Source of the DNA: Amycolatopsis sp. FDAARGOS 1241
GTDB lineage: Bacteria; Actinomycetota; Actinomycetes; Mycobacteriales; Pseudonocardiaceae
Reading direction: 5' to 3'
DNA length: 64,000 nt
Assembly (NCBI RefSeq): GCF_016889705.1
Contig: NZ_CP069526.1
Coordinates: forward strand, 9,204,001 to 9,268,000
Part shown: piece by piece, positions 1 to 64,000 of the stretch
Position numbering within the stretch: position 1 is the first letter of the stretch
Layout of the letters: each line of letters starts with the position of its first letter
The notes under the pieces: model-generated
The model's input: the letters and a program-made list of their open reading frames with translations, nothing else
The model's database searches: none
What the model was told of the DNA's origin: nothing
Program-made: the position numbers and the translations under genes

Positions 1-929
1 ATCTCCCACGTCTTGTAGTGGGTGCGGCAGTCCAACAGCCCCGTGCGGGCGACGACCTCGCGCTGGATGTAGCCGGCCAGGAGTTCGCCGACGGTGGAGG
101 TGGTGCCGTTGCCGGTGCCGAAGTGGAAGCTGGCGACGCCCTGGGCGCGCGGGGAGCGGTTGCCGTCGCTGTGCAGGCTCAGGAACAGGTCCGCGCCGGC
201 GTCGTTGGCGAAGCGGGCGCGTTCGAAGTCCGTGGGGCTGTGGTTGGGGCCCCGCGAGATCAACGCTTCCATGCCGGTCGCCTGCATGCGGCCCTCGAGC
301 CGCCGGGCGAGGTCCCAGGCGATATCGGCCTCGCGGAGGCCACCGGCGACCACGCCGAGGTCCTCGCCGCCGTGGCCGGGGTCGATCACGATGCGCTTGC
401 CGCGCAGGCGCGGGCCCGCCTGGCGGACCTGCTCCTGCTCGCGCAGGAACACCGGGCGACCGCCGCGGGCGCGCGGCGACGAGAGGCGGTGCAGCTCGCG
501 GATCGTGGCCGGACCGCAGATGCCGTCGGGCGACAGGCGCATGTCGCGCTGGAACGTCTTCAGCGCGCGCTCCGTCTGGGGGCCGAAATAACCGTCGGGG
601 CGGCCGGCGTCGAAGCCGAGCTCCGTGAGGCGCTCCTGCAACGCGAAGACGTCGTCGCCCTGCACGGGCGACGACAACATGTACTGCAGCGGACGGCTCC
701 CCAAGTGGAAGCTCGCGCCCTTCAGCGCCTGGAACGTCGCCGGGCCGACCACACCGTCGGTGATCAGCCCGCGGCGCTGCTGGAACGCACGCACCGCGTG
801 CTCGACGGCGGCGTCGAAGGTGCCGTACGTCTCGGTCCCCGCCACCGGCGGGAGCAGGTCCATCCCGGCAAGGATCGACCTGATCTCGGCGACGTCCGGA
901 CCGGCGTCACCGCGGCGGAGTACCCGCAT
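1..929 (-). CDS. cwlM: CwlM-like N-acetylmuramoyl-L-alanine amidase homologue (3' end outside window)
   Basis: Reading from ATG 929 gives 309 residues before the window edge. Two peptidoglycan-binding-1 modules (about residues 5-70 and 85-148) precede an amidase_3 domain starting near 178. Its zinc-ligand positions are visible: H186 in DPGHGG, E200 and H253 in SLHSDG. The N-terminus has no signal peptide, as in mycobacterial CwlM, which acts in the cytoplasm as a PknB-phosphorylated activator of MurA and partner of FhaA/MurJ rather than as a secreted hydrolase. The position beside trxA-trxB-sigM-murJ matches Rv3915. A GAGGAG ribosome site precedes the ATG. Function is inferred from family and context; the C-terminus was not seen. 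Confidence 0.93.
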   Translation of the reverse strand, partial: MRVLRRGDAGPDVAEIRSILAGMDLLPPVAGTETYGTFDAAVEHAVRAFQQRRGLITDGVVGPATFQALKGASFHLGSRPLQYMLSSPVQGDDVFALQERLTELGFDAGRPDGYFGPQTERALKTFQRDMRLSPDGICGPATIRELHRLSSPRARGGRPVFLREQEQVRQAGPRLRGKRIVIDPGHGGEDLGVVAGGLREADIAWDLARRLEGRMQATGMEALISRGPNHSPTDFERARFANDAGADLFLSLHSDGNRSPRAQGVASFHFGTGNGTTSTVGELLAGYIQREVVARTGLLDCRTHYKTWE

Positions 930-1148
930 GCACTCCTCGCTCTTCCTAGGGCACCGAAACCAGCTCGGCGCGAAACGCGAAACAAGAACCCTGTGTGGGT
1001 GGCAAGCCCAGGCACCCATTGTGCCCTGTGAACTCTCGGTGAGCGCGCAGGCCCGGTTGGTATGACCCGGGCGGGCGCAAGCCCCCACCGGCCGGACACG
1101 CCCGTGCACCTGCGTGATCGTGGCCACGGACACTTCGCCCGGACGTGC

Positions 1149-1192
1149 GAGAACCCGGGTCGGCGGGGCGATTCCCGCAGGCCCGGGTTCTC
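1149..1192 (-). terminator. Hairpin between trxA and cwlM
   Basis: Eleven-base perfect arms (1149-1159 and 1182-1192, GAGAACCCGGG and its complement) enclose a second GCGGG/CCCGC hairpin. There is no U-tract, so this would be a tail-less actinobacterial-type terminator for trxA. It could instead be an RNA processing or stabilising structure. Confidence 0.6.
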
Positions 1193-1216
1193 AGCGGCCG
1201 GACGGCGCGTGCTCGG

Positions 1217-1540
1217 TCAGAGCACGTCGGCCAGGTCGGACAGCAGCGCGGCCTTGGGCTTGGCACCGACGATCTGCTTCACCGGCTTGCCGCCCTGGAA
1301 CAGGATCAGCGTCGGGATCGACATCACCTGGTAGTCACGCGCCGTGTTCGGGTTCTCGTCGATGTCGAGCTTCGCGACGGTCAGCTTCTCGCCGTTCTCG
1401 GCCGCGATCTCCTCGAGCACCGGCGCGACCATCTTGCACGGCCCGCACCAGGTCGCCCAGAAATCGACCAGAACCGGCTTCTCACTGGTGAGCACGTCAT
1501 CCACGAAACTCTTGTCGGTCACCTTCACGGTGTTGGCCAT
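1217..1540 (-). CDS. trxA: Thioredoxin
   Basis: A 107-residue cytosolic thioredoxin with the WCGPC redox motif at residues 31-35, the cis-proline segment MSIPT near 73-77, and the usual family length. It passes electrons from TrxB to disulfide substrates such as peroxiredoxins, ribonucleotide reductase and redox-sensing anti-sigma factors. ATG 1540 was chosen because GGAGAAACCG lies just upstream; the longer open frame to 1747 runs into trxB and has no thioredoxin homology. It lies 46 bp downstream of trxB on the same strand, so the two probably form one redox operon. Confidence 0.98.
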
Positions 1541-1586
1541 CGGTTTCTCCTTCAGGTGGTCGGAAACTCGGGAAGACTCGGAAAGA

Positions 1587-2579
1587 TCAACGGGCGCCGG
1601 CGCCGTAGCCGCCGCCGACCAGCTCGGCCGCCTCGTGGGCATCCGGGTCGCCGTGCTCGGCCAGCCATCGTTCCGCGTCGATGGCCGCGCTGCACCCCGA
1701 ACCCGCCGCCGTGATCGCCTGCCGATAGGTGCGATCCACCAGATCACCGGCCGCGAACACCCCCGGCACGTTCGTGTACGACGTACGACCCCGCGTCACC
1801 ACGTAACCGTCCTCGTCCAGCTCGACCTGGCCCCGCACCAGCTCGCTGCGCGGGTCGTGCCCGATCGCGACGAAGAACCCGGTCACGTCCAGCTGCTTCT
1901 CCTCGCCGGTCCGGGTGTCCTTCACCGTCAGGCCCGAAACCTTGCCGTCCCCCTCGACACCCGTGATCTGCGAGTTCAGCTGCCACTTGATCTTGTCGTT
2001 CGCCCGCGCCCGCTCCAGCATGATCTTCGAGGCGCGGAACTCGTCGCGCCGGTGCACGATCGTCACCGACTTCGCGAACTTCGTCAGGAACGTCGCCTCC
2101 TCCATCGCCGAATCACCACCCCCGGCCACGGCGATGTCGTGATCGCGGAAGAAGAACCCGTCACAGGTCGCACAGGCCGACACCCCACGCCCCAGCAGGT
2201 CCTGCTCACCCGGCACGTTCAGATACCGGGCCGCCGCCCCCATCGCCAGCACCACGGCGCGCGCGGCGTAGCGCGTGCCGTTCGCGACGACGTACTTGAC
2301 GTCGCCGGTCAGCTCCAGCGATTCGACGTCCTCCGCGCGCAGCTCCGCCCCGAAACGCTCGGCCTGCTTGCGCATCTCCTCCATCAGGTCCGGGCCCTGG
2401 ATGCCGTCGCGGAAGCCCGGGAAGTTCTCGACCTCCGTGGTCGTCATCAACGCACCACCGAACTGCGTGCCCTCGAACACCAGCGGTTCCAGCTGCGCCC
2501 GGGCCGCGTACACCGCAGCCGTGTAACCGGCCGGACCCGACCCCACGATGATCAGGTTCCTGATTTCCTCGGCAGCCAC
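1587..2579 (-). CDS. trxB: Thioredoxin-disulfide reductase
   Basis: A 330-residue FAD/NADPH enzyme that reduces thioredoxin. The FAD-binding motif GSGPAG is at 13-18, the redox pair CATC at 136-139, the NADPH site [10 protein letters not shown] at 153-162, followed by HRRDEFRA for the 2'-phosphate, and a C-terminal FAD motif FAAGDL. GTG 2579 has GGAGGT seven bases upstream. It begins the trxB-trxA unit and is preceded by a SigR-like promoter. The C-terminal tail is rich in Gly and Ala and carries no extra domain; mycobacterial fusions to thioredoxin are not seen here. Confidence 0.98.
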
Positions 2580-2618
2580 CCGTGAACCTCCGCTCGTAGT
2601 GACCTGTGCAGTGATGTC

Positions 2619-2645
2619 AACACGATGGTAGGTGGCGGTGTTCCC
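2619..2645 (-). promoter_or_regulatory. SigR/SigH-type promoter of trxB-trxA
   Basis: On the minus strand GGGAAC (2645-2640), exactly 18 bases, then GTT (2621-2619). This fits the GGAAT/C-N18-GTT consensus of the disulfide-stress sigma factors SigR (Streptomyces) and SigH (Mycobacterium), which control trxBA in both genera. A start site near 2610 would leave a leader of about 30 nt before GTG 2579. Confidence 0.7.
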
Positions 2646-2683
2646 GACGGTGACGGCCGCTACTCAGCCGTCCCGACCAGCGG

Positions 2684-3493
2684 TTACTTCTTGCCGACGA
2701 CCTTGTCGAACAGCGTGTCGGGGTGCGCTGGGCCGCAGTCGGCGCCGAAGGCCACGAGGCGGAACTGGGCGAGCTGCCCCGTGGTGTAGATGACGAGCAC
2801 GCCGGCCTTGCCCTCGACGTTCACCGGACGGATGCCCTCGGGGCGGACGTCCGGGTCCAGCCCGGCGGCCGCGACGCACGCGTCGAGCCGTTGTTCGTTC
2901 TGCAGCGGGCCGAAATCGCGCACGCCCATGGCTCCACCCAGCAGCGTCTCCGCGCCGCTGCCGTCGCTGCCCACGGACGGGCCGGAGGGCGCCGGCGCGG
3001 CGACCCCCGCGGTGCCGGCGCGCTGCGACGTGCCGGGCACGGTCAGCACCACGGCCGCGATCGCCGCCGCGGCCGCCGTCAGGATCCCGGCGCTCCAGCC
3101 GACCCGCTTGTTCCGTCGCCGCCGTGCGGCCGCGAGGTCCACCACGGGTGCGGAGCCGGGCTCCTGCGGTGGCGCAGCGGGCTCGACCGGAACGTGTGCC
3201 GCCGGAAACGACGCGGCCTGCCGGGACGCGGCCTCGGCGGCCAGCGCCTGGTCCAGCCGCGCGACGTACTCGGCGGGCATCGGCGGCGCGGGCTCGTGCG
3301 CGAGCGACGCCAGGTCGGCCGTGGTGGCTTCGAGTCCCTCGATGATCGCGCGCGCCTCGGGGTCCGCGTTCACGCGCGGCCAGAGTTCGGCCGCTTCGCG
3401 TTCGTCCAGCACGCCGGCGTGGAGATCGGCGAGCACGTCGACAGACCAAGGCGGACCGACGGTTCCGCCGACCCCCCGGGTTTCGTCCGTCAT
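2684..3493 (-). CDS. Membrane anti-sigma factor for SigM (Rv3912-like)
   Basis: A 269-residue single-pass protein. The cytoplasmic N-terminal part has a short zinc-free anti-sigma-like segment (LADLHAGVLDEREAAELW near 21-38). One membrane helix covers about 131-151 after an RRRRNKR cluster, and an external domain of about 115 residues contains two cysteines. The ATG overlaps the sigM stop by four bases (ATGA), so the pair is translationally coupled, as expected for a sigma/anti-sigma pair. It occupies the place of M. tuberculosis Rv3912, the anti-SigM protein. The external domain is unlike a known ligand-binding fold to my eye. Confidence 0.82.
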   Translation of the reverse strand: MTDETRGVGGTVGPPWSVDVLADLHAGVLDEREAAELWPRVNADPEARAIIEGLEATTADLASLAHEPAPPMPAEYVARLDQALAAEAASRQAASFPAAHVPVEPAAPPQEPGSAPVVDLAAARRRRNKRVGWSAGILTAAAAAIAAVVLTVPGTSQRAGTAGVAAPAPSGPSVGSDGSGAETLLGGAMGVRDFGPLQNEQRLDACVAAAGLDPDVRPEGIRPVNVEGKAGVLVIYTTGQLAQFRLVAFGADCGPAHPDTLFDKVVGKK

Positions 3494-4152
3494 CGTGCCT
3501 CCCCGTTTCCCGGCGAGCGGTGGGCTCGCCCGGCACTCCGGGACCCCTCCGAAGTGGTGCTCTTGCGCTTGCTTTCGTCAGGTGGGACGTTCGCATTCGC
3601 ATCAGGGTTCCGCAGGTGCCCCAGAACCTTCGCGAGTTTGCCCCGTCCGCGCGCGCACCGGCTCTTCACGGTGCCCTCGGCGATCCCGAGCATCCTGGCC
3701 GTTTCCGCCACCGAGTAGCCCTCGACGTCGACGAGCACGATCGGCGCGCGCTGCTCCTCCGGCAGCTGGTCGAGTGCCTCCCGGACGAGCAGGCTGGTCT
3801 CCTTCTCGGACATCGAGTCGCGCGGCGACGCCGGCTCGTTGAAACCGGTTTCGGGCAACGGGACCGTCGGCCGCGCCTGTTTGCGGCGGATGCGGTCGAG
3901 GCAGGCGTTGACGACGATGCGGTGCAGCCACGTGGTCACCTGCGACTCCGCGCGGAAGTTGCCCGCCGCGCGAAAGGCCGAGATGAACGCCTCCTGCAGC
4001 GCGTCCGCGGCCTCTTCCGGATCGCGCATCGTCCGCAGAGCGACCGCCCACAGACGATCTCGGTGCCGCCGGACCAGTTCACTGAACGCGTGCGGATCTC
4101 CGGCGGCGTGCGCCGCTATGAGGTCCGCGTCCGTGGGAGCTGCAGCCGTCAC
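3490..4152 (-). CDS. sigM: ECF RNA polymerase sigma factor SigM
   Basis: A 220-residue ECF sigma factor. Region 2 is seen in ADALQEAFISAFR and FRAESQVTTWLHRIVVNACL (about 50-88). Region 4 contains LPEEQRAPIVLVDVEGYS and the helix-turn-helix VAETARMLGIAEGTVKSRC (about 128-167). The charged C-terminal tail of about 40 residues is probably disordered. Held by the membrane anti-sigma encoded next to it, it would direct envelope or secretion-related genes; in mycobacteria SigM controls ESX-type genes. Gene order sigM - anti-sigma - trxB - trxA - cwlM is the conserved actinobacterial one. Confidence 0.93.
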   Translation of the reverse strand: MTAAAPTDADLIAAHAAGDPHAFSELVRRHRDRLWAVALRTMRDPEEAADALQEAFISAFRAAGNFRAESQVTTWLHRIVVNACLDRIRRKQARPTVPLPETGFNEPASPRDSMSEKETSLLVREALDQLPEEQRAPIVLVDVEGYSVAETARMLGIAEGTVKSRCARGRGKLAKVLGHLRNPDANANVPPDESKRKSTTSEGSRSAGRAHRSPGNGEAR

Positions 4153-4183
4153 CCGGCAGAGCCTACTGAGTGGATGAGGTGGG

Positions 4184-5779
4184 TCACCCCGCAGGCAGGA
4201 AGCTCACGTCTCCGATTTCGCTGAGGTAGTTGCCCTTGTTGTCCTTGCCCAGCTGGGTGATCCAGACGACGAAGTACTGGCTCTCCGTCGGCTGCTGCAG
4301 GTCGATCGTGGTGTCGGTGCCGTTCAGGTCGCCCGTGCCGACGACCTTGGTGTCGTCCAGCTGCGGGTTCTTGCTGTCGGCCGACCGGATCTCGACCTTC
4401 GTGCCGGGGCTGTCTGCCGCGATCTTCACCTGCGCCAGGTTCACCGGGTCGTCGAACTGGACCACGAACCCGACGCCGGGCTTCAGCACCGGCAACTGCT
4501 GCTGGTACTGGTCGGTGCGCCAGACCGTGCCCGGATCGCCGTCGATCACGTTCTTCACCCGGCTCGAGTTGTCACCTGAGCCCTTCGGGTTGTAGATCGT
4601 GACGGACTTCGGGTCCACAGGCCGGCCGATCTTCGGTGCCGCCGGCGACGACGGCGGAGGTGCCGCGGAGTTCGACGGCGGTGCCGCGCTGGACGAGGGA
4701 GCCGCGACGTTGATCGTCGGGCCGCTGGCCTTCGAATCGCCCTGGAACAGGTTGATCAGCATCAGCCCGCCCCACGCGAGGATCACGACGGTGGCGACCA
4801 CGAGCACGGTCACGCCGAACGCCAGCTTCCGCCGCCGCGCGACGTCCTTGACCGGCTTCTTCGTGGTCCAGATCGTGCCGTCGGCTTCGGTGGTGCCCTC
4901 TTCACCCACGGCCTTGATCAGCTGTGTCCGCTCCTCGGCCTCGGCCACCTGGTCGAGCACGCGCAGGATGGCCGAGCTCGTGCGGATGCCGCCGTTGCCG
5001 CCGTCCTCGATCGTGCGCACGGCCAACGATGAGAGCTCGGGCGGCACGGCCGGCACCAGCGTCCGCGGCGGCACGATGTGACCTTGCGGGGTCAACGGTG
5101 CCGCGGGGATCGCGGGCGGTCCGCCCGGCAGCGCCCAGCGACCGGTGAGCAGCAGGTAGAGGACCGCGCCGAGCGCCTTGACGTCGTCGCGCAGCGTCGC
5201 GTCCGGCAACGGGCCGGGGAACGCGAGCTTCAACGCGCCGCTCGGGGTCAGCCGCAGCCGCTGCGGGTGGTCCAGACCGAGGACCAGACCGTTCTGGTGT
5301 GCGTGGTCCACGGCTTCGGCGAGGGCCTGGACCATCCGGGCGGCCGCGGCGGGCGCCACCGGCCGCTGCGCGACGAGGTCCACCAGGTCACTGCCCTTGG
5401 TCCACTCCGCGACGACGACGCCGAGCAGACCTTCGCTCGAGGTGACGCCGCTGCCGAGGCTCAGCACGTCGAGCACCCGCGCGACGCCGCCGTGCCCGAA
5501 CTTCGACGCGTGCGCCGCCCGTTCGAGCGTGCGGCGCGCCTGCCGGGCTGCCTCCGGATCGGCCGGATCACCGACCAGCAGAGTCAGCGCGACATCGCGC
5601 TTCAGCTGACCGTCCCGCGCCCGCCACAGGTGCGCGGCGGCTCGTTCGTCCACCCCGAACTGCGCGAGCAGGCGGTACCGGCCGTCGCCGACGACCCGCC
5701 CCGGGGCGAGCGACCCACCCTGGGCACGAATGCCCGCGCGGGTGGCCTCCCCCGCCTGTTCGCTCCGTCTCGTGTCCAC
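4184..5779 (-). CDS. MurJ-associated membrane pseudokinase with C-terminal beta-sandwich
   Basis: A 531-residue protein: kinase-like domain (about 30-285), juxtamembrane segment, one membrane helix (about 320-343), Ser/Pro/Ala linker, and a C-terminal discoidin-like sugar-binding domain. Catalytic motifs are lost. VALTLL replaces the ATP-lysine motif, LGLDHPQR stands where HRDLKPxN belongs, and no DFG is present (LAFPG), so phosphotransfer is not expected. In M. tuberculosis the same module is the C-terminal half of MviN (Rv3910), phosphorylated by PknB and bound by FhaA. Here it is a separate gene 82 bp after murJ. Threonines in GTTEADGTIWTTKKP are candidate phosphosites. GTG 5779 has GGAGAG upstream. 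Confidence 0.87.
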   Translation of the reverse strand: MDTRRSEQAGEATRAGIRAQGGSLAPGRVVGDGRYRLLAQFGVDERAAAHLWRARDGQLKRDVALTLLVGDPADPEAARQARRTLERAAHASKFGHGGVARVLDVLSLGSGVTSSEGLLGVVVAEWTKGSDLVDLVAQRPVAPAAAARMVQALAEAVDHAHQNGLVLGLDHPQRLRLTPSGALKLAFPGPLPDATLRDDVKALGAVLYLLLTGRWALPGGPPAIPAAPLTPQGHIVPPRTLVPAVPPELSSLAVRTIEDGGNGGIRTSSAILRVLDQVAEAEERTQLIKAVGEEGTTEADGTIWTTKKPVKDVARRRKLAFGVTVLVVATVVILAWGGLMLINLFQGDSKASGPTINVAAPSSSAAPPSNSAAPPPSSPAAPKIGRPVDPKSVTIYNPKGSGDNSSRVKNVIDGDPGTVWRTDQYQQQLPVLKPGVGFVVQFDDPVNLAQVKIAADSPGTKVEIRSADSKNPQLDDTKVVGTGDLNGTDTTIDLQQPTESQYFVVWITQLGKDNKGNYLSEIGDVSFLPAG

Positions 5780-5861
5780 CGCTTCTCTCCCGCGTCGCGC
5801 TCCCGCACCGAGGGTACCCGGATCAGGTCTGGAGGAAGCGTCGTCAGTCGTGAATCAATCG

Positions 5862-8240
5862 TTACCCGCGCTTGATCAATCGGGTGATCCTCGACGTGGC
5901 GGGCCTCAGCTCCTCGACCTTCAGGGCCATGAGCACGCCGAACGACACCCCGATGCCGACGATGCCCTGCAGGAAGAGCTTGATCCAGGCGTGCGCCTTG
6001 AGCCCCAGCGAGTCGGGCACGATCTGGCCCACGAGCCACGCGGCGGCCACCCCGAGGACGCTCGCGACGACCGTGAAGAGGATCACCCCGATCACGCGCT
6101 TGCTGCGCAGGTTGCCGAGCGTGACCCACAGCCAGACCTGGCCGAGGACCGCGCCGACCACGTACGTGAGCGCGTTGACCATCATCACGCCGAGCACCAC
6201 GTTGGTGGGCGAGAGCAGCGCCGGGCACAAGTACAGCAGCGGCACCTTGACGAGCGTCATCACGATCATGATCAAGGTGGGCGTGCGCGCGTCCTTCATC
6301 GCGTAGAACACGCGCATCTGAAGCTGGACGAGCGCGAACGGCAGCAGCGCAAACGCCGAGATGGCGAGCGCTCCGCCGAGCCGTTCGGCGCTTTCGGGCG
6401 AGCCCTTGCCGATGGTGAACAGCGCGATGCCGATCGACGAGCCGACGATCGTCATCACCGCCGAGATCGGGATGAGCGTGACCGTCGAGATCCGCGACGC
6501 GTAGGACAGGTCGCCGATGAGCTTCTTGTTGTCGCCGTCGGCCGCCGCGCGGCTCATCCGCGGCATGATCGCCGTGAGCAGCGAGACGCCGATGACGCCG
6601 TAGGGCAGTTGGAACAGCAGCCACGCGTTGGCGTAGGCAGTGACACCGCCGGGTGCGCCGTCGGTGAGCACTCGGGTGGTGATCGTGTAGCCGACCTGGC
6701 TCACCGCGACGTAGCCGACGATCCACAGCGCGAGGCCGCCGAACTCCTTCATCCGCTTGTCGACGCCCCAGCGCCACTTGGGCCGGAAGCCGGATTTCAG
6801 CAGTGGCGGGACGAGCATGATCGCCTGCGCGACGATGCCGCCGGTCACGCCGAGACCCAGGGTGAGCACCTTCGGGTCGGTGATCGACACGTTCCTGATG
6901 TCGATCTCGCCCGGCATGAACCACACGACGAGGATCGTGAAGATCACGACCATGTTGTTGACCACCGGCGCCCACGCCGTGGGGCCGAAGATGTGCTTGG
7001 CGTTGAGGATCGCCGACAGCAGCGCGAACACGCCGTAGAAGAAGATCTCCGGCAGCAGCAGGTACGCGAACGCCGTGGTGAGCCCAGGGCTCGCTTGACC
7101 GGACCCGTCCACGTACAGCGAGGTGAACGCGGGCGCGCACAGCACCGCGATCACCGTGCCGAACAGCAGTAGCGTGAACGCCACCGTGATCAGCCGCTGG
7201 GTGTAGGCCTCGCCGCCGTCCTCGTCGTCCTGCGAACGCACGAGCAGCGGCACCACCACGCTGGCGAGCACACCACCCATGAGCAGCTCGAAGATGATGT
7301 TCGGCATCGTGTTGGCGACGTTGAACGAGTCGTTGGCCACGCCCGCGCCAATGGCCGCCACCAGCAGCAGCTTCCACAGGAAGCCGGTGATGCGGCTGAT
7401 CAGCGACGCGATCGCCATGCGCCCGCTCGATTTCGCGAGCGAAGGCGCCTTCGCCGGGGCAACGGGCTGCTCGCCGGTCGTGCCCGGTTCGGTCGGCCGG
7501 ACGAGCGGCGCGCCGCCGATCCGCGGCATGACCTGCGTGGCCAGCGCGTCGTAGGGGCGCATCGAGTCGGGATCGGCCAGCGGCCAGCGCGACGCGGGCA
7601 TCGGGACGCCGGCGGTGCGCGGGATGAACCGCGTGGCTTCCGGGTCGCGCAGCGCCTCTTCCTGCCACGGCCGGATCGGCGTGCCCGGACGCGGGCCGCG
7701 GCCGCGGTGCGGCGCGGCGGCCGGCGGCAGTGGCTGCGGGCCCGAAGGCGGCCCCGGCGTCGGCGGCGCCGACGGCTGGGGCAGGGGCTGGGGACCGGAG
7801 GGCGGGCCCGACCTCGGAGCCTGCGGTTGCGGCAGCGGCTGGCGTCCCGACTGGGGAGGCGGCGCGGGCTGTTGCCGAGTCCGCTGCGGCCGTGGCTGCC
7901 CGTTCTGCGGAGGCGGAGGGGGGACGCGGCGCTGCGGCCGCTCGGCCCGCTCTTCGGGCAGCGGCATGCGGCGCGTGCCGTTGGGGGCTGGCTGCTGGCG
8001 GTGTTCCGGCGGCACCTGGCCCTGCTGCGGCGGGGGCTGGCGCCTGCCTTCGCGCACGGCGCGGCGCGGCTGGTCAGCCCGGTCGCCGCGCCGAGGTGGC
8101 GCCCCGTCGCGTCGAGGACGACTCGCACGCTCGGGTGGTAAGCCCGGCTCTCTGTCCAACGCGCGCCCAATCCTCGGTGCCAGGGTCCCTGCCATTGTGG
8201 CAGCGGTCGACCCAGGGTAATCGGGAACGGGCGCGGACAC
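5862..8240 (-). CDS. murJ: Lipid II flippase MurJ with long disordered N-terminal extension
   Basis: A 792-residue protein. From about residue 275 it is a MurJ/MviN transporter of the MOP superfamily with about 14 helices (starting SLISRITGFLWKLLLV), which flips lipid II across the membrane for peptidoglycan synthesis. Residues 1-270 are Pro, Gln and Arg-rich and lack hydrophobic stretches, so they are cytoplasmic and disordered. Two threonine motifs there, ATRFIPR and ATQVMPR, resemble phospho-threonine/FHA sites. GTG 8240 has AGGGG six bases upstream; ATG 8195 is a weaker alternative. It is followed by the pseudokinase that mycobacteria fuse to MurJ. Confidence 0.94.
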   Translation of the reverse strand: MSAPVPDYPGSTAATMAGTLAPRIGRALDREPGLPPERASRPRRDGAPPRRGDRADQPRRAVREGRRQPPPQQGQVPPEHRQQPAPNGTRRMPLPEERAERPQRRVPPPPPQNGQPRPQRTRQQPAPPPQSGRQPLPQPQAPRSGPPSGPQPLPQPSAPPTPGPPSGPQPLPPAAAPHRGRGPRPGTPIRPWQEEALRDPEATRFIPRTAGVPMPASRWPLADPDSMRPYDALATQVMPRIGGAPLVRPTEPGTTGEQPVAPAKAPSLAKSSGRMAIASLISRITGFLWKLLLVAAIGAGVANDSFNVANTMPNIIFELLMGGVLASVVVPLLVRSQDDEDGGEAYTQRLITVAFTLLLFGTVIAVLCAPAFTSLYVDGSGQASPGLTTAFAYLLLPEIFFYGVFALLSAILNAKHIFGPTAWAPVVNNMVVIFTILVVWFMPGEIDIRNVSITDPKVLTLGLGVTGGIVAQAIMLVPPLLKSGFRPKWRWGVDKRMKEFGGLALWIVGYVAVSQVGYTITTRVLTDGAPGGVTAYANAWLLFQLPYGVIGVSLLTAIMPRMSRAAADGDNKKLIGDLSYASRISTVTLIPISAVMTIVGSSIGIALFTIGKGSPESAERLGGALAISAFALLPFALVQLQMRVFYAMKDARTPTLIMIVMTLVKVPLLYLCPALLSPTNVVLGVMMVNALTYVVGAVLGQVWLWVTLGNLRSKRVIGVILFTVVASVLGVAAAWLVGQIVPDSLGLKAHAWIKLFLQGIVGIGVSFGVLMALKVEELRPATSRITRLIKRG

Positions 8241-8256
8241 CCGGTCCCCTGAAGAG

Positions 8257-10422
8257 TCAGCGCGTTTCGGTCCGCGCTGCGCGGCTCTCCTTCACCCGCC
8301 GGTAGATCCGCCGGGAGGCCAGCAGCAGCAGGGCGCAACCAGCGACGACGGTGATGATGATCGTGATCGGGCCGTACTCGGTCGAGGTCAGCTCGAACCG
8401 GGCGGTAGTACCGAGTTCGGTCCCCGCCGGGGTGGTCAAGGACACATCGACGCTCAGGCGTCCCGCGCGCAGGGCTTCGATCTGGATCAGCTCGTTCTTG
8501 CCGCCCTTGGCCGGGAAGAACCAGTTCTGCGCCTGCTCGGGCCGGATGCCGACGTTGTTCTTCAACGCGATCTGCGCGGTGATGCCCACCGGTAATTCGT
8601 TGCTCACGAACACGGGCAGCGGGGACGAACCGGATGCAAGCGCGATCGTCTGCTTCGGCTGCTCGACGGTCACCTGGTCGCGGATCGCGGCGAGCTCGGC
8701 GTGGGCGTTCGAGCCCGCCGCGCTGCCCGAGGGCGTGCCGAACGCGGTGGACGCGCCGCGCACGAGCGCGTCGCGGACCGGCGCGACGATGTCCTCCGGT
8801 TGCACGCGACGGGTCGCGTCCATCCGCATGGCCGACAGCAGGCCGGCGGCCTGGCCGTCGAGGTTCGACAGCGTCTCGGTGACGTCACCGCCCGGCGACG
8901 CCGGCTGGTCGTGCGTGCCGGCGGCGAGCGAGGCCGAGCCCGACGCGTCCGAGTCCAGCAGCTGAGTCAGCGGTGCGCCGGTGCCGAGACCGCCGGCGAG
9001 CAGCTGCCCGAGGTGGTCGAGGAACGCGGAGAGCTCGCCCTGCGGGACGTCCCAGCGCCGCGGCGGCGCGACGAGCAGCTGCGAGCCCGCGCCTTCGGAG
9101 CCGCGTCCGAGGCCGGCCTCGAAGGCGATGGCGGCGAGACCGTTCTGGCTCGCGATCGCCGGCTGGGTGGCGGCGCTCACCGTGGTCGGGGTCTGCGGGT
9201 TCGGCTCCGAGCCGACCATGGCGCTGGCGATGAGACCGTCGATCGGCTGGGCGCGCAGCCCGCCCGGCAGCGTCGTGGCGCCGGTGACGGGCGAGTCGCT
9301 CTGCAGCTTCGAGCCGTCGGTCAGCACGGTGTGGACCCCGGCCGCCGACATCGCGGTGAGCGCCTGGTCGTCGGGCGTGCCGCCGGGCCAGAGCACCCCC
9401 TTGCGCGGATCGGTGCCCAGCAGCCGGTGGATCGTCGCCTCGCCGCTGAGCGCCGTGCTCAGCAGGCCGGAGTCGGGCGTGCCGCTCGCGGACCGGACCT
9501 TGCCGAGCGTGGTGAGGTCGGCGTCGGCGAAGGGCAGCGCGATCACGCAGTGGCCGTTCACGAGCTGCTGCAGGGCGATCATCCAGTCCTTCGCGGCCTG
9601 CGTGCCCTTGCCCGGCGCCCCGGCGACGACGTAGCCGCGGGTCATGGCGTCGACGGTGCGCAGCAGGTCGGGGTCGACGGCGAAGCACAGCGAGTCGGCC
9701 ACGCGCTGGTTGGACTGCTCGGCCGCGCGCGCGGCCGCCACGAGCGAGTACAGGCGCCCGTTCACGTCCAGCTCGGTGGCGAGCGTGTCGTCCGTGAGGG
9801 TCAGCGGCCCACCGTAGGGCGCCGACAGCACGTGGGGCGCACTGTCGGTGATCGGCCACAGCACGGACACGTCGGCGCGCTTGCCCGACGGCGTCTCCGA
9901 CCTCGCGGGGCCGGACAGCACCGGCATCAGCAGGCTCACGGCCGCCAGGCGCGCCGGGCCGCCGAACTCCGGCGTGCCGTTCACGTTCACGAGCATCGGG
10001 TAGACACCCGTCCGGCTCAGCTGGCCCGCGCGCTGGCCGGTGAGCGGCACGGTCACGTCGAGGCGGGCGCTCTGGCCCGGCTCGAGCGACTCGGTGAGCG
10101 TGGTGAAGTCGGTGAGCGGGTTGTCCTGGATCGGCTCGCCCGCCAGCACGCCCTTCAGTTCGCGGTCGCTGGTCAGCCGCTCGCCGACCTGCAGCCGCAC
10201 CTGCGGGCGCGCGATCCGGCGGTCGCCGATGTTCGTCACGGTGCCGGACACGGTCAGGGTCTTGGCGGAACCCGTGATCACGCGGGGGTTGAGCTGGTCG
10301 AGCTCGAGCCGCAGCCGCGGCGGCTCGGGGCTCGGCTCGTCCTGGGCCCGCGCGGGCGCGCCGAAGAGGGCAGCCGCTGCGAAGACCAGCAGGGACAGGA
10401 AGAAGGCGGCGGGCCGCTTCAC
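8257..10422 (-). CDS. DUF6049-type exported membrane-anchored protein (Rv3909-like)
   Basis: A 721-residue protein from GTG 10422, which has GAGGGAG eight bases upstream. There is an N-terminal Sec signal (RPAAFFLSLLVFAAAALFGAPARAQ), a large external region beginning with a beta-sandwich of the CARDB/NEW3 kind, and a C-terminal membrane helix (ITIIITVVAGCALLLLAS) followed by a basic tail. Length and place between the nudix gene and murJ match M. tuberculosis Rv3909. No enzyme motif is visible. Conserved linkage to MurJ suggests a role in cell-envelope assembly, but this is inference. Confidence 0.85.
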   Translation of the reverse strand: MKRPAAFFLSLLVFAAAALFGAPARAQDEPSPEPPRLRLELDQLNPRVITGSAKTLTVSGTVTNIGDRRIARPQVRLQVGERLTSDRELKGVLAGEPIQDNPLTDFTTLTESLEPGQSARLDVTVPLTGQRAGQLSRTGVYPMLVNVNGTPEFGGPARLAAVSLLMPVLSGPARSETPSGKRADVSVLWPITDSAPHVLSAPYGGPLTLTDDTLATELDVNGRLYSLVAAARAAEQSNQRVADSLCFAVDPDLLRTVDAMTRGYVVAGAPGKGTQAAKDWMIALQQLVNGHCVIALPFADADLTTLGKVRSASGTPDSGLLSTALSGEATIHRLLGTDPRKGVLWPGGTPDDQALTAMSAAGVHTVLTDGSKLQSDSPVTGATTLPGGLRAQPIDGLIASAMVGSEPNPQTPTTVSAATQPAIASQNGLAAIAFEAGLGRGSEGAGSQLLVAPPRRWDVPQGELSAFLDHLGQLLAGGLGTGAPLTQLLDSDASGSASLAAGTHDQPASPGGDVTETLSNLDGQAAGLLSAMRMDATRRVQPEDIVAPVRDALVRGASTAFGTPSGSAAGSNAHAELAAIRDQVTVEQPKQTIALASGSSPLPVFVSNELPVGITAQIALKNNVGIRPEQAQNWFFPAKGGKNELIQIEALRAGRLSVDVSLTTPAGTELGTTARFELTSTEYGPITIIITVVAGCALLLLASRRIYRRVKESRAARTETR

Positions 10423-10436
10423 TCGGGTGCTCCCTC

Positions 10437-10943
10437 TCAGGCGCGCTCGTCGTGCGCGAAAAGTTCTTTGGCCCGGCGGACCAGCTTGCGCTCGTCCGCG
10501 TAGGCCAGCGTCGTCTCCAGCTCGGCCAGCGGCACCCACGCGACTTCGGTGACTTCGACGTCCTCGTCGGAGAGCTCGCCACCCGTCGACTCGAGCAGGA
10601 AGTGGTGCACGGTCTTGTGCACCCGGCGTCGTTCGGCCACGAACCAGTAGTCGATGGTGCCCAACGGGCGCAGGACCTGCGCGGAGATGCCGGTCTCCTC
10701 CTTCACCTCGCGCACCGCGGTCTGCTCCACCGTCTCACCGTCCTCGATGTGGCCCTTCGGCAACGACCACAGCAGTCTGCCGTGCCGGTCGAGGCGGCCG
10801 ATCAGCACCGCGTGCTCCCGCCCGGCGTCGACGACCAGTCCGCCGGCCGACGTCTCGTCGACCGTGGTCAGGCGCCTGCCCCGCTGCCGCCGGCGCCGGC
10901 GGCGCGGCTTCGGCGCTCCGGCGCGGCCGGCAGATCCAGGCAT
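10437..10943 (-). CDS. NUDIX hydrolase (MutT4-like)
   Basis: A 168-residue protein with a basic N-terminal tail (about 25 residues rich in Arg) and a complete Nudix box from [11 protein letters not shown] through [11 protein letters not shown] near 65-87, providing the Mg-binding glutamates. It cleaves a nucleoside diphosphate linked to another group; the exact substrate is not readable from sequence. It corresponds in position to Rv3908 (MutT4). It is divergent from pcnA and lies 14 bp upstream of the DUF6049 gene, so it probably heads the minus-strand operon down to murJ. Confidence 0.9.
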
Positions 10944-11055
10944 GCTGCGATGCTAGAGCAAACGGTTGCCCAGGTACGCTGGCTCTCCGTGTCCGTGTCC
11001 GACGGCGTCCGTAGTAACGGCGCCCCTTCCCGTTGGTATTAGTGGTGGGATCGAA

Positions 11056-12501
11056 GTGAACAACCTGGTCGCCCAGCAGAACGCGGTGACGGAGCTGATG
11101 CGAGTCTCCCCCTTGGCCGACGAGCTGGCGGAGCGGTTCGCCCGCGCGGGCCACAGCCTGTACCTGGTCGGTGGCAGCGTCCGAGACGCACTGCTCGGCC
11201 GGCTCTCGAGCGACCTCGACTTCACCACCGACGCGCGGCCGGACCGCGTGCTGCAGATCGTGAGCGAGTGGGGCGACGCCGTGTGGGACGTCGGCATCGC
11301 GTTCGGCACGGTCGGCGTCACCAAGAAGGGCATGACGCTCGAGATCACCACGTTCCGCGCCGACAGCTACGACCGCGTCGGCCGCAACCCAGAGGTCACC
11401 TTCGGCGACACCATCGAGGGCGACCTGCTGCGCCGCGACTTCACGGTCAACGCGATGGCGATCGACCTGGTCACCAAAACCTTCATCGATCCCCACGACG
11501 GCATGGACGCGCTGCGTCTCAAAGTGCTCGACACCCCGGCGACGCCGCAGGAGTCGTTCGCAGACGACCCGCTGCGCATGCTGCGCGCCGCCCGCTTCTC
11601 CGCGCAGCTCGGCTTCACCGCCGCGCCGCGCGTGGTCGAGGCGATGACGGCGATGGCGAGCGAGATCGAGCGGATCACCGCCGAGCGAGTGCAGGCGGAG
11701 CTCACGAAGCTGCTGCTCGCCGATGACCCGCGGCCCGGCCTGGAGCTGCTCGTGGACACCGGCCTGGCCGAGTTCGTGCTGCCCGAGCTGCCCGGCATGC
11801 GCCTGGCGATCGACGAGCACCACCAGCACAAGGACGTCTACCAGCACTCGCTGACCGTGCTGGCGCAGGCGATCGCGCTGGAGTCCTCGCACGAGCCGAC
11901 CTCGGAGCCCGACCTGGTGCTGCGGCTGGCCGCGCTGCTGCACGACATCGGCAAGCCGGACACGCGCGAGTACCAGCCCGGCGGCGGCGTGAGCTTCCAC
12001 CACCACGAGGTGGTGGGCGCGCGGATGGCCCGCAAGCGTTTGCGGGCGCTCAAGTACTCGAAGGAGATCGTCGAGCAGGTTTCCCAGCTCGTGTTCCTCC
12101 ACCTGCGGTTCCACGGGTACGCCAACGGCGAGTGGACGGATTCGGCCGTGCGCCGCTACGTCACCGACGCCGGCGACCTGCTGACGCGGCTGCACAAACT
12201 CGTGCGCGCCGACTCGACCACGCGCAACCGCAAGAAGGCGGCCGCGCTGCAAGCGACCTACGACGACCTCGAGGCCCGCATCGCGCGGCTCAAGGAGCAG
12301 GAGGACCTCGACCGCGTCCGCCCCGACCTCGACGGCAACGAGATCATGCGGCTGCTCGGGCTCAAGCCGGGCCCGCAGGTCGGCCAGGCGTGGAAGTTCC
12401 TCAAGGAGCTGCGGTTGGACCGCGGTCCGCTGGACCACGACGAGGCGGTCGCCGAGCTGAAGAAGTGGGCCGCGGCGGAGGGCATCTCGCCGGCGGAGTG
12501 A
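11056..12501 (+). CDS. pcnA: CCA tRNA nucleotidyltransferase
   Basis: A 481-residue enzyme that adds or repairs the CCA end of tRNA. The class II nucleotidyltransferase head contains YLVGGSVRDALLGR and the metal-binding DLDFTTDA (about 35-60), the RNA-binding region follows, and an HD domain is seen in LLHDIGKPDT. From GTG 11056 the length equals M. tuberculosis PcnA (480). The ribosome site there (GGTGGGA) is weak, and ATG 11098 is an alternative. It is divergently transcribed from the nudix gene, as in mycobacteria. Confidence 0.95.
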   Translation: MNNLVAQQNAVTELMRVSPLADELAERFARAGHSLYLVGGSVRDALLGRLSSDLDFTTDARPDRVLQIVSEWGDAVWDVGIAFGTVGVTKKGMTLEITTFRADSYDRVGRNPEVTFGDTIEGDLLRRDFTVNAMAIDLVTKTFIDPHDGMDALRLKVLDTPATPQESFADDPLRMLRAARFSAQLGFTAAPRVVEAMTAMASEIERITAERVQAELTKLLLADDPRPGLELLVDTGLAEFVLPELPGMRLAIDEHHQHKDVYQHSLTVLAQAIALESSHEPTSEPDLVLRLAALLHDIGKPDTREYQPGGGVSFHHHEVVGARMARKRLRALKYSKEIVEQVSQLVFLHLRFHGYANGEWTDSAVRRYVTDAGDLLTRLHKLVRADSTTRNRKKAAALQATYDDLEARIARLKEQEDLDRVRPDLDGNEIMRLLGLKPGPQVGQAWKFLKELRLDRGPLDHDEAVAELKKWAAAEGISPAE

Positions 12502-12688
12502 GCTCGCGGTCCCCACGCGGGTGATCACCGTGCGGTGGCAGGCCCCCGTCGGTCGGGCGAACACGAGTCGAATTCGTGATCGCGAAACCGCCAAGATCCC
12601 CCTTTGGCCCCTGGAACGCGACCCGGCGAGCGGGAATACTCGCTGCCCCGGGCGGCCGGTGGGGGCGCGCCCCGACCAGGGGAGATCG

Positions 12689-14029
12689 ATGACGGCGCAG
12701 GCAGTGCAAGAGCAGGACGATCGGCCGTCGCGCACCTCGAGCTTCCTCGTCACGCTGTTGCGCCGCGGCACGCCCGCGCTCGCGACGGCGACGACCGGGC
12801 TCACCGACGAGATCGCCGATCCGACACCGCTGCGCGCTTTCAAGCGGATCTCGCGCATGGCGGGGCCCGTCGACGCCAGGTACAACGACGGCCTGCTGCT
12901 GAGAGCCGCGCGCTACGTGGTGCTCGTGCCGCTCGCCTACCGCATCGTCGCGGTGCCGGGAGCTTTCGGCGCGTTCGTGTCGGCGCACGGCTCGACCGGC
13001 GTCGTTCCGGTGGCCGTGGTCGCCCTGCTCTCGATGGTGATGAGCGGCTTCGGCATCTTCTGGATGCTGCGCTCCGCACCGTTCCGCACGGATCTCGCGG
13101 CGCGGCTGCTGATCGCCGACCTGGTCGTCACCGTCGCGTTCCAGCTGTTCATCGGCCTGACCGTGCCGACGGCGGTGTTTCACGACGCGCTCGGCGTGGC
13201 CGACAAGCACCTGCTCGGCGACATCGCGCTGCTCACGCTGGCCATCGGCATCCCCTCGGGCCTGGCGCTCGCGGCGCTGAGCCTGCCCGTGCGGCTGCTG
13301 TCGGACTTCCTCAACGGCGGCACGGCCGACTTCGCGCAGGCCTGGTCCCTCTACCCGACGATGTTCGGAGTGCTGTTCACCGGCATCGGTGCGCTGATCC
13401 TGCTCGGCCTCGGCACGCGGCTGGCGCTGGCGTACGGCATCCGCAACGGCCGGCTGGCCGAGCGCGCGCAGCAGCACCGGATGCTGCACGACACCGTCCT
13501 GCAGACGTTGGAGGCGATCTCGCTCGGGGGCACGGGCGATTCGGGAGATCGGCTCGTCGAGGTGCAGCGGCTGGCTCGCGCGCAAGCGATGGAGCTGCGG
13601 CAGGCCATCGAAACCGCGGCCGTGCAACGCGCCGCCGAGGCTTCGCGGCCGCTGGGCGAGAAGCTCGCGGCTCTGGCGGCGGAGATGGCGCGTGATGGCC
13701 TGCGCGCGCAGTTGGTGATGGCGGAGCTCGACGAGGACACGTTGTCGGAGGTCCGGCAGATCGCGTTGCGCGACGCCGTACGGGAATCGCTGCGCAACAC
13801 GATGAAGCACTCGGGCACGGACAAGGTCGTGGTGCGCGTGGAGGAGCGCGACGGCGGCATCGCCGTGATCACGCGCGACCACGGCCAGGGCTTCAACGCC
13901 GACGCGCGCCCGGCGGGCTTCGGCATCAGCCAGTCGATCACCGCGCGGCTCTCGGAGGTCGGCGGCACGTCGCTGGTGGAGTCGACGCCGGGCAGCGGCA
14001 CGCGCGTCACGTTGTGGGTGCCGTTCTGA
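12689..14029 (+). CDS. Orphan sensor histidine kinase, NarL family type
   Basis: A 446-residue protein with five to six membrane helices in residues 70-260. A HisKA_3-type dimerisation helix carries the phosphoacceptor motif LHDTVLQTLE, and a C-terminal HATPase domain has the N box (ESLRNTMKHSG) and G boxes (DHGQGF, GFGISQSI, GSGTRVTL). No response regulator is adjacent; the next gene, 17 bp downstream, is a methyltransferase. GGGGAGATCG precedes ATG 12689. The 187-bp gap before it holds an imperfect dyad at about 12567-12583 but no recognised element. The signal sensed is unknown. Confidence 0.85.
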   Translation: MTAQAVQEQDDRPSRTSSFLVTLLRRGTPALATATTGLTDEIADPTPLRAFKRISRMAGPVDARYNDGLLLRAARYVVLVPLAYRIVAVPGAFGAFVSAHGSTGVVPVAVVALLSMVMSGFGIFWMLRSAPFRTDLAARLLIADLVVTVAFQLFIGLTVPTAVFHDALGVADKHLLGDIALLTLAIGIPSGLALAALSLPVRLLSDFLNGGTADFAQAWSLYPTMFGVLFTGIGALILLGLGTRLALAYGIRNGRLAERAQQHRMLHDTVLQTLEAISLGGTGDSGDRLVEVQRLARAQAMELRQAIETAAVQRAAEASRPLGEKLAALAAEMARDGLRAQLVMAELDEDTLSEVRQIALRDAVRESLRNTMKHSGTDKVVVRVEERDGGIAVITRDHGQGFNADARPAGFGISQSITARLSEVGGTSLVESTPGSGTRVTLWVPF

Positions 14030-14045
14030 CGGAGCTGATAAACAC

Positions 14046-14897
14046 GTGCGGGTGACCGATTTCCTGACCGACGCGCTCGTCGCGTACCGCGCCGGCGACC
14101 CGGCCGGCGCCGCCGCGTTGGCCGCCCGCGCCGGAACGCCCTTGGGCGAGCAGCTTTCGATCTACCTCGCCACCGACGGGTCCGGCCCGGTGTACGACCA
14201 ACCGGCGGCCTTCACGGCGTTCATCCGCGGCGGCGGCAACGTCGGGCTGTACGAGCGGCTGAGCGCGGCGCTCGCTGCCGAGTACGAGCGGCGGAAGCCG
14301 GAGTCGTTGCTGGACTTGGGTTGTGGCGACGGGCTGGCCGTGGCGCAGGCCCTCGCGCAGTCGTCGTTCCGGCCGGCGCGGATCGACCTGGTGGAACCGT
14401 CGGCGGCACTGCTCGCGGACGTCGGCGTGCCCGAGGCCAACCGCTTCGAGGCGACCGCGCAGAGCTTCCTCGCGGTGAACGGTTCCACGTGGAACCTTGG
14501 GCAATCGACCTTCGCGCTCCAGTCGATCTCACCCGCCGAACGAGTCGCGGTGCTGCGGGAACTTCGGTCGCGCACGGAAAAGCTCGTGCTGGCGGAGTTC
14601 GACATTCCCGTGCTCGACGAGGGCTCCCGCGAGTTCCTGGGCTCGCTCGTGACCCGCTGCGAGCGCGGCGTCGCCGAATACGGCCGACAGGCTCCCCTTG
14701 TCGCGCAAGGCTTCCTGGTGCCGGTGCTGCTCGGCGTCGCCGCCGGTGCCGAGCGCACGAACTGGGAACAGCCGGCCGCCGCGTGGGTCACCCAGCTCGA
14801 GCTCGCCGGGTTCACCGACGTGACCGTCGAACCCCTCGCCGACTACTGGTGGTCTCCCGCCGTGCTGATCACCGCGCGTGGTTCAGACGAGGGCTAA
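14046..14897 (+). CDS. Class I SAM-dependent methyltransferase
   Basis: A 283-residue protein with the SAM motif LLDLGCGDGLA near 87-97 and acidic motif II (IDLVEPS) in the usual order. An N-terminal helical extension of about 70 residues precedes the Rossmann domain. The substrate is not evident. GTG 14046 follows the histidine-kinase stop by 16 bp, so it may be co-transcribed. The 3' end overlaps the end of the convergent TNT-like gene by 15 bases. Confidence 0.75.
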   Translation: MRVTDFLTDALVAYRAGDPAGAAALAARAGTPLGEQLSIYLATDGSGPVYDQPAAFTAFIRGGGNVGLYERLSAALAAEYERRKPESLLDLGCGDGLAVAQALAQSSFRPARIDLVEPSAALLADVGVPEANRFEATAQSFLAVNGSTWNLGQSTFALQSISPAERVAVLRELRSRTEKLVLAEFDIPVLDEGSREFLGSLVTRCERGVAEYGRQAPLVAQGFLVPVLLGVAAGAERTNWEQPAAAWVTQLELAGFTDVTVEPLADYWWSPAVLITARGSDEG

Positions 14898-16772
14898 CCA
14901 CCCGGCTTCCACGTGCTGCGCGATCGGCCGCGGCAGCAGGTACGCCGTCGCGCCGCCGGGCTGCGGGCCCCACGGCGCGGTCACGCCGGTGAGCACTCGC
15001 AGCGTGCGCTGCACGCGGTACTCGTGGCGGTCGCGTTCGCGTTCGGCGGACAGCGACGTCTCCACGAACCGCGTGCCGATCGCGTGGACCAGGTTGCCGG
15101 CGTCGCCGCCGAAGCGGAGCACCGTCGTGCCCGCGGGCAACGCGACCACGCGCTTGCCCCGGTAGAAGCTGAGCGGCGGCTCGCCGCGCATCGGCAGGAT
15201 CGGCCAGTCGGCGGGCTGGTCGGATTCGTCGCCGCCGCGTGGCGGCAGCATCAGCAACGTGCCGAGCAGGAACCGCGCGGCCTCGGCGATGCGCGCGAAC
15301 GCGACGGGCTCGGCGTCCGGCGGGCACGAGACCTCCCAGCCGTTCTCGGCTCGGCGCAGCGTCCACACGCCGTCGGCCGGCACCTCGTTCGCGCCGATCC
15401 GGTACGCGCTTGCGGGCACGCCCTGCTCGTCGAGACGCTGCTGCAGCAGCTTCAGCGTTTCGGCGGCGTGCAGGCCCCGGCCGAGGTCGCCGTCGCGGAT
15501 CGCGCGGGCCAGGCGGCTCTCGTCGGGGAGCTCGCCCTCCGAGCGCGGCGGGCGCGGGGTTCCGAGCACCTCGGCCTCCGCCGTCGCACGCACGAGCTCC
15601 CGCACGAACGGCGGCCGGAACCCCGCCGCGCGGATGTGGTCCACGAGCTCCGGCTCCGGCGGCACGCCGTACTTGCGCAGGTAGTGCGGCACGGCGGCGG
15701 GCCAGATCCAGGCGCCGTCGGTGTGGAAGGCCTGCGGTACGTCGGGCGGCGCGCCGGGCGTGAAGATGTCGTGCTGTGGTTGCGGCCGGTGCAGCACGAC
15801 GGGCGCGCGGAACAGGTAGTCGAGCACGCCGCGCACCTGGTCCGGCGGCACCGGCGGCCGGTTGACCACGGGCCGTTCGTTCTCGTTGTGGGCGTCGACC
15901 ACGCGGGCGTGGCGGAACGCGAGCTCGAGCGGCCGGCCTGCCTTCGCGGCGAGCCAGTCGGGCACCTGCTTCGGCGGGCGCGGGTGGTTCGCTAGCTCCA
16001 CGGCGTACGACTGCGCCGGGCGCCCGCCGTCGTTCGGGGCCACCCGCCAGGTGGGTTCTCGCTCGGCGTCGAAGTCGAAGTCGAACTGCGATTCGGTGTC
16101 GAGTGTGAACGTCCCCTGGAACCACGTGCCGGTGTCCGGCTCGTACATCGCCGCGCGCAGCTGCGCGAACAGCGCGCTCAGCTTCGGCGGCGCGGGCAGC
16201 GCGACGGACACGGGCCCGTTCTCGTCGCCGACCGCGCGGACCTCCAGCTCCGCGTAGTCCCCGACCTGCCGGAACTGCGCGGCGACGCGCGTCCAGCCAC
16301 CGGGCACCGCACGCAGCGTGCGGCCGATCGCGCGCAGCAGGGTACCGGGGTCGGCGTCGAAGTCCGGCCGCGGCTCGCCCTGGTCGCGGCGGACCTGCCA
16401 CAGGCCCGTCACGCGCTTGGCGTCGACAGTTGTGGAAAACTCGGCGAGGCCGAGTTGCTGCGCGCGCACGCGGTCGTGCTGCGTCCAGCGCAGCGTCAGC
16501 TCCTTCTGCTCGCCGGGCGCGACCTCGAAGAGCTCGTCGTCGAACTCGCAGTACGTGCTGAGCGTGAAGGTGGCGGGGACCTCGGTCGCCGGCACCACCC
16601 GGGCCGGGCGGCCCTCGTGCTCGCGGTCGAACCCGTCGGGGGTCTCTTCGTCGGGCAGCACCGACAGCAGCAGCGTGCCGTCCGTCGTCGACCGTTGGGC
16701 CGCGAAGGTGCGGTCGTCCAATGTTGCGTACAAACCGTCCGGGCGGTCTCCCGCCTCTACCCGGTAACGCAC
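14883..16772 (-). CDS. YezG-like/TNT-like two-domain protein (B)
   Basis: A 629-residue soluble protein with no signal peptide. Residues 1-125 are a beta-rich module not present in paralogue A. About 140-290 resembles the YezG/DUF600 immunity fold (LRAAMYEPDTGTWFQ, then FDFDFDAEREPTW). About 305-420 is a shared module with HTDGAWIWPAAVPHYLRKYG. The last 100 residues resemble the TNT (tuberculosis necrotizing toxin, NAD glycohydrolase) fold: LPAGTTVLRFGG, then TAPWGPQPGGATAYLLP. The glutamine expected after PGGG in TNT is Ala here, and the second conserved Arg is also missing, so activity is doubtful. It is the last gene of a five-gene operon. Confidence 0.72.
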   Translation of the reverse strand: MRYRVEAGDRPDGLYATLDDRTFAAQRSTTDGTLLLSVLPDEETPDGFDREHEGRPARVVPATEVPATFTLSTYCEFDDELFEVAPGEQKELTLRWTQHDRVRAQQLGLAEFSTTVDAKRVTGLWQVRRDQGEPRPDFDADPGTLLRAIGRTLRAVPGGWTRVAAQFRQVGDYAELEVRAVGDENGPVSVALPAPPKLSALFAQLRAAMYEPDTGTWFQGTFTLDTESQFDFDFDAEREPTWRVAPNDGGRPAQSYAVELANHPRPPKQVPDWLAAKAGRPLELAFRHARVVDAHNENERPVVNRPPVPPDQVRGVLDYLFRAPVVLHRPQPQHDIFTPGAPPDVPQAFHTDGAWIWPAAVPHYLRKYGVPPEPELVDHIRAAGFRPPFVRELVRATAEAEVLGTPRPPRSEGELPDESRLARAIRDGDLGRGLHAAETLKLLQQRLDEQGVPASAYRIGANEVPADGVWTLRRAENGWEVSCPPDAEPVAFARIAEAARFLLGTLLMLPPRGGDESDQPADWPILPMRGEPPLSFYRGKRVVALPAGTTVLRFGGDAGNLVHAIGTRFVETSLSAERERDRHEYRVQRTLRVLTGVTAPWGPQPGGATAYLLPRPIAQHVEAGWLALV

Positions 16773-16814
16773 GTCAGATTCCTCCCCAAAATCCCCTGCG
16801 GACCCGGAAAGAAC

Positions 16815-17888
16815 TTAGTCGACCGGATAACGCGCGAACCAACGGTCATCACTCGGTGAGTCCGGACCGAATTCGGCGAGCGCGTCGTCAGCCAGACCGG
16901 TGATCACGTCGCGCAGTTCGAGCCGGTCGAGCCAGCTCTCGCGCAGCGCCGCTTCTCCGTACATCGCGCCGACGAGGTTGCCGCACACCGAACCCGTGGA
17001 GTCGCTGTCGCCGCTGTGGTTCACGGCCGCGAGCAGCGCGGAGCAGGGATCTTCGGTGGTCAGGGCCACGTACACGGACATCGACAGGGCGGTCTCGCCG
17101 ACGTTGCCCTCGCCCAGTTCGGCGAGCCGCTCCGGTGTCGGCGGCCCGGACAGTGCGAGCGCCTGCGCCAGCGCGGCTTCCTGTTCCTCGTGGCCCGGGT
17201 GGCGCACGAGTTCGGCGCGCGCGGTCGCGACGGCGGCCGGGAGACCTTCACCCGCCAGCAGCCGCTGCACGATCACCGCGAACGCGCCCGCCGACAAATA
17301 CCCGCTCGGGTGACCGTGGGTCAGGGCCGCGCACTCCGCGGCGAGCGCGAAGACCTCGGCCGGGTCGGGCGACCACAGCGCCACGGGCGCCACGCGCATC
17401 ACACCGCCGCAGCCCTTCGAGTTGTTCACCGGTCGCGTGATGCTGCCGCGGACACCCGAGCGGCCGTACGCCTCCAGCTCGCCGAAGCACGTGAGCCCCG
17501 GAGCACGGCGGCTGAACAGCTCGTGGTGCGTCACGAGCTCGCCGTCGGGCGCTGCGAGCGCGGAATGCGGGCCACGCGCCCGATCCCACGGCACACCCTG
17601 CGTGTGCAGCCAGCGCTGGTAGGCCAGCTGCACGGAGTGGACGACGTCGGCGCTGCCGGTGCGCCGCTGCTGCGCGTGGGCGCGGATGAGCGCTTCGAGC
17701 GTGAAGAGCGTCATCTGCGTGTCGTCGGTGAAGCGGCCTTCGCCGCCGTACGCGGGCAGGTAGTCGGTGATCCCCGCGGGCCCGGTGAGCTCCCGGATCC
17801 GGTCGATCGTGTCGAACTCCGTCTTCGCCCCGAGCGCGTCGCCGATCGCGCCGGCGAGCAGGCAGCCCCTCAGCCGCTGTGCCTCCAT
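16815..17888 (-). CDS. ADP-ribosylglycohydrolase family protein, metal motifs intact
   Basis: A 357-residue all-helical DraG/ARH-family protein. Binuclear metal ligands are present: GCLLAGAIGDALG at the N-terminus, TDDT at 54-57 and DSDST at 294-298. The family removes ADP-ribose from proteins or hydrolyses O-acetyl-ADP-ribose and related esters. ATG 17888 was chosen because family homology starts at once; its ribosome site is weak, which suits coupling to the gene 29 bp upstream. It sits between a degenerate paralogue and a TNT-like protein, so it may reverse ADP-ribosylation connected with NAD-consuming toxins. This role is inferred. Confidence 0.88.
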   Translation of the reverse strand: MEAQRLRGCLLAGAIGDALGAKTEFDTIDRIRELTGPAGITDYLPAYGGEGRFTDDTQMTLFTLEALIRAHAQQRRTGSADVVHSVQLAYQRWLHTQGVPWDRARGPHSALAAPDGELVTHHELFSRRAPGLTCFGELEAYGRSGVRGSITRPVNNSKGCGGVMRVAPVALWSPDPAEVFALAAECAALTHGHPSGYLSAGAFAVIVQRLLAGEGLPAAVATARAELVRHPGHEEQEAALAQALALSGPPTPERLAELGEGNVGETALSMSVYVALTTEDPCSALLAAVNHSGDSDSTGSVCGNLVGAMYGEAALRESWLDRLELRDVITGLADDALAEFGPDSPSDDRWFARYPVD

Positions 17889-17917
17889 GGCGCCATTTTC
17901 TTCACGTGCCGCCGGCT

Positions 17918-20164
17918 TCAGCGCCGCGGGTACCGCTGCACCCACTCCTCGCCCAGCATGCTCAGCGCCGAGCGGCGGTCGAAGTGCCACAACGCGTCCG
18001 TGGCGAGCTGCTCGATGAGGTGGCGCAGCTCCAGCTGTTCCACCCACTTCTGCGGCAGCCCCGGCACACCCACGCGGGCGCCGAGCAACGCGCCGGTGAT
18101 CGCTCCCGTCAGCGCGCTGCGGCCCGAGTGGTTCACCGCGCGCAGCAGCGCCTGTTCGGGGTAGTTCTCGAAGCCCGAGAGCGCGGCGAAGGCGCGGCCG
18201 ACCACGGACAGTGTGCTCTGGCCGTCGCCGATCAGCTCGGGCATGCGCAGGTCGGGCAACCCGTGCTCGCCGAAGAACGGCACGGCCTCGGCGACCATCG
18301 CCTTGACCGCCGCCCACTCCGGACCGGTCACGAACGTCGTGTTGTGGTCGGTGAGGATCTCGCGCGAGAGGTTCCACACGGGGTAGCTGAACGCGTCCTT
18401 GGTCAGCACCGGCTCGAACAGCCACGCCAGGTAGGTCGCCGCGGACACGTCTTCCTCGTGCGGATGGGTCACGCCCACCAGGTCGCGCACGGCCTGGCGC
18501 ACGCCGCCGCTGAAACCCGTGCCAGGGCCGGCCGCGGTGAGCACGGCGGGCAGCGCGCCGATGAGCGCGGTCGGGCCCGCCAGCGCCACGGCCTGCGGGT
18601 TCCCGGTCACGAGAGCGTGGTAGGTGTTGAGCTCGGTGTCGTCGGCGGTGCGGCGGACGTGCAGGTCGGGCACCTTCACGAGCCAGCCGTCGGCGTCGTC
18701 GTACGGCGCGCCCTGCGTGTGCAGCCAGCGCATCAGCGCGCCGCGCACCACGGCGGGGAACTGCTGCTCGACGTCGCGCGACTCCGGCTGCTCGCGGTGC
18801 GGGCTGCGGATCACGGCCTCGGTGTAGAAGAGCAGCCGCTGCGTCAGCGAACCGATGCGGCCCGGCTGGTCGAATGCCATCGGCAGGTCGGTCACGCCCT
18901 CGGGGCCGAACTGCGTGACGATCTCGTCGAGCCGCATCCGGTCCACGGCCAGGCCCAGCGCCTCGCCGAGCGCGAAGCCGACGTACGCGCCGATCACGCG
19001 CTGCCAGCCGTAGCGGAAGTTCTCGAGGTCGTGTTCGGGGTACTTGCCGAACGTGTCGAGCCGCGGCACCACGCGGCCCTGGTTGTCCCAGCCGGGGACG
19101 AGCCCGTTGGCGCGCCAGTCATTGGGCTTGCTGCGCGGCGGCTCCGCCATGGCGAGGCGCTTGAGCCACGACTGGCCGAGTACGGTCCGCTGGCACTCCT
19201 CGGCGGTCAGCTCGAAGCCGTGGCGCCGGGCCTTCTCGGCGGCGACCAGCGGTGCCTGGACGGGGTCGTCGAGCCCCATCCGCGTGGCGGTGTCGGCCGT
19301 GAGCCGCTCGAGCTCGTCCTCGGCTTCGGGGCAGCGCCCGTGCCGGTCGATGCGCGGCTCGTGGCGCGGGAACCGGCGCGCGATGGCCGTGAGTTCCTCG
19401 CCGGTGACGTCCTCGAACGTCGCCGGGCCGCCGTTGATCACGAGGTTCGGCGGGTGCTCGAACTCGGCGAGCGTCGCCAGGTCCACGCGCCACCAGGCGT
19501 GCTCGCGCGGCGGGAAGTGGCGAGTGTCGCTGAAGACGCGCAGCTCGTTGCGCTCTTCGCTGAAGTAGAAGCGGTCGGTGGCACCGGTCTTGAGGTCGAG
19601 CGGCACGTAGACGTCGCAGCGCAGCAGGCCGATCAGCAGCTGCTCACGCGAAAGCCAGCCGACGCTGGCGAACGCGAGCAGCGTCTCGAGCGTGTTCTGC
19701 GGCTTGGGGTAGCCGCGGCGGATCGGGCCGGCCTTGTACTCGGGGTTCTCGCGCTCGTCGCCGGTCTGCTGGCCGTCGTTGTCGACCTTCACCCAGCCGG
19801 CCACGGCGTGCAGCGGCACTCCCAGCTCGCCGAAGCCGGCCTTCACGTACTCCGGGTCCACGACTTCGCGCCAGCTCTCCTGGCCGGGGAACGCCACGGG
19901 GATGCTCAGCCCTCCTGGGCTCGGGGGCGCTTGGCGCAGCTCGCCGTCCGGCTCGCGCACGACCACCGACGGGGTCGGGAAGAGCTCCTTGTCCGGCCGG
20001 CCGTCGTCGAGGAACGCGACGGTGTTGTACGGGATCGACCAGCCTTCGGGAATGCGCAGCACCCGGTCCTGGTCCACCCGCAGCCCGCCGGGGCCGGAGA
20101 CGTCGGGGCCGTGCACGGCGCGCAGCCAGTGCCCGACCTTCTCCATCGCTTCCGCCGCTTCCAC
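17918..20164 (-). CDS. Immunity-domain fused, degenerate ADP-ribosylglycohydrolase
   Basis: A 748-residue protein. Residues about 10-130 resemble a YrhB/Imm35-type domain (RIPEGWSIPYNTVAFLDDG), and about 130-290 a second module. About 400-745 is an ADP-ribosylglycohydrolase fold (IGAYVGFALGEALGLAVDR) that keeps the architecture, but TDDT is replaced by GSLT and DSDS by RSAL. The metal site is lost, and it should bind rather than hydrolyse. GTG 20164 abuts the upstream stop codon (20167-20165), with GGAGAGGA ten bases before. ATG 20146 is an alternative start. Confidence 0.77.
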   Translation of the reverse strand: MEAAEAMEKVGHWLRAVHGPDVSGPGGLRVDQDRVLRIPEGWSIPYNTVAFLDDGRPDKELFPTPSVVVREPDGELRQAPPSPGGLSIPVAFPGQESWREVVDPEYVKAGFGELGVPLHAVAGWVKVDNDGQQTGDERENPEYKAGPIRRGYPKPQNTLETLLAFASVGWLSREQLLIGLLRCDVYVPLDLKTGATDRFYFSEERNELRVFSDTRHFPPREHAWWRVDLATLAEFEHPPNLVINGGPATFEDVTGEELTAIARRFPRHEPRIDRHGRCPEAEDELERLTADTATRMGLDDPVQAPLVAAEKARRHGFELTAEECQRTVLGQSWLKRLAMAEPPRSKPNDWRANGLVPGWDNQGRVVPRLDTFGKYPEHDLENFRYGWQRVIGAYVGFALGEALGLAVDRMRLDEIVTQFGPEGVTDLPMAFDQPGRIGSLTQRLLFYTEAVIRSPHREQPESRDVEQQFPAVVRGALMRWLHTQGAPYDDADGWLVKVPDLHVRRTADDTELNTYHALVTGNPQAVALAGPTALIGALPAVLTAAGPGTGFSGGVRQAVRDLVGVTHPHEEDVSAATYLAWLFEPVLTKDAFSYPVWNLSREILTDHNTTFVTGPEWAAVKAMVAEAVPFFGEHGLPDLRMPELIGDGQSTLSVVGRAFAALSGFENYPEQALLRAVNHSGRSALTGAITGALLGARVGVPGLPQKWVEQLELRHLIEQLATDALWHFDRRSALSMLGEEWVQRYPRR

Positions 20165-21556
20165 CTACTCGATCCTCTCCAGGCTTCCGTCGGACTCGTG
20201 CTCCGCGATCGGCTTGGGCAGCACGTACGCCACCGCGCCGCCCGGCAGGTTGGCCCAGGGCACCGTGACACCGGTGACCACGTGGAGTGACCGTCTCAGC
20301 CGGTAGGTGTGTGCCACCCGTTCCCGTTCGAGTGGTAGTGACGTCGTGGCGAACCGTACCTCGCCGTGGTGGACGAGGTTGCCCGGTTCCTCCCCGAAGC
20401 GCAGGACGACCGTACCTTCGGGCAGTCGCGTCAGCCTCTTGTTGCGCAGCAGTGTCAGCGGTGGATCACCCGCGGCAGGCTGGATCGGCCAGTCGTCCAC
20501 CTCTTTCGCGGTCTCCAGCGGGGTCTCGCGTCCGCCGGTCAGCCGGGCCGGGTGCAGCAGCAGTGCGCCGAGGAGCTGCTGCGCCGCGTCCGGCAAGTGC
20601 GTGAAGGTCTGCTCGGCGCCGGTGGCCGAAGTGACCGTCCAGCCGGCTTCACCGCGGCTCAGGCACCACTTGCCGGCTTCGACGGCGCCGATCCGGTACG
20701 CCTGCGGCCAGACGCCGAACGACCCGAGCCGCTGCACCAGGACCACGAGCAGCTGTTCGTCGCTCAGCTCGGGATCGGCGCTGGTCTCGAGCTCGGCGGC
20801 GACGTCGCCTTCGGTCCGCTGCCCGTCCTCGGCGCCCGGTCGTGGCCGCGGTTGACCCAGCAGGTCGGCCTCGGCGGTGCGGCGGACGAGGTGTTCGACG
20901 TAGGGCGGCTGGAAGCCCAGTTCACGGATGTGCGCGACGAGTTCCGGCTCGGGCGCGATGCCGTGCCGGCGCAGCTGGTGCGGCACGGTCTCGGGCCACA
21001 GCCACGTGCCGTCGGTCCGGTGCGTGTCGCCGACCAGCGCTTCGCGCTCGAGGTACTGCAGCACGAGCGGCAGTTCCCCGTCGGGCAGCGGCTCGCGCTC
21101 CTCCCCCACCTCGGCGGGACGCGCGCGGCGGAACCGGACGCCGAGCGGCAGGCCGACCCGCAGGCGCCACCAGTCGGGGATGTGCTCGTCCTCGCGGGGG
21201 AACGTCTCGAGCTCGTCGCGGTAGGCGTCCGGTTCGGCCGGGGCGCTCCACTGCGGGTCGCCGTCGACGTAGAAGTCGAAGTCGAACGTGCCGTCGGGCG
21301 CCAGCACGAACCGGGCCTGCAGCCACGTGCCGCGGCCCTGCCGGTACATCCCGGCGCGCAGCGCCTCGAACTTGCCGGTGACGTCCTGGTTCGCCTCGGT
21401 GTTGCGCGGCTGGACTTCGGTGTGGCCGCCGACCTGTGCGAAGCCGATCCCGGCGGGTGCGGCGGGATCGGGTGAGTGGGCGCGGATCAGCCGGCCGATC
21501 TCGACGAGCAGTCCGTGCTGCTCGGATTCGGAGAGTGGTTCCACGGGGTTCAGCAC
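20165..21556 (-). CDS. YezG-like/TNT-like two-domain protein (A)
   Basis: A 463-residue paralogue of the protein encoded at 14883-16772. A YezG/DUF600-like domain covers about 10-135 (LRAGMYRQGRGTWLQARF, FDFDFYVDGDPQW). The HTDG-like module appears as RTDGTWLWPETVPHQLRRHG. The TNT-like C-terminus, about 370-460, has LPEGTVVLRFGEE and VPWANLPGGAVAYVLP. As in B, Ala replaces the glutamine expected after the PGGG turn. It lacks the extra 125-residue N-terminal module of B. No signal peptide is seen, so it is cytosolic or exported by a type VII-like route. GTG 21556 lies 15 bp after the YbaB-like gene. Confidence 0.72.
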   Translation of the reverse strand: MLNPVEPLSESEQHGLLVEIGRLIRAHSPDPAAPAGIGFAQVGGHTEVQPRNTEANQDVTGKFEALRAGMYRQGRGTWLQARFVLAPDGTFDFDFYVDGDPQWSAPAEPDAYRDELETFPREDEHIPDWWRLRVGLPLGVRFRRARPAEVGEEREPLPDGELPLVLQYLEREALVGDTHRTDGTWLWPETVPHQLRRHGIAPEPELVAHIRELGFQPPYVEHLVRRTAEADLLGQPRPRPGAEDGQRTEGDVAAELETSADPELSDEQLLVVLVQRLGSFGVWPQAYRIGAVEAGKWCLSRGEAGWTVTSATGAEQTFTHLPDAAQQLLGALLLHPARLTGGRETPLETAKEVDDWPIQPAAGDPPLTLLRNKRLTRLPEGTVVLRFGEEPGNLVHHGEVRFATTSLPLERERVAHTYRLRRSLHVVTGVTVPWANLPGGAVAYVLPKPIAEHESDGSLERIE

Positions 21557-21570
21557 ATCCGGGCGCGGCC

Positions 21571-21891
21571 TCAGGAGCCGCGGCGGCGGTTCTGCGGCAG
21601 GGCGCTGCGCGGCGGCACGCTACGCGGGCGGACGCGGCGGGGCGTCGGCCGCGGTGCCGGCATCTGCTGCGGCTGGCCGTCGGCGAGCGGGGCCTCGGCG
21701 AGCTGCTGCACCAAAGCCTGGACGGTGTACGCGAGCTGCGCGGGCGTCGTGCGCTCGAACGCGTCGGGAGCGAACTCGAGCCGGCCGAGCGCGCCGTTGG
21801 CGCCGACCGTCACCCGGACCAGACCGTCCGGCGAGGTCAGGACGGCAGGAGCGACGTCCAGACGGGCGCGGTCGTCCCCTGCGGTACTCAC
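21571..21891 (-). CDS. YbaB/EbfC-like small protein
   Basis: A 106-residue protein whose residues 15-70 (GLVRVTVGANGALGRLEF and AFERTTPAQLAYTVQALVQQ) match the YbaB-like proteins found beside WXG100 and polymorphic-toxin genes in Actinobacteria. The tail is Pro/Arg-rich and basic, so nucleic-acid or partner binding is possible. From GTG 21891 it heads the operon of TNT-like and ADP-ribosylglycohydrolase genes. It is not the recR-linked YbaB. The exact role is unknown. Confidence 0.68.
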   Translation of the reverse strand: MSTAGDDRARLDVAPAVLTSPDGLVRVTVGANGALGRLEFAPDAFERTTPAQLAYTVQALVQQLAEAPLADGQPQQMPAPRPTPRRVRPRSVPPRSALPQNRRRGS

Positions 21892-22007
21892 GGTTGCCCC
21901 CCGCGTCTTTCGAACTCACCGGGGTTCACCCGGCCGGGTCATGCATCACCCTAATGCCAATGTGGTGATCACAGTCCCCGTTCGGTCCAACGGTTTGCGG
22001 CAGCGAA

Positions 22008-23315
22008 TCAGTTCGGCGTGGCGCGCCGGCGCGCCACGAGGTAGCCGGCGCCCCCGAGGACGTAACACACCGTGGCGGCGATCATCAGCCCCGGCGCGTA
22101 CCCGGTGTTCGGCACGAACACCGCGCCGACCGCGACGGCGGCGACCTGCGTGACGTTGAACAGCGTGTCGTACAGAGCGAACACCCGGCCGCGCGCCTCG
22201 TCGGCGACGTCGAGCTGGATCGACGAGTCCACGCACAGCTTGAGCACCTGGCCCGCGCCCGTGATCAGGAACGACGCCACCAGCGCCAGCGGCAGCACCA
22301 TGGGCAGGCCGAGCGCCGACTGCGCGACGGCGGCCACGGCCAGTGCGCCGACAATCGAGCGCAGCCGGCCGAACCCCCGGATCAGCCGCGCCGTGAGCAG
22401 TCCCGCCACGAGGATGCCGGCGCCGGCGAGCGCCGCCATCTGCCCGAGCCCGGGCAGGCCGGCGCGGAAGACCCCGTCGTCGGGGAAGTAGTTCCGCATC
22501 AGCAGCACGGTGACCAGCAACGAGATGCCGTAGGCCGCCCGGTGGGCGAACAGCGCGATGAACCCGGCCGTCACGCTCGGCGCGCGCCAGGCGTGGCGGG
22601 CGCCGTCGGCGAGCCCGTGGGCGACGGCGAGGAACGGGTTCGGCGGTTCGTCCACCACCGTCGGGCCGAGGGCTCCGCGGGTGAACCTGTGCGCGATGAG
22701 CGCCGAGACCACCGCGCCCAGAGCGGCGAACGCCGTCGTCTCGGCCGAGCCGAGGTTGCCGGCGCCGAACACCGCACGCAGCAGAATCGCGCAGCCGCCG
22801 CCGACCACGGCCATGGCCGAGCCGAGCGTGGTCGCGAAGGCGTTGGCGGACACGACGCTTGCGGCGGGCACCACGTGCGGCAGCGAGGCCGACAGTCCCG
22901 AGCCGATGAAGCGCGACAGGCCTTCGGCCAGCAGCGCGAGGGAGAACAGGCCCGGCCCGCCCAGCCCCGTGCCCACGGCGGCGGCCGACGCGAGGACGGC
23001 GAACACGCGCAGGAGGTTCGCGAACACGAGCACGCGCCGGCGGTCCCACCGGTCCAGCAGGGCGCCCGCGAACGGTCCCACGAGGGAGTAGGGCAGCAAC
23101 AGCGCGGCGAAGCCTTCGGCGATGGCCATCGGATCGGCAGCGCGTTCGGGGTTGAACAGCACGGCACCCGCGAGGCCCGCCCGGTAGACCCCGTCGCCCC
23201 ACTGCGCGGCGAACCGGGTGTAGAGCAACCGCCGGAACTCGCGATCGCGGACCAGGAGCTTCGGTCCCATCCGCTCCGTCGTCGCGCTGATCGTCACGGG
23301 AAAAAGCCTAGCCAT
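22008..23315 (-). CDS. MFS transporter
   Basis: About 435 residues with 10-12 membrane helices and an MFS loop-2/3 motif (GALLDRWDRRRVL). A second half has DEARGRVFALYD, as in DHA3-type (enterobactin-exporter-like) drug or siderophore exporters. The start is uncertain: ATG 23315, GTG 23297 (giving an N-terminus TISATTERMGPKLL) and ATG 23270 are all possible, and none has a strong ribosome site. It is divergent from the cfa-like gene. The substrate cannot be told from sequence. Confidence 0.82.
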   Translation of the reverse strand: MARLFPVTISATTERMGPKLLVRDREFRRLLYTRFAAQWGDGVYRAGLAGAVLFNPERAADPMAIAEGFAALLLPYSLVGPFAGALLDRWDRRRVLVFANLLRVFAVLASAAAVGTGLGGPGLFSLALLAEGLSRFIGSGLSASLPHVVPAASVVSANAFATTLGSAMAVVGGGCAILLRAVFGAGNLGSAETTAFAALGAVVSALIAHRFTRGALGPTVVDEPPNPFLAVAHGLADGARHAWRAPSVTAGFIALFAHRAAYGISLLVTVLLMRNYFPDDGVFRAGLPGLGQMAALAGAGILVAGLLTARLIRGFGRLRSIVGALAVAAVAQSALGLPMVLPLALVASFLITGAGQVLKLCVDSSIQLDVADEARGRVFALYDTLFNVTQVAAVAVGAVFVPNTGYAPGLMIAATVCYVLGGAGYLVARRRATPN

Positions 23316-23476
23316 CGGGCGAACACCCCAGAAGGTCCTTACGAGCGCATTGCGCCGGGGGTCCTTCTGAACGTTCACCGAGGTTTTAATGCCGATGGGG
23401 GACTGCGGTGGGACGCCGCAAGTGTTGACGTGGTGGAGGGGACATCCGGACTCCTCGCTTCGGAAAGGGTGTGGAC

Positions 23477-24772
23477 ATGGCTGACGCCGCGTCGCGGCTG
23501 GTGAGTGTTGCCGAACGGTTGCTGGGAGCGCCGTGGCCGGTGCGGATCAAGGCCTGGGACGGCTCCCAGGCCGGCCCGCCGAATGCGCCCGCGCTCGTCC
23601 TGCGCAACCGTCGCGCCCTGCGCCGCGTGCTGTTCAAACCCGGCGAAGTGGGCCTGGCACGGGCCTGGGTGGCGGGTGACCTGGAGCTGGAGGGCGACCT
23701 CTACGTCGCCCTCGAGGCGGTGGCCGAGCTGATCGGGGACCGCGGTCACGACGCCGGGGGCGTGCTCAGCGCGCTCCGCGATCCGGCGGTGCGCCGTGCG
23801 GTCCGCGAACTGGTCCGCCTCGCCGGGCCGCCGCTGCCGCCCGCGCCGCCCCCGGAGGAGGTGCGCCGAAGCCGCCACCTGCACACCCGCCGCAGTGACA
23901 AGCAGGCCATCAGTCACCACTACGACGTCGGCAACGACTTCTACGAACTCGTGCTCGGCCCGTCGATGGTGTATTCGTGCGCCTACTGGCAGGAGGGCGG
24001 CACCCTGGAGTCCGCCCAGCGCGACAAGCTCGAACTCGTTTGCGCCAAGCTCGGCTTGCGCGAGGGCCGGCGCCTGCTCGACGTCGGGTGCGGCTGGGGC
24101 TCGATGGCGCTGCACGCGGCCCGCGAGCACGGGGTGCACGTCGTCGGCGTCACGATCTCCGAGGAGCAGGCTGCCTACGCCCGTGAGCGCGTCGCGGCCG
24201 AGGGGCTGACCGATCGCGTCGAGATCCGCGTGCAGGACTACCGGGACGTCGCCGACGGCCCCTACGACGCGATCTCCTCCATCGGCATGGCCGAGCACGT
24301 CGGTGCCGAGAACTACCTCGAGTACGCCCGCGACCTCTACGCTCTTTTGTGCCCGGGCGGCCGGTTGCTCAACCACCAGATCGGCCGCCGTCCGCTGCAG
24401 GACGAGTCGTCGTACCAGCTCAACGGGTTCATCGACGCCTACGTCTTCCCGGACGGTGAGCTCGCGCCCATCGGCACGACGGTGACGCAGCTGGAGCGCG
24501 CCGGCTTCGAGGTGCGGGACGTGGAGGCGCTACGCGAGCACTACGCGCTCACGCTGCGCCAGTGGGTCGCCAACCTCGAAGCGCAGTGGGACCGGGCGGT
24601 CCGGCTCGTGGGACCCGGCCGTGCCCGCGTCTGGCGGCTGTACATGGCCGCGTCGGCACTCGCGTTCGAACGCAACGACATCGGCGTCAACCAGGTCCTC
24701 GCGGTGCGCACCCCGGAAGCGGGCACCTCGGGACTGCCGCTGCGCCCGCGCACCTGGCACGGAGGGAAGTAG
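23477..24772 (+). CDS. Cyclopropane-fatty-acyl-phospholipid synthase family methyltransferase
   Basis: A 431-residue protein with an N-terminal lipid-binding domain and a SAM domain (LLDVGCGWGSMALHAA). It has the CFA-family features SHHYDVGNDFYELVLG, MVYSCAYW and SSIGMAEHVG. It transfers a methyl or methylene group to unsaturated membrane acyl chains. ATG 23477 is preferred over GTG 23471 because GGAAAGGG is then correctly spaced. It stands alone, divergent from the MFS gene. Confidence 0.9.
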   Translation: MADAASRLVSVAERLLGAPWPVRIKAWDGSQAGPPNAPALVLRNRRALRRVLFKPGEVGLARAWVAGDLELEGDLYVALEAVAELIGDRGHDAGGVLSALRDPAVRRAVRELVRLAGPPLPPAPPPEEVRRSRHLHTRRSDKQAISHHYDVGNDFYELVLGPSMVYSCAYWQEGGTLESAQRDKLELVCAKLGLREGRRLLDVGCGWGSMALHAAREHGVHVVGVTISEEQAAYARERVAAEGLTDRVEIRVQDYRDVADGPYDAISSIGMAEHVGAENYLEYARDLYALLCPGGRLLNHQIGRRPLQDESSYQLNGFIDAYVFPDGELAPIGTTVTQLERAGFEVRDVEALREHYALTLRQWVANLEAQWDRAVRLVGPGRARVWRLYMAASALAFERNDIGVNQVLAVRTPEAGTSGLPLRPRTWHGGK

Positions 24773-24773
24773 G

Positions 24774-24887
24774 GGGCCGGCGCACTTGGTCGCCTCTCGG
24801 CGGCTTGGCGCAGTGTGGCTCCAGCCGAACGGTATTCCACAAAGGCTGTTCTTCAGTGAGCCCGGGGGACACGGAGTGCGCCGGCCC
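24774..24887. repeat. 114-bp unit bounded by 13-bp inverted repeats
   Basis: GGGCCGGCGCACT at 24774-24786 has its exact reverse complement at 24875-24887. The unit begins just after the cfa-like stop and ends before yqgE. No open frame lies inside and no clear target duplication flanks it. It could be a small mobile remnant (MITE-like) or a long-range stem acting as a terminator. Confidence 0.55.
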
Positions 24888-24968
24888 ATTGTTCCCAACG
24901 GGGCACGTGGGGTTGGTGTTCCCGTGCCACCGGAAATTCTCGCGACGGGAAGTGGGATCATTGTCGGC

Positions 24969-25541
24969 GTGCCAGCGGACGCCGAGGTTGAACCGGGAAC
25001 GCTCCTGGTCGCCGCCCCCACGATGTTCGACCCGAACTTCAAGCGGACCGTGGTGTTCGTGATCGATCACCGCGACGAGGGCACGCTCGGCGTGGTCCTC
25101 AACCGCCCGAGCGACGTCCCCGTGCACGACGTCCTGCCCAATTGGGGCGGGCACGTCGCCGAGCCGCAGTCGGTGTTCGTCGGCGGTCCCGTCGAGAAGA
25201 AGACGGCGCTGTGCCTTGCCGCGCTGCGCACCGGCGAGACCGCGGCGAGCGTGCCCGGGGTGATCGCCGTGCGCGGTCCGGTGGCGCTCGTCGACCTCGA
25301 CACCGATCCCGAGGTGCTGGTGCCGAAGGTGCGCGGCGTGCGTGTCTTCGCCGGGTACGCGGGCTGGGACTCCGGTCAGCTGGCGGGCGAGATCGAGCGC
25401 GAGGACTGGGTCATCGTGCCCGCGCTGCCGAGCGACATCCTGGCCTCGCCCAGCCGTGACCTGTGGGGCCAGGTACTGCGCCGCCAGGGCGTGCCGCTCG
25501 CCTTGCTGGCCACCCACCCGGGCGACCTGCAGCGGAATTAG
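24969..25541 (+). CDS. YqgE/AlgH family protein
   Basis: About 190 residues of the UPF0301 family, with the typical PGTLLVAAPTMFDPNF, GTLGVVLNRPS, VFVGGPV and LWGQVLRRQ blocks. It is close to M. tuberculosis Rv0038 (202 residues), also near leuS. The biochemical role of the family is not established. GTG 24969 gives a family-like N-terminus; GTG 24924 would add 15 residues. The stop overlaps the stop of the convergent SdpI-like gene. Confidence 0.85.
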   Translation: MPADAEVEPGTLLVAAPTMFDPNFKRTVVFVIDHRDEGTLGVVLNRPSDVPVHDVLPNWGGHVAEPQSVFVGGPVEKKTALCLAALRTGETAASVPGVIAVRGPVALVDLDTDPEVLVPKVRGVRVFAGYAGWDSGQLAGEIEREDWVIVPALPSDILASPSRDLWGQVLRRQGVPLALLATHPGDLQRN

Positions 25542-25960
25542 GCCTCGTCGGCCTTCTGGAACACGCCGCAGCCACCGGCGCCGCACGCGCACCCGGCGCA
25601 GCCCGCGGGCGTGGCCGGAGCCGGCGCGGGCACGGTCAGCGCCGCACGGGCGCCGAGCACGCCACCGCCCACGACCAGCGCAAGCATGCCCAGCACGCCG
25701 ACGAACGCGGCGGCGATCAGCCCGGCGGTGGTGCCCGTCGCGAGGCCGGCGAGCCCGGCGACCAGGCCCACCGCGCCGCCGGCGAGCGTCGGCACGCTCG
25801 CGACGCGGTTCGCGAGCTTGAAGGCTTCTTCGCTGCGCAGGGACGCTTCGGTGCGGACACCGGCACCGCCGGCCCGGGTCAGCCGTTCGCGGAAACCGAG
25901 AAGGCCACCCCAGCCGACGACGAGACCCAGCACGATCGGGACGAGCGCGATAGCGAACAC
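25538..25960 (-). CDS. SdpI-like membrane protein with cysteine-rich tail
   Basis: A 140-residue protein with three membrane helices and the SdpI/YhfL signature GVRTEASLRSEEAFKLANR. SdpI in Bacillus gives immunity to the killing factor SdpC and sequesters a repressor, but many actinobacterial homologues have unknown roles. The C-terminus is unusual: GCAGCACGAGGCGVFQ holds four cysteines within 12 residues, suggesting a metal or heme site. GTG 25960 is preferred over an upstream TTG. Confidence 0.7.
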   Translation of the reverse strand: MFAIALVPIVLGLVVGWGGLLGFRERLTRAGGAGVRTEASLRSEEAFKLANRVASVPTLAGGAVGLVAGLAGLATGTTAGLIAAAFVGVLGMLALVVGGGVLGARAALTVPAPAPATPAGCAGCACGAGGCGVFQKADEA

Positions 25961-26013
25961 CCCACGAGGATAAGCGTGATCTCCCGGCAACGTGGCGGAT
26001 ACCCTCGTCCGTT

Positions 26014-27198
26014 GTGCTGCAGGCCATGTCTTCGTCCACGCGACGCCGTGCGTTCACCGCTGCCCTGATCGGGGCACTGCCGCTCACGCTCCTCGCCGCG
26101 CCCGCCGCCAATGCTGCTCGGAGCCACGACCGGCCCGTCCGGTTGATCGGCGAGCAGATTGTGCCCAACGCCCTGCAGTTCGAAGGCACGACCATCGGCG
26201 GTCTGTCCTCCATCGACTTCGACCCGCGCACCCGCGGCTACGCGTTCATCTGCGACGACCGGTCCGCGATCAACCCCGCCCGCTTCTACTCGGCGAAGTT
26301 CACCCTCGACGCCCACCACCTCGGCCCGGTGACCTTCACCGGCACCGAGCCGCTGCTACGGCCCGACGGCACGCCGTACCCGCCGCTCGCGCAGAACGAC
26401 ACGTGGGCGCCCCAGAACGAGCAGACGATCGACCCCGAAGAGCTGCGCGTGGACCCGTGGACCGGCCACTACGTCTGGTCGCAGGAAGGCGACCGGCTCG
26501 CGGACTCGGTGATCCAGCCGTCGATCCGCGAAGCGACCCGCGACGGGCACTACGTGCGCGACCTGCCGCTGCCCGCCGACGAGAACATGACCGCGGACGC
26601 CGGTCCGCGGCGCAACTACGTGCTCGAAGGCCTGAGCTTCACCGGCTTCGGCTCGCTGCTGGCCAGCGAGGTCGAAGCGCCGCTGCTGCAGGACGGCCCG
26701 CCGCCAACCCCGACGTCGGGCGGGCTGTCGCGGATCACGCTGCAGGCCCGCACCGGCCCGGTGCGGGCGCAGTACGCGTACCCGCAGGAGAAGCTGTTCG
26801 CGACGCCGGTGCCCGCCGGCGCGTTCGCCGACACCGGGGTGTCGTCGATGCTCGCGGTGAGCCAGGCCGACCCGACGAAGTTCCTGATGATGGAGCGCTC
26901 GTTCGTCACGGGGGTGGGCAACAAGGTGCGGGTGTACGAGATCGACACGTCCGGGGCGACCAACGTGCTGAACGTCAAGTCGCTGGCCGAGGCGAAGCAC
27001 GTGAAGCCGGTGAAGAAGAAGCTCATCGCGGACCTGTCGGACTTCGGGTTGCCCACCGTGGACAACGTCGAGGGCATGACGTGGGGCCCGGCGCTGCCCG
27101 GCGGCGAGCGCAGCCTCGTGTTCGTGAGCGACAACAACTTCTCCCCGAGCCAGGTGACGCAGGTCATCGCTTTGGCGGTCCCGTCGGAACGGCTTTGA
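26014..27198 (+). CDS. Exported esterase-like phytase family protein
   Basis: About 394 residues with a signal peptide of the Arg-Arg type (SSSTRRRAFTAALIGALPLTLLAAPAANA). The mature domain matches the esterase-like activity of phytase (beta-propeller) family: IGGLSSIDFDPRTRGYAFICDDR near 50-75, PEELRVDPWTGHYVWSQEG, LEGLSFTG and DNVEGMTWGP. Secretion is expected, possibly by Tat. The substrate is unknown; hydrolysis of phosphate esters is a family-based guess. Start GTG 26014, or ATG 26026, which keeps the signal peptide. Confidence 0.83.
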   Translation: MLQAMSSSTRRRAFTAALIGALPLTLLAAPAANAARSHDRPVRLIGEQIVPNALQFEGTTIGGLSSIDFDPRTRGYAFICDDRSAINPARFYSAKFTLDAHHLGPVTFTGTEPLLRPDGTPYPPLAQNDTWAPQNEQTIDPEELRVDPWTGHYVWSQEGDRLADSVIQPSIREATRDGHYVRDLPLPADENMTADAGPRRNYVLEGLSFTGFGSLLASEVEAPLLQDGPPPTPTSGGLSRITLQARTGPVRAQYAYPQEKLFATPVPAGAFADTGVSSMLAVSQADPTKFLMMERSFVTGVGNKVRVYEIDTSGATNVLNVKSLAEAKHVKPVKKKLIADLSDFGLPTVDNVEGMTWGPALPGGERSLVFVSDNNFSPSQVTQVIALAVPSERL

Positions 27199-27207
27199 CC
27201 CCCACGT

Positions 27208-27221
27208 TAAAATGAGACCCG
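27208..27221 (+). promoter_or_regulatory. -10 element for the leuS leader transcript
   Basis: TAAAAT at 27208-27213 fits an actinobacterial -10 (TANNNT) and places the transcript start at about 27221, the first base of the GTG of the leader peptide. No -35 consensus is evident. The leader mRNA would be leaderless if this start is right. Confidence 0.5.
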
Positions 27222-27259
27222 TGAACACGGCTCGGCTGCTCCTTGGCCTGCCGCGCTGA
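27221..27259 (+). CDS. Leucine-rich leader peptide of leuS
   Basis: A 12-codon frame reading V-N-T-A-R-L-L-L-G-L-P-R then TGA, with four Leu codons (27236-27244 three in a row, and 27248). An in-frame ATG at 27212 would add M-R-P. It is followed by a GGCCAG-ACA-CTGGCC hairpin (27263-27277) and an intrinsic terminator before leuS. This is the layout of ribosome-mediated attenuation by charged tRNA-Leu. No homology search was possible; the call rests on codon content and position. Confidence 0.72.
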   Translation: MNTARLLLGLPR

Positions 27260-27289
27260 CCCGGCCAGACACTGGCCCGACCGGCGCGG

Positions 27290-27331
27290 CGACCCCTCAT
27301 GCCTTCGGGCTTGAGGGGTCGAGTTGTTTCT
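27290..27331 (+). terminator. Attenuator terminator upstream of leuS
   Basis: The stem CGACCCCTCA (27290-27299) pairs with TGAGGGGTCG (27312-27321). A single T-T mismatch separates it from a GCC-TTCG-GGC tetraloop hairpin, and the tail AGTTGTTTCT follows. It ends about 30 bp before the leuS ribosome site (GGAGGAAAG), so it can stop leuS transcription. The segment 27250-27256 (end of the leader frame) is complementary to 27284-27290, next to the terminator arm; the full antiterminator fold could not be settled by eye. Confidence 0.78.
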
Positions 27332-27361
27332 GGAGTGGTCCGACACGGAGGAAAGACGGCG

Positions 27362-30259
<2,898 letters not shown>

Positions 30260-30270
30260 ATCGGTGCGTT

Positions 30271-30297
30271 CCGGCCCGGGCTCAGCGTCCGGGCCGG
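30271..30297 (+). terminator. Hairpin after leuS
   Basis: CCGGCCCGG (30271-30279) and CCGGGCCGG (30289-30297) form a 9-bp GC stem 12 bp after the leuS stop, without a U-tract. It separates leuS from the lipoprotein gene that begins a few bases later. Confidence 0.6.
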
Positions 30298-30301
30298 TAA
30301 C

Positions 30302-30937
30302 GTGCTCGCCGTGCGTAATCGATCGCTCACCGTCCTGCCGGCGCTCGCCGCCGCCCTCGCTCTGACCGGCTGCACCGCGGCTCCGGCACCGAGCCCGAGC
30401 CACCCCGCCCCTGCGTTGCCGGCCGATTCGGTCGCGTACGACACGCTGCCAGTGATCACCACCCGCGCCCCGCTGTTTCCGAACAGCTGCGCCCAGTTCG
30501 ACCAGAACCCGCAGCTGAGGAGCGCGTTCGAGGTCTCTTCGACCCTGTTCGATCCCTACGGGAGCGTGTGCGTGGTGCGCCGGCAGGACGGTCGGCAAGT
30601 CGAAGTCGGTGCCCTCAACCCGAGCGATCGCCTGCCGGACCCGTGGACTGGCACCTGGGGTGCGTACTCCTACACGCTGCAGCACTTCCGCCGCTCTCTG
30701 GTGCAGGACAACCGCTACTACGCCGTCTCCACAGTGGAGAGCAACGGCTGCACGTTCTCGGTCAACACCGGCTCGTCGCAAGTGCTCCAAGTGTCGGTGA
30801 AGCCGGGCGGCGATCCCGGGGAGTTCAGCCCCGAGCACGATCGCGAGATCGGCGACAAGACCTGCCCGGGAGTCCAGCAGCTCGTGGAGACCTACCTCAA
30901 GATCGTCGACCCGGGCGGTGGTTCGCTCGCTCGTTAG
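30302..30937 (+). CDS. DUF3558-like lipoprotein
   Basis: About 211 residues with a lipoprotein signal peptide ending in ALTGC (Cys24 from GTG 30302; GTG 30311 is an alternative). A Pro/Ala-rich linker precedes a domain with paired cysteines (NSCAQF, GSVCVV, NGCTFSV, DKTCPGV). Spacing and pattern resemble the DUF3558 lipoproteins common in Pseudonocardiaceae. It would be anchored on the outer face of the membrane. Function unknown. It is convergent with the ABC exporter genes, with a four-base overlap. Confidence 0.75.
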   Translation: MLAVRNRSLTVLPALAAALALTGCTAAPAPSPSHPAPALPADSVAYDTLPVITTRAPLFPNSCAQFDQNPQLRSAFEVSSTLFDPYGSVCVVRRQDGRQVEVGALNPSDRLPDPWTGTWGAYSYTLQHFRRSLVQDNRYYAVSTVESNGCTFSVNTGSSQVLQVSVKPGGDPGEFSPEHDREIGDKTCPGVQQLVETYLKIVDPGGGSLAR

Positions 30938-31716
30938 GCGGCTTCGCGGTTGCCCGCCCGGAAGATGGCGACCGCGGCCAGCCCGAGCCAGAGGATCAGC
31001 GAGGTGACCAGCGCGACCACCCCGTGTGCCGATACACCGCTGAGCTGCCGGGCGGGCTCGATCGGATCGACCCAGCCGGCGAAGTCGCTGTTGCCCTGCA
31101 GGATCGTGAACAGCAGCGACACCAGCACGTAGGTGGTGATCGCGCCGGCGGTGTTCGGGATGAGCCAGCCGATCGTCACCGCGAGCAGCATCATGCAGAA
31201 GGCGCCGAGGAAACACGCCGCGACCACCATGCCGGGGCGGAAGGTGAGCAGGTTCTGCGCGTCGCGTGCGTCGAGGCGGCTGGAGAAGAAGGTGAAGGTC
31301 ATCAGCACGTGGACGCCGCCCACCAGCAGCCACGCGCCGACCGCGATGGTCGCCTGTGCGAACACGTACCGCATGCGTGACGGCTGCACCAGCAACGTCG
31401 GCTGAGAGCTGCGGTAGTGCCACTCCGCGGCGATCAGCTTGACCAGCGTGAGGTCGACCAGCACCGCGGCGAGCCGGACCGTGAGAAACACCGAACCCAT
31501 CTGCTTTTCGAGCGTGTACGGGTGCGACGAGTCGACCATGAACATGATCGACAGCACGACCAGGCCGATCGGCGCGGCGATGAGCAGGATCTTGTCCGCC
31601 ACCGTCGCACTCATCTTCCGGAGCTCGACCCCGACGACCGTGCCGAACGACGCGCGTTTCGAAGCGCCAACCGCCCACGCGGGCTGCTGCTGAACGGGCG
31701 TCTGCATGGGGATCAT
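30934..31716 (-). CDS. ABC-2 type transporter permease
   Basis: A 260-residue membrane protein with six hydrophobic segments and a short cytoplasmic N-terminus. Its ATG overlaps the ATPase stop by four bases (ATGA), so it is the permease of the ATPase encoded upstream. The pair is of the small bacitracin/antibiotic-resistance exporter class (BcrA/B-like). The substrate is unknown. Confidence 0.85.
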   Translation of the reverse strand: MIPMQTPVQQQPAWAVGASKRASFGTVVGVELRKMSATVADKILLIAAPIGLVVLSIMFMVDSSHPYTLEKQMGSVFLTVRLAAVLVDLTLVKLIAAEWHYRSSQPTLLVQPSRMRYVFAQATIAVGAWLLVGGVHVLMTFTFFSSRLDARDAQNLLTFRPGMVVAACFLGAFCMMLLAVTIGWLIPNTAGAITTYVLVSLLFTILQGNSDFAGWVDPIEPARQLSGVSAHGVVALVTSLILWLGLAAVAIFRAGNREAA

Positions 31717-32588
31717 CGCGGGCCTCCCGTGAGGCGGAAGAAGAGCTCTTCCAGGTTCTGCTGTTCTTCGGCCAGCCCGAGCACGCGCACCTGCGCCGCG
31801 AAGGCGATCTCCGACACGCGGTCCGTCGGTGCGGCGACCGAGAGCGCGTCCGGGCCCGTCTGGCGGACGTCGAGGCCCGCGCGTTGCAGGGCGGTGCCGA
31901 GTTTGGCGACGTCGGTGGTGCGCACGACCGTGCGCGCCGGCCCGGCGAAGCTCGCGAGCGGTCCGTCCGCGACGACGCGGCCGTGGCCGATCATCACGAT
32001 GCGGTCGGCCGTCTGGTCCACTTCGGACAGCACGTGGCTGGACAGCAGCACGGTGCCGCCGCGCTGGGCGTAGGCGCGCAGCAGCTGGCGCGTGGAGCGG
32101 ATGCCTTCGGGGTCGAGGCCATTGATGGGCTCGTCGAGGATGAGCACCGGTGGGTCGGCCAGCAGCGCGTGTGCGAGCCCGAGCCGTTGCCGCATGCCGA
32201 GGCTGTACTTCCCGATGCGCCGGTTCGCAGCATCGCTCAGCCCGACCTGCGCGAGCACCTGGTCGGCCCGCGCGGCGGGCAGCCGCATGAGCTTGGCGCC
32301 GTTCACGAGGTGGTGGCGCCCGGTGCGTCCGGGGTGCACCGCCGACGCGTCCAGCAGCACCCCCGCCACGTGGCCCGGGTTCGGCCACTCCGCGAACCGC
32401 CGCCCGGCGATCGTCGCCGAGCCCGCAGTCGGCCGCGTGAGGCCGCAGATCATGCGCAACGTGGTCGATTTCCCGGCGCCGTTCGGCCCCAGGAACGCGG
32501 TCACCGTGCCGGGCTGCAACGTGAACGACACGTTCTCCACCACGCGGCGGCCGTCATAGACCTTCACCAGCCCCTGGACGTGCAGCAC
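31713..32588 (-). CDS. ABC transporter ATP-binding protein
   Basis: A 291-residue ATPase with Walker A GPNGAGKST, signature YSLGMRQRLGLA, Walker B LILDEP, and H-loop SSHVLSE. A C-terminal regulatory extension of about 80 residues is typical of DrrA/BcrA-type exporter ATPases. GTG 32588 start. A dyad at 32605-32625 lies in its promoter region. It may confer resistance or export a lipid or peptide; no biosynthetic genes are nearby. Confidence 0.9.
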   Translation of the reverse strand: MLHVQGLVKVYDGRRVVENVSFTLQPGTVTAFLGPNGAGKSTTLRMICGLTRPTAGSATIAGRRFAEWPNPGHVAGVLLDASAVHPGRTGRHHLVNGAKLMRLPAARADQVLAQVGLSDAANRRIGKYSLGMRQRLGLAHALLADPPVLILDEPINGLDPEGIRSTRQLLRAYAQRGGTVLLSSHVLSEVDQTADRIVMIGHGRVVADGPLASFAGPARTVVRTTDVAKLGTALQRAGLDVRQTGPDALSVAAPTDRVSEIAFAAQVRVLGLAEEQQNLEELFFRLTGGPR

Positions 32589-32604
32589 CCTGGCCCTCCC
32601 CGTT

Positions 32605-32625
32605 CAAGATCCCCGAGTGATCTTG
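32605..32625. promoter_or_regulatory. Dyad upstream of the ABC exporter
   Basis: CAAGATC (32605-32611) and GATCTTG (32619-32625) form perfect 7-bp arms around a 7-base centre, 17 bp before the ATPase start. The placement suits a repressor site. The TetR regulator at 33492-34229 is the nearest candidate, but no direct link is shown. Confidence 0.45.
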
Positions 32626-32757
32626 TCACAACCCGTGTCCGGAGGAATGCGGAACAGAGCCATCGAGTGCCGCGGCCGAAACGCGCCAGCACCACCGCAC
32701 CCGGGCCGATTCGATGGAACCGGCACGAAACACGGCTTCCACGAAGGAGATCTGGGG

Positions 32758-33495
32758 ATGAAGCTCGACGGCAAGGTGGCGCTGGTGACTGGGGGCAGCC
32801 GGGGGATCGGGGCGGCGACGGCACTGAGACTGGCGGTGGAAGGCGCCGACGTCGCGATCACGTACGTCGCCAATGCGGCACTCGCGGCGGAGGTCGTGGA
32901 GAAGATCAAGGCGACCGGGCGGCGGGCCCTGGCGATCGCGGCGGACAGCGCGGACGCCGAAGCCGTGCGGGCGGCCGTGCAGACGGCAGTCGCGGAGTTC
33001 GGGCGGCTGGACGTGCTGGTCAACAACGCGGGTGTCGGGTTCGTGGCGCCCGTTTCGGAGACCGGGCTGGCGGACCTCGACCGGCTGCTCGCCGTGAACG
33101 TGTGGGGCGTGTTCCTCGCACCGCAGGCCGCGGCCTAGCACCTCGGAGACGGCGGGCGGGTGATCACCATCGGCGGCTGCGTCACCGACCGCGTGCCGGG
33201 GCCAGGGATGGTGCTCTACGCCATGACCAAGTCCGCGATGGTCGGCCTCACCAAGGCGCTCGCGCGGGAGCTCGCGCCGCGCGGGGTGACCGTCAACCTC
33301 GTGCACCCCGGGCCGACCGACACGGACATGAACCCGGCCGACGGGCCGTACGCGCAGGATCAGAAGTCGCTCACCGCGCTCGGGCGCTACGGGCAGCCCG
33401 GTGAAGTGGCCGACGCCGTCGCGTACCTGGCTGACCCGGCGGGCGCGTACGTCACCGCTGTGACCTTGTCCGTCGACGGCGGGCGCGCGGCCTAG
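32758..33495 (+). pseudogene. SDR-family oxidoreductase interrupted by an in-frame TAG
   Basis: ATG 32758 opens a FabG-like short-chain dehydrogenase: cofactor motif TGGSRGIG, NNAG, then Ala-Ala-Ala and a TAG at 33136-33138. The same frame continues with HLGDGGRVITIGG, the YAMTK active-site motif, and the usual SDR end (LSVDGGRAA) to 33495. One nonsense codon therefore splits an otherwise intact 245-codon gene. The catalytic serine that should lie about 13 residues before the Tyr also seems replaced by Gly (TIGG), which favours true decay over a sequencing error. Confidence 0.85.
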
Positions 33496-34229
33496 CCGGA
33501 GTAGAGGCCCACGTCGCGGGCCAGGTCCGTGAGGATGGCCTCGAAGAGCACGTCCGGTTTCGACACGGGGATCGGGTAGTTGCCGAACACCTCGAGGGTC
33601 ACGTGGCCGTACAGGCGGGCCCAGAACTGGATCATCAGGTACGTCAGGCCCAGGTCCAGCTTGTCGGGGGCGATGGCGCGGCCCGATTCGGCCAGCACCG
33701 TCAGCAGTTCGCGCTGGAAGGCCGTCAGGTCGTCGCGCAGTTCGGGCGGGACGACGTCGTTGGGCGGCATCACGAGGTCGTGCGTGGCGAGGACCCGCCC
33801 GGCCGCGGAGAGGAAGATGCGGCCGAACGGTTCGTCGAGGCGGTGCAGCGCGCTGCCGGCCGTCGTACCGACGCCGCCGGTCGGCGAGGCGAAGACCAGT
33901 GTGAACTCCTTGGTGTGGGTCAGCGCCCAGCGCCGGAAGCCCTTGCAAATCGCGAACAGCTGCAGCATGCCGTCGTCCGGGAGCACGGCGATGTCTTCGG
34001 CGAGCTCGGCCGCCAGGTCCGCGCAGACGTCCAGGCGCAGGTTCTCGACGAGGTCGTCGCGGGACTCGTAGTAGCGGTACAGGGCCGGCGCGGTGATGCC
34101 CAGCTCCCGGGCGATCGCCCGGAGCGTCACGGCGTCCGGACCCTGTTCGACCAGCAGTTTCCGGGCGGTCCGGCGGATGTCCTGCTCGGTAGCCGCTCGC
34201 GCGCGGCCCCTTCGCGTGGGGCTGCTCAT
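33492..34229 (-). CDS. TetR family transcriptional regulator
   Basis: A 245-residue repressor. The N-terminal helix-turn-helix lies in ARKLLVEQGPDAVTLRAIARE, then LGITAPALYRYYESRDDL, with a C-terminal ligand domain of the WHG (TetR_C_13) kind. Its end overlaps the end of the convergent SDR pseudogene. It may regulate the SDR or ABC genes nearby; no operator was confirmed. Confidence 0.9.
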   Translation of the reverse strand: MSSPTRRGRARAATEQDIRRTARKLLVEQGPDAVTLRAIARELGITAPALYRYYESRDDLVENLRLDVCADLAAELAEDIAVLPDDGMLQLFAICKGFRRWALTHTKEFTLVFASPTGGVGTTAGSALHRLDEPFGRIFLSAAGRVLATHDLVMPPNDVVPPELRDDLTAFQRELLTVLAESGRAIAPDKLDLGLTYLMIQFWARLYGHVTLEVFGNYPIPVSKPDVLFEAILTDLARDVGLYSG

Positions 34230-34238
34230 CCGGACATT

Positions 34239-34643
34239 CTAGGTGGTCGGCACGCCCGTTCCCGCACCAGCGCGGCCGGAGAGCAGCCGGGACTGCAGGT
34301 CGGTGAGCGGGCGCAGCAGCCACATCGCCACCACGGTCATGCCCAGCGCGCAGAAGAAGTGCACGAACCAGGCCCCCGCGAGCGACGGCCCACCCCACGA
34401 TTCACCGGCCGTCGTGGGGTCCCAGAACAGGCCGTACGTGGCGATCCGCCACACGAGGAACCACACCAGCAGCGACAGCGGGATCGCCGCCACGCTCACG
34501 CCGGCCGCCGCCAGGTAGCGAGGGGTCCCCTCGCGCGGCGGCCGGCCCAGCAGCCGCGCCGCGAGCCGCTCGTGCGCGCCGGCGAGGCCGAAGGGCAGGG
34601 CCAGCAGGGCGTAGAGGGTGCGCTTCCAGTCCAGAACCGTCAT
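34239..34643 (-). CDS. Small membrane protein resembling a histidine-kinase sensor domain
   Basis: 134 residues from ATG 34643. Two or three membrane helices occur: WKRTLYALLALPFGLAG near the start, a central pair (VSVAAIPLSLLVWFLVWRI) and a terminal one (AWFVHFFCALGMTVVAMWLL). The pattern resembles the putative sensor domain found at the N-terminus of actinobacterial histidine kinases, but no kinase part follows. It lies 9 bp upstream of the TetR gene on the same strand, so the two may be co-transcribed. Confidence 0.62.
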   Translation of the reverse strand: MTVLDWKRTLYALLALPFGLAGAHERLAARLLGRPPREGTPRYLAAAGVSVAAIPLSLLVWFLVWRIATYGLFWDPTTAGESWGGPSLAGAWFVHFFCALGMTVVAMWLLRPLTDLQSRLLSGRAGAGTGVPTT

Positions 34644-35172
34644 GACCCGCACGCTACGGGCGGTTGACCAGCGAAAACACCCGGCATTCCGCCGAACGAG
34701 GTGGGGAGATCCCCCGCCACGCTGGGCGGATCTGGCCACCGCGGCGCACGGGACGTTCACCGTGGCCGGGCATGGCGAGGGCACGAGCGGGACCGTGGCG
34801 CGATCGCCCGCGTGGTCCGGCGCAAGGGTGGTGACTTAGTGCTCGCGAACGGAGTTCCGATGACCGCGGCGCGAACGGCGGCCGGGGCGCCGCCGACGCC
34901 GATCACTCGGGGGGCTACGTGATCGGCGCCGGCGACCCGATGCCCTCTCCGGTGCGCTTCCGGTCGGGGCAACGCCACTGGCTCTAGGACAGTGACGCTC
35001 CACAAGAGCGGAACCCGTGTCAGAAGTGACGCGTGGGGGACATGGTTCCCCCGATCGAGTGACGGGCCGCCGCTACTCGCCTGATTGTCGCACTGGGCGC
35101 CGGATAAGTTACAAAAACCTTCACTTTCACGCTCGCTCGTGGGTGACCTGCGCTCGTGGCACAGTGACGGCC
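34644..35172. other. Intergenic region with a possible gene relic
   Basis: No complete gene is supported in these 529 bases. A frame at about 34835-34987 ends in a protein-like tail (HSGGYVIGAGDPMPSPVRF then GQRHWL and TAG) with no start codon, and may be the remnant of a deleted gene. Promoter elements for the ribokinase gene should lie at the right end; none was clear. Confidence 0.4.
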
Positions 35173-36042
35173 ATGTGCGCAGCCGTGCTGGTGGTCGGAT
35201 CCGCCAACGCCGATCTCGTCGTCCCCGTCGACCGCCGTCCCGCGGGCGGCGAGACTGTGCTGGGCGGTGACACGGTGCTGTCGCCGGGTGGGAAGGGTGC
35301 GAACACGGCCGTCGCGGCCGGTCGGCTGGGCGCGGACGTCGCGCTGCTGGGCGCTGTCGGCAACGACCCGTACGGCCGGCTGCTGCGCGACTCCCTCTCC
35401 GGCGCGGGCGTCGCGACGGACCACCTGCGCACCGTCGAGCGGCCGACCGGCATCGCCTACATCACCGTGACCCCCGACGGCGAGAACTCGATTCTCGTCT
35501 CCCCCGGCGCCAACTCCGCGCTGACTCCCGCCGACGTCACCGACGACGTCCTCGACGGGGTCCAGGTCGTCGTTCTGTCGCTGGAGGTGCCGCTGCCGGC
35601 GGTCGAGGAAGCTGTCCGCAAAGCCGCCGCACGGGGCATCCGGGTCGTGCTCAACCTCTCGCCGGCCGCGAAGCTGTCGTCGGACACGCTGGGCGCGCTG
35701 GACGTCCTCCTGGTCAACGAGCACGAAGCCGCCTACCTCCTCGGCGCCGACGCGGACCCGCGCAAGCTCCTGGACCTCGGCCCGCGCGCGGCCGTCGTGA
35801 CGCTCGGCGGCAAGGGTGCGCTGGTCATCACCCCGGACGGCTCGACGGACGTCCCGTCGCCCCACGTCACCGCCGTCGACACCACCGGCGCCGGCGACGC
35901 CTTCGCGGGCGCCCTGGCCACGGCCCTCGCTGCCGGCGCCGAGCTCGTGGCCGCCGCCACGCGCGCCACCCGCATCGCCGCCCTCTCGGTCACCCGCCCC
36001 GGCGCCCAGCCGTCCTACCCGACCGCCGCCGAACTGACCTGA
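35173..36042 (+). CDS. rbsK: Ribokinase (PfkB family sugar kinase)
   Basis: A 289-residue PfkB-family kinase with the substrate-binding GGKGANTA near 39-46 and the catalytic/ATP motif DTTGAGDAFAGA. The overall length and VVGSANADLVVPVDRRP start are those of ribokinase, which phosphorylates ribose at O5. ATG 35173 has no clear ribosome site, and GTG 35164 is possible. It stands alone with no transporter, so other sugars or nucleosides are not excluded. Confidence 0.87.
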   Translation: MCAAVLVVGSANADLVVPVDRRPAGGETVLGGDTVLSPGGKGANTAVAAGRLGADVALLGAVGNDPYGRLLRDSLSGAGVATDHLRTVERPTGIAYITVTPDGENSILVSPGANSALTPADVTDDVLDGVQVVVLSLEVPLPAVEEAVRKAAARGIRVVLNLSPAAKLSSDTLGALDVLLVNEHEAAYLLGADADPRKLLDLGPRAAVVTLGGKGALVITPDGSTDVPSPHVTAVDTTGAGDAFAGALATALAAGAELVAAATRATRIAALSVTRPGAQPSYPTAAELT

Positions 36043-36280
36043 TCAGCGGACGGGACTGCTCGCCTGCTTGGGCTCTCGGTCTGAAGACCCGGCCCTCTTC
36101 ACCGGCCCAGGACTCCCCGTCGTCGGCTCGGCTCCCGGTTCGGCTCTCAGTTCGGCGACGGAGTCTTCGGCGTTCTCTGCGCGGCGCCATACGGAGGCAC
36201 GGGTCGGTTCGGGTGCCGTTGCTGCTTCCCTGTGTGGCATCGCCTCGCCGCTACCTGGCCGGTGGCGGGCCGAGCCCGCG

Positions 36281-36930
36281 GTGGAGTGCGCCGCTCTGGG
36301 CGCATCCGACGTCTGCGACCGGTCCTGTTCGCAACGAAGCAGGCTGCGTTGCGCTTGTCGAGGTCGGCGGTGTGGTTCCTGCTCGCCCGCTCTCGCCCAG
36401 CTCGTCCACCTGGCCCTGCCCGGCGATGGGGGTGGCGCGCGGGGTTGGCTCGCGATGGAGTGCGTTGTTGTGGGCATCCGATGTCTGAGACCAGGCCCGT
36501 CCGCGACAAGACAGACCGCTTTCGGCTTGTCGGAGCCTCCCCGGTGCGTTCGCTACTCGGCCGGCCTCGCCGGACGCACGCACCCGGCCAGCGACTGGGG
36601 TCGGCTCGTGATGGGGTGCGGCGTTGCGGGCGCTGCCGACGTCGGCGACCGGTGCTGTTCGCGGCAGAGCCGGCCGCTTTCCGCTTCTCGAACCCTCGAC
36701 GGTGCGTTTGCCACTCGGCCGCTCTCGCCCAGCTCGTCCGCCTGGGCCTGCTCGGCGACGGGGGTGGCGAGCGGGTTCGTTCGCGATGGAGTGCGGCGTT
36801 GCGGGCGCATCCGACGTCTGCGACCGGGTCCGTTCGCGGCGGAGCGGGCCGCTTTCGGCTTGTCGAAGCCGCGACGGTGCGTTCGCCACTCGGCCGCTCT
36901 CGCCCCGGGCGCACCCACCTGGCCGGCGCA
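36281..36930. repeat. Four imperfect tandem repeats of about 175 bp
   Basis: A common landmark (rTGGrGTGCG) recurs at 36281, 36455, 36611 and 36786, that is every 174, 156 and 175 bp. It is followed each time by GCATCCGACGTCTGCGACC-like sequence, then TTTCGGCTTGTCG-like, then CTCGGCCGCTCTCGCCC-like and CGACGGGGGTGGCG-like blocks. Copies differ by many substitutions and one deletion. Non-integral codon periods argue against protein coding. Confidence 0.78.
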
Positions 36931-37152
36931 TACTCCCGCGTGCGCTGTTGTGCCCGCTCCTGCCCTCCTCGGTGCCCGAGTTCCGCTGCTACCCGAGCCC
37001 TGTTGCCGCCCCCTACCCGAGTCGTGCTGCCCACGACCACTCGGCCGCTGCTCGGCCGTACACCCGCCCGTCAAACCTTCGTGCACTGAGCTGCCAAGTT
37101 TCCCGTCCCCCCACTCACCACTCCCGTCGGCTTGTCAAACTCCCCACCCCAG

Positions 37153-37191
37153 TTGTCCACATGCGCCTCACGGTCAGCGAGGTTGTCCACA
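37153..37191 (+). promoter_or_regulatory. Pair of DnaA boxes 30 bp apart
   Basis: TTGTCCACA occurs exactly at 37153-37161 and again at 37183-37191, same orientation, three helical turns apart. This is the actinobacterial DnaA-box consensus. No dnaA or dnaN is near, so it is more likely a DnaA-titration or regulatory site than an origin. Confidence 0.65.
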
Positions 37192-37390
37192 GATTCCGCC
37201 GCCGCACGTTTTCGGCCCCTGACCTCGGTAGACTGGGATCGGGGACGCCCCCCTAGGGAGGGTGGGGGCCGTCTGCCGGCGGAGGGGGCAGAGCTGCGAA
37301 GGCGGAGGCGAGGAAGTGGTTCGCGTGCCCCGATCAACCCCGTCCGGGGTGAGGTGGCAGACACCTCGAGCCATCCGTCCCCGCCTGAGC

Positions 37391-37405
37391 TATGGTCTAG
37401 ACCAT
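37391..37405 (+). promoter_or_regulatory. DasR-type operator (dre) overlapping the ptsI promoter and start
   Basis: The 14-bp palindrome ATGGTCTAGACCAT (37392-37405) contains the GGTCTAGACC core of the GntR-family DasR operator, which controls PTS and chitin/GlcNAc genes in Streptomyces. TATGGT (37391-37396) can serve as -10 and would start the transcript at 37404, the A of the ptsI ATG. The operator would therefore cover both promoter and start codon of a leaderless mRNA. Confidence 0.8.
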
Positions 37406-39035
37406 GTCTGAGAGTGAGGCGACGGTGCTGAGCGGTGTTGCGGTGAGCCCCGGGCGTGCGAGCGGTCCCGTGGTGCGCGTGGCGGAGCCGTTCGGCGAGC
37501 CGGCGAGCACGCCCGCGCCCACGGATCCCGCGGCGGAGGCCGCGCGCATCGAGCCGGCCGCGCGGGCGGTGGCGGAGCGGCTGGAGGCCCTGGCGGAAGC
37601 GGCGACCGGCGAGGCCGCGACGATCCTCATCACGACTGCCGCGATGGCCGCCGATCCGGCACTGGCCACGCAGGCCCACCAGCTGGTGACGGCGCAGAAC
37701 CTTCCCGCGGCTCGCGCCGTCTACCAGGCCGCCGAGGGGTTCGCCGAGGCCCTGGCCGCGGCCGGGGGTTACATGGCCGAGCGGGTTCGCGACGTCCGCG
37801 ACGTGCGCGACCGCCTCGTGGCCGAACTCCTCGGCGTCGCCCCTCCCGGTGTGCCGGAGCTCGCGTCGCCGAGTGTGCTCGTCGCGCGGGACCTGGCGCC
37901 GGCCGACACGGCGGGCCTCGACCCGGCGAAGGTGCTCGCGCTGGTCACCGAGGAGGGCGGGCCGACGAGCCACACCGCGATCCTCGCCCGCGCGCTCGGC
38001 ATTCCCGCCGTCGTCGCCGTGCGCGGGATCCTCGACCTGGACGCGAAAGCGCTGGCCGTCGACGGCGACACCGGCGTCGTGCAACTCGCCGACCCGGCCG
38101 CACCGATCGTCACGGCCGTCGTGTCCGGCCCGGCCGAATGGAACGGCACGGGCGCGACCGCCGACGGTCACATCGTCAAGGTCTACGGCAACGTCGGCTC
38201 CCCCGCCGACGCGCAGGCGGCCGCCGCGGCCGGCGCCGAGGGCGTCGGCCTGTTCCGCACGGAGTTCGGCTTCCTCGACGCGCCGGCCGAGCCCTCCGTC
38301 GAAGAGCAGCGCGCGGCGTATGCGGCGGTGCTGGCGCCCTTCCGTGGCAAGCCGGTGATCGTCCGGACGCTCGACGCGGGCGCGGACAAGCCGCTGGCCT
38401 TCCTCAACCCCGACGTCGAGCCGAACCCAGCGCTGGGCGTGCGCGGCCTGCGCGTCGCGTTCGACCGGCCCGAGGTCCTCGACCGCCAGCTGCAGGCCAT
38501 CGCGGGCGCCGCTCAGGATTCCGGCGCGCTCGTCTCCGTGATGGCGCCGATGGTCGCGACGGCCGAGGAAGCCGCGTGGTTCGCCGAACGCGTCCGCGCC
38601 GCCGGCATCGAGCGTGCCGGCGTCATGATCGAGATCCCGGCCGCGGCGCTGTCCGCGCGGGAGATCCTCGACGTCGTCGACTTCGTGTCCGTCGGCACCA
38701 ACGACCTGGCCCAGTACACGTTCGCGGCCGACCGCCAGCTCGGCGCCGTCGCGAAGCTCAACGACCCGTGGCAGCCCGCGTTGCTGCGCCTGCTCAAGCT
38801 GATCGGTGAAGCGGCGGAGGCCACCGGCAAACCCGCCGGTGTCTGCGGCGAGGCGGCGGCCGACCCGCGGCTCGCGGTGGTGCTCGCGGGCCTGGGCCTC
38901 ACGAGTTTGTCGATGAACGCGGCAGCCGTGCGGGCTGTCGGCGCTTCACTGGCGTCGGTGACGCTGGCCGAAGCCCGCGAACGCGCGGCCGGCGCGGTCG
39001 CCGCCGCGGACGCGGTGGCGGCACGCCATGTTTAG
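37404..39035 (+). CDS. ptsI: Phosphoenolpyruvate-protein phosphotransferase (PTS enzyme I)
   Basis: A 543-residue enzyme I. The phosphoryl-accepting His190 is in GGPTSHTAILAR, the PEP-binding domain has GVGLFRTEFGFLD, EIPAAALSAREIL and SVGTNDLAQYTFAADR, and a catalytic Cys is in AGVCGEAA. It transfers phosphate from PEP to HPr. No ribosome site precedes the ATG, which fits a leaderless message under a DasR-type operator. HPr and sugar-specific enzymes are outside the window. Confidence 0.96.
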   Translation: MSESEATVLSGVAVSPGRASGPVVRVAEPFGEPASTPAPTDPAAEAARIEPAARAVAERLEALAEAATGEAATILITTAAMAADPALATQAHQLVTAQNLPAARAVYQAAEGFAEALAAAGGYMAERVRDVRDVRDRLVAELLGVAPPGVPELASPSVLVARDLAPADTAGLDPAKVLALVTEEGGPTSHTAILARALGIPAVVAVRGILDLDAKALAVDGDTGVVQLADPAAPIVTAVVSGPAEWNGTGATADGHIVKVYGNVGSPADAQAAAAAGAEGVGLFRTEFGFLDAPAEPSVEEQRAAYAAVLAPFRGKPVIVRTLDAGADKPLAFLNPDVEPNPALGVRGLRVAFDRPEVLDRQLQAIAGAAQDSGALVSVMAPMVATAEEAAWFAERVRAAGIERAGVMIEIPAAALSAREILDVVDFVSVGTNDLAQYTFAADRQLGAVAKLNDPWQPALLRLLKLIGEAAEATGKPAGVCGEAAADPRLAVVLAGLGLTSLSMNAAAVRAVGASLASVTLAEARERAAGAVAAADAVAARHV

Positions 39036-39041
39036 TACGGA

Positions 39042-39078
39042 GCCGGACCCGGCCGACGGATGGAAAACCGGGTCCGGC
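39042..39078. terminator. Convergent terminator hairpin
   Basis: GCCGGACCCGG (39042-39052) and CCGGGTCCGGC (39068-39078) form an 11-bp perfect stem between the ends of ptsI and the DUF1707 gene. It can serve both strands; there is no long T-run. Confidence 0.75.
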
Positions 39079-39091
39079 ACCGCGACGCCGG

Positions 39092-39748
39092 TCAGCCGAA
39101 CAGGCCCCGCCGAGGGTTGCGGATGACCAGCGAGCCTCCGTGGATGCGGCCCGTGAAGACGTAGCGAGGGGTGCCGGCCCGGCCGTTGCTGCCCGTCTTG
39201 TCGTCGAGCGAGCCGAACTTGATCTCGGTGATGGCGTTGTAGTCCACGGCCGCGTGTGGCGGGATGATCACCTCGACCGAGCCCCACTTCGAGTCCAGCT
39301 CGATCTCAACCACCGGCGTCGACACCTGCGCCTCGGTGAAGTCGAGCTTCGTGCTGCCGTACTTGTTGCGCACGACCAGCGCCGGCAGCACCTGCCACGG
39401 ACCGCTGCGGTGCAGCGACGAGTACTTGGCGTTGAGCTCGAGCCGCTGGCCCGGCGCGTACGTGGTGGCGCCGGTGAAGGCCGGTGCCTGGTAGGCCGGC
39501 ATCGCCTCGGGGTGCACGAGCCCGGGCAGGTCGGTGAGCACGGCGTTGAGGTCACCGCGAGTGCGGGCCGCGAGCGCCTTGTCGGTGCGCTCCGTGAACT
39601 CGTCGAGGGTGAGCATCCCCAGCCCGATCGCCTTCTGCAGCACGCCGACGACGTGTTCGCGCTCGTCGTCCGACACCCGGATGTCGCGCGCGGTCAACGG
39701 CTTCGTCTCGGTCGCGGCCTCCGCGCCGGTGGTCTCTTCCTCGGCCAT
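39092..39748 (-). CDS. DUF1707 domain protein with LiaF-like C-terminus
   Basis: A 218-residue soluble protein. An N-terminal DUF1707 (SHOCT-like) motif lies near 20-75: DIRVSDDEREHVVGVLQKAI, then GMLTLDEFTERTDKALAARTRGDL. A beta-helical C-terminal part (LELNAKYSSLHRSG, KYGSTKLDFTEA, KWGSVEVIIPPH) is as in LiaF/YvqF-type proteins. No membrane helix. Related proteins accompany envelope-stress systems, but the function here is not known. Confidence 0.8.
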   Translation of the reverse strand: MAEEETTGAEAATETKPLTARDIRVSDDEREHVVGVLQKAIGLGMLTLDEFTERTDKALAARTRGDLNAVLTDLPGLVHPEAMPAYQAPAFTGATTYAPGQRLELNAKYSSLHRSGPWQVLPALVVRNKYGSTKLDFTEAQVSTPVVEIELDSKWGSVEVIIPPHAAVDYNAITEIKFGSLDDKTGSNGRAGTPRYVFTGRIHGGSLVIRNPRRGLFG

Positions 39749-39796
39749 GTGAACGATGGTAGAACCGTAGTTCGCTCGTCAGATCGGGGAAAAACC

Positions 39797-40879
39797 CTGA
39801 ACAGACCCGTATTCCGAGCCCTGACCGCCGTCGCCGCGGCGGGCTGCCTGCTGGCCGCTTGCACGGGCGGGACCCCGGATCCGGTGCCCACCTCGACGTC
39901 GGACACCCCGGCGCCCGCGCCGAGCGGACCGCCACCGAGCGGACTGGGGGGCTCGGTCACCACGGGCGGGATCGGGGTGGAGCTGCTGCTCGCGACGTCG
40001 CCACCCACCGTGTTCGACGCCGACACCGGCACCAAGGGCACGGTGCCCGGCGTCCCGGGCGGCGACCGGCTGGTGTCCGTCAGCCGCGTCGGGCGCACCC
40101 CGGTGTTCACGAGCGCGCCGCCGTGCCGGCAGGACTGCGGGCCGGGCGACGTCTACGCGTACACCGGTCCGGGTTCGCCGCCGGCTTCGCTGGGCCAGGC
40201 GCTCAGCGTCGCGCCCGGTGCCGACGCCCGGAGCGTGTGGCTCATCCGCCAGGATTCCGCGGACAACTGCCGCCTCGAGCACGTGTCGCTCACCGGCCGC
40301 TCGCTCGGCGGTGGCGGCGTCGCGAGTTGCTCGACGATCCTGCGCCAGGAGACGTCGCACGGCCTGCTCATCACCGTCAGCAACGGCTCCCCGGAAACCG
40401 TCGACGTCCTCATCGACCCCGAAACGGGCCGCAGCGTGCAGCAGGCCCCGAGCATCCTCGCCGCCGCTGGCGACCGGCTCATCCTGGGCGGCCTGACGGA
40501 CCTGACGGTCCTCGACCTGCGCGACGGGAGCCGCAAGCGGATCCAGCCCCCGGTCGTCCAGACCAACCCGCTGATCCTCCCCAGCCGCGACGACGCCTGG
40601 GCGGCGGTGGACTTCGGCTCAGCCGCGTGGCACAGCTCGGACATCCAGACGCGCGACGTGTGGTTGCTCAACCTCTACGACTTGACCTGGCAGCAGGCGC
40701 CGTCGATGCCCTTCAGCACCGGCAACCTCAAACACTCCTCACTGGACTGGACCGACCACGGCGACCTCGTCCTCGACGACGGCGTCGTCGCGGCCTGGCA
40801 CCCGGGCGAACCCGCCTGGCGGCTGGGCTCGGCGAAGCTGACCGGTCCGCTGCAGGAGGCCGCGGTCGCGACGTCGTAG
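39797..40879 (+). CDS. Exported lipoprotein with beta-propeller-like body (CTG start proposed)
   Basis: About 360 residues. A lipobox LLAAC lies 22 residues after the proposed start, followed by a Thr/Pro/Ser linker and repeated short beta-strand segments typical of propeller folds. No ATG or GTG fits. GTG 39749 would touch the divergent DUF1707 start codon and give an over-long signal, while CTG 39797 has GGGGA at good distance. The 3' end is 3 bp from the end of the response-regulator gene. Function unknown. Confidence 0.68.
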   Translation: MNRPVFRALTAVAAAGCLLAACTGGTPDPVPTSTSDTPAPAPSGPPPSGLGGSVTTGGIGVELLLATSPPTVFDADTGTKGTVPGVPGGDRLVSVSRVGRTPVFTSAPPCRQDCGPGDVYAYTGPGSPPASLGQALSVAPGADARSVWLIRQDSADNCRLEHVSLTGRSLGGGGVASCSTILRQETSHGLLITVSNGSPETVDVLIDPETGRSVQQAPSILAAAGDRLILGGLTDLTVLDLRDGSRKRIQPPVVQTNPLILPSRDDAWAAVDFGSAAWHSSDIQTRDVWLLNLYDLTWQQAPSMPFSTGNLKHSSLDWTDHGDLVLDDGVVAAWHPGEPAWRLGSAKLTGPLQEAAVATS

Positions 40880-40882
40880 CCG

Positions 40883-41533
40883 TCAGTCCTCGTAGAGGCC
40901 GTGTTCGATGGCGTAGCGGGCCAGTTCGACCCGGTTGTGCAACTGGAGCTTGCGCAACGTCGACTGCACGTGGTTCTCCACCGTCCGGTGTGACAACACG
41001 AGCCGTTCCGCGATCTGGCGGGCGGTGAGTCCTTTCGCGACGAGGCGCAGCACGTCGGTCTCGCGTTCCGTCAGCCGCGGCGGCGACGGCTCGTCGGACG
41101 ACGGCGTGTCGGCCATGCGCCGGTATTCGCCGAGCACGAGGCCAGCCAGGCCGGCCGTGAACACGGGGTCGCCTTCGGCGGTGCGGTGGACGGCGTCCAC
41201 GAGCTCCGCGACGGAGGCCGACTTGACCAAGTAGCCCGAAGCGCCCGCCTTCACCGCTTCCAGCACGTCCGAGTGCTCGCCGGACGCCGACAGCACCAGC
41301 ACCCGCGTGTCCGGCAGCTCCGTGGTGATCTCGCGCGTCGCCTCGACGCCGGAGGTGCCGTCGAGGTTGAGGTCCATCAGCACCACGTCCGGGCGGACCG
41401 TGCGCGCGATGCGGACGGCCGCGGGCGCGTCGGGTGCGGTGGCGCGCACGTCGAAGCCGTTCTCGCCCAGGTCGCGGGCCACGCCGTCGCGCCAGATGGG
41501 GTGGTCGTCGACCACCATCACGGAAATCGTCAT
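40883..41533 (-). CDS. LuxR/NarL-type response regulator (MacR-like)
   Basis: 216 residues. The receiver domain has D9-D10, phosphoacceptor D54 (VLMDLNLDG) and the conserved Lys (GYLVKSA). The C-terminal LuxR helix-turn-helix is LTERETDVLRLVAKGLTARQ, then IAERLVLSHRTVENHV. The ATG overlaps the stop of the histidine kinase by four bases (ATGA), making a coupled two-component pair. Confidence 0.93.
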   Translation of the reverse strand: MTISVMVVDDHPIWRDGVARDLGENGFDVRATAPDAPAAVRIARTVRPDVVLMDLNLDGTSGVEATREITTELPDTRVLVLSASGEHSDVLEAVKAGASGYLVKSASVAELVDAVHRTAEGDPVFTAGLAGLVLGEYRRMADTPSSDEPSPPRLTERETDVLRLVAKGLTARQIAERLVLSHRTVENHVQSTLRKLQLHNRVELARYAIEHGLYED

Positions 41534-42678
41534 CGCCCGTCCCTCGTCGTGCTCGGCACCCGCACCTCCCACTCCGTGCCGCGGCCCGGAGCGCTGTCCA
41601 GGGTCGCGGTCCCGCCGAGATCGCGCACCCGGCCCTTGATCGACTCCACCACACCCAGGTGGCCCTCCGCCGCCGCGCGTTCGAGGCGGCCTTCGGGGAT
41701 CCCGGGGCCGTCGTCGCGGACGCTCACCACGATCTGTTCACCCAGGTCCTCCAGCAGCACCCACGCGTGGGCATCGGGGCCGGCGTGCTTCTCCACATTG
41801 GACAGTGCTTCGCGCGTCACCGCCACCAGTTCCGCCGTCACGTGCGCCGGCAGGTCCACGGTGCCCGCGGGCGTCGCGACCTGAACCGACGACGTGGCCA
41901 GCAGCTGGAGCGCCGACCGCAAGTCCGTCGTGCCGGCGGTGCCGGCCCACGTCGGTTCGGTCGTCACCAAGGCTCGCAACGCGATTTCCTGCTCACCGGC
42001 CAGCTTCGCGAGTTCGGCCGCTTCCCCGCCGACCTCGATGCCGCGCCGGCGCACGCGCGCGAGCACCTGCAGCACGCTGTCGTGGATCGAGCGCGCGAGC
42101 CGTTCCCGTTCCGCCGTCGCGGCTTCCGTGCGCAACGCCTTCGCAAGCGCTTCCGCCGAGCGCCGCGCGGTCGTGGCCGCCATGCCGATCAGCAGGCTGC
42201 TGGCGCAGAGCAGCACGCCGTCGCGGAACACGTCGAGGTCCAGCCGTTCGCGCGCGACGCCGGTGCCGATCGCGACGACCAGCCCTGCCACCACTCCGGC
42301 GCCCGCGCCGAAGCGCGTCGCGGCCGCGAGCGGTCCCACCGCGGCCCACACGGTGGTGATGAGCGGCGCCGCTTCGGCGTACTGGACATCGGACAGGATG
42401 AACGGCGACGTCAGCATCAACCCGGTCGTCACCACGACGTCGAGCACCACGAGCCAGCGCCAGCGGCAGCCTTCGCGCGCGTACGCGATTCCCGTGACGA
42501 GCGTCCACCCGCCCATCACCCCCACGACCGTCCACGCGAGCCACTCCCGCTGGAACTCACCGCGGTGCGCGATCACCACACCGAGCGCGAACAGCCAGGT
42601 GACCACACGCAGCAGCACGACGCCGCGCCACAGCGGCGTCGCCGGGTCACTTGGTGTCGTTGTCGTCGTCGTCCTCAT
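41530..42678 (-). CDS. MacS-like sensor histidine kinase
   Basis: 382 residues with four to six membrane helices in the first 180, a HisKA_3-like dimerisation helix with LARSIHDSVLQVLARV, and an HATPase domain (REALSNVEKHAG, DDGPGIPEGRL, GRGTEWEVRVP). It resembles the MacS family of Actinobacteria, which controls membrane and developmental genes in Streptomyces. ATG 42678 overlaps the end of the AI-2E transporter gene by 32 bases; a slightly later start is possible. Confidence 0.87.
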   Translation of the reverse strand: MRTTTTTTPSDPATPLWRGVVLLRVVTWLFALGVVIAHRGEFQREWLAWTVVGVMGGWTLVTGIAYAREGCRWRWLVVLDVVVTTGLMLTSPFILSDVQYAEAAPLITTVWAAVGPLAAATRFGAGAGVVAGLVVAIGTGVARERLDLDVFRDGVLLCASSLLIGMAATTARRSAEALAKALRTEAATAERERLARSIHDSVLQVLARVRRRGIEVGGEAAELAKLAGEQEIALRALVTTEPTWAGTAGTTDLRSALQLLATSSVQVATPAGTVDLPAHVTAELVAVTREALSNVEKHAGPDAHAWVLLEDLGEQIVVSVRDDGPGIPEGRLERAAAEGHLGVVESIKGRVRDLGGTATLDSAPGRGTEWEVRVPSTTRDGR

Positions 42679-43873
42679 CGCCCCGCGTCGCCACTTCGGC
42701 TTCGTCCGAGCCCGGTTCGGCGTCGTTCGGTTGCGCCGCTTGGTCGTGGAGCACGTCCACGGACTCGGGATCGGGGTCGTGCTCGTGCAGCAGCGACCGG
42801 ATGCCCGCGTTGAGCACGGCCAGCAGCGGCACGGACAGCAGCGCGCCGGCGATGCCCGCCGCGACCAGGCCGGTGGCGATCGCGAGCACCACGGCCAGCG
42901 GGTGCAGCCGCACCGCGCGGCCGAGCAGGAGCGGCTGCAGCACGTGGCTCTCCAGCTGCATCACGCCGATCACGATCGCCAGCACGATCACCGCAGCGAT
43001 GAACCCCTTGGTCACCAAGGCGATCAGCACCGCGACGCCGCCGGCGATCACCGCACCGATGATCGGGATGAACGCGCCGAGGAACACCAGCGTCGCCAGA
43101 GGGATCACCAGCGGCACCCCGACGATCCACAACCCGATGCCGATGCCGACCGCGTCGACGACGGCGACCGCGGCCGTCGCTCGGATGTAGCTGACGAGCG
43201 ACGCGAAACCGCGGCGGCCGGCGACGTCCACGCGCTTGCGCACGCGCGTCGGGATACCGCGCACCAGGAACGACCAGATCTGGTTGCCCCCGGCCAGGAA
43301 GAAGATCGTGACGAACAGCGTCAGCACGAACCCGGTGAGGATCTCGCCGACGGTGCTCGCCGTCGTCAGCGCCGTGTTGGTCAGCGACGCCTGGTTGTTC
43401 TGGATGAAGCCGATCGCCTGGTCCAGGAAGGCCTGGATCTGTTCCTGGCGCAGGTGGATCGGGCCGTTGATGAGCCAGTTGCGGATCTGGTTGAGGCTGT
43501 TGTTCAGCTGTTGCTGCAGTTGCGGCAGGCCGCTCGAGAACTGCGTGATGACGAAGGTGAGCAACCCGCCGAGCACGGCCAGCCCGGCGATCAGCACCAG
43601 CGCCGTCGCGAGCCCGCGGGGGAAGCGGATCTGCACCAGCTTTTCCACGGCGGGCGCGAGCAGCGCCGAGAGCAGCAGGGCGATGGACACCGGGATGACG
43701 ACCGCGGACAGGTAGCCGAGCAGCCACAGCACGGCGTACAGCGCGGCGATCACCACGATGAAGCGCCAGGCCAGGGCCGCGGAAACCCGCAGTCCGCGGG
43801 GGATCAGGTTCGTGACGTCGGTGTTTTCGGCGAGGAACGGTGGCTCGCGCCGTCCACGTGCTGGCTGGCTCAC
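42647..43873 (-). CDS. AI-2E family (PerM/DUF20) membrane transporter
   Basis: A 408-residue protein with about eight membrane helices and the family motifs in the second half (FLGAFIPIIGAVIAGGVAVL, then PLLLGRAVRLHPLAVVLAI). The C-terminal tail is very acidic (GDEDDDDNDTK). Family members export small molecules or ions; specificity cannot be read. GTG 43873 has GGTGGCGGA upstream; the frame upstream of it has no homology. It probably heads the operon with the MacRS-like pair. Confidence 0.85.
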   Translation of the reverse strand: MSQPARGRREPPFLAENTDVTNLIPRGLRVSAALAWRFIVVIAALYAVLWLLGYLSAVVIPVSIALLLSALLAPAVEKLVQIRFPRGLATALVLIAGLAVLGGLLTFVITQFSSGLPQLQQQLNNSLNQIRNWLINGPIHLRQEQIQAFLDQAIGFIQNNQASLTNTALTTASTVGEILTGFVLTLFVTIFFLAGGNQIWSFLVRGIPTRVRKRVDVAGRRGFASLVSYIRATAAVAVVDAVGIGIGLWIVGVPLVIPLATLVFLGAFIPIIGAVIAGGVAVLIALVTKGFIAAVIVLAIVIGVMQLESHVLQPLLLGRAVRLHPLAVVLAIATGLVAAGIAGALLSVPLLAVLNAGIRSLLHEHDPDPESVDVLHDQAAQPNDAEPGSDEAEVATRGDEDDDDNDTK

Positions 43874-44200
43874 TCCGCCACCGTATCGGTCCGCCCCGTC
43901 TTTCCGGGCGAATCGCCGCGACGCGAGGGGTCGCACGTCCCCGTGGTTCGCCCGAAGTGGCGCTTGACAGCCGGTGGTGGAGCGACCGCGCGGTAACCCC
44001 GTGTTGCCAGTGGGGATCACGCTTCGTGAGCTCCGGGCACACACTGTGTTGTTCACACGATGGTGGCATCAAGGCGTGTCAAGGGTGCGTGACGGGTGTG
44101 GCTGCTGGTTTTCTCGGTTTCGCACCGGCGAGTCAGGACGCAATTTCCGCGTTCGAGAAAGCCGAAACCCGAAAGCATTTCGAGATCAGGAGAAGCGCGA
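43874..44200. other. Divergent intergenic region
   Basis: 327 bases between the AI-2E transporter and an exported-protein gene. It should hold both promoters. A short GTGT-N5-ACAC dyad lies near 44046-44058. The segment 44104-44200 is less GC-rich than its surroundings. No riboswitch could be supported. Confidence 0.5.
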
Positions 44201-45277
44201 GTGACGAACGCTGCGGCGCACGAAAGGCGGAACGCGAAACGCGTCGGCCGCCTCGCGTCGCGCGCGCTGTTCGTCTTCGGCGGCGCGGTCGCCGCGACCG
44301 CCGCCGCGTGGCTCGTCTCGTCCCCCACCGCTTCGGCGGACACGGTTCAGCACGGCTCGGTTCAGGCCGGTGGGGTCACCGCGAGCGTCACGCCGGTCAC
44401 CGACGCGACGGTCGCGAACCTCGGTGACGTCACGCGCGGCGTCTCGCAGTTCGCCGGCAACGTGGCCGGTACCGCCGCGAGCGCCGGGCAGGACGTTTCC
44501 GCGTGCGAGCAGGACGCCACCATGTGGTCCGAGCCGGGACACGACCGGCCGATCTGCTCGCTCGACCCGCGCGACCACATCGGTGGCCCGCACCGCGACC
44601 AGGTGGGCACGACCGTCGACCACGAGGTGTCCGGGCGCGTCAGCGACGCCGTCACCGACCTCGGCGAGGACGCGATCCTGCACCCGGCGCAGCGGACCCT
44701 CGGCGCGGTCGAGCACCTCGCCCGCAAGCCCGAGGACACGCGCCGCGTGCTCGACGAGGCCACGGCTCCGTCGCCCGCGGCGCAGGACTTCGGCCGCAAG
44801 GTGTGGGACCTGCTCGACCCGAGCCACACCGGCGCACTCGTCGGCCTGCCGGAGCTCCCGGACTCGCCGCTCGAACCGGCCGCTCCGGTCTCCGCCGCCA
44901 CCGGGGCCACCGGCAACGCGGAGCAGAACCTTGGCGCCGCAGCGGTTTCCACCTCCGACGCGCTGCGGGCGATCTTCGAGCGCTCCGCCCACGAGGACCT
45001 GAATTCGGCCGGCAGCACGGGTGCGCCGTCGCGCGACGACCACCGCAACCTGCCGGACCCGTTCTCCCCGGCGCAGCTCCCGAGCGCGCCGCCCTCCATC
45101 CCGAATGTCCCCGGCGGCGGCAGCACCGCCCCCGGTGGTCACCTCGACGGCCTCAACTTCGGTGTGCCCGCGTGGGTCACCGCTGCCGTCGACAACGCCG
45201 TGGCGGGTTCGACCCGTGCCGGTGTGCGGCACACGCCGCTGAACACGGGCGAGCAGCCCGGCGTCACTCCTGACTGA
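44201..45277 (+). CDS. Exported protein of unknown function
   Basis: 358 residues from GTG 44201, with AGGAGAAG upstream. A long signal peptide with basic n-region ends in SPTASA. The mature part has a cysteine pair (SACEQD, PICSLD), helical segments (VSDAVTDLGEDAILHPAQ) and Pro/Ser-rich ends. No catalytic motif. It precedes the chaplin-like repeat protein gene, and the signal peptides are alike, so a joint surface role is possible. I do not recognise the family. Confidence 0.68.
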   Translation: MTNAAAHERRNAKRVGRLASRALFVFGGAVAATAAAWLVSSPTASADTVQHGSVQAGGVTASVTPVTDATVANLGDVTRGVSQFAGNVAGTAASAGQDVSACEQDATMWSEPGHDRPICSLDPRDHIGGPHRDQVGTTVDHEVSGRVSDAVTDLGEDAILHPAQRTLGAVEHLARKPEDTRRVLDEATAPSPAAQDFGRKVWDLLDPSHTGALVGLPELPDSPLEPAAPVSAATGATGNAEQNLGAAAVSTSDALRAIFERSAHEDLNSAGSTGAPSRDDHRNLPDPFSPAQLPSAPPSIPNVPGGGSTAPGGHLDGLNFGVPAWVTAAVDNAVAGSTRAGVRHTPLNTGEQPGVTPD

Positions 45278-45313
45278 TCCACCCCACCCGCGGGGTCGCT
45301 GACGCGACAGCGA

Positions 45314-45336
45314 AGCCGGGCACCTTCGTGCCGGCT
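45314..45336 (+). terminator. Hairpin after the exported-protein gene
   Basis: AGCCGG(G)CAC-CTTC-GTGCCGGCT folds into a 9-bp stem with one bulged G and a four-base loop, 37 bp past the stop. There is no T-run, so it is a weak or tail-less terminator. Confidence 0.45.
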
Positions 45337-45491
45337 CGGCGTCACCGACTGAAGCCCGCGGGTTTCTCGCGTCGCGCGCTGTCCGCGCACGCACTGCACC
45401 ACCCTCTGGTGCGCCTTTCCCGCCTCGGAACAAGCGAAAAGCGCACCTCCACAAGCCCGCAAGGGAACCCGAAATGAAGGAGAAAAACCCC

Positions 45492-48400
45492 ATGCAGACC
45501 TGGGCAAAGCGCGGACTCCAGACCGCGTTGGTCACGGGTGGGTTGTTGATGCTGGGCACCGGCATCGCTTCGGCCGACGAGAACGTCAACCCTGACACCC
45601 CGGCCTCCCCTCTCGACCTCAACGTCACCGTGCCGATTCAGGCGGACAACAACGCCATCGGCACCCCGCTCGGGCAGGTTGACGTCCCTGGTTACCAGGG
45701 CGAGGTCAGCACCAAGCCCGTCACCTCCGCTGTGAAGGACGCGCTCGCTTCGGCGAAGTCGCCCGGCGGTGCGGCGAGCAAACTGACGGGCAGCCTGCCG
45801 AAGGCCGACGCGCCGCGGCAGCTGACGCCGACCCACGACGCCCTCAAGGGCAACAAGGTCTCGGGTGACCTGGTCGTGCCGATCCAGATCGTCGACAACG
45901 CCGTGGGCGTGCTCGGCGACGCGAAGGTCGATGGCAAGTCGCACGACCAGACGTACTCGCACAACCAGGACATCGCGACCTCCGGTGAGAACTCCGGGCT
46001 CGCGGGCAACGTCGTCGCCCTCGACTGGGCGCTCCCCGTGCAGCTCGCCGGCAACGGCGTCGGCGTCGCCGGCGGCAGCGGCGCGGTGCACGGCGGCTCG
46101 GCCAGCCAGAGCGCCACCGAAACCGGCAACATCGACACCAACGGCAAGGGCTCCGGCCTGTCCGGCAACGTCGTCGCCGGCCAGTTCGCCACCCCGGTGC
46201 AGGTGACCGGCAACGCCGCCTCGTGGATCCTGGGCAACGCGTACAGCGAATACACCGCCGACTCCTCGGCCACCTCGGGCGGCTCCATGCTGACCGACGG
46301 CGAGGGCGGCGCGGGTACCGGCAACGTGGTGGGCGCGCCCATCGCCCTGCCGGTGAAGTTCAACGGCAACGCCGGTGGCGCGTGGGGCTCGGACGCGGAC
46401 ACGAAGTCCAACTCCTCGGCCGACGCCAAGGCGGGCGACGAGCGGCCGGGCAGCCTCGGCATCCCGACCTACGCCGAGACCAACGGCGACAAGTCGTTCC
46501 TGGGCGGCAACGCCGCGGCGGCTCAGCTGAGCCCGATCGCGAACGTCGCGAGCGTCGCGGCGTCCTGGATCGGCAACGCCTCCACAGGTGGCGCGCTCGA
46601 CCGCGAGGCCGGCGGCTCGACCTCCAGCACGGTCGACTCGGGCGGCTTCATCAAGACCTCCGCCGAGAAGTCGGCCGGCGCCGGCAACGTGGTGGACCCG
46701 GCCGTGGCCCTGCCCGTCGACGTCTGCGGCGTGGGCGGCACGTACATCGGCAACTCGCACGCTGCGTGCGACAACACCGTCGACGCCAACGCCGGCGACG
46801 GCAGCTACACCCGCGGCAACGACGGGTTCCTGGGCGCCAACATCGTCAACACCCAGGTCGCGGGTGCGCCCGAGGTCTACGGCATCGGCGGCAGCCACAT
46901 CGGCAACGCGTCCGGCACCGCGACCGAGGACAAGGTCGTCACCGCCGGCGGTTACGACGGCAGCCAGGGCACCAATTCGTCGGGCTCGGGCAACATCGTC
47001 CAGGTCCCGGTGGGCGTGCCCGCCGAGGTCTTCGGCGTCGGTGGCTCGTTCATCGGCCAGGGCTCGGCCCAGGCCGACGAGACCAAGGTCGTCCAGGGCG
47101 GCGGCGGCGGCAACACCGCAGACGACAACGGCTTCCTGAGCTCGAACCTCGGCACCGTCCCGGTGTCGACCCCGGTGCAGGTCTTCGGCATCGGCGGCGC
47201 GTTCGTGGGTCAGGGCCACGGCAACGCCAGCACCGACACCACGTCGGGCGCCGGCTGGGACGTCAACGCGACCGGCAAGAAGGGTGCGGGCGCGGGCAAC
47301 ATCGTCGAGGCCCCGGTCTCGCTGCCCGCGCAGGTCCACGGCATCGGCGGTGCGCTGGCCGGCATCGGCACCGGGCAGGCCGACAACCTGACCGACTCGA
47401 CCGCGGGCGGCAACGCCAGCTCGGACGGCCAGGAAGGCGGGCTCGCCGGCAACATCATCAAGGCGCCGGTCGCCGGCTCCGTCAGCCCCTCGGGCAGCGG
47501 TGTCGCGGGTGCGGCGCTGGGTCACGGCGGCGGCTCCAACGACGTCGCGTCGACCGCGGGCGGCTCCGCGCTGACCAACGGCGACGCGGGTGCGATCGCC
47601 GGCAACATCGTCGGCGCCGACCCGCTCGCGACCGTCCCGGTCGTGGCGGACGCCGTGTCCGCGGCGGGCGTTGCTTCGGCCAAGGGCCCGAACTCGCAGG
47701 CCGTCACCAACGCCGGTGACGACACCACGTCGGGTGTCGAGGGCTCGGTCTCGGGCAACATCCTCGACCTGCCCGTCACCGCGGTGCCGTACGTCGTGAA
47801 CAACGCGGTGGCCGTGGCCGGCGTCTCGCACGCCATGGGCGACAACACCATCACCGCCACCAACGGGGGCACCCCCACCACCGACGGTGACGGCAGCGCG
47901 CTTTCCGGCTACAACTTCTACCACCACCTCCCGGTGGTGGTGCCGATCTTCGGCGTCGAGCTCCCGCTGTTCGGCACCGCGACCACGGACGGCACGGACA
48001 ACACCACCGTGTCCGAGCCGTCGATCGACACGCCGCTCGGCAGCGAGCTGGCTGCCGACCAGCTGCCGGCCCTGCCGAGCATGGCCGCGCTGCCGACCCC
48101 GGGTGCGCTCCCGGGTCTGCGGGACGCCGGTGCCCTGCCGGGTCTGCCCGCGATGGCGATGCTGCCCGGTACCCAGCGCGCCGACCTGCCGGTGAGCGGC
48201 CTGTCCGCCCTGAACGAGCTCAACCAGCTCAAGGGCGCCGCCGCGCTGCCGACCGTGTCGGGTCTGGGCAACGGCGTCCACCTGCCGGGTCTGCCCGGTG
48301 GCGAGCGCGCCGACGCTCCGGCTCTGCCGCAGCTGCCGGCCCAGCTCCCGGTGAAGGCGAACCTGCCGACGCTGCAGCAGCTCCCGGCCGTCACCGCTCT

Positions 48401-48605
48401 CCCGGCGCTGCCGGGCGTGCCGGCCACGCTGCCGACGTCGGGTGTCCCGGCGCTGCCGACCGCGGGTGTCCCGGCTCTGCCGCAGGCGCCCGCCGTCCCG
48501 GCGCTGCCGACGGCTCAGGTGCCGGCCCTGGCGGGCATGGACTCGTCGCCGCTGGGCGCGATCCAGAAGCTGGCCGCCAAGGTGACGGGCATGTTCAAGA
48601 AGTGA
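45492..48605 (+). CDS. Secreted repeat protein with about 13 chaplin-like units
   Basis: 1037 residues from ATG 45492, with AAGGAG upstream (45477-45482). The signal peptide ends TGIASA near residue 28. About 13 units of roughly 51 residues occupy 124-830, each with the pattern GN(V/I)(V/I)-x(2-4)-P(V/I)-x-x-P-x-x-V-x-G-x-(G/A)-G, for example GNIVQVPVGVPAEVFGVGGS. This is close to the chaplin domain, whose short proteins form surface amyloid on Streptomyces aerial hyphae. Only one unit has cysteines (VCGVGG and HAACDN). The C-terminal 180 residues are LP-rich repeats and end in a basic amphipathic helix. Confidence 0.8.
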   Translation: MQTWAKRGLQTALVTGGLLMLGTGIASADENVNPDTPASPLDLNVTVPIQADNNAIGTPLGQVDVPGYQGEVSTKPVTSAVKDALASAKSPGGAASKLTGSLPKADAPRQLTPTHDALKGNKVSGDLVVPIQIVDNAVGVLGDAKVDGKSHDQTYSHNQDIATSGENSGLAGNVVALDWALPVQLAGNGVGVAGGSGAVHGGSASQSATETGNIDTNGKGSGLSGNVVAGQFATPVQVTGNAASWILGNAYSEYTADSSATSGGSMLTDGEGGAGTGNVVGAPIALPVKFNGNAGGAWGSDADTKSNSSADAKAGDERPGSLGIPTYAETNGDKSFLGGNAAAAQLSPIANVASVAASWIGNASTGGALDREAGGSTSSTVDSGGFIKTSAEKSAGAGNVVDPAVALPVDVCGVGGTYIGNSHAACDNTVDANAGDGSYTRGNDGFLGANIVNTQVAGAPEVYGIGGSHIGNASGTATEDKVVTAGGYDGSQGTNSSGSGNIVQVPVGVPAEVFGVGGSFIGQGSAQADETKVVQGGGGGNTADDNGFLSSNLGTVPVSTPVQVFGIGGAFVGQGHGNASTDTTSGAGWDVNATGKKGAGAGNIVEAPVSLPAQVHGIGGALAGIGTGQADNLTDSTAGGNASSDGQEGGLAGNIIKAPVAGSVSPSGSGVAGAALGHGGGSNDVASTAGGSALTNGDAGAIAGNIVGADPLATVPVVADAVSAAGVASAKGPNSQAVTNAGDDTTSGVEGSVSGNILDLPVTAVPYVVNNAVAVAGVSHAMGDNTITATNGGTPTTDGDGSALSGYNFYHHLPVVVPIFGVELPLFGTATTDGTDNTTVSEPSIDTPLGSELAADQLPALPSMAALPTPGALPGLRDAGALPGLPAMAMLPGTQRADLPVSGLSALNELNQLKGAAALPTVSGLGNGVHLPGLPGGERADAPALPQLPAQLPVKANLPTLQQLPAVTALPALPGVPATLPTSGVPALPTAGVPALPQAPAVPALPTAQVPALAGMDSSPLGAIQKLAAKVTGMFKK

Positions 48606-48625
48606 GCTGAACACAAGCACTGAGA

Positions 48626-48664
48626 CGGGCCCGGAAGCAGCCAGCTTCCGGGCCCGTTTTCTTT
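48626..48664 (+). terminator. Intrinsic terminator of the chaplin-like gene
   Basis: A perfect 13-bp stem, CGGGCCCGGAAGC (48626-48638) with its complement (48644-48656), a five-base loop and the tail TTTTCTTT. Canonical rho-independent terminator, 20 bp after the stop. Confidence 0.95.
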
Positions 48665-48669
48665 GTGCC

Positions 48670-49446
48670 TCAGGAGAATTCGAGCGAACGCTTCGCGAGG
48701 CCGTGCCAGAACCCGTCGATCACGGTACGGCCGGCGGTCGCGTCGGAGCTCGCACCGAGCGTGACGAACAGCGGCGCGAAGTGCTCGGTGCGCGGGTGCG
48801 CCACGGCGGCGGCGGGCGCCTTGTGCTGGAAGTCGAGCAACGCGTCGACGTCGCCGGTACGCACCACTTCATCGCCCCAGTGGTCGAACTCGGTGGACCA
48901 CTGCGGCGGAGTGCCGTTGGTGCCGTCGGTTTCGCGCATGGCGCTGAGGTTGTGGGTGAAGAAACCGCTGCCGATGATCAGCACGCCCTCGTCGCGCAGC
49001 GGCGCGAGCTTGCGGCCGAGGTCGAACAGCACCCGCGGGTCGAGCGAAGGCATCGATACCTGCAGCACGGGGACGTCGGCGGCGGGGTACATCTCGACCA
49101 GCGGCACGTACGCACCGTGGTCCAGACCGCGTTCGGGCGATTCGTGCACCGGCGTTTCGGTGGAGTGCAGGAGTTTGCGGACCCGCGTCGCCAGCTCCGG
49201 CGCACCGGGCGCGGCGTACTTCACGTCGTAGAAGCGGTCGGGGAAACCCCAGAAGTCGTAGACGAGCGGGACGGTTGTGGTCGCACCGAGCGTCAGCGGC
49301 GCCTCCTCCCAGTGCGCCGAGACGACGAGGATCGCCTGGGGCTTGGGGAGGTCCGCGGACCAGCCGGCGAGCTGCCGCGTCCACGTCGCGTCGTCGGCAA
49401 GCGGCGGCGCACCGTGGCTGAGGTAGAGAACCGGGGTGCCGGCCAT
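48670..49446 (-). CDS. DODA-type extradiol ring-opening dioxygenase (YgiD-like)
   Basis: 258 residues of the class III extradiol dioxygenase (LigB/DODA) family. Metal-ligand histidines are visible in LYLSHGAPP near 8-16, VVSAHWEE and GLDHGAYVPL, with FFTHNLSAM further on. Homologues open catecholic rings such as L-DOPA. ATG 49446 has GGAGACAATC upstream. An inverted repeat at 49463-49474 overlaps its promoter region and may be bound by a MarR-type regulator encoded next to it. Confidence 0.88.
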   Translation of the reverse strand: MAGTPVLYLSHGAPPLADDATWTRQLAGWSADLPKPQAILVVSAHWEEAPLTLGATTTVPLVYDFWGFPDRFYDVKYAAPGAPELATRVRKLLHSTETPVHESPERGLDHGAYVPLVEMYPAADVPVLQVSMPSLDPRVLFDLGRKLAPLRDEGVLIIGSGFFTHNLSAMRETDGTNGTPPQWSTEFDHWGDEVVRTGDVDALLDFQHKAPAAAVAHPRTEHFAPLFVTLGASSDATAGRTVIDGFWHGLAKRSLEFS

Positions 49447-49462
49447 GATTGTCTCCAAGTGT

Positions 49463-49474
49463 TTGAAACTTCAA
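49463..49474. promoter_or_regulatory. Inverted repeat before the dioxygenase gene
   Basis: TTGAA-AC-TTCAA at 49463-49474, 17 bp upstream of the ATG. The size and position suit a MarR-type repressor site; DODA genes are often controlled by a linked MarR regulator. Confidence 0.5.
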
Positions 49475-49515
49475 CTACTACACTAGCTGACGCGCCCGGG
49501 ATCGGCGATATTTCG

Positions 49516-49875
49516 TCAGGAGAGGTTTTCAGCCATTCGTTCGAGTGTGCGGACGGTGGTCACGTAGTCCCGCTCGTCGATGCCGTCGAGAGCCTTGGGT
49601 GCGGGAACCCGATGGGCTTTGCGCCCTTCCTAGGTGAGCTGGTTCCGGCGGAGCCGGCCGCGTCTCGCGAACTCCTCGAGGTGCGGCGCCATCGTCCCCT
49701 CTCCGGCGACAAACGGCTTCATCGCTTCGTCGACTTCCTCTGCCGTGCCGGCCCCTCGCGCGACGGCGTTGAGCACTTGCCACTGCCGGCGCGACAGGTT
49801 CAGCTCGTGCAGCCGTTGCGTGAAGGCTTGTTCGACCAGCTCGTGGTTGTGCCGCGGCCAGTAGAGGGGTTTCAT
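49516..49875 (-). pseudogene. MarR-like winged-helix gene interrupted by TAG
   Basis: ATG 49875 opens a 119-codon frame with one internal TAG (49632-49630, codon 82). Before it is the helix-turn-helix region (LNLSRRQWQVLNAVA, EEFARRGRLRRNQLT). After it the same frame continues with EGRKAHRVPAPKALDGID and YVTTVRTLERMAENLS to TGA 49516. Typical MarR proteins read LTxEGR at this point, so a single nonsense change explains the break. It lies upstream of the dioxygenase gene on the same strand and may be its lost regulator. Confidence 0.78.
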
Positions 49876-49944
49876 GGATACTCCGTATGTCGATGCGCAA
49901 CTATATGTATCTTGACATGCATTTGGCCCACGAGGAGCAACCCC

Positions 49945-50400
49945 ATGACCGATCCGGTGGCCGACGTCGAACGCGCGATGATCGCCATCCGCCGGAGCCA
50001 GCAGCGCCGCGCCCTCACCCGCATGGCCCGCGAACGCGGCCAGGGCGCCCCCGACCCGGTGATCGAACTCCTCGACGTCGTCGAAGAGCTCGCCGACCGC
50101 GGCGAACCCGCCACCGTGACTTCCCTGGCCAGCGCCCTCGGCGTGGACCAGCCACGCGCCAGCCGCCTCGTCGCCCGCGCCGTCGACCAGGGCGACCTCC
50201 ACCGCTGCGCCGACCAGGCCGACGGCCGCCGCGCCGTCCTCGCCCTCACGGACTCCGGCCGCTCCCGTCTGGACACCCTGCACACCTTCCGCCGCACGGT
50301 GTTCGCCGAAGCGATGTCCCCGTGGCCCTCCGAGGACCGCGCCGCGTTCGCCCGCTTGCTCACGAGCTTCGTCTCCAACTACGACGCGCTGGGCCGCTAG
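49945..50400 (+). CDS. MarR family transcriptional regulator
   Basis: 151 residues with a winged-helix core: SLASALGVDQPRASRLVARA then DQGDLHRCADQADGRRAVLA near 62-105. The wing is of the MarR DxRR type (DGRRAVLALTDSGR). GAGGAG lies before ATG 49945. It is divergent from the amber-interrupted MarR-like gene; the short AT-richer interval 49876-49944 probably holds both promoters and an operator. It may control the dioxygenase. Confidence 0.9.
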   Translation: MTDPVADVERAMIAIRRSQQRRALTRMARERGQGAPDPVIELLDVVEELADRGEPATVTSLASALGVDQPRASRLVARAVDQGDLHRCADQADGRRAVLALTDSGRSRLDTLHTFRRTVFAEAMSPWPSEDRAAFARLLTSFVSNYDALGR

Positions 50401-50621
50401 CCAGCCGGCCTGATCGCCGCGTACAACATCAGGTCGACGCGCCGCCCGCCGATTTCACGACCCCTCGCGTTCGTACCCCCGGACCTCACGGTGCGCGCGG
50501 ACGCGACGTTCCACGGCTCGATGTAGAGCTCGACCCGGTACTGGTTCGGGACGGACCAGGCGAACCGTGTCAGCGCGGTGAGCGCTTGATCCCCGAGTCC
50601 GCGGTTGCCGATGAGTGAGCC
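50397..50621 (-). pseudogene. C-terminal remnant of a GNAT acetyltransferase (frameshifted)
   Basis: The frame reads ALTALTRFAWSVPNQYRVEL then YIEPWNVASART, a clear RimJ/RimL-type GNAT sequence. It is then scrambled, while the adjacent frame supplies GYEREG, and the original frame resumes with EIGGRRVDLMLYAAIRP before TAG. Indels have therefore damaged it, and the N-terminal half is missing. Its end overlaps the MarR stop. Confidence 0.7.
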
Positions 50622-50738
50622 GATCGGCGGCACGCACTGATCTGACGACATGTCGATGACCAGTGACCAGCGGGTTCCTTCGCTGTCTCGAGCCGGCGGC
50701 ACAGCCGCTCAGTCATCAGACCGTGGCAAGTCCTCACC

Positions 50739-51269
50739 TCAGAGATTGAGGAGCATGAGGACTTCGTGGCGATCGTCACCGGGCGCGAGCCGGAGGGCTC
50801 CTGGCCAGCGGCCGATTTTCTGCTACCCCAGCCGGCCGTAGAAGATTTTTTGCTACCCCAGCCGGCCGTAGAAGGTCTCCAGCCCCTCCCCGGCACGTAG
50901 TGCCAGATGCAGTTGCTCAAGACCCATGTCATCTCGGGCGATGGCGCGAGCTCCGCTCAACAAGGCGCTGCCGATGCCCTGACCGCGCCTGCTGGTGCGG
51001 GTTTGAACGTGGTGGAGCGTTTCCCAGTGAGCAACGAGCGGGACGGTGCTGTGGCGTATGGTGAGCCAGCCCACCAGCTCGTCCCCGTCCAGAGCCATCA
51101 GGAGGCGGCAGGTCCCAGGGGCAAGGCACTCGAGGAGGGCGTCGAGAACGGGGCCCGCGTCTCGTTCGTCGATGGGCAGATTCGGAAACCCGGCTGCGCC
51201 GCCGGTCTCGGTGACGTCTGCGCCGTGGTCGCCTGTGCGAAGCAGCGCGAGTCGGAAGGCATGCCACCG
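50739..51269 (-). pseudogene. GNAT acetyltransferase pseudogene with duplicated amber codon
   Basis: Directly after the dnaB stop. The frame encodes a GNAT domain (HHVQTRTSRRGQGIGSALL, EGLETFYGRLG), then TAG-CAA-AAA-ATC, a second copy of FYGRLG-TAG-CAG-AAA-ATC, and the expected family ending GRWPGALRLAPGDDRHEVLM then LLNL and TGA 50739. Both TAGs (50855-50853 and 50825-50823) sit where relatives have an aromatic residue, usually Trp. No start codon is present in frame at the 5' end, since a TGA lies just upstream. Clearly decayed. Confidence 0.8.
50814..50873. repeat. 30-bp tandem duplication inside the GNAT pseudogene
   Basis: 50814-50843 and 50844-50873 are identical except for one base (C or T at the seventh position). 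The unit is ten codons long, keeps frame and carries the TAG, so the nonsense mutation probably preceded the duplication. Confidence 0.9.
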
Positions 51270-52676
51270 TCAGTCGTGGGCGAGGTCGGCGAAGCGGCTG
51301 TAGTGGAGCTGGTGCGCGACGACGATGGTGCTCGTCGGGCCGGCGCGGTGCTTCGCGAGGATCAGGTCGGCTTCGCCGGCGCGGGGGTCGTCGCGTTCCC
51401 AGGCGTCCGGGCGGTTGATGAGGATGACGATGTCGGCGTCCTGCTCCAGGGAGCCGGACTCACGGAGGTCCGAGAGCATCGGCTTCTTGTCCGTGCGCTG
51501 TTCGGGACCTCGGTTCAGCTGGGAGATCGCGATGACCGGCACTTCGATCTCCTTCGCCAGCAGCTTGAGCTGACGCGAGAACTCCGAAACCTCCTGCTGC
51601 CGCGACTCGACGCGCTTGCCGGACGTCATCAGCTGGAGGTAGTCGACGACCACGAGCTTCAGGTCGTGGCGCTGCTTGAGCCGGCGGGCCTTCGCGCGGA
51701 TCTCCATCATCGTCATGTTCGGCGAGTCGTCGACGAACAGCGGAGCTTCCGATACTTCACTCATCCGGCGCGCGAGCCGGGTCCAGTCGTCGTCGGACAT
51801 CTTGCCGCCGCGCATGTCGGCGAGGCGGATCTTGGCCTCGGCCGAGAGCATGCGCATCACGATCTCGGTGCGGCTCATCTCCAGCGAGAAGATGACGCTG
51901 GTCAGGCCGTGCTTGATGGACGCCGAGCGGACGAAGTCCAGGCCCAGCGTCGATTTGCCGACACCAGGGCGGGCGGCGACGATGATCATCTGGCCGGGGT
52001 GCAGGCCGTTGGTGAGCTCGTCGAAGTCGGCGAAGCCCGTCGGGATGCCCTGCGACTGGCCACCGCGTGACGCGATCGCGTCGATCTCGTCCATGGTCGG
52101 CTGCAGCAGGTCCTCGAGGGCGACGTAGTCCTCGCTCGTGCGCCGCTCCGTGACGTCATAGATGGCGGCCTGCGCGCGGTCGACGACCTCGTCGATGTTC
52201 GCGCCGTCGGCGGCCGCCGCTCCGTAGCCGTACTGCACGATGCGCGTGCCCGCCTCGACGAGCCGCCGCAGCACCGCCTTCTCCGACACGATCTCGGCGT
52301 AGTAGCCGGCATTGGCGGCGGTGGGGACGGTCGCGATGAGCGTGTGCAGGTAGGGCGCCCCGCCGACGCGGCCGAGCTCACCGCGCCGCTCGAGCTCGGC
52401 CGACACCGTGATGGGGTCGGCGGGCTCCCCGCGGCCGTAGAGGTCGAGGATGCAGTCGTAGACCGCCTGGTGCGCGGGCCGGTAGAAGTCGCCGGGGCCG
52501 AGCGCTTCGATGACGTCGGCGATCGCGTCCTTCGACAGCAACATGCCGCCCAGCACCGACTGCTCCGCCGCGAGGTCCTGCGGCGGCTGGCGGTCGAACC
52601 CGCCAGGACCCGGGTCGCTCGGCCCGGGGTCGGAGTCCGCGTCGTACATCGGACCCCGGTCGTCGGTCAGCGCCAC
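51270..52676 (-). CDS. dnaB: Replicative DNA helicase DnaB
   Basis: 468 residues. The N-terminal hairpin domain (QPPQDLAAEQSVLGGMLLS, GDFYRPAHQAVYD) and the RecA-like core are complete: Walker A ARPGVGKST, Walker B VVVDYLQLM, the H4 motif SQLNRGPEQR and the arginine-finger region near the end. It unwinds DNA at the fork. GTG 52676 is chosen because the N-terminus then matches the M. tuberculosis protein and GGAGG precedes it; GTG 52688 is the longer choice. No intein is present, unlike many mycobacterial dnaB genes. Confidence 0.97.
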   Translation of the reverse strand: MALTDDRGPMYDADSDPGPSDPGPGGFDRQPPQDLAAEQSVLGGMLLSKDAIADVIEALGPGDFYRPAHQAVYDCILDLYGRGEPADPITVSAELERRGELGRVGGAPYLHTLIATVPTAANAGYYAEIVSEKAVLRRLVEAGTRIVQYGYGAAAADGANIDEVVDRAQAAIYDVTERRTSEDYVALEDLLQPTMDEIDAIASRGGQSQGIPTGFADFDELTNGLHPGQMIIVAARPGVGKSTLGLDFVRSASIKHGLTSVIFSLEMSRTEIVMRMLSAEAKIRLADMRGGKMSDDDWTRLARRMSEVSEAPLFVDDSPNMTMMEIRAKARRLKQRHDLKLVVVDYLQLMTSGKRVESRQQEVSEFSRQLKLLAKEIEVPVIAISQLNRGPEQRTDKKPMLSDLRESGSLEQDADIVILINRPDAWERDDPRAGEADLILAKHRAGPTSTIVVAHQLHYSRFADLAHD

Positions 52677-53310
52677 CGCCCCGGACACCTCCTCGACCGG
52701 CAGGCGAACCCGCGGTCATCCCCTCGACTGTTCACGTGCTGTGCCCGCGCGACCCGCCTGGGCGAGCAATCGTGCGAACACCTGTTCGATTATGCCGTAA
52801 CTGTTCCGACATTCCCAGCCCGCCGCCGGGCCCCTGTTGATGATGGACCGGCGCTCCCTCGCCGATGACTCGCCACGCCGCGCGCCACCGTGAGTGCTGG
52901 CCGAGACGGCACGCTAGATCCCCCGGACGGACGAGCGCAATTCCGGGTGTTGACCGTCCTGTGGATAACTTGTGGACGACTGGAGGCAACCAGTCACAGG
53001 TCGCGTCACTGCTGTGGACAAGTTGGGGACAGTACTGATCGGCTTTGCTGAATCAGCAGGTCAGACCCTGTGTAGAGACTGTGGAGAACTTTGTCGGAAC
53101 TCGTTCGGCGTGTCGCGCGCGGTGCGCTGTTCGGCGTGTCGCGGCAGCGGTGGGCTCGGCGTGGACGCGTGCCTGTGGATGAGTGCTACTGAGCGTAGAG
53201 GAGGTACCCGGTGGGCTGAACGAGTGCTGTCGCCCGCCGCGAACCCCGGTTTCAGTGCGCTCTGTAACCGCTGAGTGAGAACACGCTGGTAGATCCCCCG
53301 CAACACAAAA
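52677..53310. other. Intergenic region upstream of dnaB with DnaA-box cluster
   Basis: No gene supported. TGTGGATAA (52960-52968, exact TTATCCACA on the minus strand), TGTGGACGA (52971-52979), TGTGGACAA (53013-53021, exact TTGTCCACA), TGTGGAGAA (53080-53088) and TGTGGATGA (53174-53182) all lie in one orientation. Two are perfect DnaA boxes and three have one mismatch. This may let DnaA regulate dnaB or load helicase nearby. Confidence 0.72.
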
Positions 53311-53367
53311 CCGGGTGGGGTTCACCTGACGGCAACCTGAACGTACCGCAGTCGAAACCCCACCCGG
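53311..53367 (-). terminator. Intrinsic terminator of the ESX substrate operon
   Basis: CCGGGTGGGGTT (53311-53322) and its exact complement (53356-53367) form a 12-bp stem with a 33-base loop. Read on the minus strand it is followed by TTTTGTGTT, starting 18 bp after the EspG-like stop. Confidence 0.85.
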
Positions 53368-53384
53368 AGTAGCGTCCGGTCTTC

Positions 53385-54203
53385 TCAGCCCAATGCGCTC
53401 TGTGCAGTGCGTAGCCGATCGGCGATCGCCTTCGGCGTGCCCGGCGTGAACACGATGAGCGAGTCGCCGCGCCCAGGCCGCTCCTCCATCAGCCAGCGGC
53501 CCTCGCTGGTGTCGATGAAGTTGATCGGCTTCGGGATCCGCCGGCGCCGCCCGCCGTTCGGCCGCGACGCCACGTACAGCGCCCCGCCGCCGGTGCGCGG
53601 CGCCTTGAGGATCCGCTGGATCTCCTTGAGCGGGGCGAAGTCTTCGTTCCGCCCCGGCCCGCTCTGCATGATCGACCGCTGCGACACGTCCTCGGAGCCG
53701 GCCGCCCGCCCGCTCTCGAACTCGCTGCGGCTGGTCACCAGCGGCGCCCCGGAGGCGGCCCGGCCTTCGGGGATGATGTCGAGGAACGTCTGGAGCAGCA
53801 GGTCCGGGCGCTGCCGCGAGACTGTCACGGTGGGATCACCGATCACGCGCACCAGCGCGAACCCACCGCCGTTGCCGCTGCCGACGAGCGTCGCGAAGTT
53901 CGAGGGGCTGCCGTCGTCGAACGTGCCGTCGAACCACCCGTAGTACTCGATCTGCGGGTGACAGATCGATTCGACGAGCGCCAGGAGGTCGCGGTCCATG
54001 CCGCGCGGCCCCATCAACCCGAGCTCGGTGAGCACCGCGTTGACGTCCTGGTCGATCCGGCGCTCCGCGGCCGGGTCGTAGAACGTCGCCATGTCGGCGA
54101 ACGTCTGGTGCGGCTCGCCGCCCCGGCGCTTGATCAGGTTGAACAGCGTCGGGGCGGTGAACTTGGTCGGTCGGTCGAGAATGATCACGTCGTCCGTCCT
54201 CAT
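53385..54203 (-). CDS. EspG-family ESX secretion-associated chaperone
   Basis: 272 residues with the EspG pattern: an N-terminal beta-strand, helical middle and YYGWFDGTF / GGGFALVRVIGDPTVTVS strands. EspG proteins bind PE/PPE-type type VII substrates in the cytoplasm and deliver them to the ESX machine. The ATG overlaps the stop of the PPE-like gene by four bases, strongly suggesting that the PPE-like protein is its client. No secretion-apparatus genes (eccB-E) are in the window. Confidence 0.85.
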   Translation of the reverse strand: MRTDDVIILDRPTKFTAPTLFNLIKRRGGEPHQTFADMATFYDPAAERRIDQDVNAVLTELGLMGPRGMDRDLLALVESICHPQIEYYGWFDGTFDDGSPSNFATLVGSGNGGGFALVRVIGDPTVTVSRQRPDLLLQTFLDIIPEGRAASGAPLVTSRSEFESGRAAGSEDVSQRSIMQSGPGRNEDFAPLKEIQRILKAPRTGGGALYVASRPNGGRRRRIPKPINFIDTSEGRWLMEERPGRGDSLIVFTPGTPKAIADRLRTAQSALG

Positions 54204-55579
54204 TCACCGATCACGGGCGGGGCGGTCATCTCGTCGGTGCCGAACAGCTCGTTGGCGTCCTCCTCGACGAGGTACTTCGTCTGGTGCTCCTCGTCTTCGG
54301 AGCCCTTCTGGCCCTTCGCGCCGGCGGCACCCATGCCGCCCATGCCCGACGTCCCGGGCTTGCCCGCCGCGCCGGCACCGCCGAACGCGCCACCTCGCAA
54401 GCCACCGGCACCGGCCGCACCGGAGCCCGCGCCACCGACGCCGGCCGCCGCGCCCGAAGCCGCACCACCCGCGCCGAAGCCGCCACCGAACCCGCCGGGG
54501 CCGAAGCCCGCGACGCCACCGCCGAACCCACCGCTGCCGGCACCGCCACCGCCGCCAGGCCCGAAGCCGGAGCCGCCGCCCGGCCCGAACCCGGAGCCGG
54601 GCCCGAACGTGCTCCCGTCAACCGACGACGGCGTGAAACCCTGCGCCGTCGTCGAGTCCGAACCCGGCGGGTTGAACGTGGAGTCGGTGGGGTACTGGGT
54701 GTTGAGGCCGTTGGGGTCGTTCACCCTGCCGCCGTTGATGTCCGTCGGCTTGGCGTCGAACTTGGGCATGTCACCCGGCTTGTAGCTGCCGCCTCCGCCA
54801 CCACCGCCTCCGCCGCCGCCGCTGAAGCTCGGCGTGTTCGGACCACCGCCGGGCCCACCGGGGCCCTTGCCTCCGGGCGGGGTGTTGGACAGGTTGTTGC
54901 CCTGCCAAGCGCTGTACTGCGGCAGCGACTGGGCATTGGTGTTCGAGGCGTTGAAGTAGTTGGTGTACGCCTGGACGTTGGCCTTGGCGTTGTCGTTGTA
55001 CTGGTTGATCTCGTCGTCTTTGTCGCTCATCGGGTTGATCCCGTCGAGGAACCCGGCGGACGGCGGATCCTTCGGCAGCGACTGCACCTTGCCCTTGACG
55101 GTGTGGAAGCATTCGACCTGGTTGCCCAGGTACATATCGCTCTTGCCGAGGTTCTGGGCCGAGTCCTGCAGCCAGATGCCGAGCGGGTGCGCCCCGGCCT
55201 GCGCGGCGGTCGCACCGCCACCCTGCCAGGCCTCGTCCATCTTCTTGTTCAGGTTGTCGATCTCGGTGACGCGGTTGCTGTGCACGTCCTTGAGCGATGC
55301 CGCAGCCTTCGCACCACCCTCGAGCGACGACGCATCGCCAGCGTGGATCTTCTGGTAGATCGTGTAGGCGTCGATCGATCGGCCACCCAGATCGGCCGAT
55401 TGCTGCTGGGCCTCGGGCCCTCCGCTGAAGAGACCGACCAGGCTGCCGGCGATCGCACCTACACCAGCGCCGACCGCCGTGCCGACTCCGGGCACGACCG
55501 AGCCGATCGCGGCGCCGACGAGGGCACCGGCCGCGGCGTCCTTCATCTCCTTGCCCACAGTGTTGGCGTCATTCCCCAT
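54200..55579 (-). CDS. PPE-like, glycine-rich ESX substrate with glycine-zipper N-terminus
   Basis: 459 residues. About 12-52 is a glycine-zipper-like hydrophobic stretch (AAAGALVGAAIGSVVPGVG, then TAVGAGVGAIAGSLVGLF). 65-225 is helical with a PPE/WXG-like helical pair. 230-425 is Gly/Pro-rich. The end is a conserved acidic tail (EEDANELFGTDEMTAPPVIGE) of the kind seen in Pseudonocardiaceae ESX substrates. It probably crosses the membrane by type VII secretion with the small partner encoded upstream. The zipper segment may insert in membranes. Confidence 0.75.
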   Translation of the reverse strand: MGNDANTVGKEMKDAAAGALVGAAIGSVVPGVGTAVGAGVGAIAGSLVGLFSGGPEAQQQSADLGGRSIDAYTIYQKIHAGDASSLEGGAKAAASLKDVHSNRVTEIDNLNKKMDEAWQGGGATAAQAGAHPLGIWLQDSAQNLGKSDMYLGNQVECFHTVKGKVQSLPKDPPSAGFLDGINPMSDKDDEINQYNDNAKANVQAYTNYFNASNTNAQSLPQYSAWQGNNLSNTPPGGKGPGGPGGGPNTPSFSGGGGGGGGGGGSYKPGDMPKFDAKPTDINGGRVNDPNGLNTQYPTDSTFNPPGSDSTTAQGFTPSSVDGSTFGPGSGFGPGGGSGFGPGGGGGAGSGGFGGGVAGFGPGGFGGGFGAGGAASGAAAGVGGAGSGAAGAGGLRGGAFGGAGAAGKPGTSGMGGMGAAGAKGQKGSEDEEHQTKYLVEEDANELFGTDEMTAPPVIGE

Positions 55580-55621
55580 GATGAGCCACTCCTTCCGAGC
55601 AGAGGATCAGGCGTGCGGTGG

Positions 55622-56215
55622 TCACGCCGCCCCCTTGAGGTGTCCGACCATCGCGGTCGCGAACTTCTGTGCGAGCCCGCACGGGTTGTTCTTGTTGTCG
55701 CCCACGCCGATCTGCGGGATCACGGATACCGCGAGCTGATCGGTCACCCCGACCCAGAGCGTGCAGGTCCCGGACGGTCGGCCGTCCTGGATGTCGGCGA
55801 ACACCCCCGGGTAGCCGTCGATCGTCACCGGCTCGAAGTACGCCGACTGGGCTTTCTGGTCGTAGATGTCGCTGATCCCGCCCTTGTTCTGCGGCAGCGG
55901 CCGGATCGCGATGGAGTTCTGGTCGCTGCGCGTCGACTTCCACGTGCACCCGGTGAGCTGGCCGGTGTCCTTCTTGCCGGGCGAAGCCAACCCGACCTGG
56001 GTGGCTTCACTCGCCGACAGCACGCTGCACGGGTCGTTCAGCAGCGCGTCGGTCGGCAGCGGCGACGGCACCTTGGGTCCCGACCCCGCGGCCTGGCTGC
56101 TCGACGGCGCGGAGGACGAGGGTGTGGTGCCGCTGCCGCTGCCGCTGTCGCAAGCCGTGAGGCAGGCCAAGGCGGCGACGGTTCCGGCGGCGACTCGAAC
56201 GGTGCGGGAGATCAT
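55622..56215 (-). CDS. DUF3558 family lipoprotein
   Basis: 197 residues with a lipoprotein signal ending LTAC (Cys22), a Ser/Gly linker, and the DUF3558 pattern NDPCSVLSASEATQVGL, GCTWKS, GTCTLWVGV and NNPCGLAQKFATAMV, with four cysteines in the mature domain. These proteins accompany ESX substrate genes in Pseudonocardiaceae. It lies between the small ESX substrate and the PPE-like gene in the same operon. Exact function unknown. Confidence 0.85.
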   Translation of the reverse strand: MISRTVRVAAGTVAALACLTACDSGSGSGTTPSSSAPSSSQAAGSGPKVPSPLPTDALLNDPCSVLSASEATQVGLASPGKKDTGQLTGCTWKSTRSDQNSIAIRPLPQNKGGISDIYDQKAQSAYFEPVTIDGYPGVFADIQDGRPSGTCTLWVGVTDQLAVSVIPQIGVGDNKNNPCGLAQKFATAMVGHLKGAA

Positions 56216-56221
56216 GCGGGG

Positions 56222-56581
56222 CTAGGCTCCAGACTTCAGGTTGTCACGGGCTTGCTGCTCCGTGACGGTGATCTTGTTCTTAGCCGCTTTCAGCGCAGTG
56301 ACGAAGTTGTTCACGTAGTCGTGCATGCGTTGGTGCTGTTCCAGCAGAGTCTGCCCCGACGGGTTCGCGCCGCCCTTGACGAAGTCGCTGCTCGCGAACT
56401 CGTCGGCCGGTGGCTTCACGTATGCGATCGTCCTGGCGTTGTCGAGGTCGGTGTTCAGATTGTCGGCGAGGTCCTGCCACTGCTTGATGACGCCGTCGAT
56501 CTCGTCTTCGCTGAACTTGTACCCGCCGCCCGAGCCGTAGCTGCCCACCATGATCGGCGGAGTCGGTGGAACTTCGGACAT
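56222..56581 (-). CDS. Small ESX substrate, WXG100/PE-like
   Basis: 119 residues, mainly a helical hairpin (FSEDEIDGVIKQWQDLADNL, then GQTLLEQHQRMHDYVNNFV). No signal peptide. Size, Gly-rich N-terminus and operon position mark it as the small partner of the PPE-like protein downstream. The exact WXG motif is not present. It is the first gene of the operon ending with EspG. Confidence 0.75.
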   Translation of the reverse strand: MSEVPPTPPIMVGSYGSGGGYKFSEDEIDGVIKQWQDLADNLNTDLDNARTIAYVKPPADEFASSDFVKGGANPSGQTLLEQHQRMHDYVNNFVTALKAAKNKITVTEQQARDNLKSGA

Positions 56582-56792
56582 CGGCGTGACCCCCTTTGGC
56601 TACTTCTCGCTCCCCAAACGGCGAGATCAGCAGGTTGGATGGTAACGCACGGCGGTTGGTTCCCGCTGGGAATCGGATGACCTTGTGCGCAGGTCGGAGC
56701 CGATCTTGTCAGCCCCTCGAGCGGGTGGTTCGGGCCCGTCAGGATTCGGCTTCGAGGTGATCCACCGCGCCACGGCGGTACCTCACCCAATA

Positions 56793-56828
56793 GAGAAGCG
56801 CCCCCAGGGAAACCCGGGGGCGCTTCTC
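56793..56828 (-). terminator. Terminator of the rpsF-ssb-rpsR-rplI operon
   Basis: GAGAAGCGCCCCC (56793-56805) pairs with GGGGGCGCTTCTC (56816-56828), with an inner GGG-AAA-CCC. It lies 14 bp after the rplI stop. The T-run on the minus strand is short (TATT). Confidence 0.85.
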
Positions 56829-56842
56829 GTGCGAAAGAACCG

Positions 56843-57304
56843 TCAGTTCGAGGTCGCCTTGACTTCGAGGCGGACGTCGACCTTCACGTCGGGGTGGAGG
56901 CGGGCGTTGACGGAGTGCTTGCCGACCGTCTTGATGTGGTCGCGCAGGTCCAGGACGCGCTTGTCGAGCAGCGGGCCACCCTGGGCCTTGATCGCGTCGA
57001 CGATCTCGGCGGCCGTGATGGAGCCGAAGAGCTTCTTCGAGCCCTCCGCGGCCTTGCCGGCGAGCTGGATCGGGCCGAGACCCTCGAGCGTCGCCTTGAT
57101 CTCCTTGGCGTGGTCGAGGTCGCGGATGCGGCGGGACTCCTGCGCGCGCTGGATGGTGCGCACGTTCTTCTCCGCACCCTTGCTGGCCACGATCGCGTAG
57201 CCGCGGGGCAGCAGGTAGTTGCGGGCGTAGCCGTCCTTGACCTCGACGATGTCGCCGGGGCCGCCGAGGTTCGCCACGTCGGTGGTGAGAATGATCTTCG
57301 CCAT
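56843..57304 (-). CDS. rplI: 50S ribosomal protein L9
   Basis: 153 residues. The N-terminal RNA-binding domain contains GDIVEVKDGYARNYLLPRGY, the L9 signature. A long connecting helix and the C-terminal domain (FGSITAAEIVDAIKAQGG) follow. It binds 23S rRNA at the base of the L1 stalk. Last gene of the ribosomal operon, 11 bp after rpsR, then a terminator. Confidence 0.98.
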   Translation of the reverse strand: MAKIILTTDVANLGGPGDIVEVKDGYARNYLLPRGYAIVASKGAEKNVRTIQRAQESRRIRDLDHAKEIKATLEGLGPIQLAGKAAEGSKKLFGSITAAEIVDAIKAQGGPLLDKRVLDLRDHIKTVGKHSVNARLHPDVKVDVRLEVKATSN

Positions 57305-57315
57305 GACGAGCCTCC

Positions 57316-57564
57316 TCAGCGCGCAGTCGACGTGTAGGGCAGCAGCGCCATCTCGCGCGAGTTCTTCACCGCGATGGCGATGTCGCGCTGGTGCTGGCTG
57401 CAGTTGCCGGTGACCCGACGGGCACGGATCTTGCCGCGGTCGGAGATGTACTTCCGCAGCAGGTTCGTGTCCTTGTAGTCGATCAGCTCGGGACGGCCCT
57501 TCTTCTCGGCCTTGCAGAAAACGCAGACCTTCTTCTTGGGCTTACGAATGGGTGGCTTCGCCAC
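57316..57564 (-). CDS. rpsR: 30S ribosomal protein S18 (cysteine-containing form)
   Basis: 82 residues with the S18 core [20 protein letters not shown] then ARRVTGNC. Cysteines at 14, 17 and 55 (CVFC and TGNC) mark the zinc-binding C+ paralogue; actinobacteria often also carry a cysteine-free copy elsewhere used under zinc limitation. GTG 57564. Between ssb and rplI as usual. Confidence 0.98.
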
Positions 57565-57604
57565 TGTGTACTCCTGGAATCAAATCTTGAGGAAAAACGA
57601 AAGA

Positions 57605-58114
57605 TCAGAACGGGGGCTCGTCGGAGAAGCCGCCGCCACCGCCGCCGGCCGGCGGGGCCGAGCCCCACGGGTCGTCGGCCGGCATGCCGCCACCGCCGCC
57701 GCGGTTGCCACCGCCACCGCCACCGCCGAAGTCACCGCCGCCGCCACCGCGGCTGACCTTGTTGACCTTCGCCGTCGCGTAGCGCAGCGAGGGCCCGATC
57801 TCGTCGACCTCGAGCTCGACGACGGTGCGCTTCTCGCCTTCCTTGGTCTCGAAGGACCGCTGCTTGAGCCGGCCCTGCACGACCACCCGGGCACCGCGCG
57901 TGAGCGATTCGGCGACGTTCTCCGCCGCCTGGCGCCAGATGTTGCAGCGAAGGAAGAGCGCCTCGCCGTCCTTCCACTCGCCGGTCTGCCGGTCGAGCGT
58001 GCGCGGGGTGGACGCGACGGTGAAGTTCGCGACCGCCGCACCCGACGGGGTGAAGCGCAGTTCGGGGTCGGAAGTCAGGTTTCCGACCACCGTGATGACG
58101 GTGTCTCCGGCCAC
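57605..58114 (-). CDS. ssb: Single-stranded DNA-binding protein
   Basis: 169 residues. An OB fold ([39 protein letters not shown]) is followed by a Gly-rich linker and the acidic tip DEPPF that recruits repair and replication partners. It protects single-stranded DNA at forks. Place between rpsF and rpsR is the conserved one. Confidence 0.98.
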
Positions 58115-58131
58115 GGGGACGTCCCTTCGGC

Positions 58132-58458
58132 TCAGGCCTTGGCGGCGACGGGCTTGGCCGCGGCGCGCTTGACCTCACGCCGCATGACCTTGGTGCGCAG
58201 CACGGTCTCCTGCAGAGACAGCTGCCGGTCGAGCTCCTTGACGGCGTCCGCGTCGGAGTTCAGGTCGAGCACCGCGTAGATGCCCTCGCCGTGCTTCTTG
58301 ATCTCGTACGACAGGCGACGGCGGCCCCAGACGTCGACCTTCTCCACGCTTCCGCCGGAGTTGCGGATCACGTTGAGGAAGTTGTCCAGCGTGGGGGCGA
58401 CCGTGCGCTCGTCGAGCGTGGGGTCCAGGATGACCATTACCTCGTAATGGCGTGACAC
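58132..58458 (-). CDS. rpsF: 30S ribosomal protein S6
   Basis: 108 residues with the S6 fold ([39 protein letters not shown]). It pairs with S18 on the 30S platform. GTG 58458 is nine bases from AGGAGG; GTG 58464 would be only three bases away and is less likely. First gene of the rpsF-ssb-rpsR-rplI operon. Confidence 0.97.
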
Positions 58459-58560
58459 AACCACTCACCTCCTATGGGCTCTGCGGCCACGGCGGATCCG
58501 TGGCAGGAGGGTTTGTCCAGGTAAGGATACCCGGCGGGGCCGACAGCCCCGGCAAGCGGG

Positions 58561-59454
58561 TCAGGACGCGCGGCGCAGCACCCACGTGCGGACCAGGCCG
58601 GCGGTCACACCGGCGAGCACGATCACCGCGAGCAGCATCGGCAGCTGCACGCTCGACGCGCTGTCCGCCGAAGCGAGCGACTCGGCGTCGCCGGCGTTGC
58701 GGATGTCCGGCCCCTGGCCCTGCGGGTTCTCGCCACCGGTCACCGGTGCGGCGGAGCCGGGCAGCGTGCCCGCGCCGTAGCGGGCGCCGGGCGCGACGGC
58801 GATGCCGGGCGTCGCGGCCGGGATGCCGTTGTAGCCGCGCCGCGGTGCGGTGCCGCCGGTGGAGCCCGGGACGAGGTTGGCGAGCGGACCTTCGCCGGAG
58901 CCGGACGACGACGGCGCGTGGGAGGACGCCGAGCTGGGCGCCGAGGACGACGTCGGAGCCGAGTAGTTCGTGGCGAGCGTGGTCAGCCCGCAGTTCGACG
59001 CGACGGAGGTGGTGATCGCGCCGAGGACCTGCTTCTTCGTGTCGGCGCTCCAGCCGAGTGCGGCGTTGCCCTGCAGCGCCTGCCCGACGGCGTCGCCGAT
59101 GGCCTTGCCCTCGATCGTGCCGCCCGCGGAGCTGGGCACCTGGCCGACGGTGAGCGTCTTGGCGGCGAGCGCGTTCGCGAGCCCGTCGGGATCCACGCCG
59201 TTGAGCGGGATGAGCCCGAGCAACGACGCTCGTTTCGATTCCGCCGCCTGCTTCGCGATGGTGCTGACGGAAGAGCCCGGCAACGCGACCGTGTCGCCCA
59301 TGCCGCCGCTCACCGAACCCGAGCACTGGTCGGCCAGAGTCGTCGCCGCCGACGCGCTGCCCGAGCCGAGGAACGCGCCGCCGGTCACGAGCGCGGCGAG
59401 CGCGGTGACGCTGAGTACGTGCCGGGTTCTCAGCCAGTGGGGGTTCTTCGGCAC
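58561..59454 (-). CDS. Exported protein with C-terminal membrane anchor (copy 1 of 3)
   Basis: 297 residues from GTG 59454, with GGAGGA upstream. The signal peptide ends GSASA. A mature helical domain with two cysteines (DQCSGS, SNCGLT) is followed by a Ser/Gly/Pro linker and the C-terminal segment LPMLLAVIVLAGVTAGLVR, then TWVLRR, which is one membrane helix with a short basic tail. No LPxTG sortase site is present. It shares the anchor with the next two genes but not the ectodomain. Function unknown; a surface role is inferred. Confidence 0.8.
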   Translation of the reverse strand: MPKNPHWLRTRHVLSVTALAALVTGGAFLGSGSASAATTLADQCSGSVSGGMGDTVALPGSSVSTIAKQAAESKRASLLGLIPLNGVDPDGLANALAAKTLTVGQVPSSAGGTIEGKAIGDAVGQALQGNAALGWSADTKKQVLGAITTSVASNCGLTTLATNYSAPTSSSAPSSASSHAPSSSGSGEGPLANLVPGSTGGTAPRRGYNGIPAATPGIAVAPGARYGAGTLPGSAAPVTGGENPQGQGPDIRNAGDAESLASADSASSVQLPMLLAVIVLAGVTAGLVRTWVLRRAS

Positions 59455-59550
59455 GAGCGCTGTCCTCCAAGGTCCGTGGGCTGGTCCAGGGCAGGGACCA
59501 TCGCGACAGGTAAAACGAAAGGGACCTCGAAAAGATACTGGTGAGTCGGC

Positions 59551-60462
59551 CTAAGCCGCAGCGGCCATTCGGCGGAGCACCCACGTCCGGACCAGTCCGG
59601 CGCTGACTCCGGAGAGTGCGAGAACTGCCACCAGCACAGGCCAGTCCAACCCGTTCGAGTGGTCGTCGCCGCTCGACGGTAACGCCTGCGCCTCGCCCGC
59701 GTTCTGCACGCTCGGGTTGCCGGCCGACGCCTGACCCGGGTTCGAGATGCCGTACTGCGGCGCGTAACCCGGGATCTGGCTGCCGTAGCGCAGCGCGGGC
59801 GAGGGCGAGAACAGCCCGGCCATCGCCATCGGGATGTCGCCGTAGTCGCGCATCGGCGCGTACCCCGTGCTGAACGGCAGGTTCGAGAAGCCCGGGAAGA
59901 GCGATGCGAACGGACCGCCGCCGCCCGCGCCGGGCAGCAGCGGGCTGTTGGAGTCGGGGATCGGCGTCTGCCCGGATGGCGTGCCGCCCTGCGGCGCACC
60001 CGTCCCGTCCGACGGCGGCTGCTGTGGGCTGCCCGGGTTCTGCCGCGCGGGCGAGCCGCCGGCCAGCGCGCGCTGCGTGGTGTCCACACCCTGCTGCAGC
60101 GTGCCCGTGGCACCCGAGACGGTGTTGTTCAAAGCCCCCGCGGCGGGCGCGCCCACGACCGGCACCGGGGCGACGGCGGTGTTGACCACGTTCACGGTGA
60201 CCTTGCAGACCGTGCCGAGCAGCGCGTTGACGGTCCCCGTCAGCACGCCGGACGCCTGGCCGACCACCCCGAGGTCGAGCGGGAGCCCGAGCAGCGGAGT
60301 CGTGCCCTTGACCCGGTCCCCGGGCTTCGCGGTGATCGTCGAGCCGCACGGGGCCGTGAGCGTGTCGGCCGACGCGGTACCCGGCGCGGCGAGCACGGCC
60401 GACCCGGCCAGCACGAAGGCCGCTGCGCCCACGGCGGTGGCCCTGCGTGTGCGGTGCTGCAT
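59551..60462 (-). CDS. Exported protein with C-terminal membrane anchor (copy 2 of 3)
   Basis: 303 residues from ATG 60462, with AAGGAG upstream. The signal peptide ends GTASA. The ectodomain begins with a cysteine-flanked hydrophobic stretch (APCGSTITAKPGDRV, LLGTVCKVTVNVVN). A Pro/Gly/Gln-rich stalk precedes the anchor WPVLVAVLALSGVSAGLVR, then TWVLRR. Lies in tandem with two related genes on the same strand. No known domain was recognised. Confidence 0.8.
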   Translation of the reverse strand: MQHRTRRATAVGAAAFVLAGSAVLAAPGTASADTLTAPCGSTITAKPGDRVKGTTPLLGLPLDLGVVGQASGVLTGTVNALLGTVCKVTVNVVNTAVAPVPVVGAPAAGALNNTVSGATGTLQQGVDTTQRALAGGSPARQNPGSPQQPPSDGTGAPQGGTPSGQTPIPDSNSPLLPGAGGGGPFASLFPGFSNLPFSTGYAPMRDYGDIPMAMAGLFSPSPALRYGSQIPGYAPQYGISNPGQASAGNPSVQNAGEAQALPSSGDDHSNGLDWPVLVAVLALSGVSAGLVRTWVLRRMAAAA

Positions 60463-60595
60463 GGCCGTCTGCTCCTTCGCGTGTCCCGGCGGACCCAGTC
60501 TCCCCTGGACAACGACGGTAACGGGAACGGGTGACGCCCGCTCAGCCACCGATGTCAGGCATTCGGGTGCAAGTGCGGGTCACGGCTCGTGAGCG

Positions 60596-61408
60596 TCAGG
60601 CGGGCTTGCGGCGCAGCCACGCCCGCACGAGCGCGGCCGCGACGATGGCCAGCGCCAGCACGGCGAGCAGCATCGGCAGCTTCGCCGGCGGCGTCACGGC
60701 GGGCAGCGCCTGGGCGGTGCCGGACTTCTTCGCGTCGACCGTCGGCACCTGGTCCGCGGGCAGCTGGCCGGGGATGACCTGCGTGATCACCGGCGGCGCC
60801 TGCACGAGGCCGGACGGCAGCATCGCCGCGTTGGTGAAGATGCCCGCGATGGAGTCGAGGTCGCCCAGCTGGTCGCCGGGGCCCGTGACGACTGGGTCGA
60901 GGCTGCTGCCTGGCGGCGTCTGGCCCGGCGGAGTCTGCCCGGGCGGGTTGCCGCCTGGCGGGTTGTCCCCGGGCGGGGTCTGGCCCGGAGGGTTCCCGGT
61001 CGCGCCGCCCACCAGGTTCTGCGTGGTGTCGCCGACGGCGTTCACGGTGTCCTGCGCGGCCGGGCAGACGCCGTCCGTCGCCAGCTCACCCACCGCCGGC
61101 GCGTCGCCGACGCCGAGTGTGCGCACGACGTCGCCCACCGGGAGCGTGAACAGCGGCTGCTGCCCGTCGGCTTGCTGGGCCTTCGAGTCGAGGCCGACAG
61201 TGAGCCGGTCGGGGGCGTTGAGCGGGGCGCCGGCGTCGACGGACAGGCCCTTTCCGGACTTGCCGTTCTGCAGCGTGGCCGCGCAGTCGCCGTCGATCGT
61301 CGGGCTCGGATTCGCGGAAGCCGTGGCGGGGAGCGTGAGCGCGGCCGAGAGAACCGGCACCGCGACGGCGAGCCCCAGGGTGGTGATCCGGCCGGCGTTC
61401 TTCCCCAT
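60596..61408 (-). CDS. Exported protein with C-terminal membrane anchor (copy 3 of 3)
   Basis: 270 residues from ATG 61408, with GGAGGG upstream. The signal peptide ends ATASA. Cysteines in DGDCAAT and DGVCPAA. A stalk of PPG(Q/N/D)-type repeats near 140-165 precedes the anchor LPMLLAVLALAIVAAALVR and a basic end AWLRRKPA. The oldest or most divergent member of the triplet by eye. Divergent from nfo. Confidence 0.8.
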   Translation of the reverse strand: MGKNAGRITTLGLAVAVPVLSAALTLPATASANPSPTIDGDCAATLQNGKSGKGLSVDAGAPLNAPDRLTVGLDSKAQQADGQQPLFTLPVGDVVRTLGVGDAPAVGELATDGVCPAAQDTVNAVGDTTQNLVGGATGNPPGQTPPGDNPPGGNPPGQTPPGQTPPGSSLDPVVTGPGDQLGDLDSIAGIFTNAAMLPSGLVQAPPVITQVIPGQLPADQVPTVDAKKSGTAQALPAVTPPAKLPMLLAVLALAIVAAALVRAWLRRKPA

Positions 61409-61508
61409 GCAAACCCTCCGAGGTGGTTCACGGAACGCGCTCACGGTACTCGACGAGCGTGACCAACTGGGGCGTCAGGTGCGGATTCACCCGGGGTAGC
61501 GTGCTGTC

Positions 61509-62282
61509 ATGCAGATTGGCGCCCATGTCCGCGACGACGATCCGCTGGCCGCCGTCGCCGAGCGAGAAGCCGACGTCGTCCAGTTCTTCCTGTCCGACCC
61601 GCAGGGGTGGAAGGCTCCGAAGCCGCACCCGCACGCCGACGCGATCAAGGAGTCGCCCGTCGAGGTGTTCATCCACGCGCCGTACCTGATCAACGTCGCG
61701 TCGCTCAACAACCGCATCCGGATCCCGTCGCGCAAGAACGTCACGCAGCACGCCGATGGCGCCGCCGCGATCGGCGCGAAGGGCCTGATCGTGCACGGCG
61801 GCCACGTGGGCGCCGGCGACGACGTGGCCCTGGGCCTGGCCAACTGGCGCAAGCTCTTCGAGCGCGAGGCCGAAAAGGGTGGCTTCGCCGTGCCGATCCT
61901 CATCGAGAACACCGCGGGCGGCGAGAACGCCATGACCCGCGAGCTCGACGTGATCGCGCGCCTGTGGGACGAGGTCGGCGAGTTCGGTGCCGGGTTCTGC
62001 CTCGACACCTGCCACGCCTACGCCGCGGGCTGGGAGCTGGCCGACGCCGTGGAGAAGGTCAAGGCCATCACGGGCCGCATCGACCTCGTCCACCTCAACA
62101 ACTCGCGCGACGAGTTCGGCTCCAACCGCGACCGCCACGCCAACGTCGTCGGCGGCGACGGCACGATCGACGCCGAGCTGCTCGCCGAGGTCGCCCGCAA
62201 GGCCGGCGCCCCCATCGTCGTCGAAACGCCGAGCGAGGGCCAGGCCGCGGACATCGCCTACGTGCGCAAACGCCTCGGCTAA
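61509..62282 (+). CDS. nfo: Deoxyribonuclease IV (endonuclease IV)
   Basis: 257 residues, an AP-endonuclease-2 TIM barrel. Zinc ligands are in place: H56 in IHAPYLIN, H96 in VHGGHVG, E133 in IENTAGG, D166 and H169 in CLDTCHAY, H195 in HLNNS, D208 and H210 in DRH, E239 in VVETP. It incises abasic sites in base-excision repair. ATG 61509. The 3' end overlaps that of the GT87 gene by four bases. Confidence 0.94.
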   Translation: MQIGAHVRDDDPLAAVAEREADVVQFFLSDPQGWKAPKPHPHADAIKESPVEVFIHAPYLINVASLNNRIRIPSRKNVTQHADGAAAIGAKGLIVHGGHVGAGDDVALGLANWRKLFEREAEKGGFAVPILIENTAGGENAMTRELDVIARLWDEVGEFGAGFCLDTCHAYAAGWELADAVEKVKAITGRIDLVHLNNSRDEFGSNRDRHANVVGGDGTIDAELLAEVARKAGAPIVVETPSEGQAADIAYVRKRLG

Positions 62283-63844
62283 GACGTCCCGGGCACCGCC
62301 GGCGCGGACCGGCGGTGCCGGAACCCGGCGAACTTCACCCGGTCGCGGGAGCGCTGGAGCACACCGCCGGCGGGATCGTCGTCGCCGGCGAGGCGGACGA
62401 GGTCGGTGCGCGGGCGGTAGATCTCGCGGATCACCAGCACGCACAGGCCGACCACCGCGAGGTCACGCACCACGACCGTGCCCAGGAACCAGCCCTCCGG
62501 CAGTCCCTTGTGGTCGATGCCGAGGTAGTAGAACATTCGCGGCGCCCAGACCAGCGCGTCGATCACCATCCAGCCCAGCAGCAGGCGCCAGCGCGGGATG
62601 GCGAGCACCGCCAGCGGCACGAGCCACAGCGAGTACTGCGGGCTCCACACCTTGTTCGTCAGCAGGAACGCGGCCACCACGAGGAACGCGAGCTGGCCGA
62701 AGCGCGGGCGCCGCGGCGCGGTCAGGGCGACGTACGCGATGCCGGCGCAGCAGGCCAGGAACAGCACGGCGATCACGGTGTTGAGCACCGTCGGTGTCTG
62801 TCCTTTGTGGAGCGCGCCGTCGAAGCCGGTCCAGCCCGTGGCGTACGAGATCACGTTGTAGAGCGAGTCCGGGTCCATCGGGCGCAGCGTGTTGAGCCGG
62901 AAGAACTCCCACCAGCCGCGCGTGGCGACGAGGATGAACGGCACGTTCACCACGAGCCAGGCCAGCACGGCGAAGCCCGCCGTCCGGCCCCACGCGCGCA
63001 GCTTCCCGGCGCGCAGGCACAGCACGAACAGCACTCCGAGCAGCAGCAACGGGTACAGCTTGGCGGCGGCTCCCAGCCCGAGCAGCACGCCGGCGATCTC
63101 CGGTCGTCTGCGCGACCACGCGAGGATCCCGGCGGCGGTGCACGCGGTGGCGATCGCGTCGAAGTTCGTGAACGCCTGGACCAGCACCAGCGGCGAGATC
63201 GCGACCAGCACGGCGTCCCAGGGCCGGCGTTTCATCGTCCGCCCGGTCGCCCACACCGTGACGAGCCAGGCGAGTGCGAGCCAGAACGCGGAGATGTTGA
63301 AGTAGATCGCCACGGGCAGTGCGCCGGGTAGCCAGCCGGAGTCCGCGATGGCGAGCCAGCCGGCCGCGAGCTTCGCGTTGACCCACTGGAACAGCCCCGT
63401 GAGCACGGGGTACTCCATGTACCGGGTCTGGTCTTGCGCCGTCTGCGTGTCCTCATTCCAGGACGAGATGTACGGGAACGTGTGCGGATCGTTGAGCCGT
63501 TCCGAGCTGTAGAGCGGCACGATGTCCGAGTAGCACATCGCGACGAACGGGCGGCCCGCGCGCCAGTCGAGCTGGTTGACGCCCGCCGAGTCCGTGTACT
63601 GCTGGATGCAGGAGGCCTTGCCGAACCAGCACAGCACCAGTGCCAGCACCGCGAGGCCGAGGCCCACGCGCTGCGGCGACCAGAACCAGTGCCGCCCCAC
63701 GGCGGCGTGTTCGCCCAGCGGGCCGCCGATCGGTCTCGTCGCCGCGGCGGCCAGCGGGTCGTTCCAGCTGGGCACGATCCGCTCCGCTGGGGTCAGCGTG
63801 CGGGGAGCCGCGTCCGGCTCTTCGGCGGTGGCTTGGTGGGGCAC
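62279..63844 (-). CDS. GT87-type polyprenol-dependent mannosyltransferase-like membrane protein (Rv0051-like)
   Basis: 521 residues with about ten membrane helices after a 55-residue cytoplasmic start. GT87/GT-C features include an early external loop with acidic residues (YSDIVPLYSSERL), YMEYPVLTGLFQWV and FNFDAIATACTAAGI-like segments. Such proteins transfer mannose from polyprenyl phosphate to cell-wall glycolipids or lipoglycans. In M. tuberculosis Rv0051 lies between ponA1 and rpsF, matching this neighbourhood. GTG 63844. Confidence 0.85.
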   Translation of the reverse strand: MPHQATAEEPDAAPRTLTPAERIVPSWNDPLAAAATRPIGGPLGEHAAVGRHWFWSPQRVGLGLAVLALVLCWFGKASCIQQYTDSAGVNQLDWRAGRPFVAMCYSDIVPLYSSERLNDPHTFPYISSWNEDTQTAQDQTRYMEYPVLTGLFQWVNAKLAAGWLAIADSGWLPGALPVAIYFNISAFWLALAWLVTVWATGRTMKRRPWDAVLVAISPLVLVQAFTNFDAIATACTAAGILAWSRRRPEIAGVLLGLGAAAKLYPLLLLGVLFVLCLRAGKLRAWGRTAGFAVLAWLVVNVPFILVATRGWWEFFRLNTLRPMDPDSLYNVISYATGWTGFDGALHKGQTPTVLNTVIAVLFLACCAGIAYVALTAPRRPRFGQLAFLVVAAFLLTNKVWSPQYSLWLVPLAVLAIPRWRLLLGWMVIDALVWAPRMFYYLGIDHKGLPEGWFLGTVVVRDLAVVGLCVLVIREIYRPRTDLVRLAGDDDPAGGVLQRSRDRVKFAGFRHRRSAPAVPGTS

Positions 63845-63880
63845 GTCGCGGATGCTATCTGCCCGCAGGTCAGGCGCCTG

Positions 63881-64000
63881 TCATTTCGGGTCTTCGTAGA
63901 ACCGGGCAAGTACCTCGAACGCCCCACCGAGGGCCACGGCTTCCTCGCCGAGCGCGCTCAGCTCCACCTCGGTGCGCTGCCATTGCGGCACCGGCAGGAG
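63881..64000 (-). CDS. C-terminus of a possible ROK-family protein (rest outside window)
   Basis: Only the last 39 codons are visible, ending TGA 63883-63881. The sequence VELSALGEEAVALGGAFEVL resembles the end of ROK-family kinases or regulators, where ALGxxAxxLGA is common. This is a weak call from a short segment. Confidence 0.4.
   Translation of the reverse strand, partial: LLPVPQWQRTEVELSALGEEAVALGGAFEVLARFYEDPK

Follow-up and report, generated by a model that had tools for sequence, protein, structure and literature searches.

R-S-E ADP-ribosyltransferase (ART), Tox-PL1 and RelA/SpoT domains have been described in polymorphic toxins by Zhang et al. 2012 (PMC3482391). The same source describes Imm-ARG as an enzymatic immunity protein against R-S-E ARTs, and assigns Imm35 specifically to Tox-PL1; its Table 3 also gives occasional fusions of Imm35 with an ADP-ribosyl glycohydrolase. 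For papain-fold domains located within toxins it suggests auto-processing rather than killing. Two immunity proteins, Bsi and BAH, counter the prophage-borne ART toxin Bxa of Bacteroides, one of them a binding protein and the other an ADP-ribosyl hydrolase (PMC11699363). The YezG/EsaG fold is known from the EsaD-EsaG and YeeF-YezG pairs, the former in a T7SS toxin setting (PMC9616950, PMC7033585), and orphan immunity genes and polyimmunity loci are reported from genomes that lack the cognate toxin (PMC3482391, PMC12247911, PMC10539506).

Here we analysed a stretch of 64,000 nucleotides of Amycolatopsis sp. FDAARGOS 1241, called the window below. In this soil bacterium five minus-strand genes lie at 14,883-21,891 in the order YbaB-A-C-D-B, with intergenic gaps of 14, 0, 29 and 42 bp, as the earlier note on this DNA had described. 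We consider it likely that the five genes are an orphan immunity array which was kept after the loss of a multi-warhead T7SS toxin.

The first gene (21571..21891, minus strand, like all genes and domains that follow) is a reduced, YbaB-like form of 106 aa. It is separated from gene A by a 14-bp junction (21557..21570), at which relatives have a WXG100-like gene, a giant T7SS toxin gene and a gene of ~150 aa; tblastn at E <= 0.01 found no remnant of this toxin region in the junction. Gene A (20165..21556) encodes a pseudo-TNT protein of 463 aa, with a TNT-like domain at residues 378-462 (20171..20425) that has lost the equivalents of Phe137, Arg148 and Gln194. Gene C (17918..20164, 748 aa) combines an Imm35 domain (residues 4-100, 19865..20155), a middle region and an ADP-ribosylhydrolase-fold domain without its acidic motifs (residues 392-705, 18050..18991). 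Gene D (16815..17888, 357 aa) is an ADP-ribosylhydrolase with intact GDALG, TDDTQM and GDSDST motifs. Gene B (14883..16772, 629 aa) has an N-terminal region, a YezG/EsaG-like fold at residues 137-243 (16044..16364, by structure model) and a pseudo-TNT domain at residues 545-627 (14892..15140, by Pfam and structure model).

The TNT fold of A was detected by Pfam. A is homologous to B across B residues 138-626, and its YezG-like part was assigned via that homology; we thus place both proteins with the fold of the YezG/DUF600 immunity family, B by model and A by homology to B, while the Pfam family itself had no match in either at E <= 1. The TNT, YezG (in B), Imm35 (also YrhB) and ADP-ribosylhydrolase folds proposed earlier are therefore present by Pfam and models. 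When the window was searched by tblastn with YbaB, WXG, giant and small-gene queries, YbaB alone matched, so no WXG100-type trafficking domain or toxin was detected in the operon. None of the five proteins matched PADLOC anti-phage defence profiles at E <= 0.01. In databases such proteins are named just 'TNT domain-containing' and 'ADP-ribosylglycohydrolase family'.

The Imm35 domain of C scores over the curated profile cut-off, and a match of C to the T7SS-associated family NF033532 stays far below its cut-off (40 against 85 bits). The TDDT motif is lost in all 41 aligned C rows, and the structure model shows the ADP-ribosylhydrolase fold of C kept despite the lost acidic motifs. D has all the acidic motifs of this enzyme family (GD..., TDDT and GDxDxT); among its relatives TDDTxM is kept in 115 of 120 and GDxDxT in 119 of 120, both also in the window. 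The degenerate hydrolase in C and the one with intact motifs in D, which the earlier note had read from the window, are confirmed. Fusions of D with C, or with a second C, are present in six database proteins and in the locus L036 (L numbers denote our loci).

To describe the same chromosomal site in relatives we used a family sample of 200 genomes, in which 54 besides the window genome have a match that covers most of B. We read the locus in each of these 54 and found A in 20, C in 19 and D in 11. A giant open reading frame (ORF) precedes A in 18 of the 19 loci with C at this site, the exception being L035, which is window-like. We fetched the region upstream of A for 16 of these 19 loci (all except L035, L043 and L049), and in every one A is preceded by YbaB, a WXG100-like gene and an ORF of giant size (1,789-2,936 codons); in L043 and L049 the giant was detected by tblastn. 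WXG100-like genes were called by BLAST to the L198 protein, which passes the Pfam cut-off. The gene of ~150 aa stands between the giant and A in the fetched regions. This segment is the giant's own C-terminus in six loci (L216-L219, L224, L225), and in L223 the giant, the segment and A are merged into one ORF of 2,732 codons.

Among named loci, 62 have B and 38 of these have C. Of the 38, 27 have both the giant and the ~150-aa gene, one has the small gene without the giant, two have neither, and eight are window-like (L095-L101 and L149, of which L095 is A. saalfeldensis). L038 and L213 are one genome and were counted once, and L239 was left out of the locus analysis. The genes recur together across relatives, and the biological-conflict setting that the earlier note proposed is supported.

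A Pfam scan covered five distinct giants of this site. WXG100_2 forms the N-terminus of all four complete ones, Gln_amidase, a papain fold, is found in 5/5, and ART and RelA/SpoT exceed the Pfam cut-offs in three and two of the five, respectively. Our own ART profile, built from three giants of this site, matches 15 of 16 giants there, the three source giants included, and each of the 15 has the S[TS]S and ExE patterns. Such a domain architecture, with warheads of up to three kinds, marks the giant as a predicted polymorphic toxin of the T7SS. By analogy with the papain-fold domains located within described toxins, those inside the giants may serve processing instead of killing. The eraser D would match the ART domain of the toxin rather than the TNT domains. 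It is not an obligate partner of ART, being absent from six of the 16 toxin-bearing loci, five of which still match the ART profile.

Relatives of C are also found at other sites elsewhere in the family. We read 16 such loci, and a giant ORF lies directly upstream in 14 of them, often in the order YbaB-WXG-giant-(small gene)-C. In L201 no giant adjoins C, and in L206 C had been placed by an earlier search and the gene picker showed none; genes were picked here by codon GC, with uncertain frames in L204, L207, L209 and L210. In L197, L199 and L208, C is immediately followed by D. Of ten off-site giants scanned, nine have Gln_amidase at the C-terminus and one (L200) has none in the scanned part; of ten off-site giants compared with our ART profile eight match, with the S[TS]S pattern in one of those eight.

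The window genome has the same kind of pairing. Both of its other Imm35 matches lie less than 300 bp downstream of its two Gln_amidase matches, one pair forming a YbaB - WXG100_2/RHS/Gln_amidase - Imm35 operon. C is the sole Imm35 of the genome without a papain-fold (Tox-PL1/Gln_amidase) neighbour, none being found in the window. A stretch of 1000 residues from the L214 giant had no match in the window genome; it had strong matches in 4/4 toxin-bearing genomes and, in genome G171, a weak match of the RelA-like part only. A piece of the L213 giant gave one weak match in the window genome, to the RHS toxin in its papain region. A profile search for PF01129 ARTs found none in the window genome, matches in all four toxin-bearing genomes and none in the two toxin-less ones. 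By these C-terminal 1000-residue giant pieces and Pfam families, no cognate toxin was detected in the window genome, which is what defines an orphan immunity locus. The linked R-S-E ART toxin for D is likewise absent from the window operon and is found in relatives, upstream at the corresponding site. Five WXG100_2 matches over the cut-off (best 55.9 bits) mark other T7SS-type proteins in the window genome, so the array could also serve against one of these; the giant's ART was found in none of those tested.

Between the window and L035, dN/dS is 0.23 for YbaB, 0.24 for A, 0.20 for C, 0.24 for D and 0.32 for B, at dS of 0.41-0.59. These values mean that the five orphan genes are not decaying but are under purifying selection. 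Such low ratios without a toxin also suit domestication, that is, a new cellular job after toxin loss, for example the controlled stripping of ADP-ribose from proteins or DNA of the cell itself, in which A and B would act as NAD- or ADP-ribose-binding regulators. Many genomes that lack C and the toxin keep B next to cca, and 23 of 61 named rows in the tree of B keep B without C. B persists at so many loci without C or the giant that it must have a role wider than this toxin. The equivalent of Arg129 of AfNADase, a phosphate-contacting residue (PMC7955114), is kept in 53/53 aligned B and 20/20 A relatives, which would also fit such regulators. Against a new job for the whole set, relatives of C elsewhere accompany giant toxin-like genes in most loci read, D is absent from the A. 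rubida group, which comprises seven of the window-like named loci (L096-L101, L149), and was apparently lost there after the toxin, and the window genome has no ART of the PF01129 family that could make a substrate for D. We regard domestication as rather unlikely.

A quick tree of 62 B proteins, from which the frame-broken B of L151 was left out, served as a proxy for the history of the locus. It unites the window with eight window-like loci in a single clade (SH-aLRT 99), nested in a 33-row clade that holds 24 toxin-bearing Amycolatopsis rows, 14 of them sister to the window-type clade and 10 outside that pair. With window-type rows nested among toxin-bearing rows, a single loss of the toxin would be the simplest history of the window-type group. 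YbaB is 101-106 aa long in the window and L035, and 219 aa in L213 and 194 aa in L214, where the toxin is kept. Short YbaB proteins (87-106 aa) are common to window-like and outgroup loci, and in outgroup genera the locus holds just YbaB-B or B, as would be expected if YbaB-A-C-D-B were older and the giant had been inserted in other lineages. Such a gain is highly improbable given the nesting, and other genera have C-D pairs behind giant toxin-like genes too, at unrelated sites.

The catalytic motif of TNT domains is Arg-Phe/Tyr-Gln, with Tyr as a variant. In AfNADase, mutants in R129, F137 or Q194 are inactive, and R148 contacts nicotinamide (PMC7955114). In the 73 aligned relatives of A and B (20 and 53, respectively, counted without the duplicate genome L083 and the non-syntenic L089-L094) the equivalent of Phe137 is always Leu or Val, that of Arg148 Thr or Ala and that of Gln194 Ala, Gly or Ser. 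The window's own A and B likewise depart from the motif, with R kept, F replaced by L/V and Q by A/G/S. As controls we took 30 top-scoring other TNT domains from the window genome and its genus (28 fetched loci plus L001 and L002 of the window genome), of which only L182 and L185 keep R-F-R-Q, so a TNT annotation by itself does not imply an NADase. The TNT rows of L089-L094 were listed separately, with one L089 row badly aligned, and the TNT domain inside the giant of L094 keeps R-F-Q. The TNT domains of A and B lack residues needed by TNT NADases, so they are unlikely to cleave NAD. The self-contained NAD/ADP-ribose conflict or signalling system of the earlier note, in which these domains would cleave NAD, is hence hardly credible, as the three residues are lost throughout A and B where L182, L185 and the L094 giant retain theirs, and as most named loci with C have upstream the giant toxin gene that the window lacks. 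With these residues lost in A and B, TDDT lost in C and the motifs kept in D, D appears to be the only one of the five genes with intact residues of a known activity.

As the orphan immunity array that we favour, the five genes would be the immunity half of a T7SS polymorphic-toxin operon whose toxin gene is gone, and the retained genes would still neutralise the giant toxin when neighbouring relatives deliver it. D would strip ADP-ribose from the targets of the toxin's R-S-E-type ART domain. C would block the papain-fold domain via its Imm35 module and would perhaps give D a catalytically dead ADP-ribosylhydrolase partner. A and B may bind parts of the toxin through their YezG/EsaG-like and non-catalytic TNT-fold modules, and the shortened YbaB may be a leftover of the export part of the operon. 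These functional steps (activity, binding and protection) are predictions, made from the domains, the lost and kept residues, synteny, the toxin searches, the tree and selection. More tentatively, dead toxin folds might themselves act as immunity, A and B as emptied NADase/ART-like domains and C as an emptied ADP-ribosylhydrolase, pseudoenzymes that would occupy the toxin, its substrate or a partner. C and D would then form an eraser heterodimer, and the array would be a stand-alone shield beside core genes against the multi-warhead T7SS toxins of neighbours; we hold this to be doubtful.

An orphan immunity operon is a known kind of locus, here with two immunity-associated architectures, the YezG fold with pseudo-TNT and the Imm35 with pseudo-ADP-ribosylhydrolase beside an ADP-ribosylhydrolase. 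At the level of titles and abstracts in the open literature we found no earlier description of this locus. It shares with Imm-ARG and the R-S-E ART toxins an ADP-ribosylhydrolase as enzymatic immunity, and Imm35-hydrolase fusions; here, unlike there, the hydrolase is paired, or in some species fused, with a dead Imm35-hydrolase and the toxin is gone (PMC3482391). With Bxa it would share two-mode immunity to one ART toxin, a binder and an ADP-ribosyl hydrolase, whereas Bxa is prophage-borne with its toxin present, and the abstract describing it does not mention YezG/TNT or Imm35 parts (PMC11699363). In contrast to EsaD-EsaG and YeeF-YezG, the YezG/EsaG fold is here joined in one protein to a non-catalytic TNT domain, and the toxins are not the same (PMC9616950, PMC7033585). 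Unlike in described orphan genes and polyimmunity loci, a whole multi-warhead operon stays beside core genes, with the toxin allele in sister species (PMC3482391, PMC12247911, PMC10539506). D reaches no more than 54.1 of 490 bits for NCBIfam Tri1. From Tre1-Tri1 (PDB 6dre/6drh) and from the Listeria ART-ARH pair (PDB 8za7), both compared by PDB titles and NCBIfam names, the locus differs in its toxin, a giant multi-domain T7SS protein.

This reading explains an odd gene set that databases label merely as TNT and ADP-ribosylglycohydrolase. At one chromosomal site, sister species that have the toxin, lack it or have lost part of the shield offer a natural comparison. Whether orphan immunity operons guard a strain against its toxin-bearing relatives becomes directly testable, and so does the role of catalytically dead toxin and hydrolase domains in immunity proteins.

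The window holds a T7SS cassette at 53385-56581 that is distinct from the five-gene operon. One of its genes belongs to the EspG family (PF14011, E 1.2e-37), another encodes a 459-aa PPE-like protein, whose match lies below the cut-off, and a third is lipoprotein-like. The cassette also has a gene of 119 aa without a match in Pfam, which on visual inspection resembles EspC/WXG. Elsewhere in the same genome, locus L238 (1748-7867; G000:C1 ~3.397-3.403 Mb) carries an operon of YbaB, a WXG100_2/RHS/Gln_amidase toxin and Imm35, and a WXG100_2 match at G000:C1:9626915-9627277, about 360 kb beyond the window, lies within an open frame of 6,554 codons.

A TNT domain of this genome, at G000:C1:8239629-8239886 (locus L001), forms the C-terminal end of a protein of about 1000 aa (L195 8822-11914), which is adjoined by a folD-like gene. 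At the four positions checked, the equivalents of R129, F137, R148 and Q194 of AfNADase, this domain reads R-L-R-A, a type found in 19 of the 28 other TNT loci fetched from the genus.

R-F-Q is found in locus L094 (2441-13480), where a giant gene combines WXG100_2 with such a TNT domain. Downstream of it are a small gene resembling the YezG-like part of A and B and two larger A/B-type TNT proteins, which makes this giant a further toxin with A/B-type neighbours. In L155, from Amycolatopsis suaedae, matches to the ~150-aa gene are repeated (1,643 aligned residues summed over two queries), as if in an array of small immunity-like genes.

In locus L223 (140-8335) the giant toxin, the ~150-aa segment and an A-type protein are joined in a single open frame of 2,732 codons. 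Because all three share one frame, this suggests that A is as much part of the toxin side as of the immunity side.
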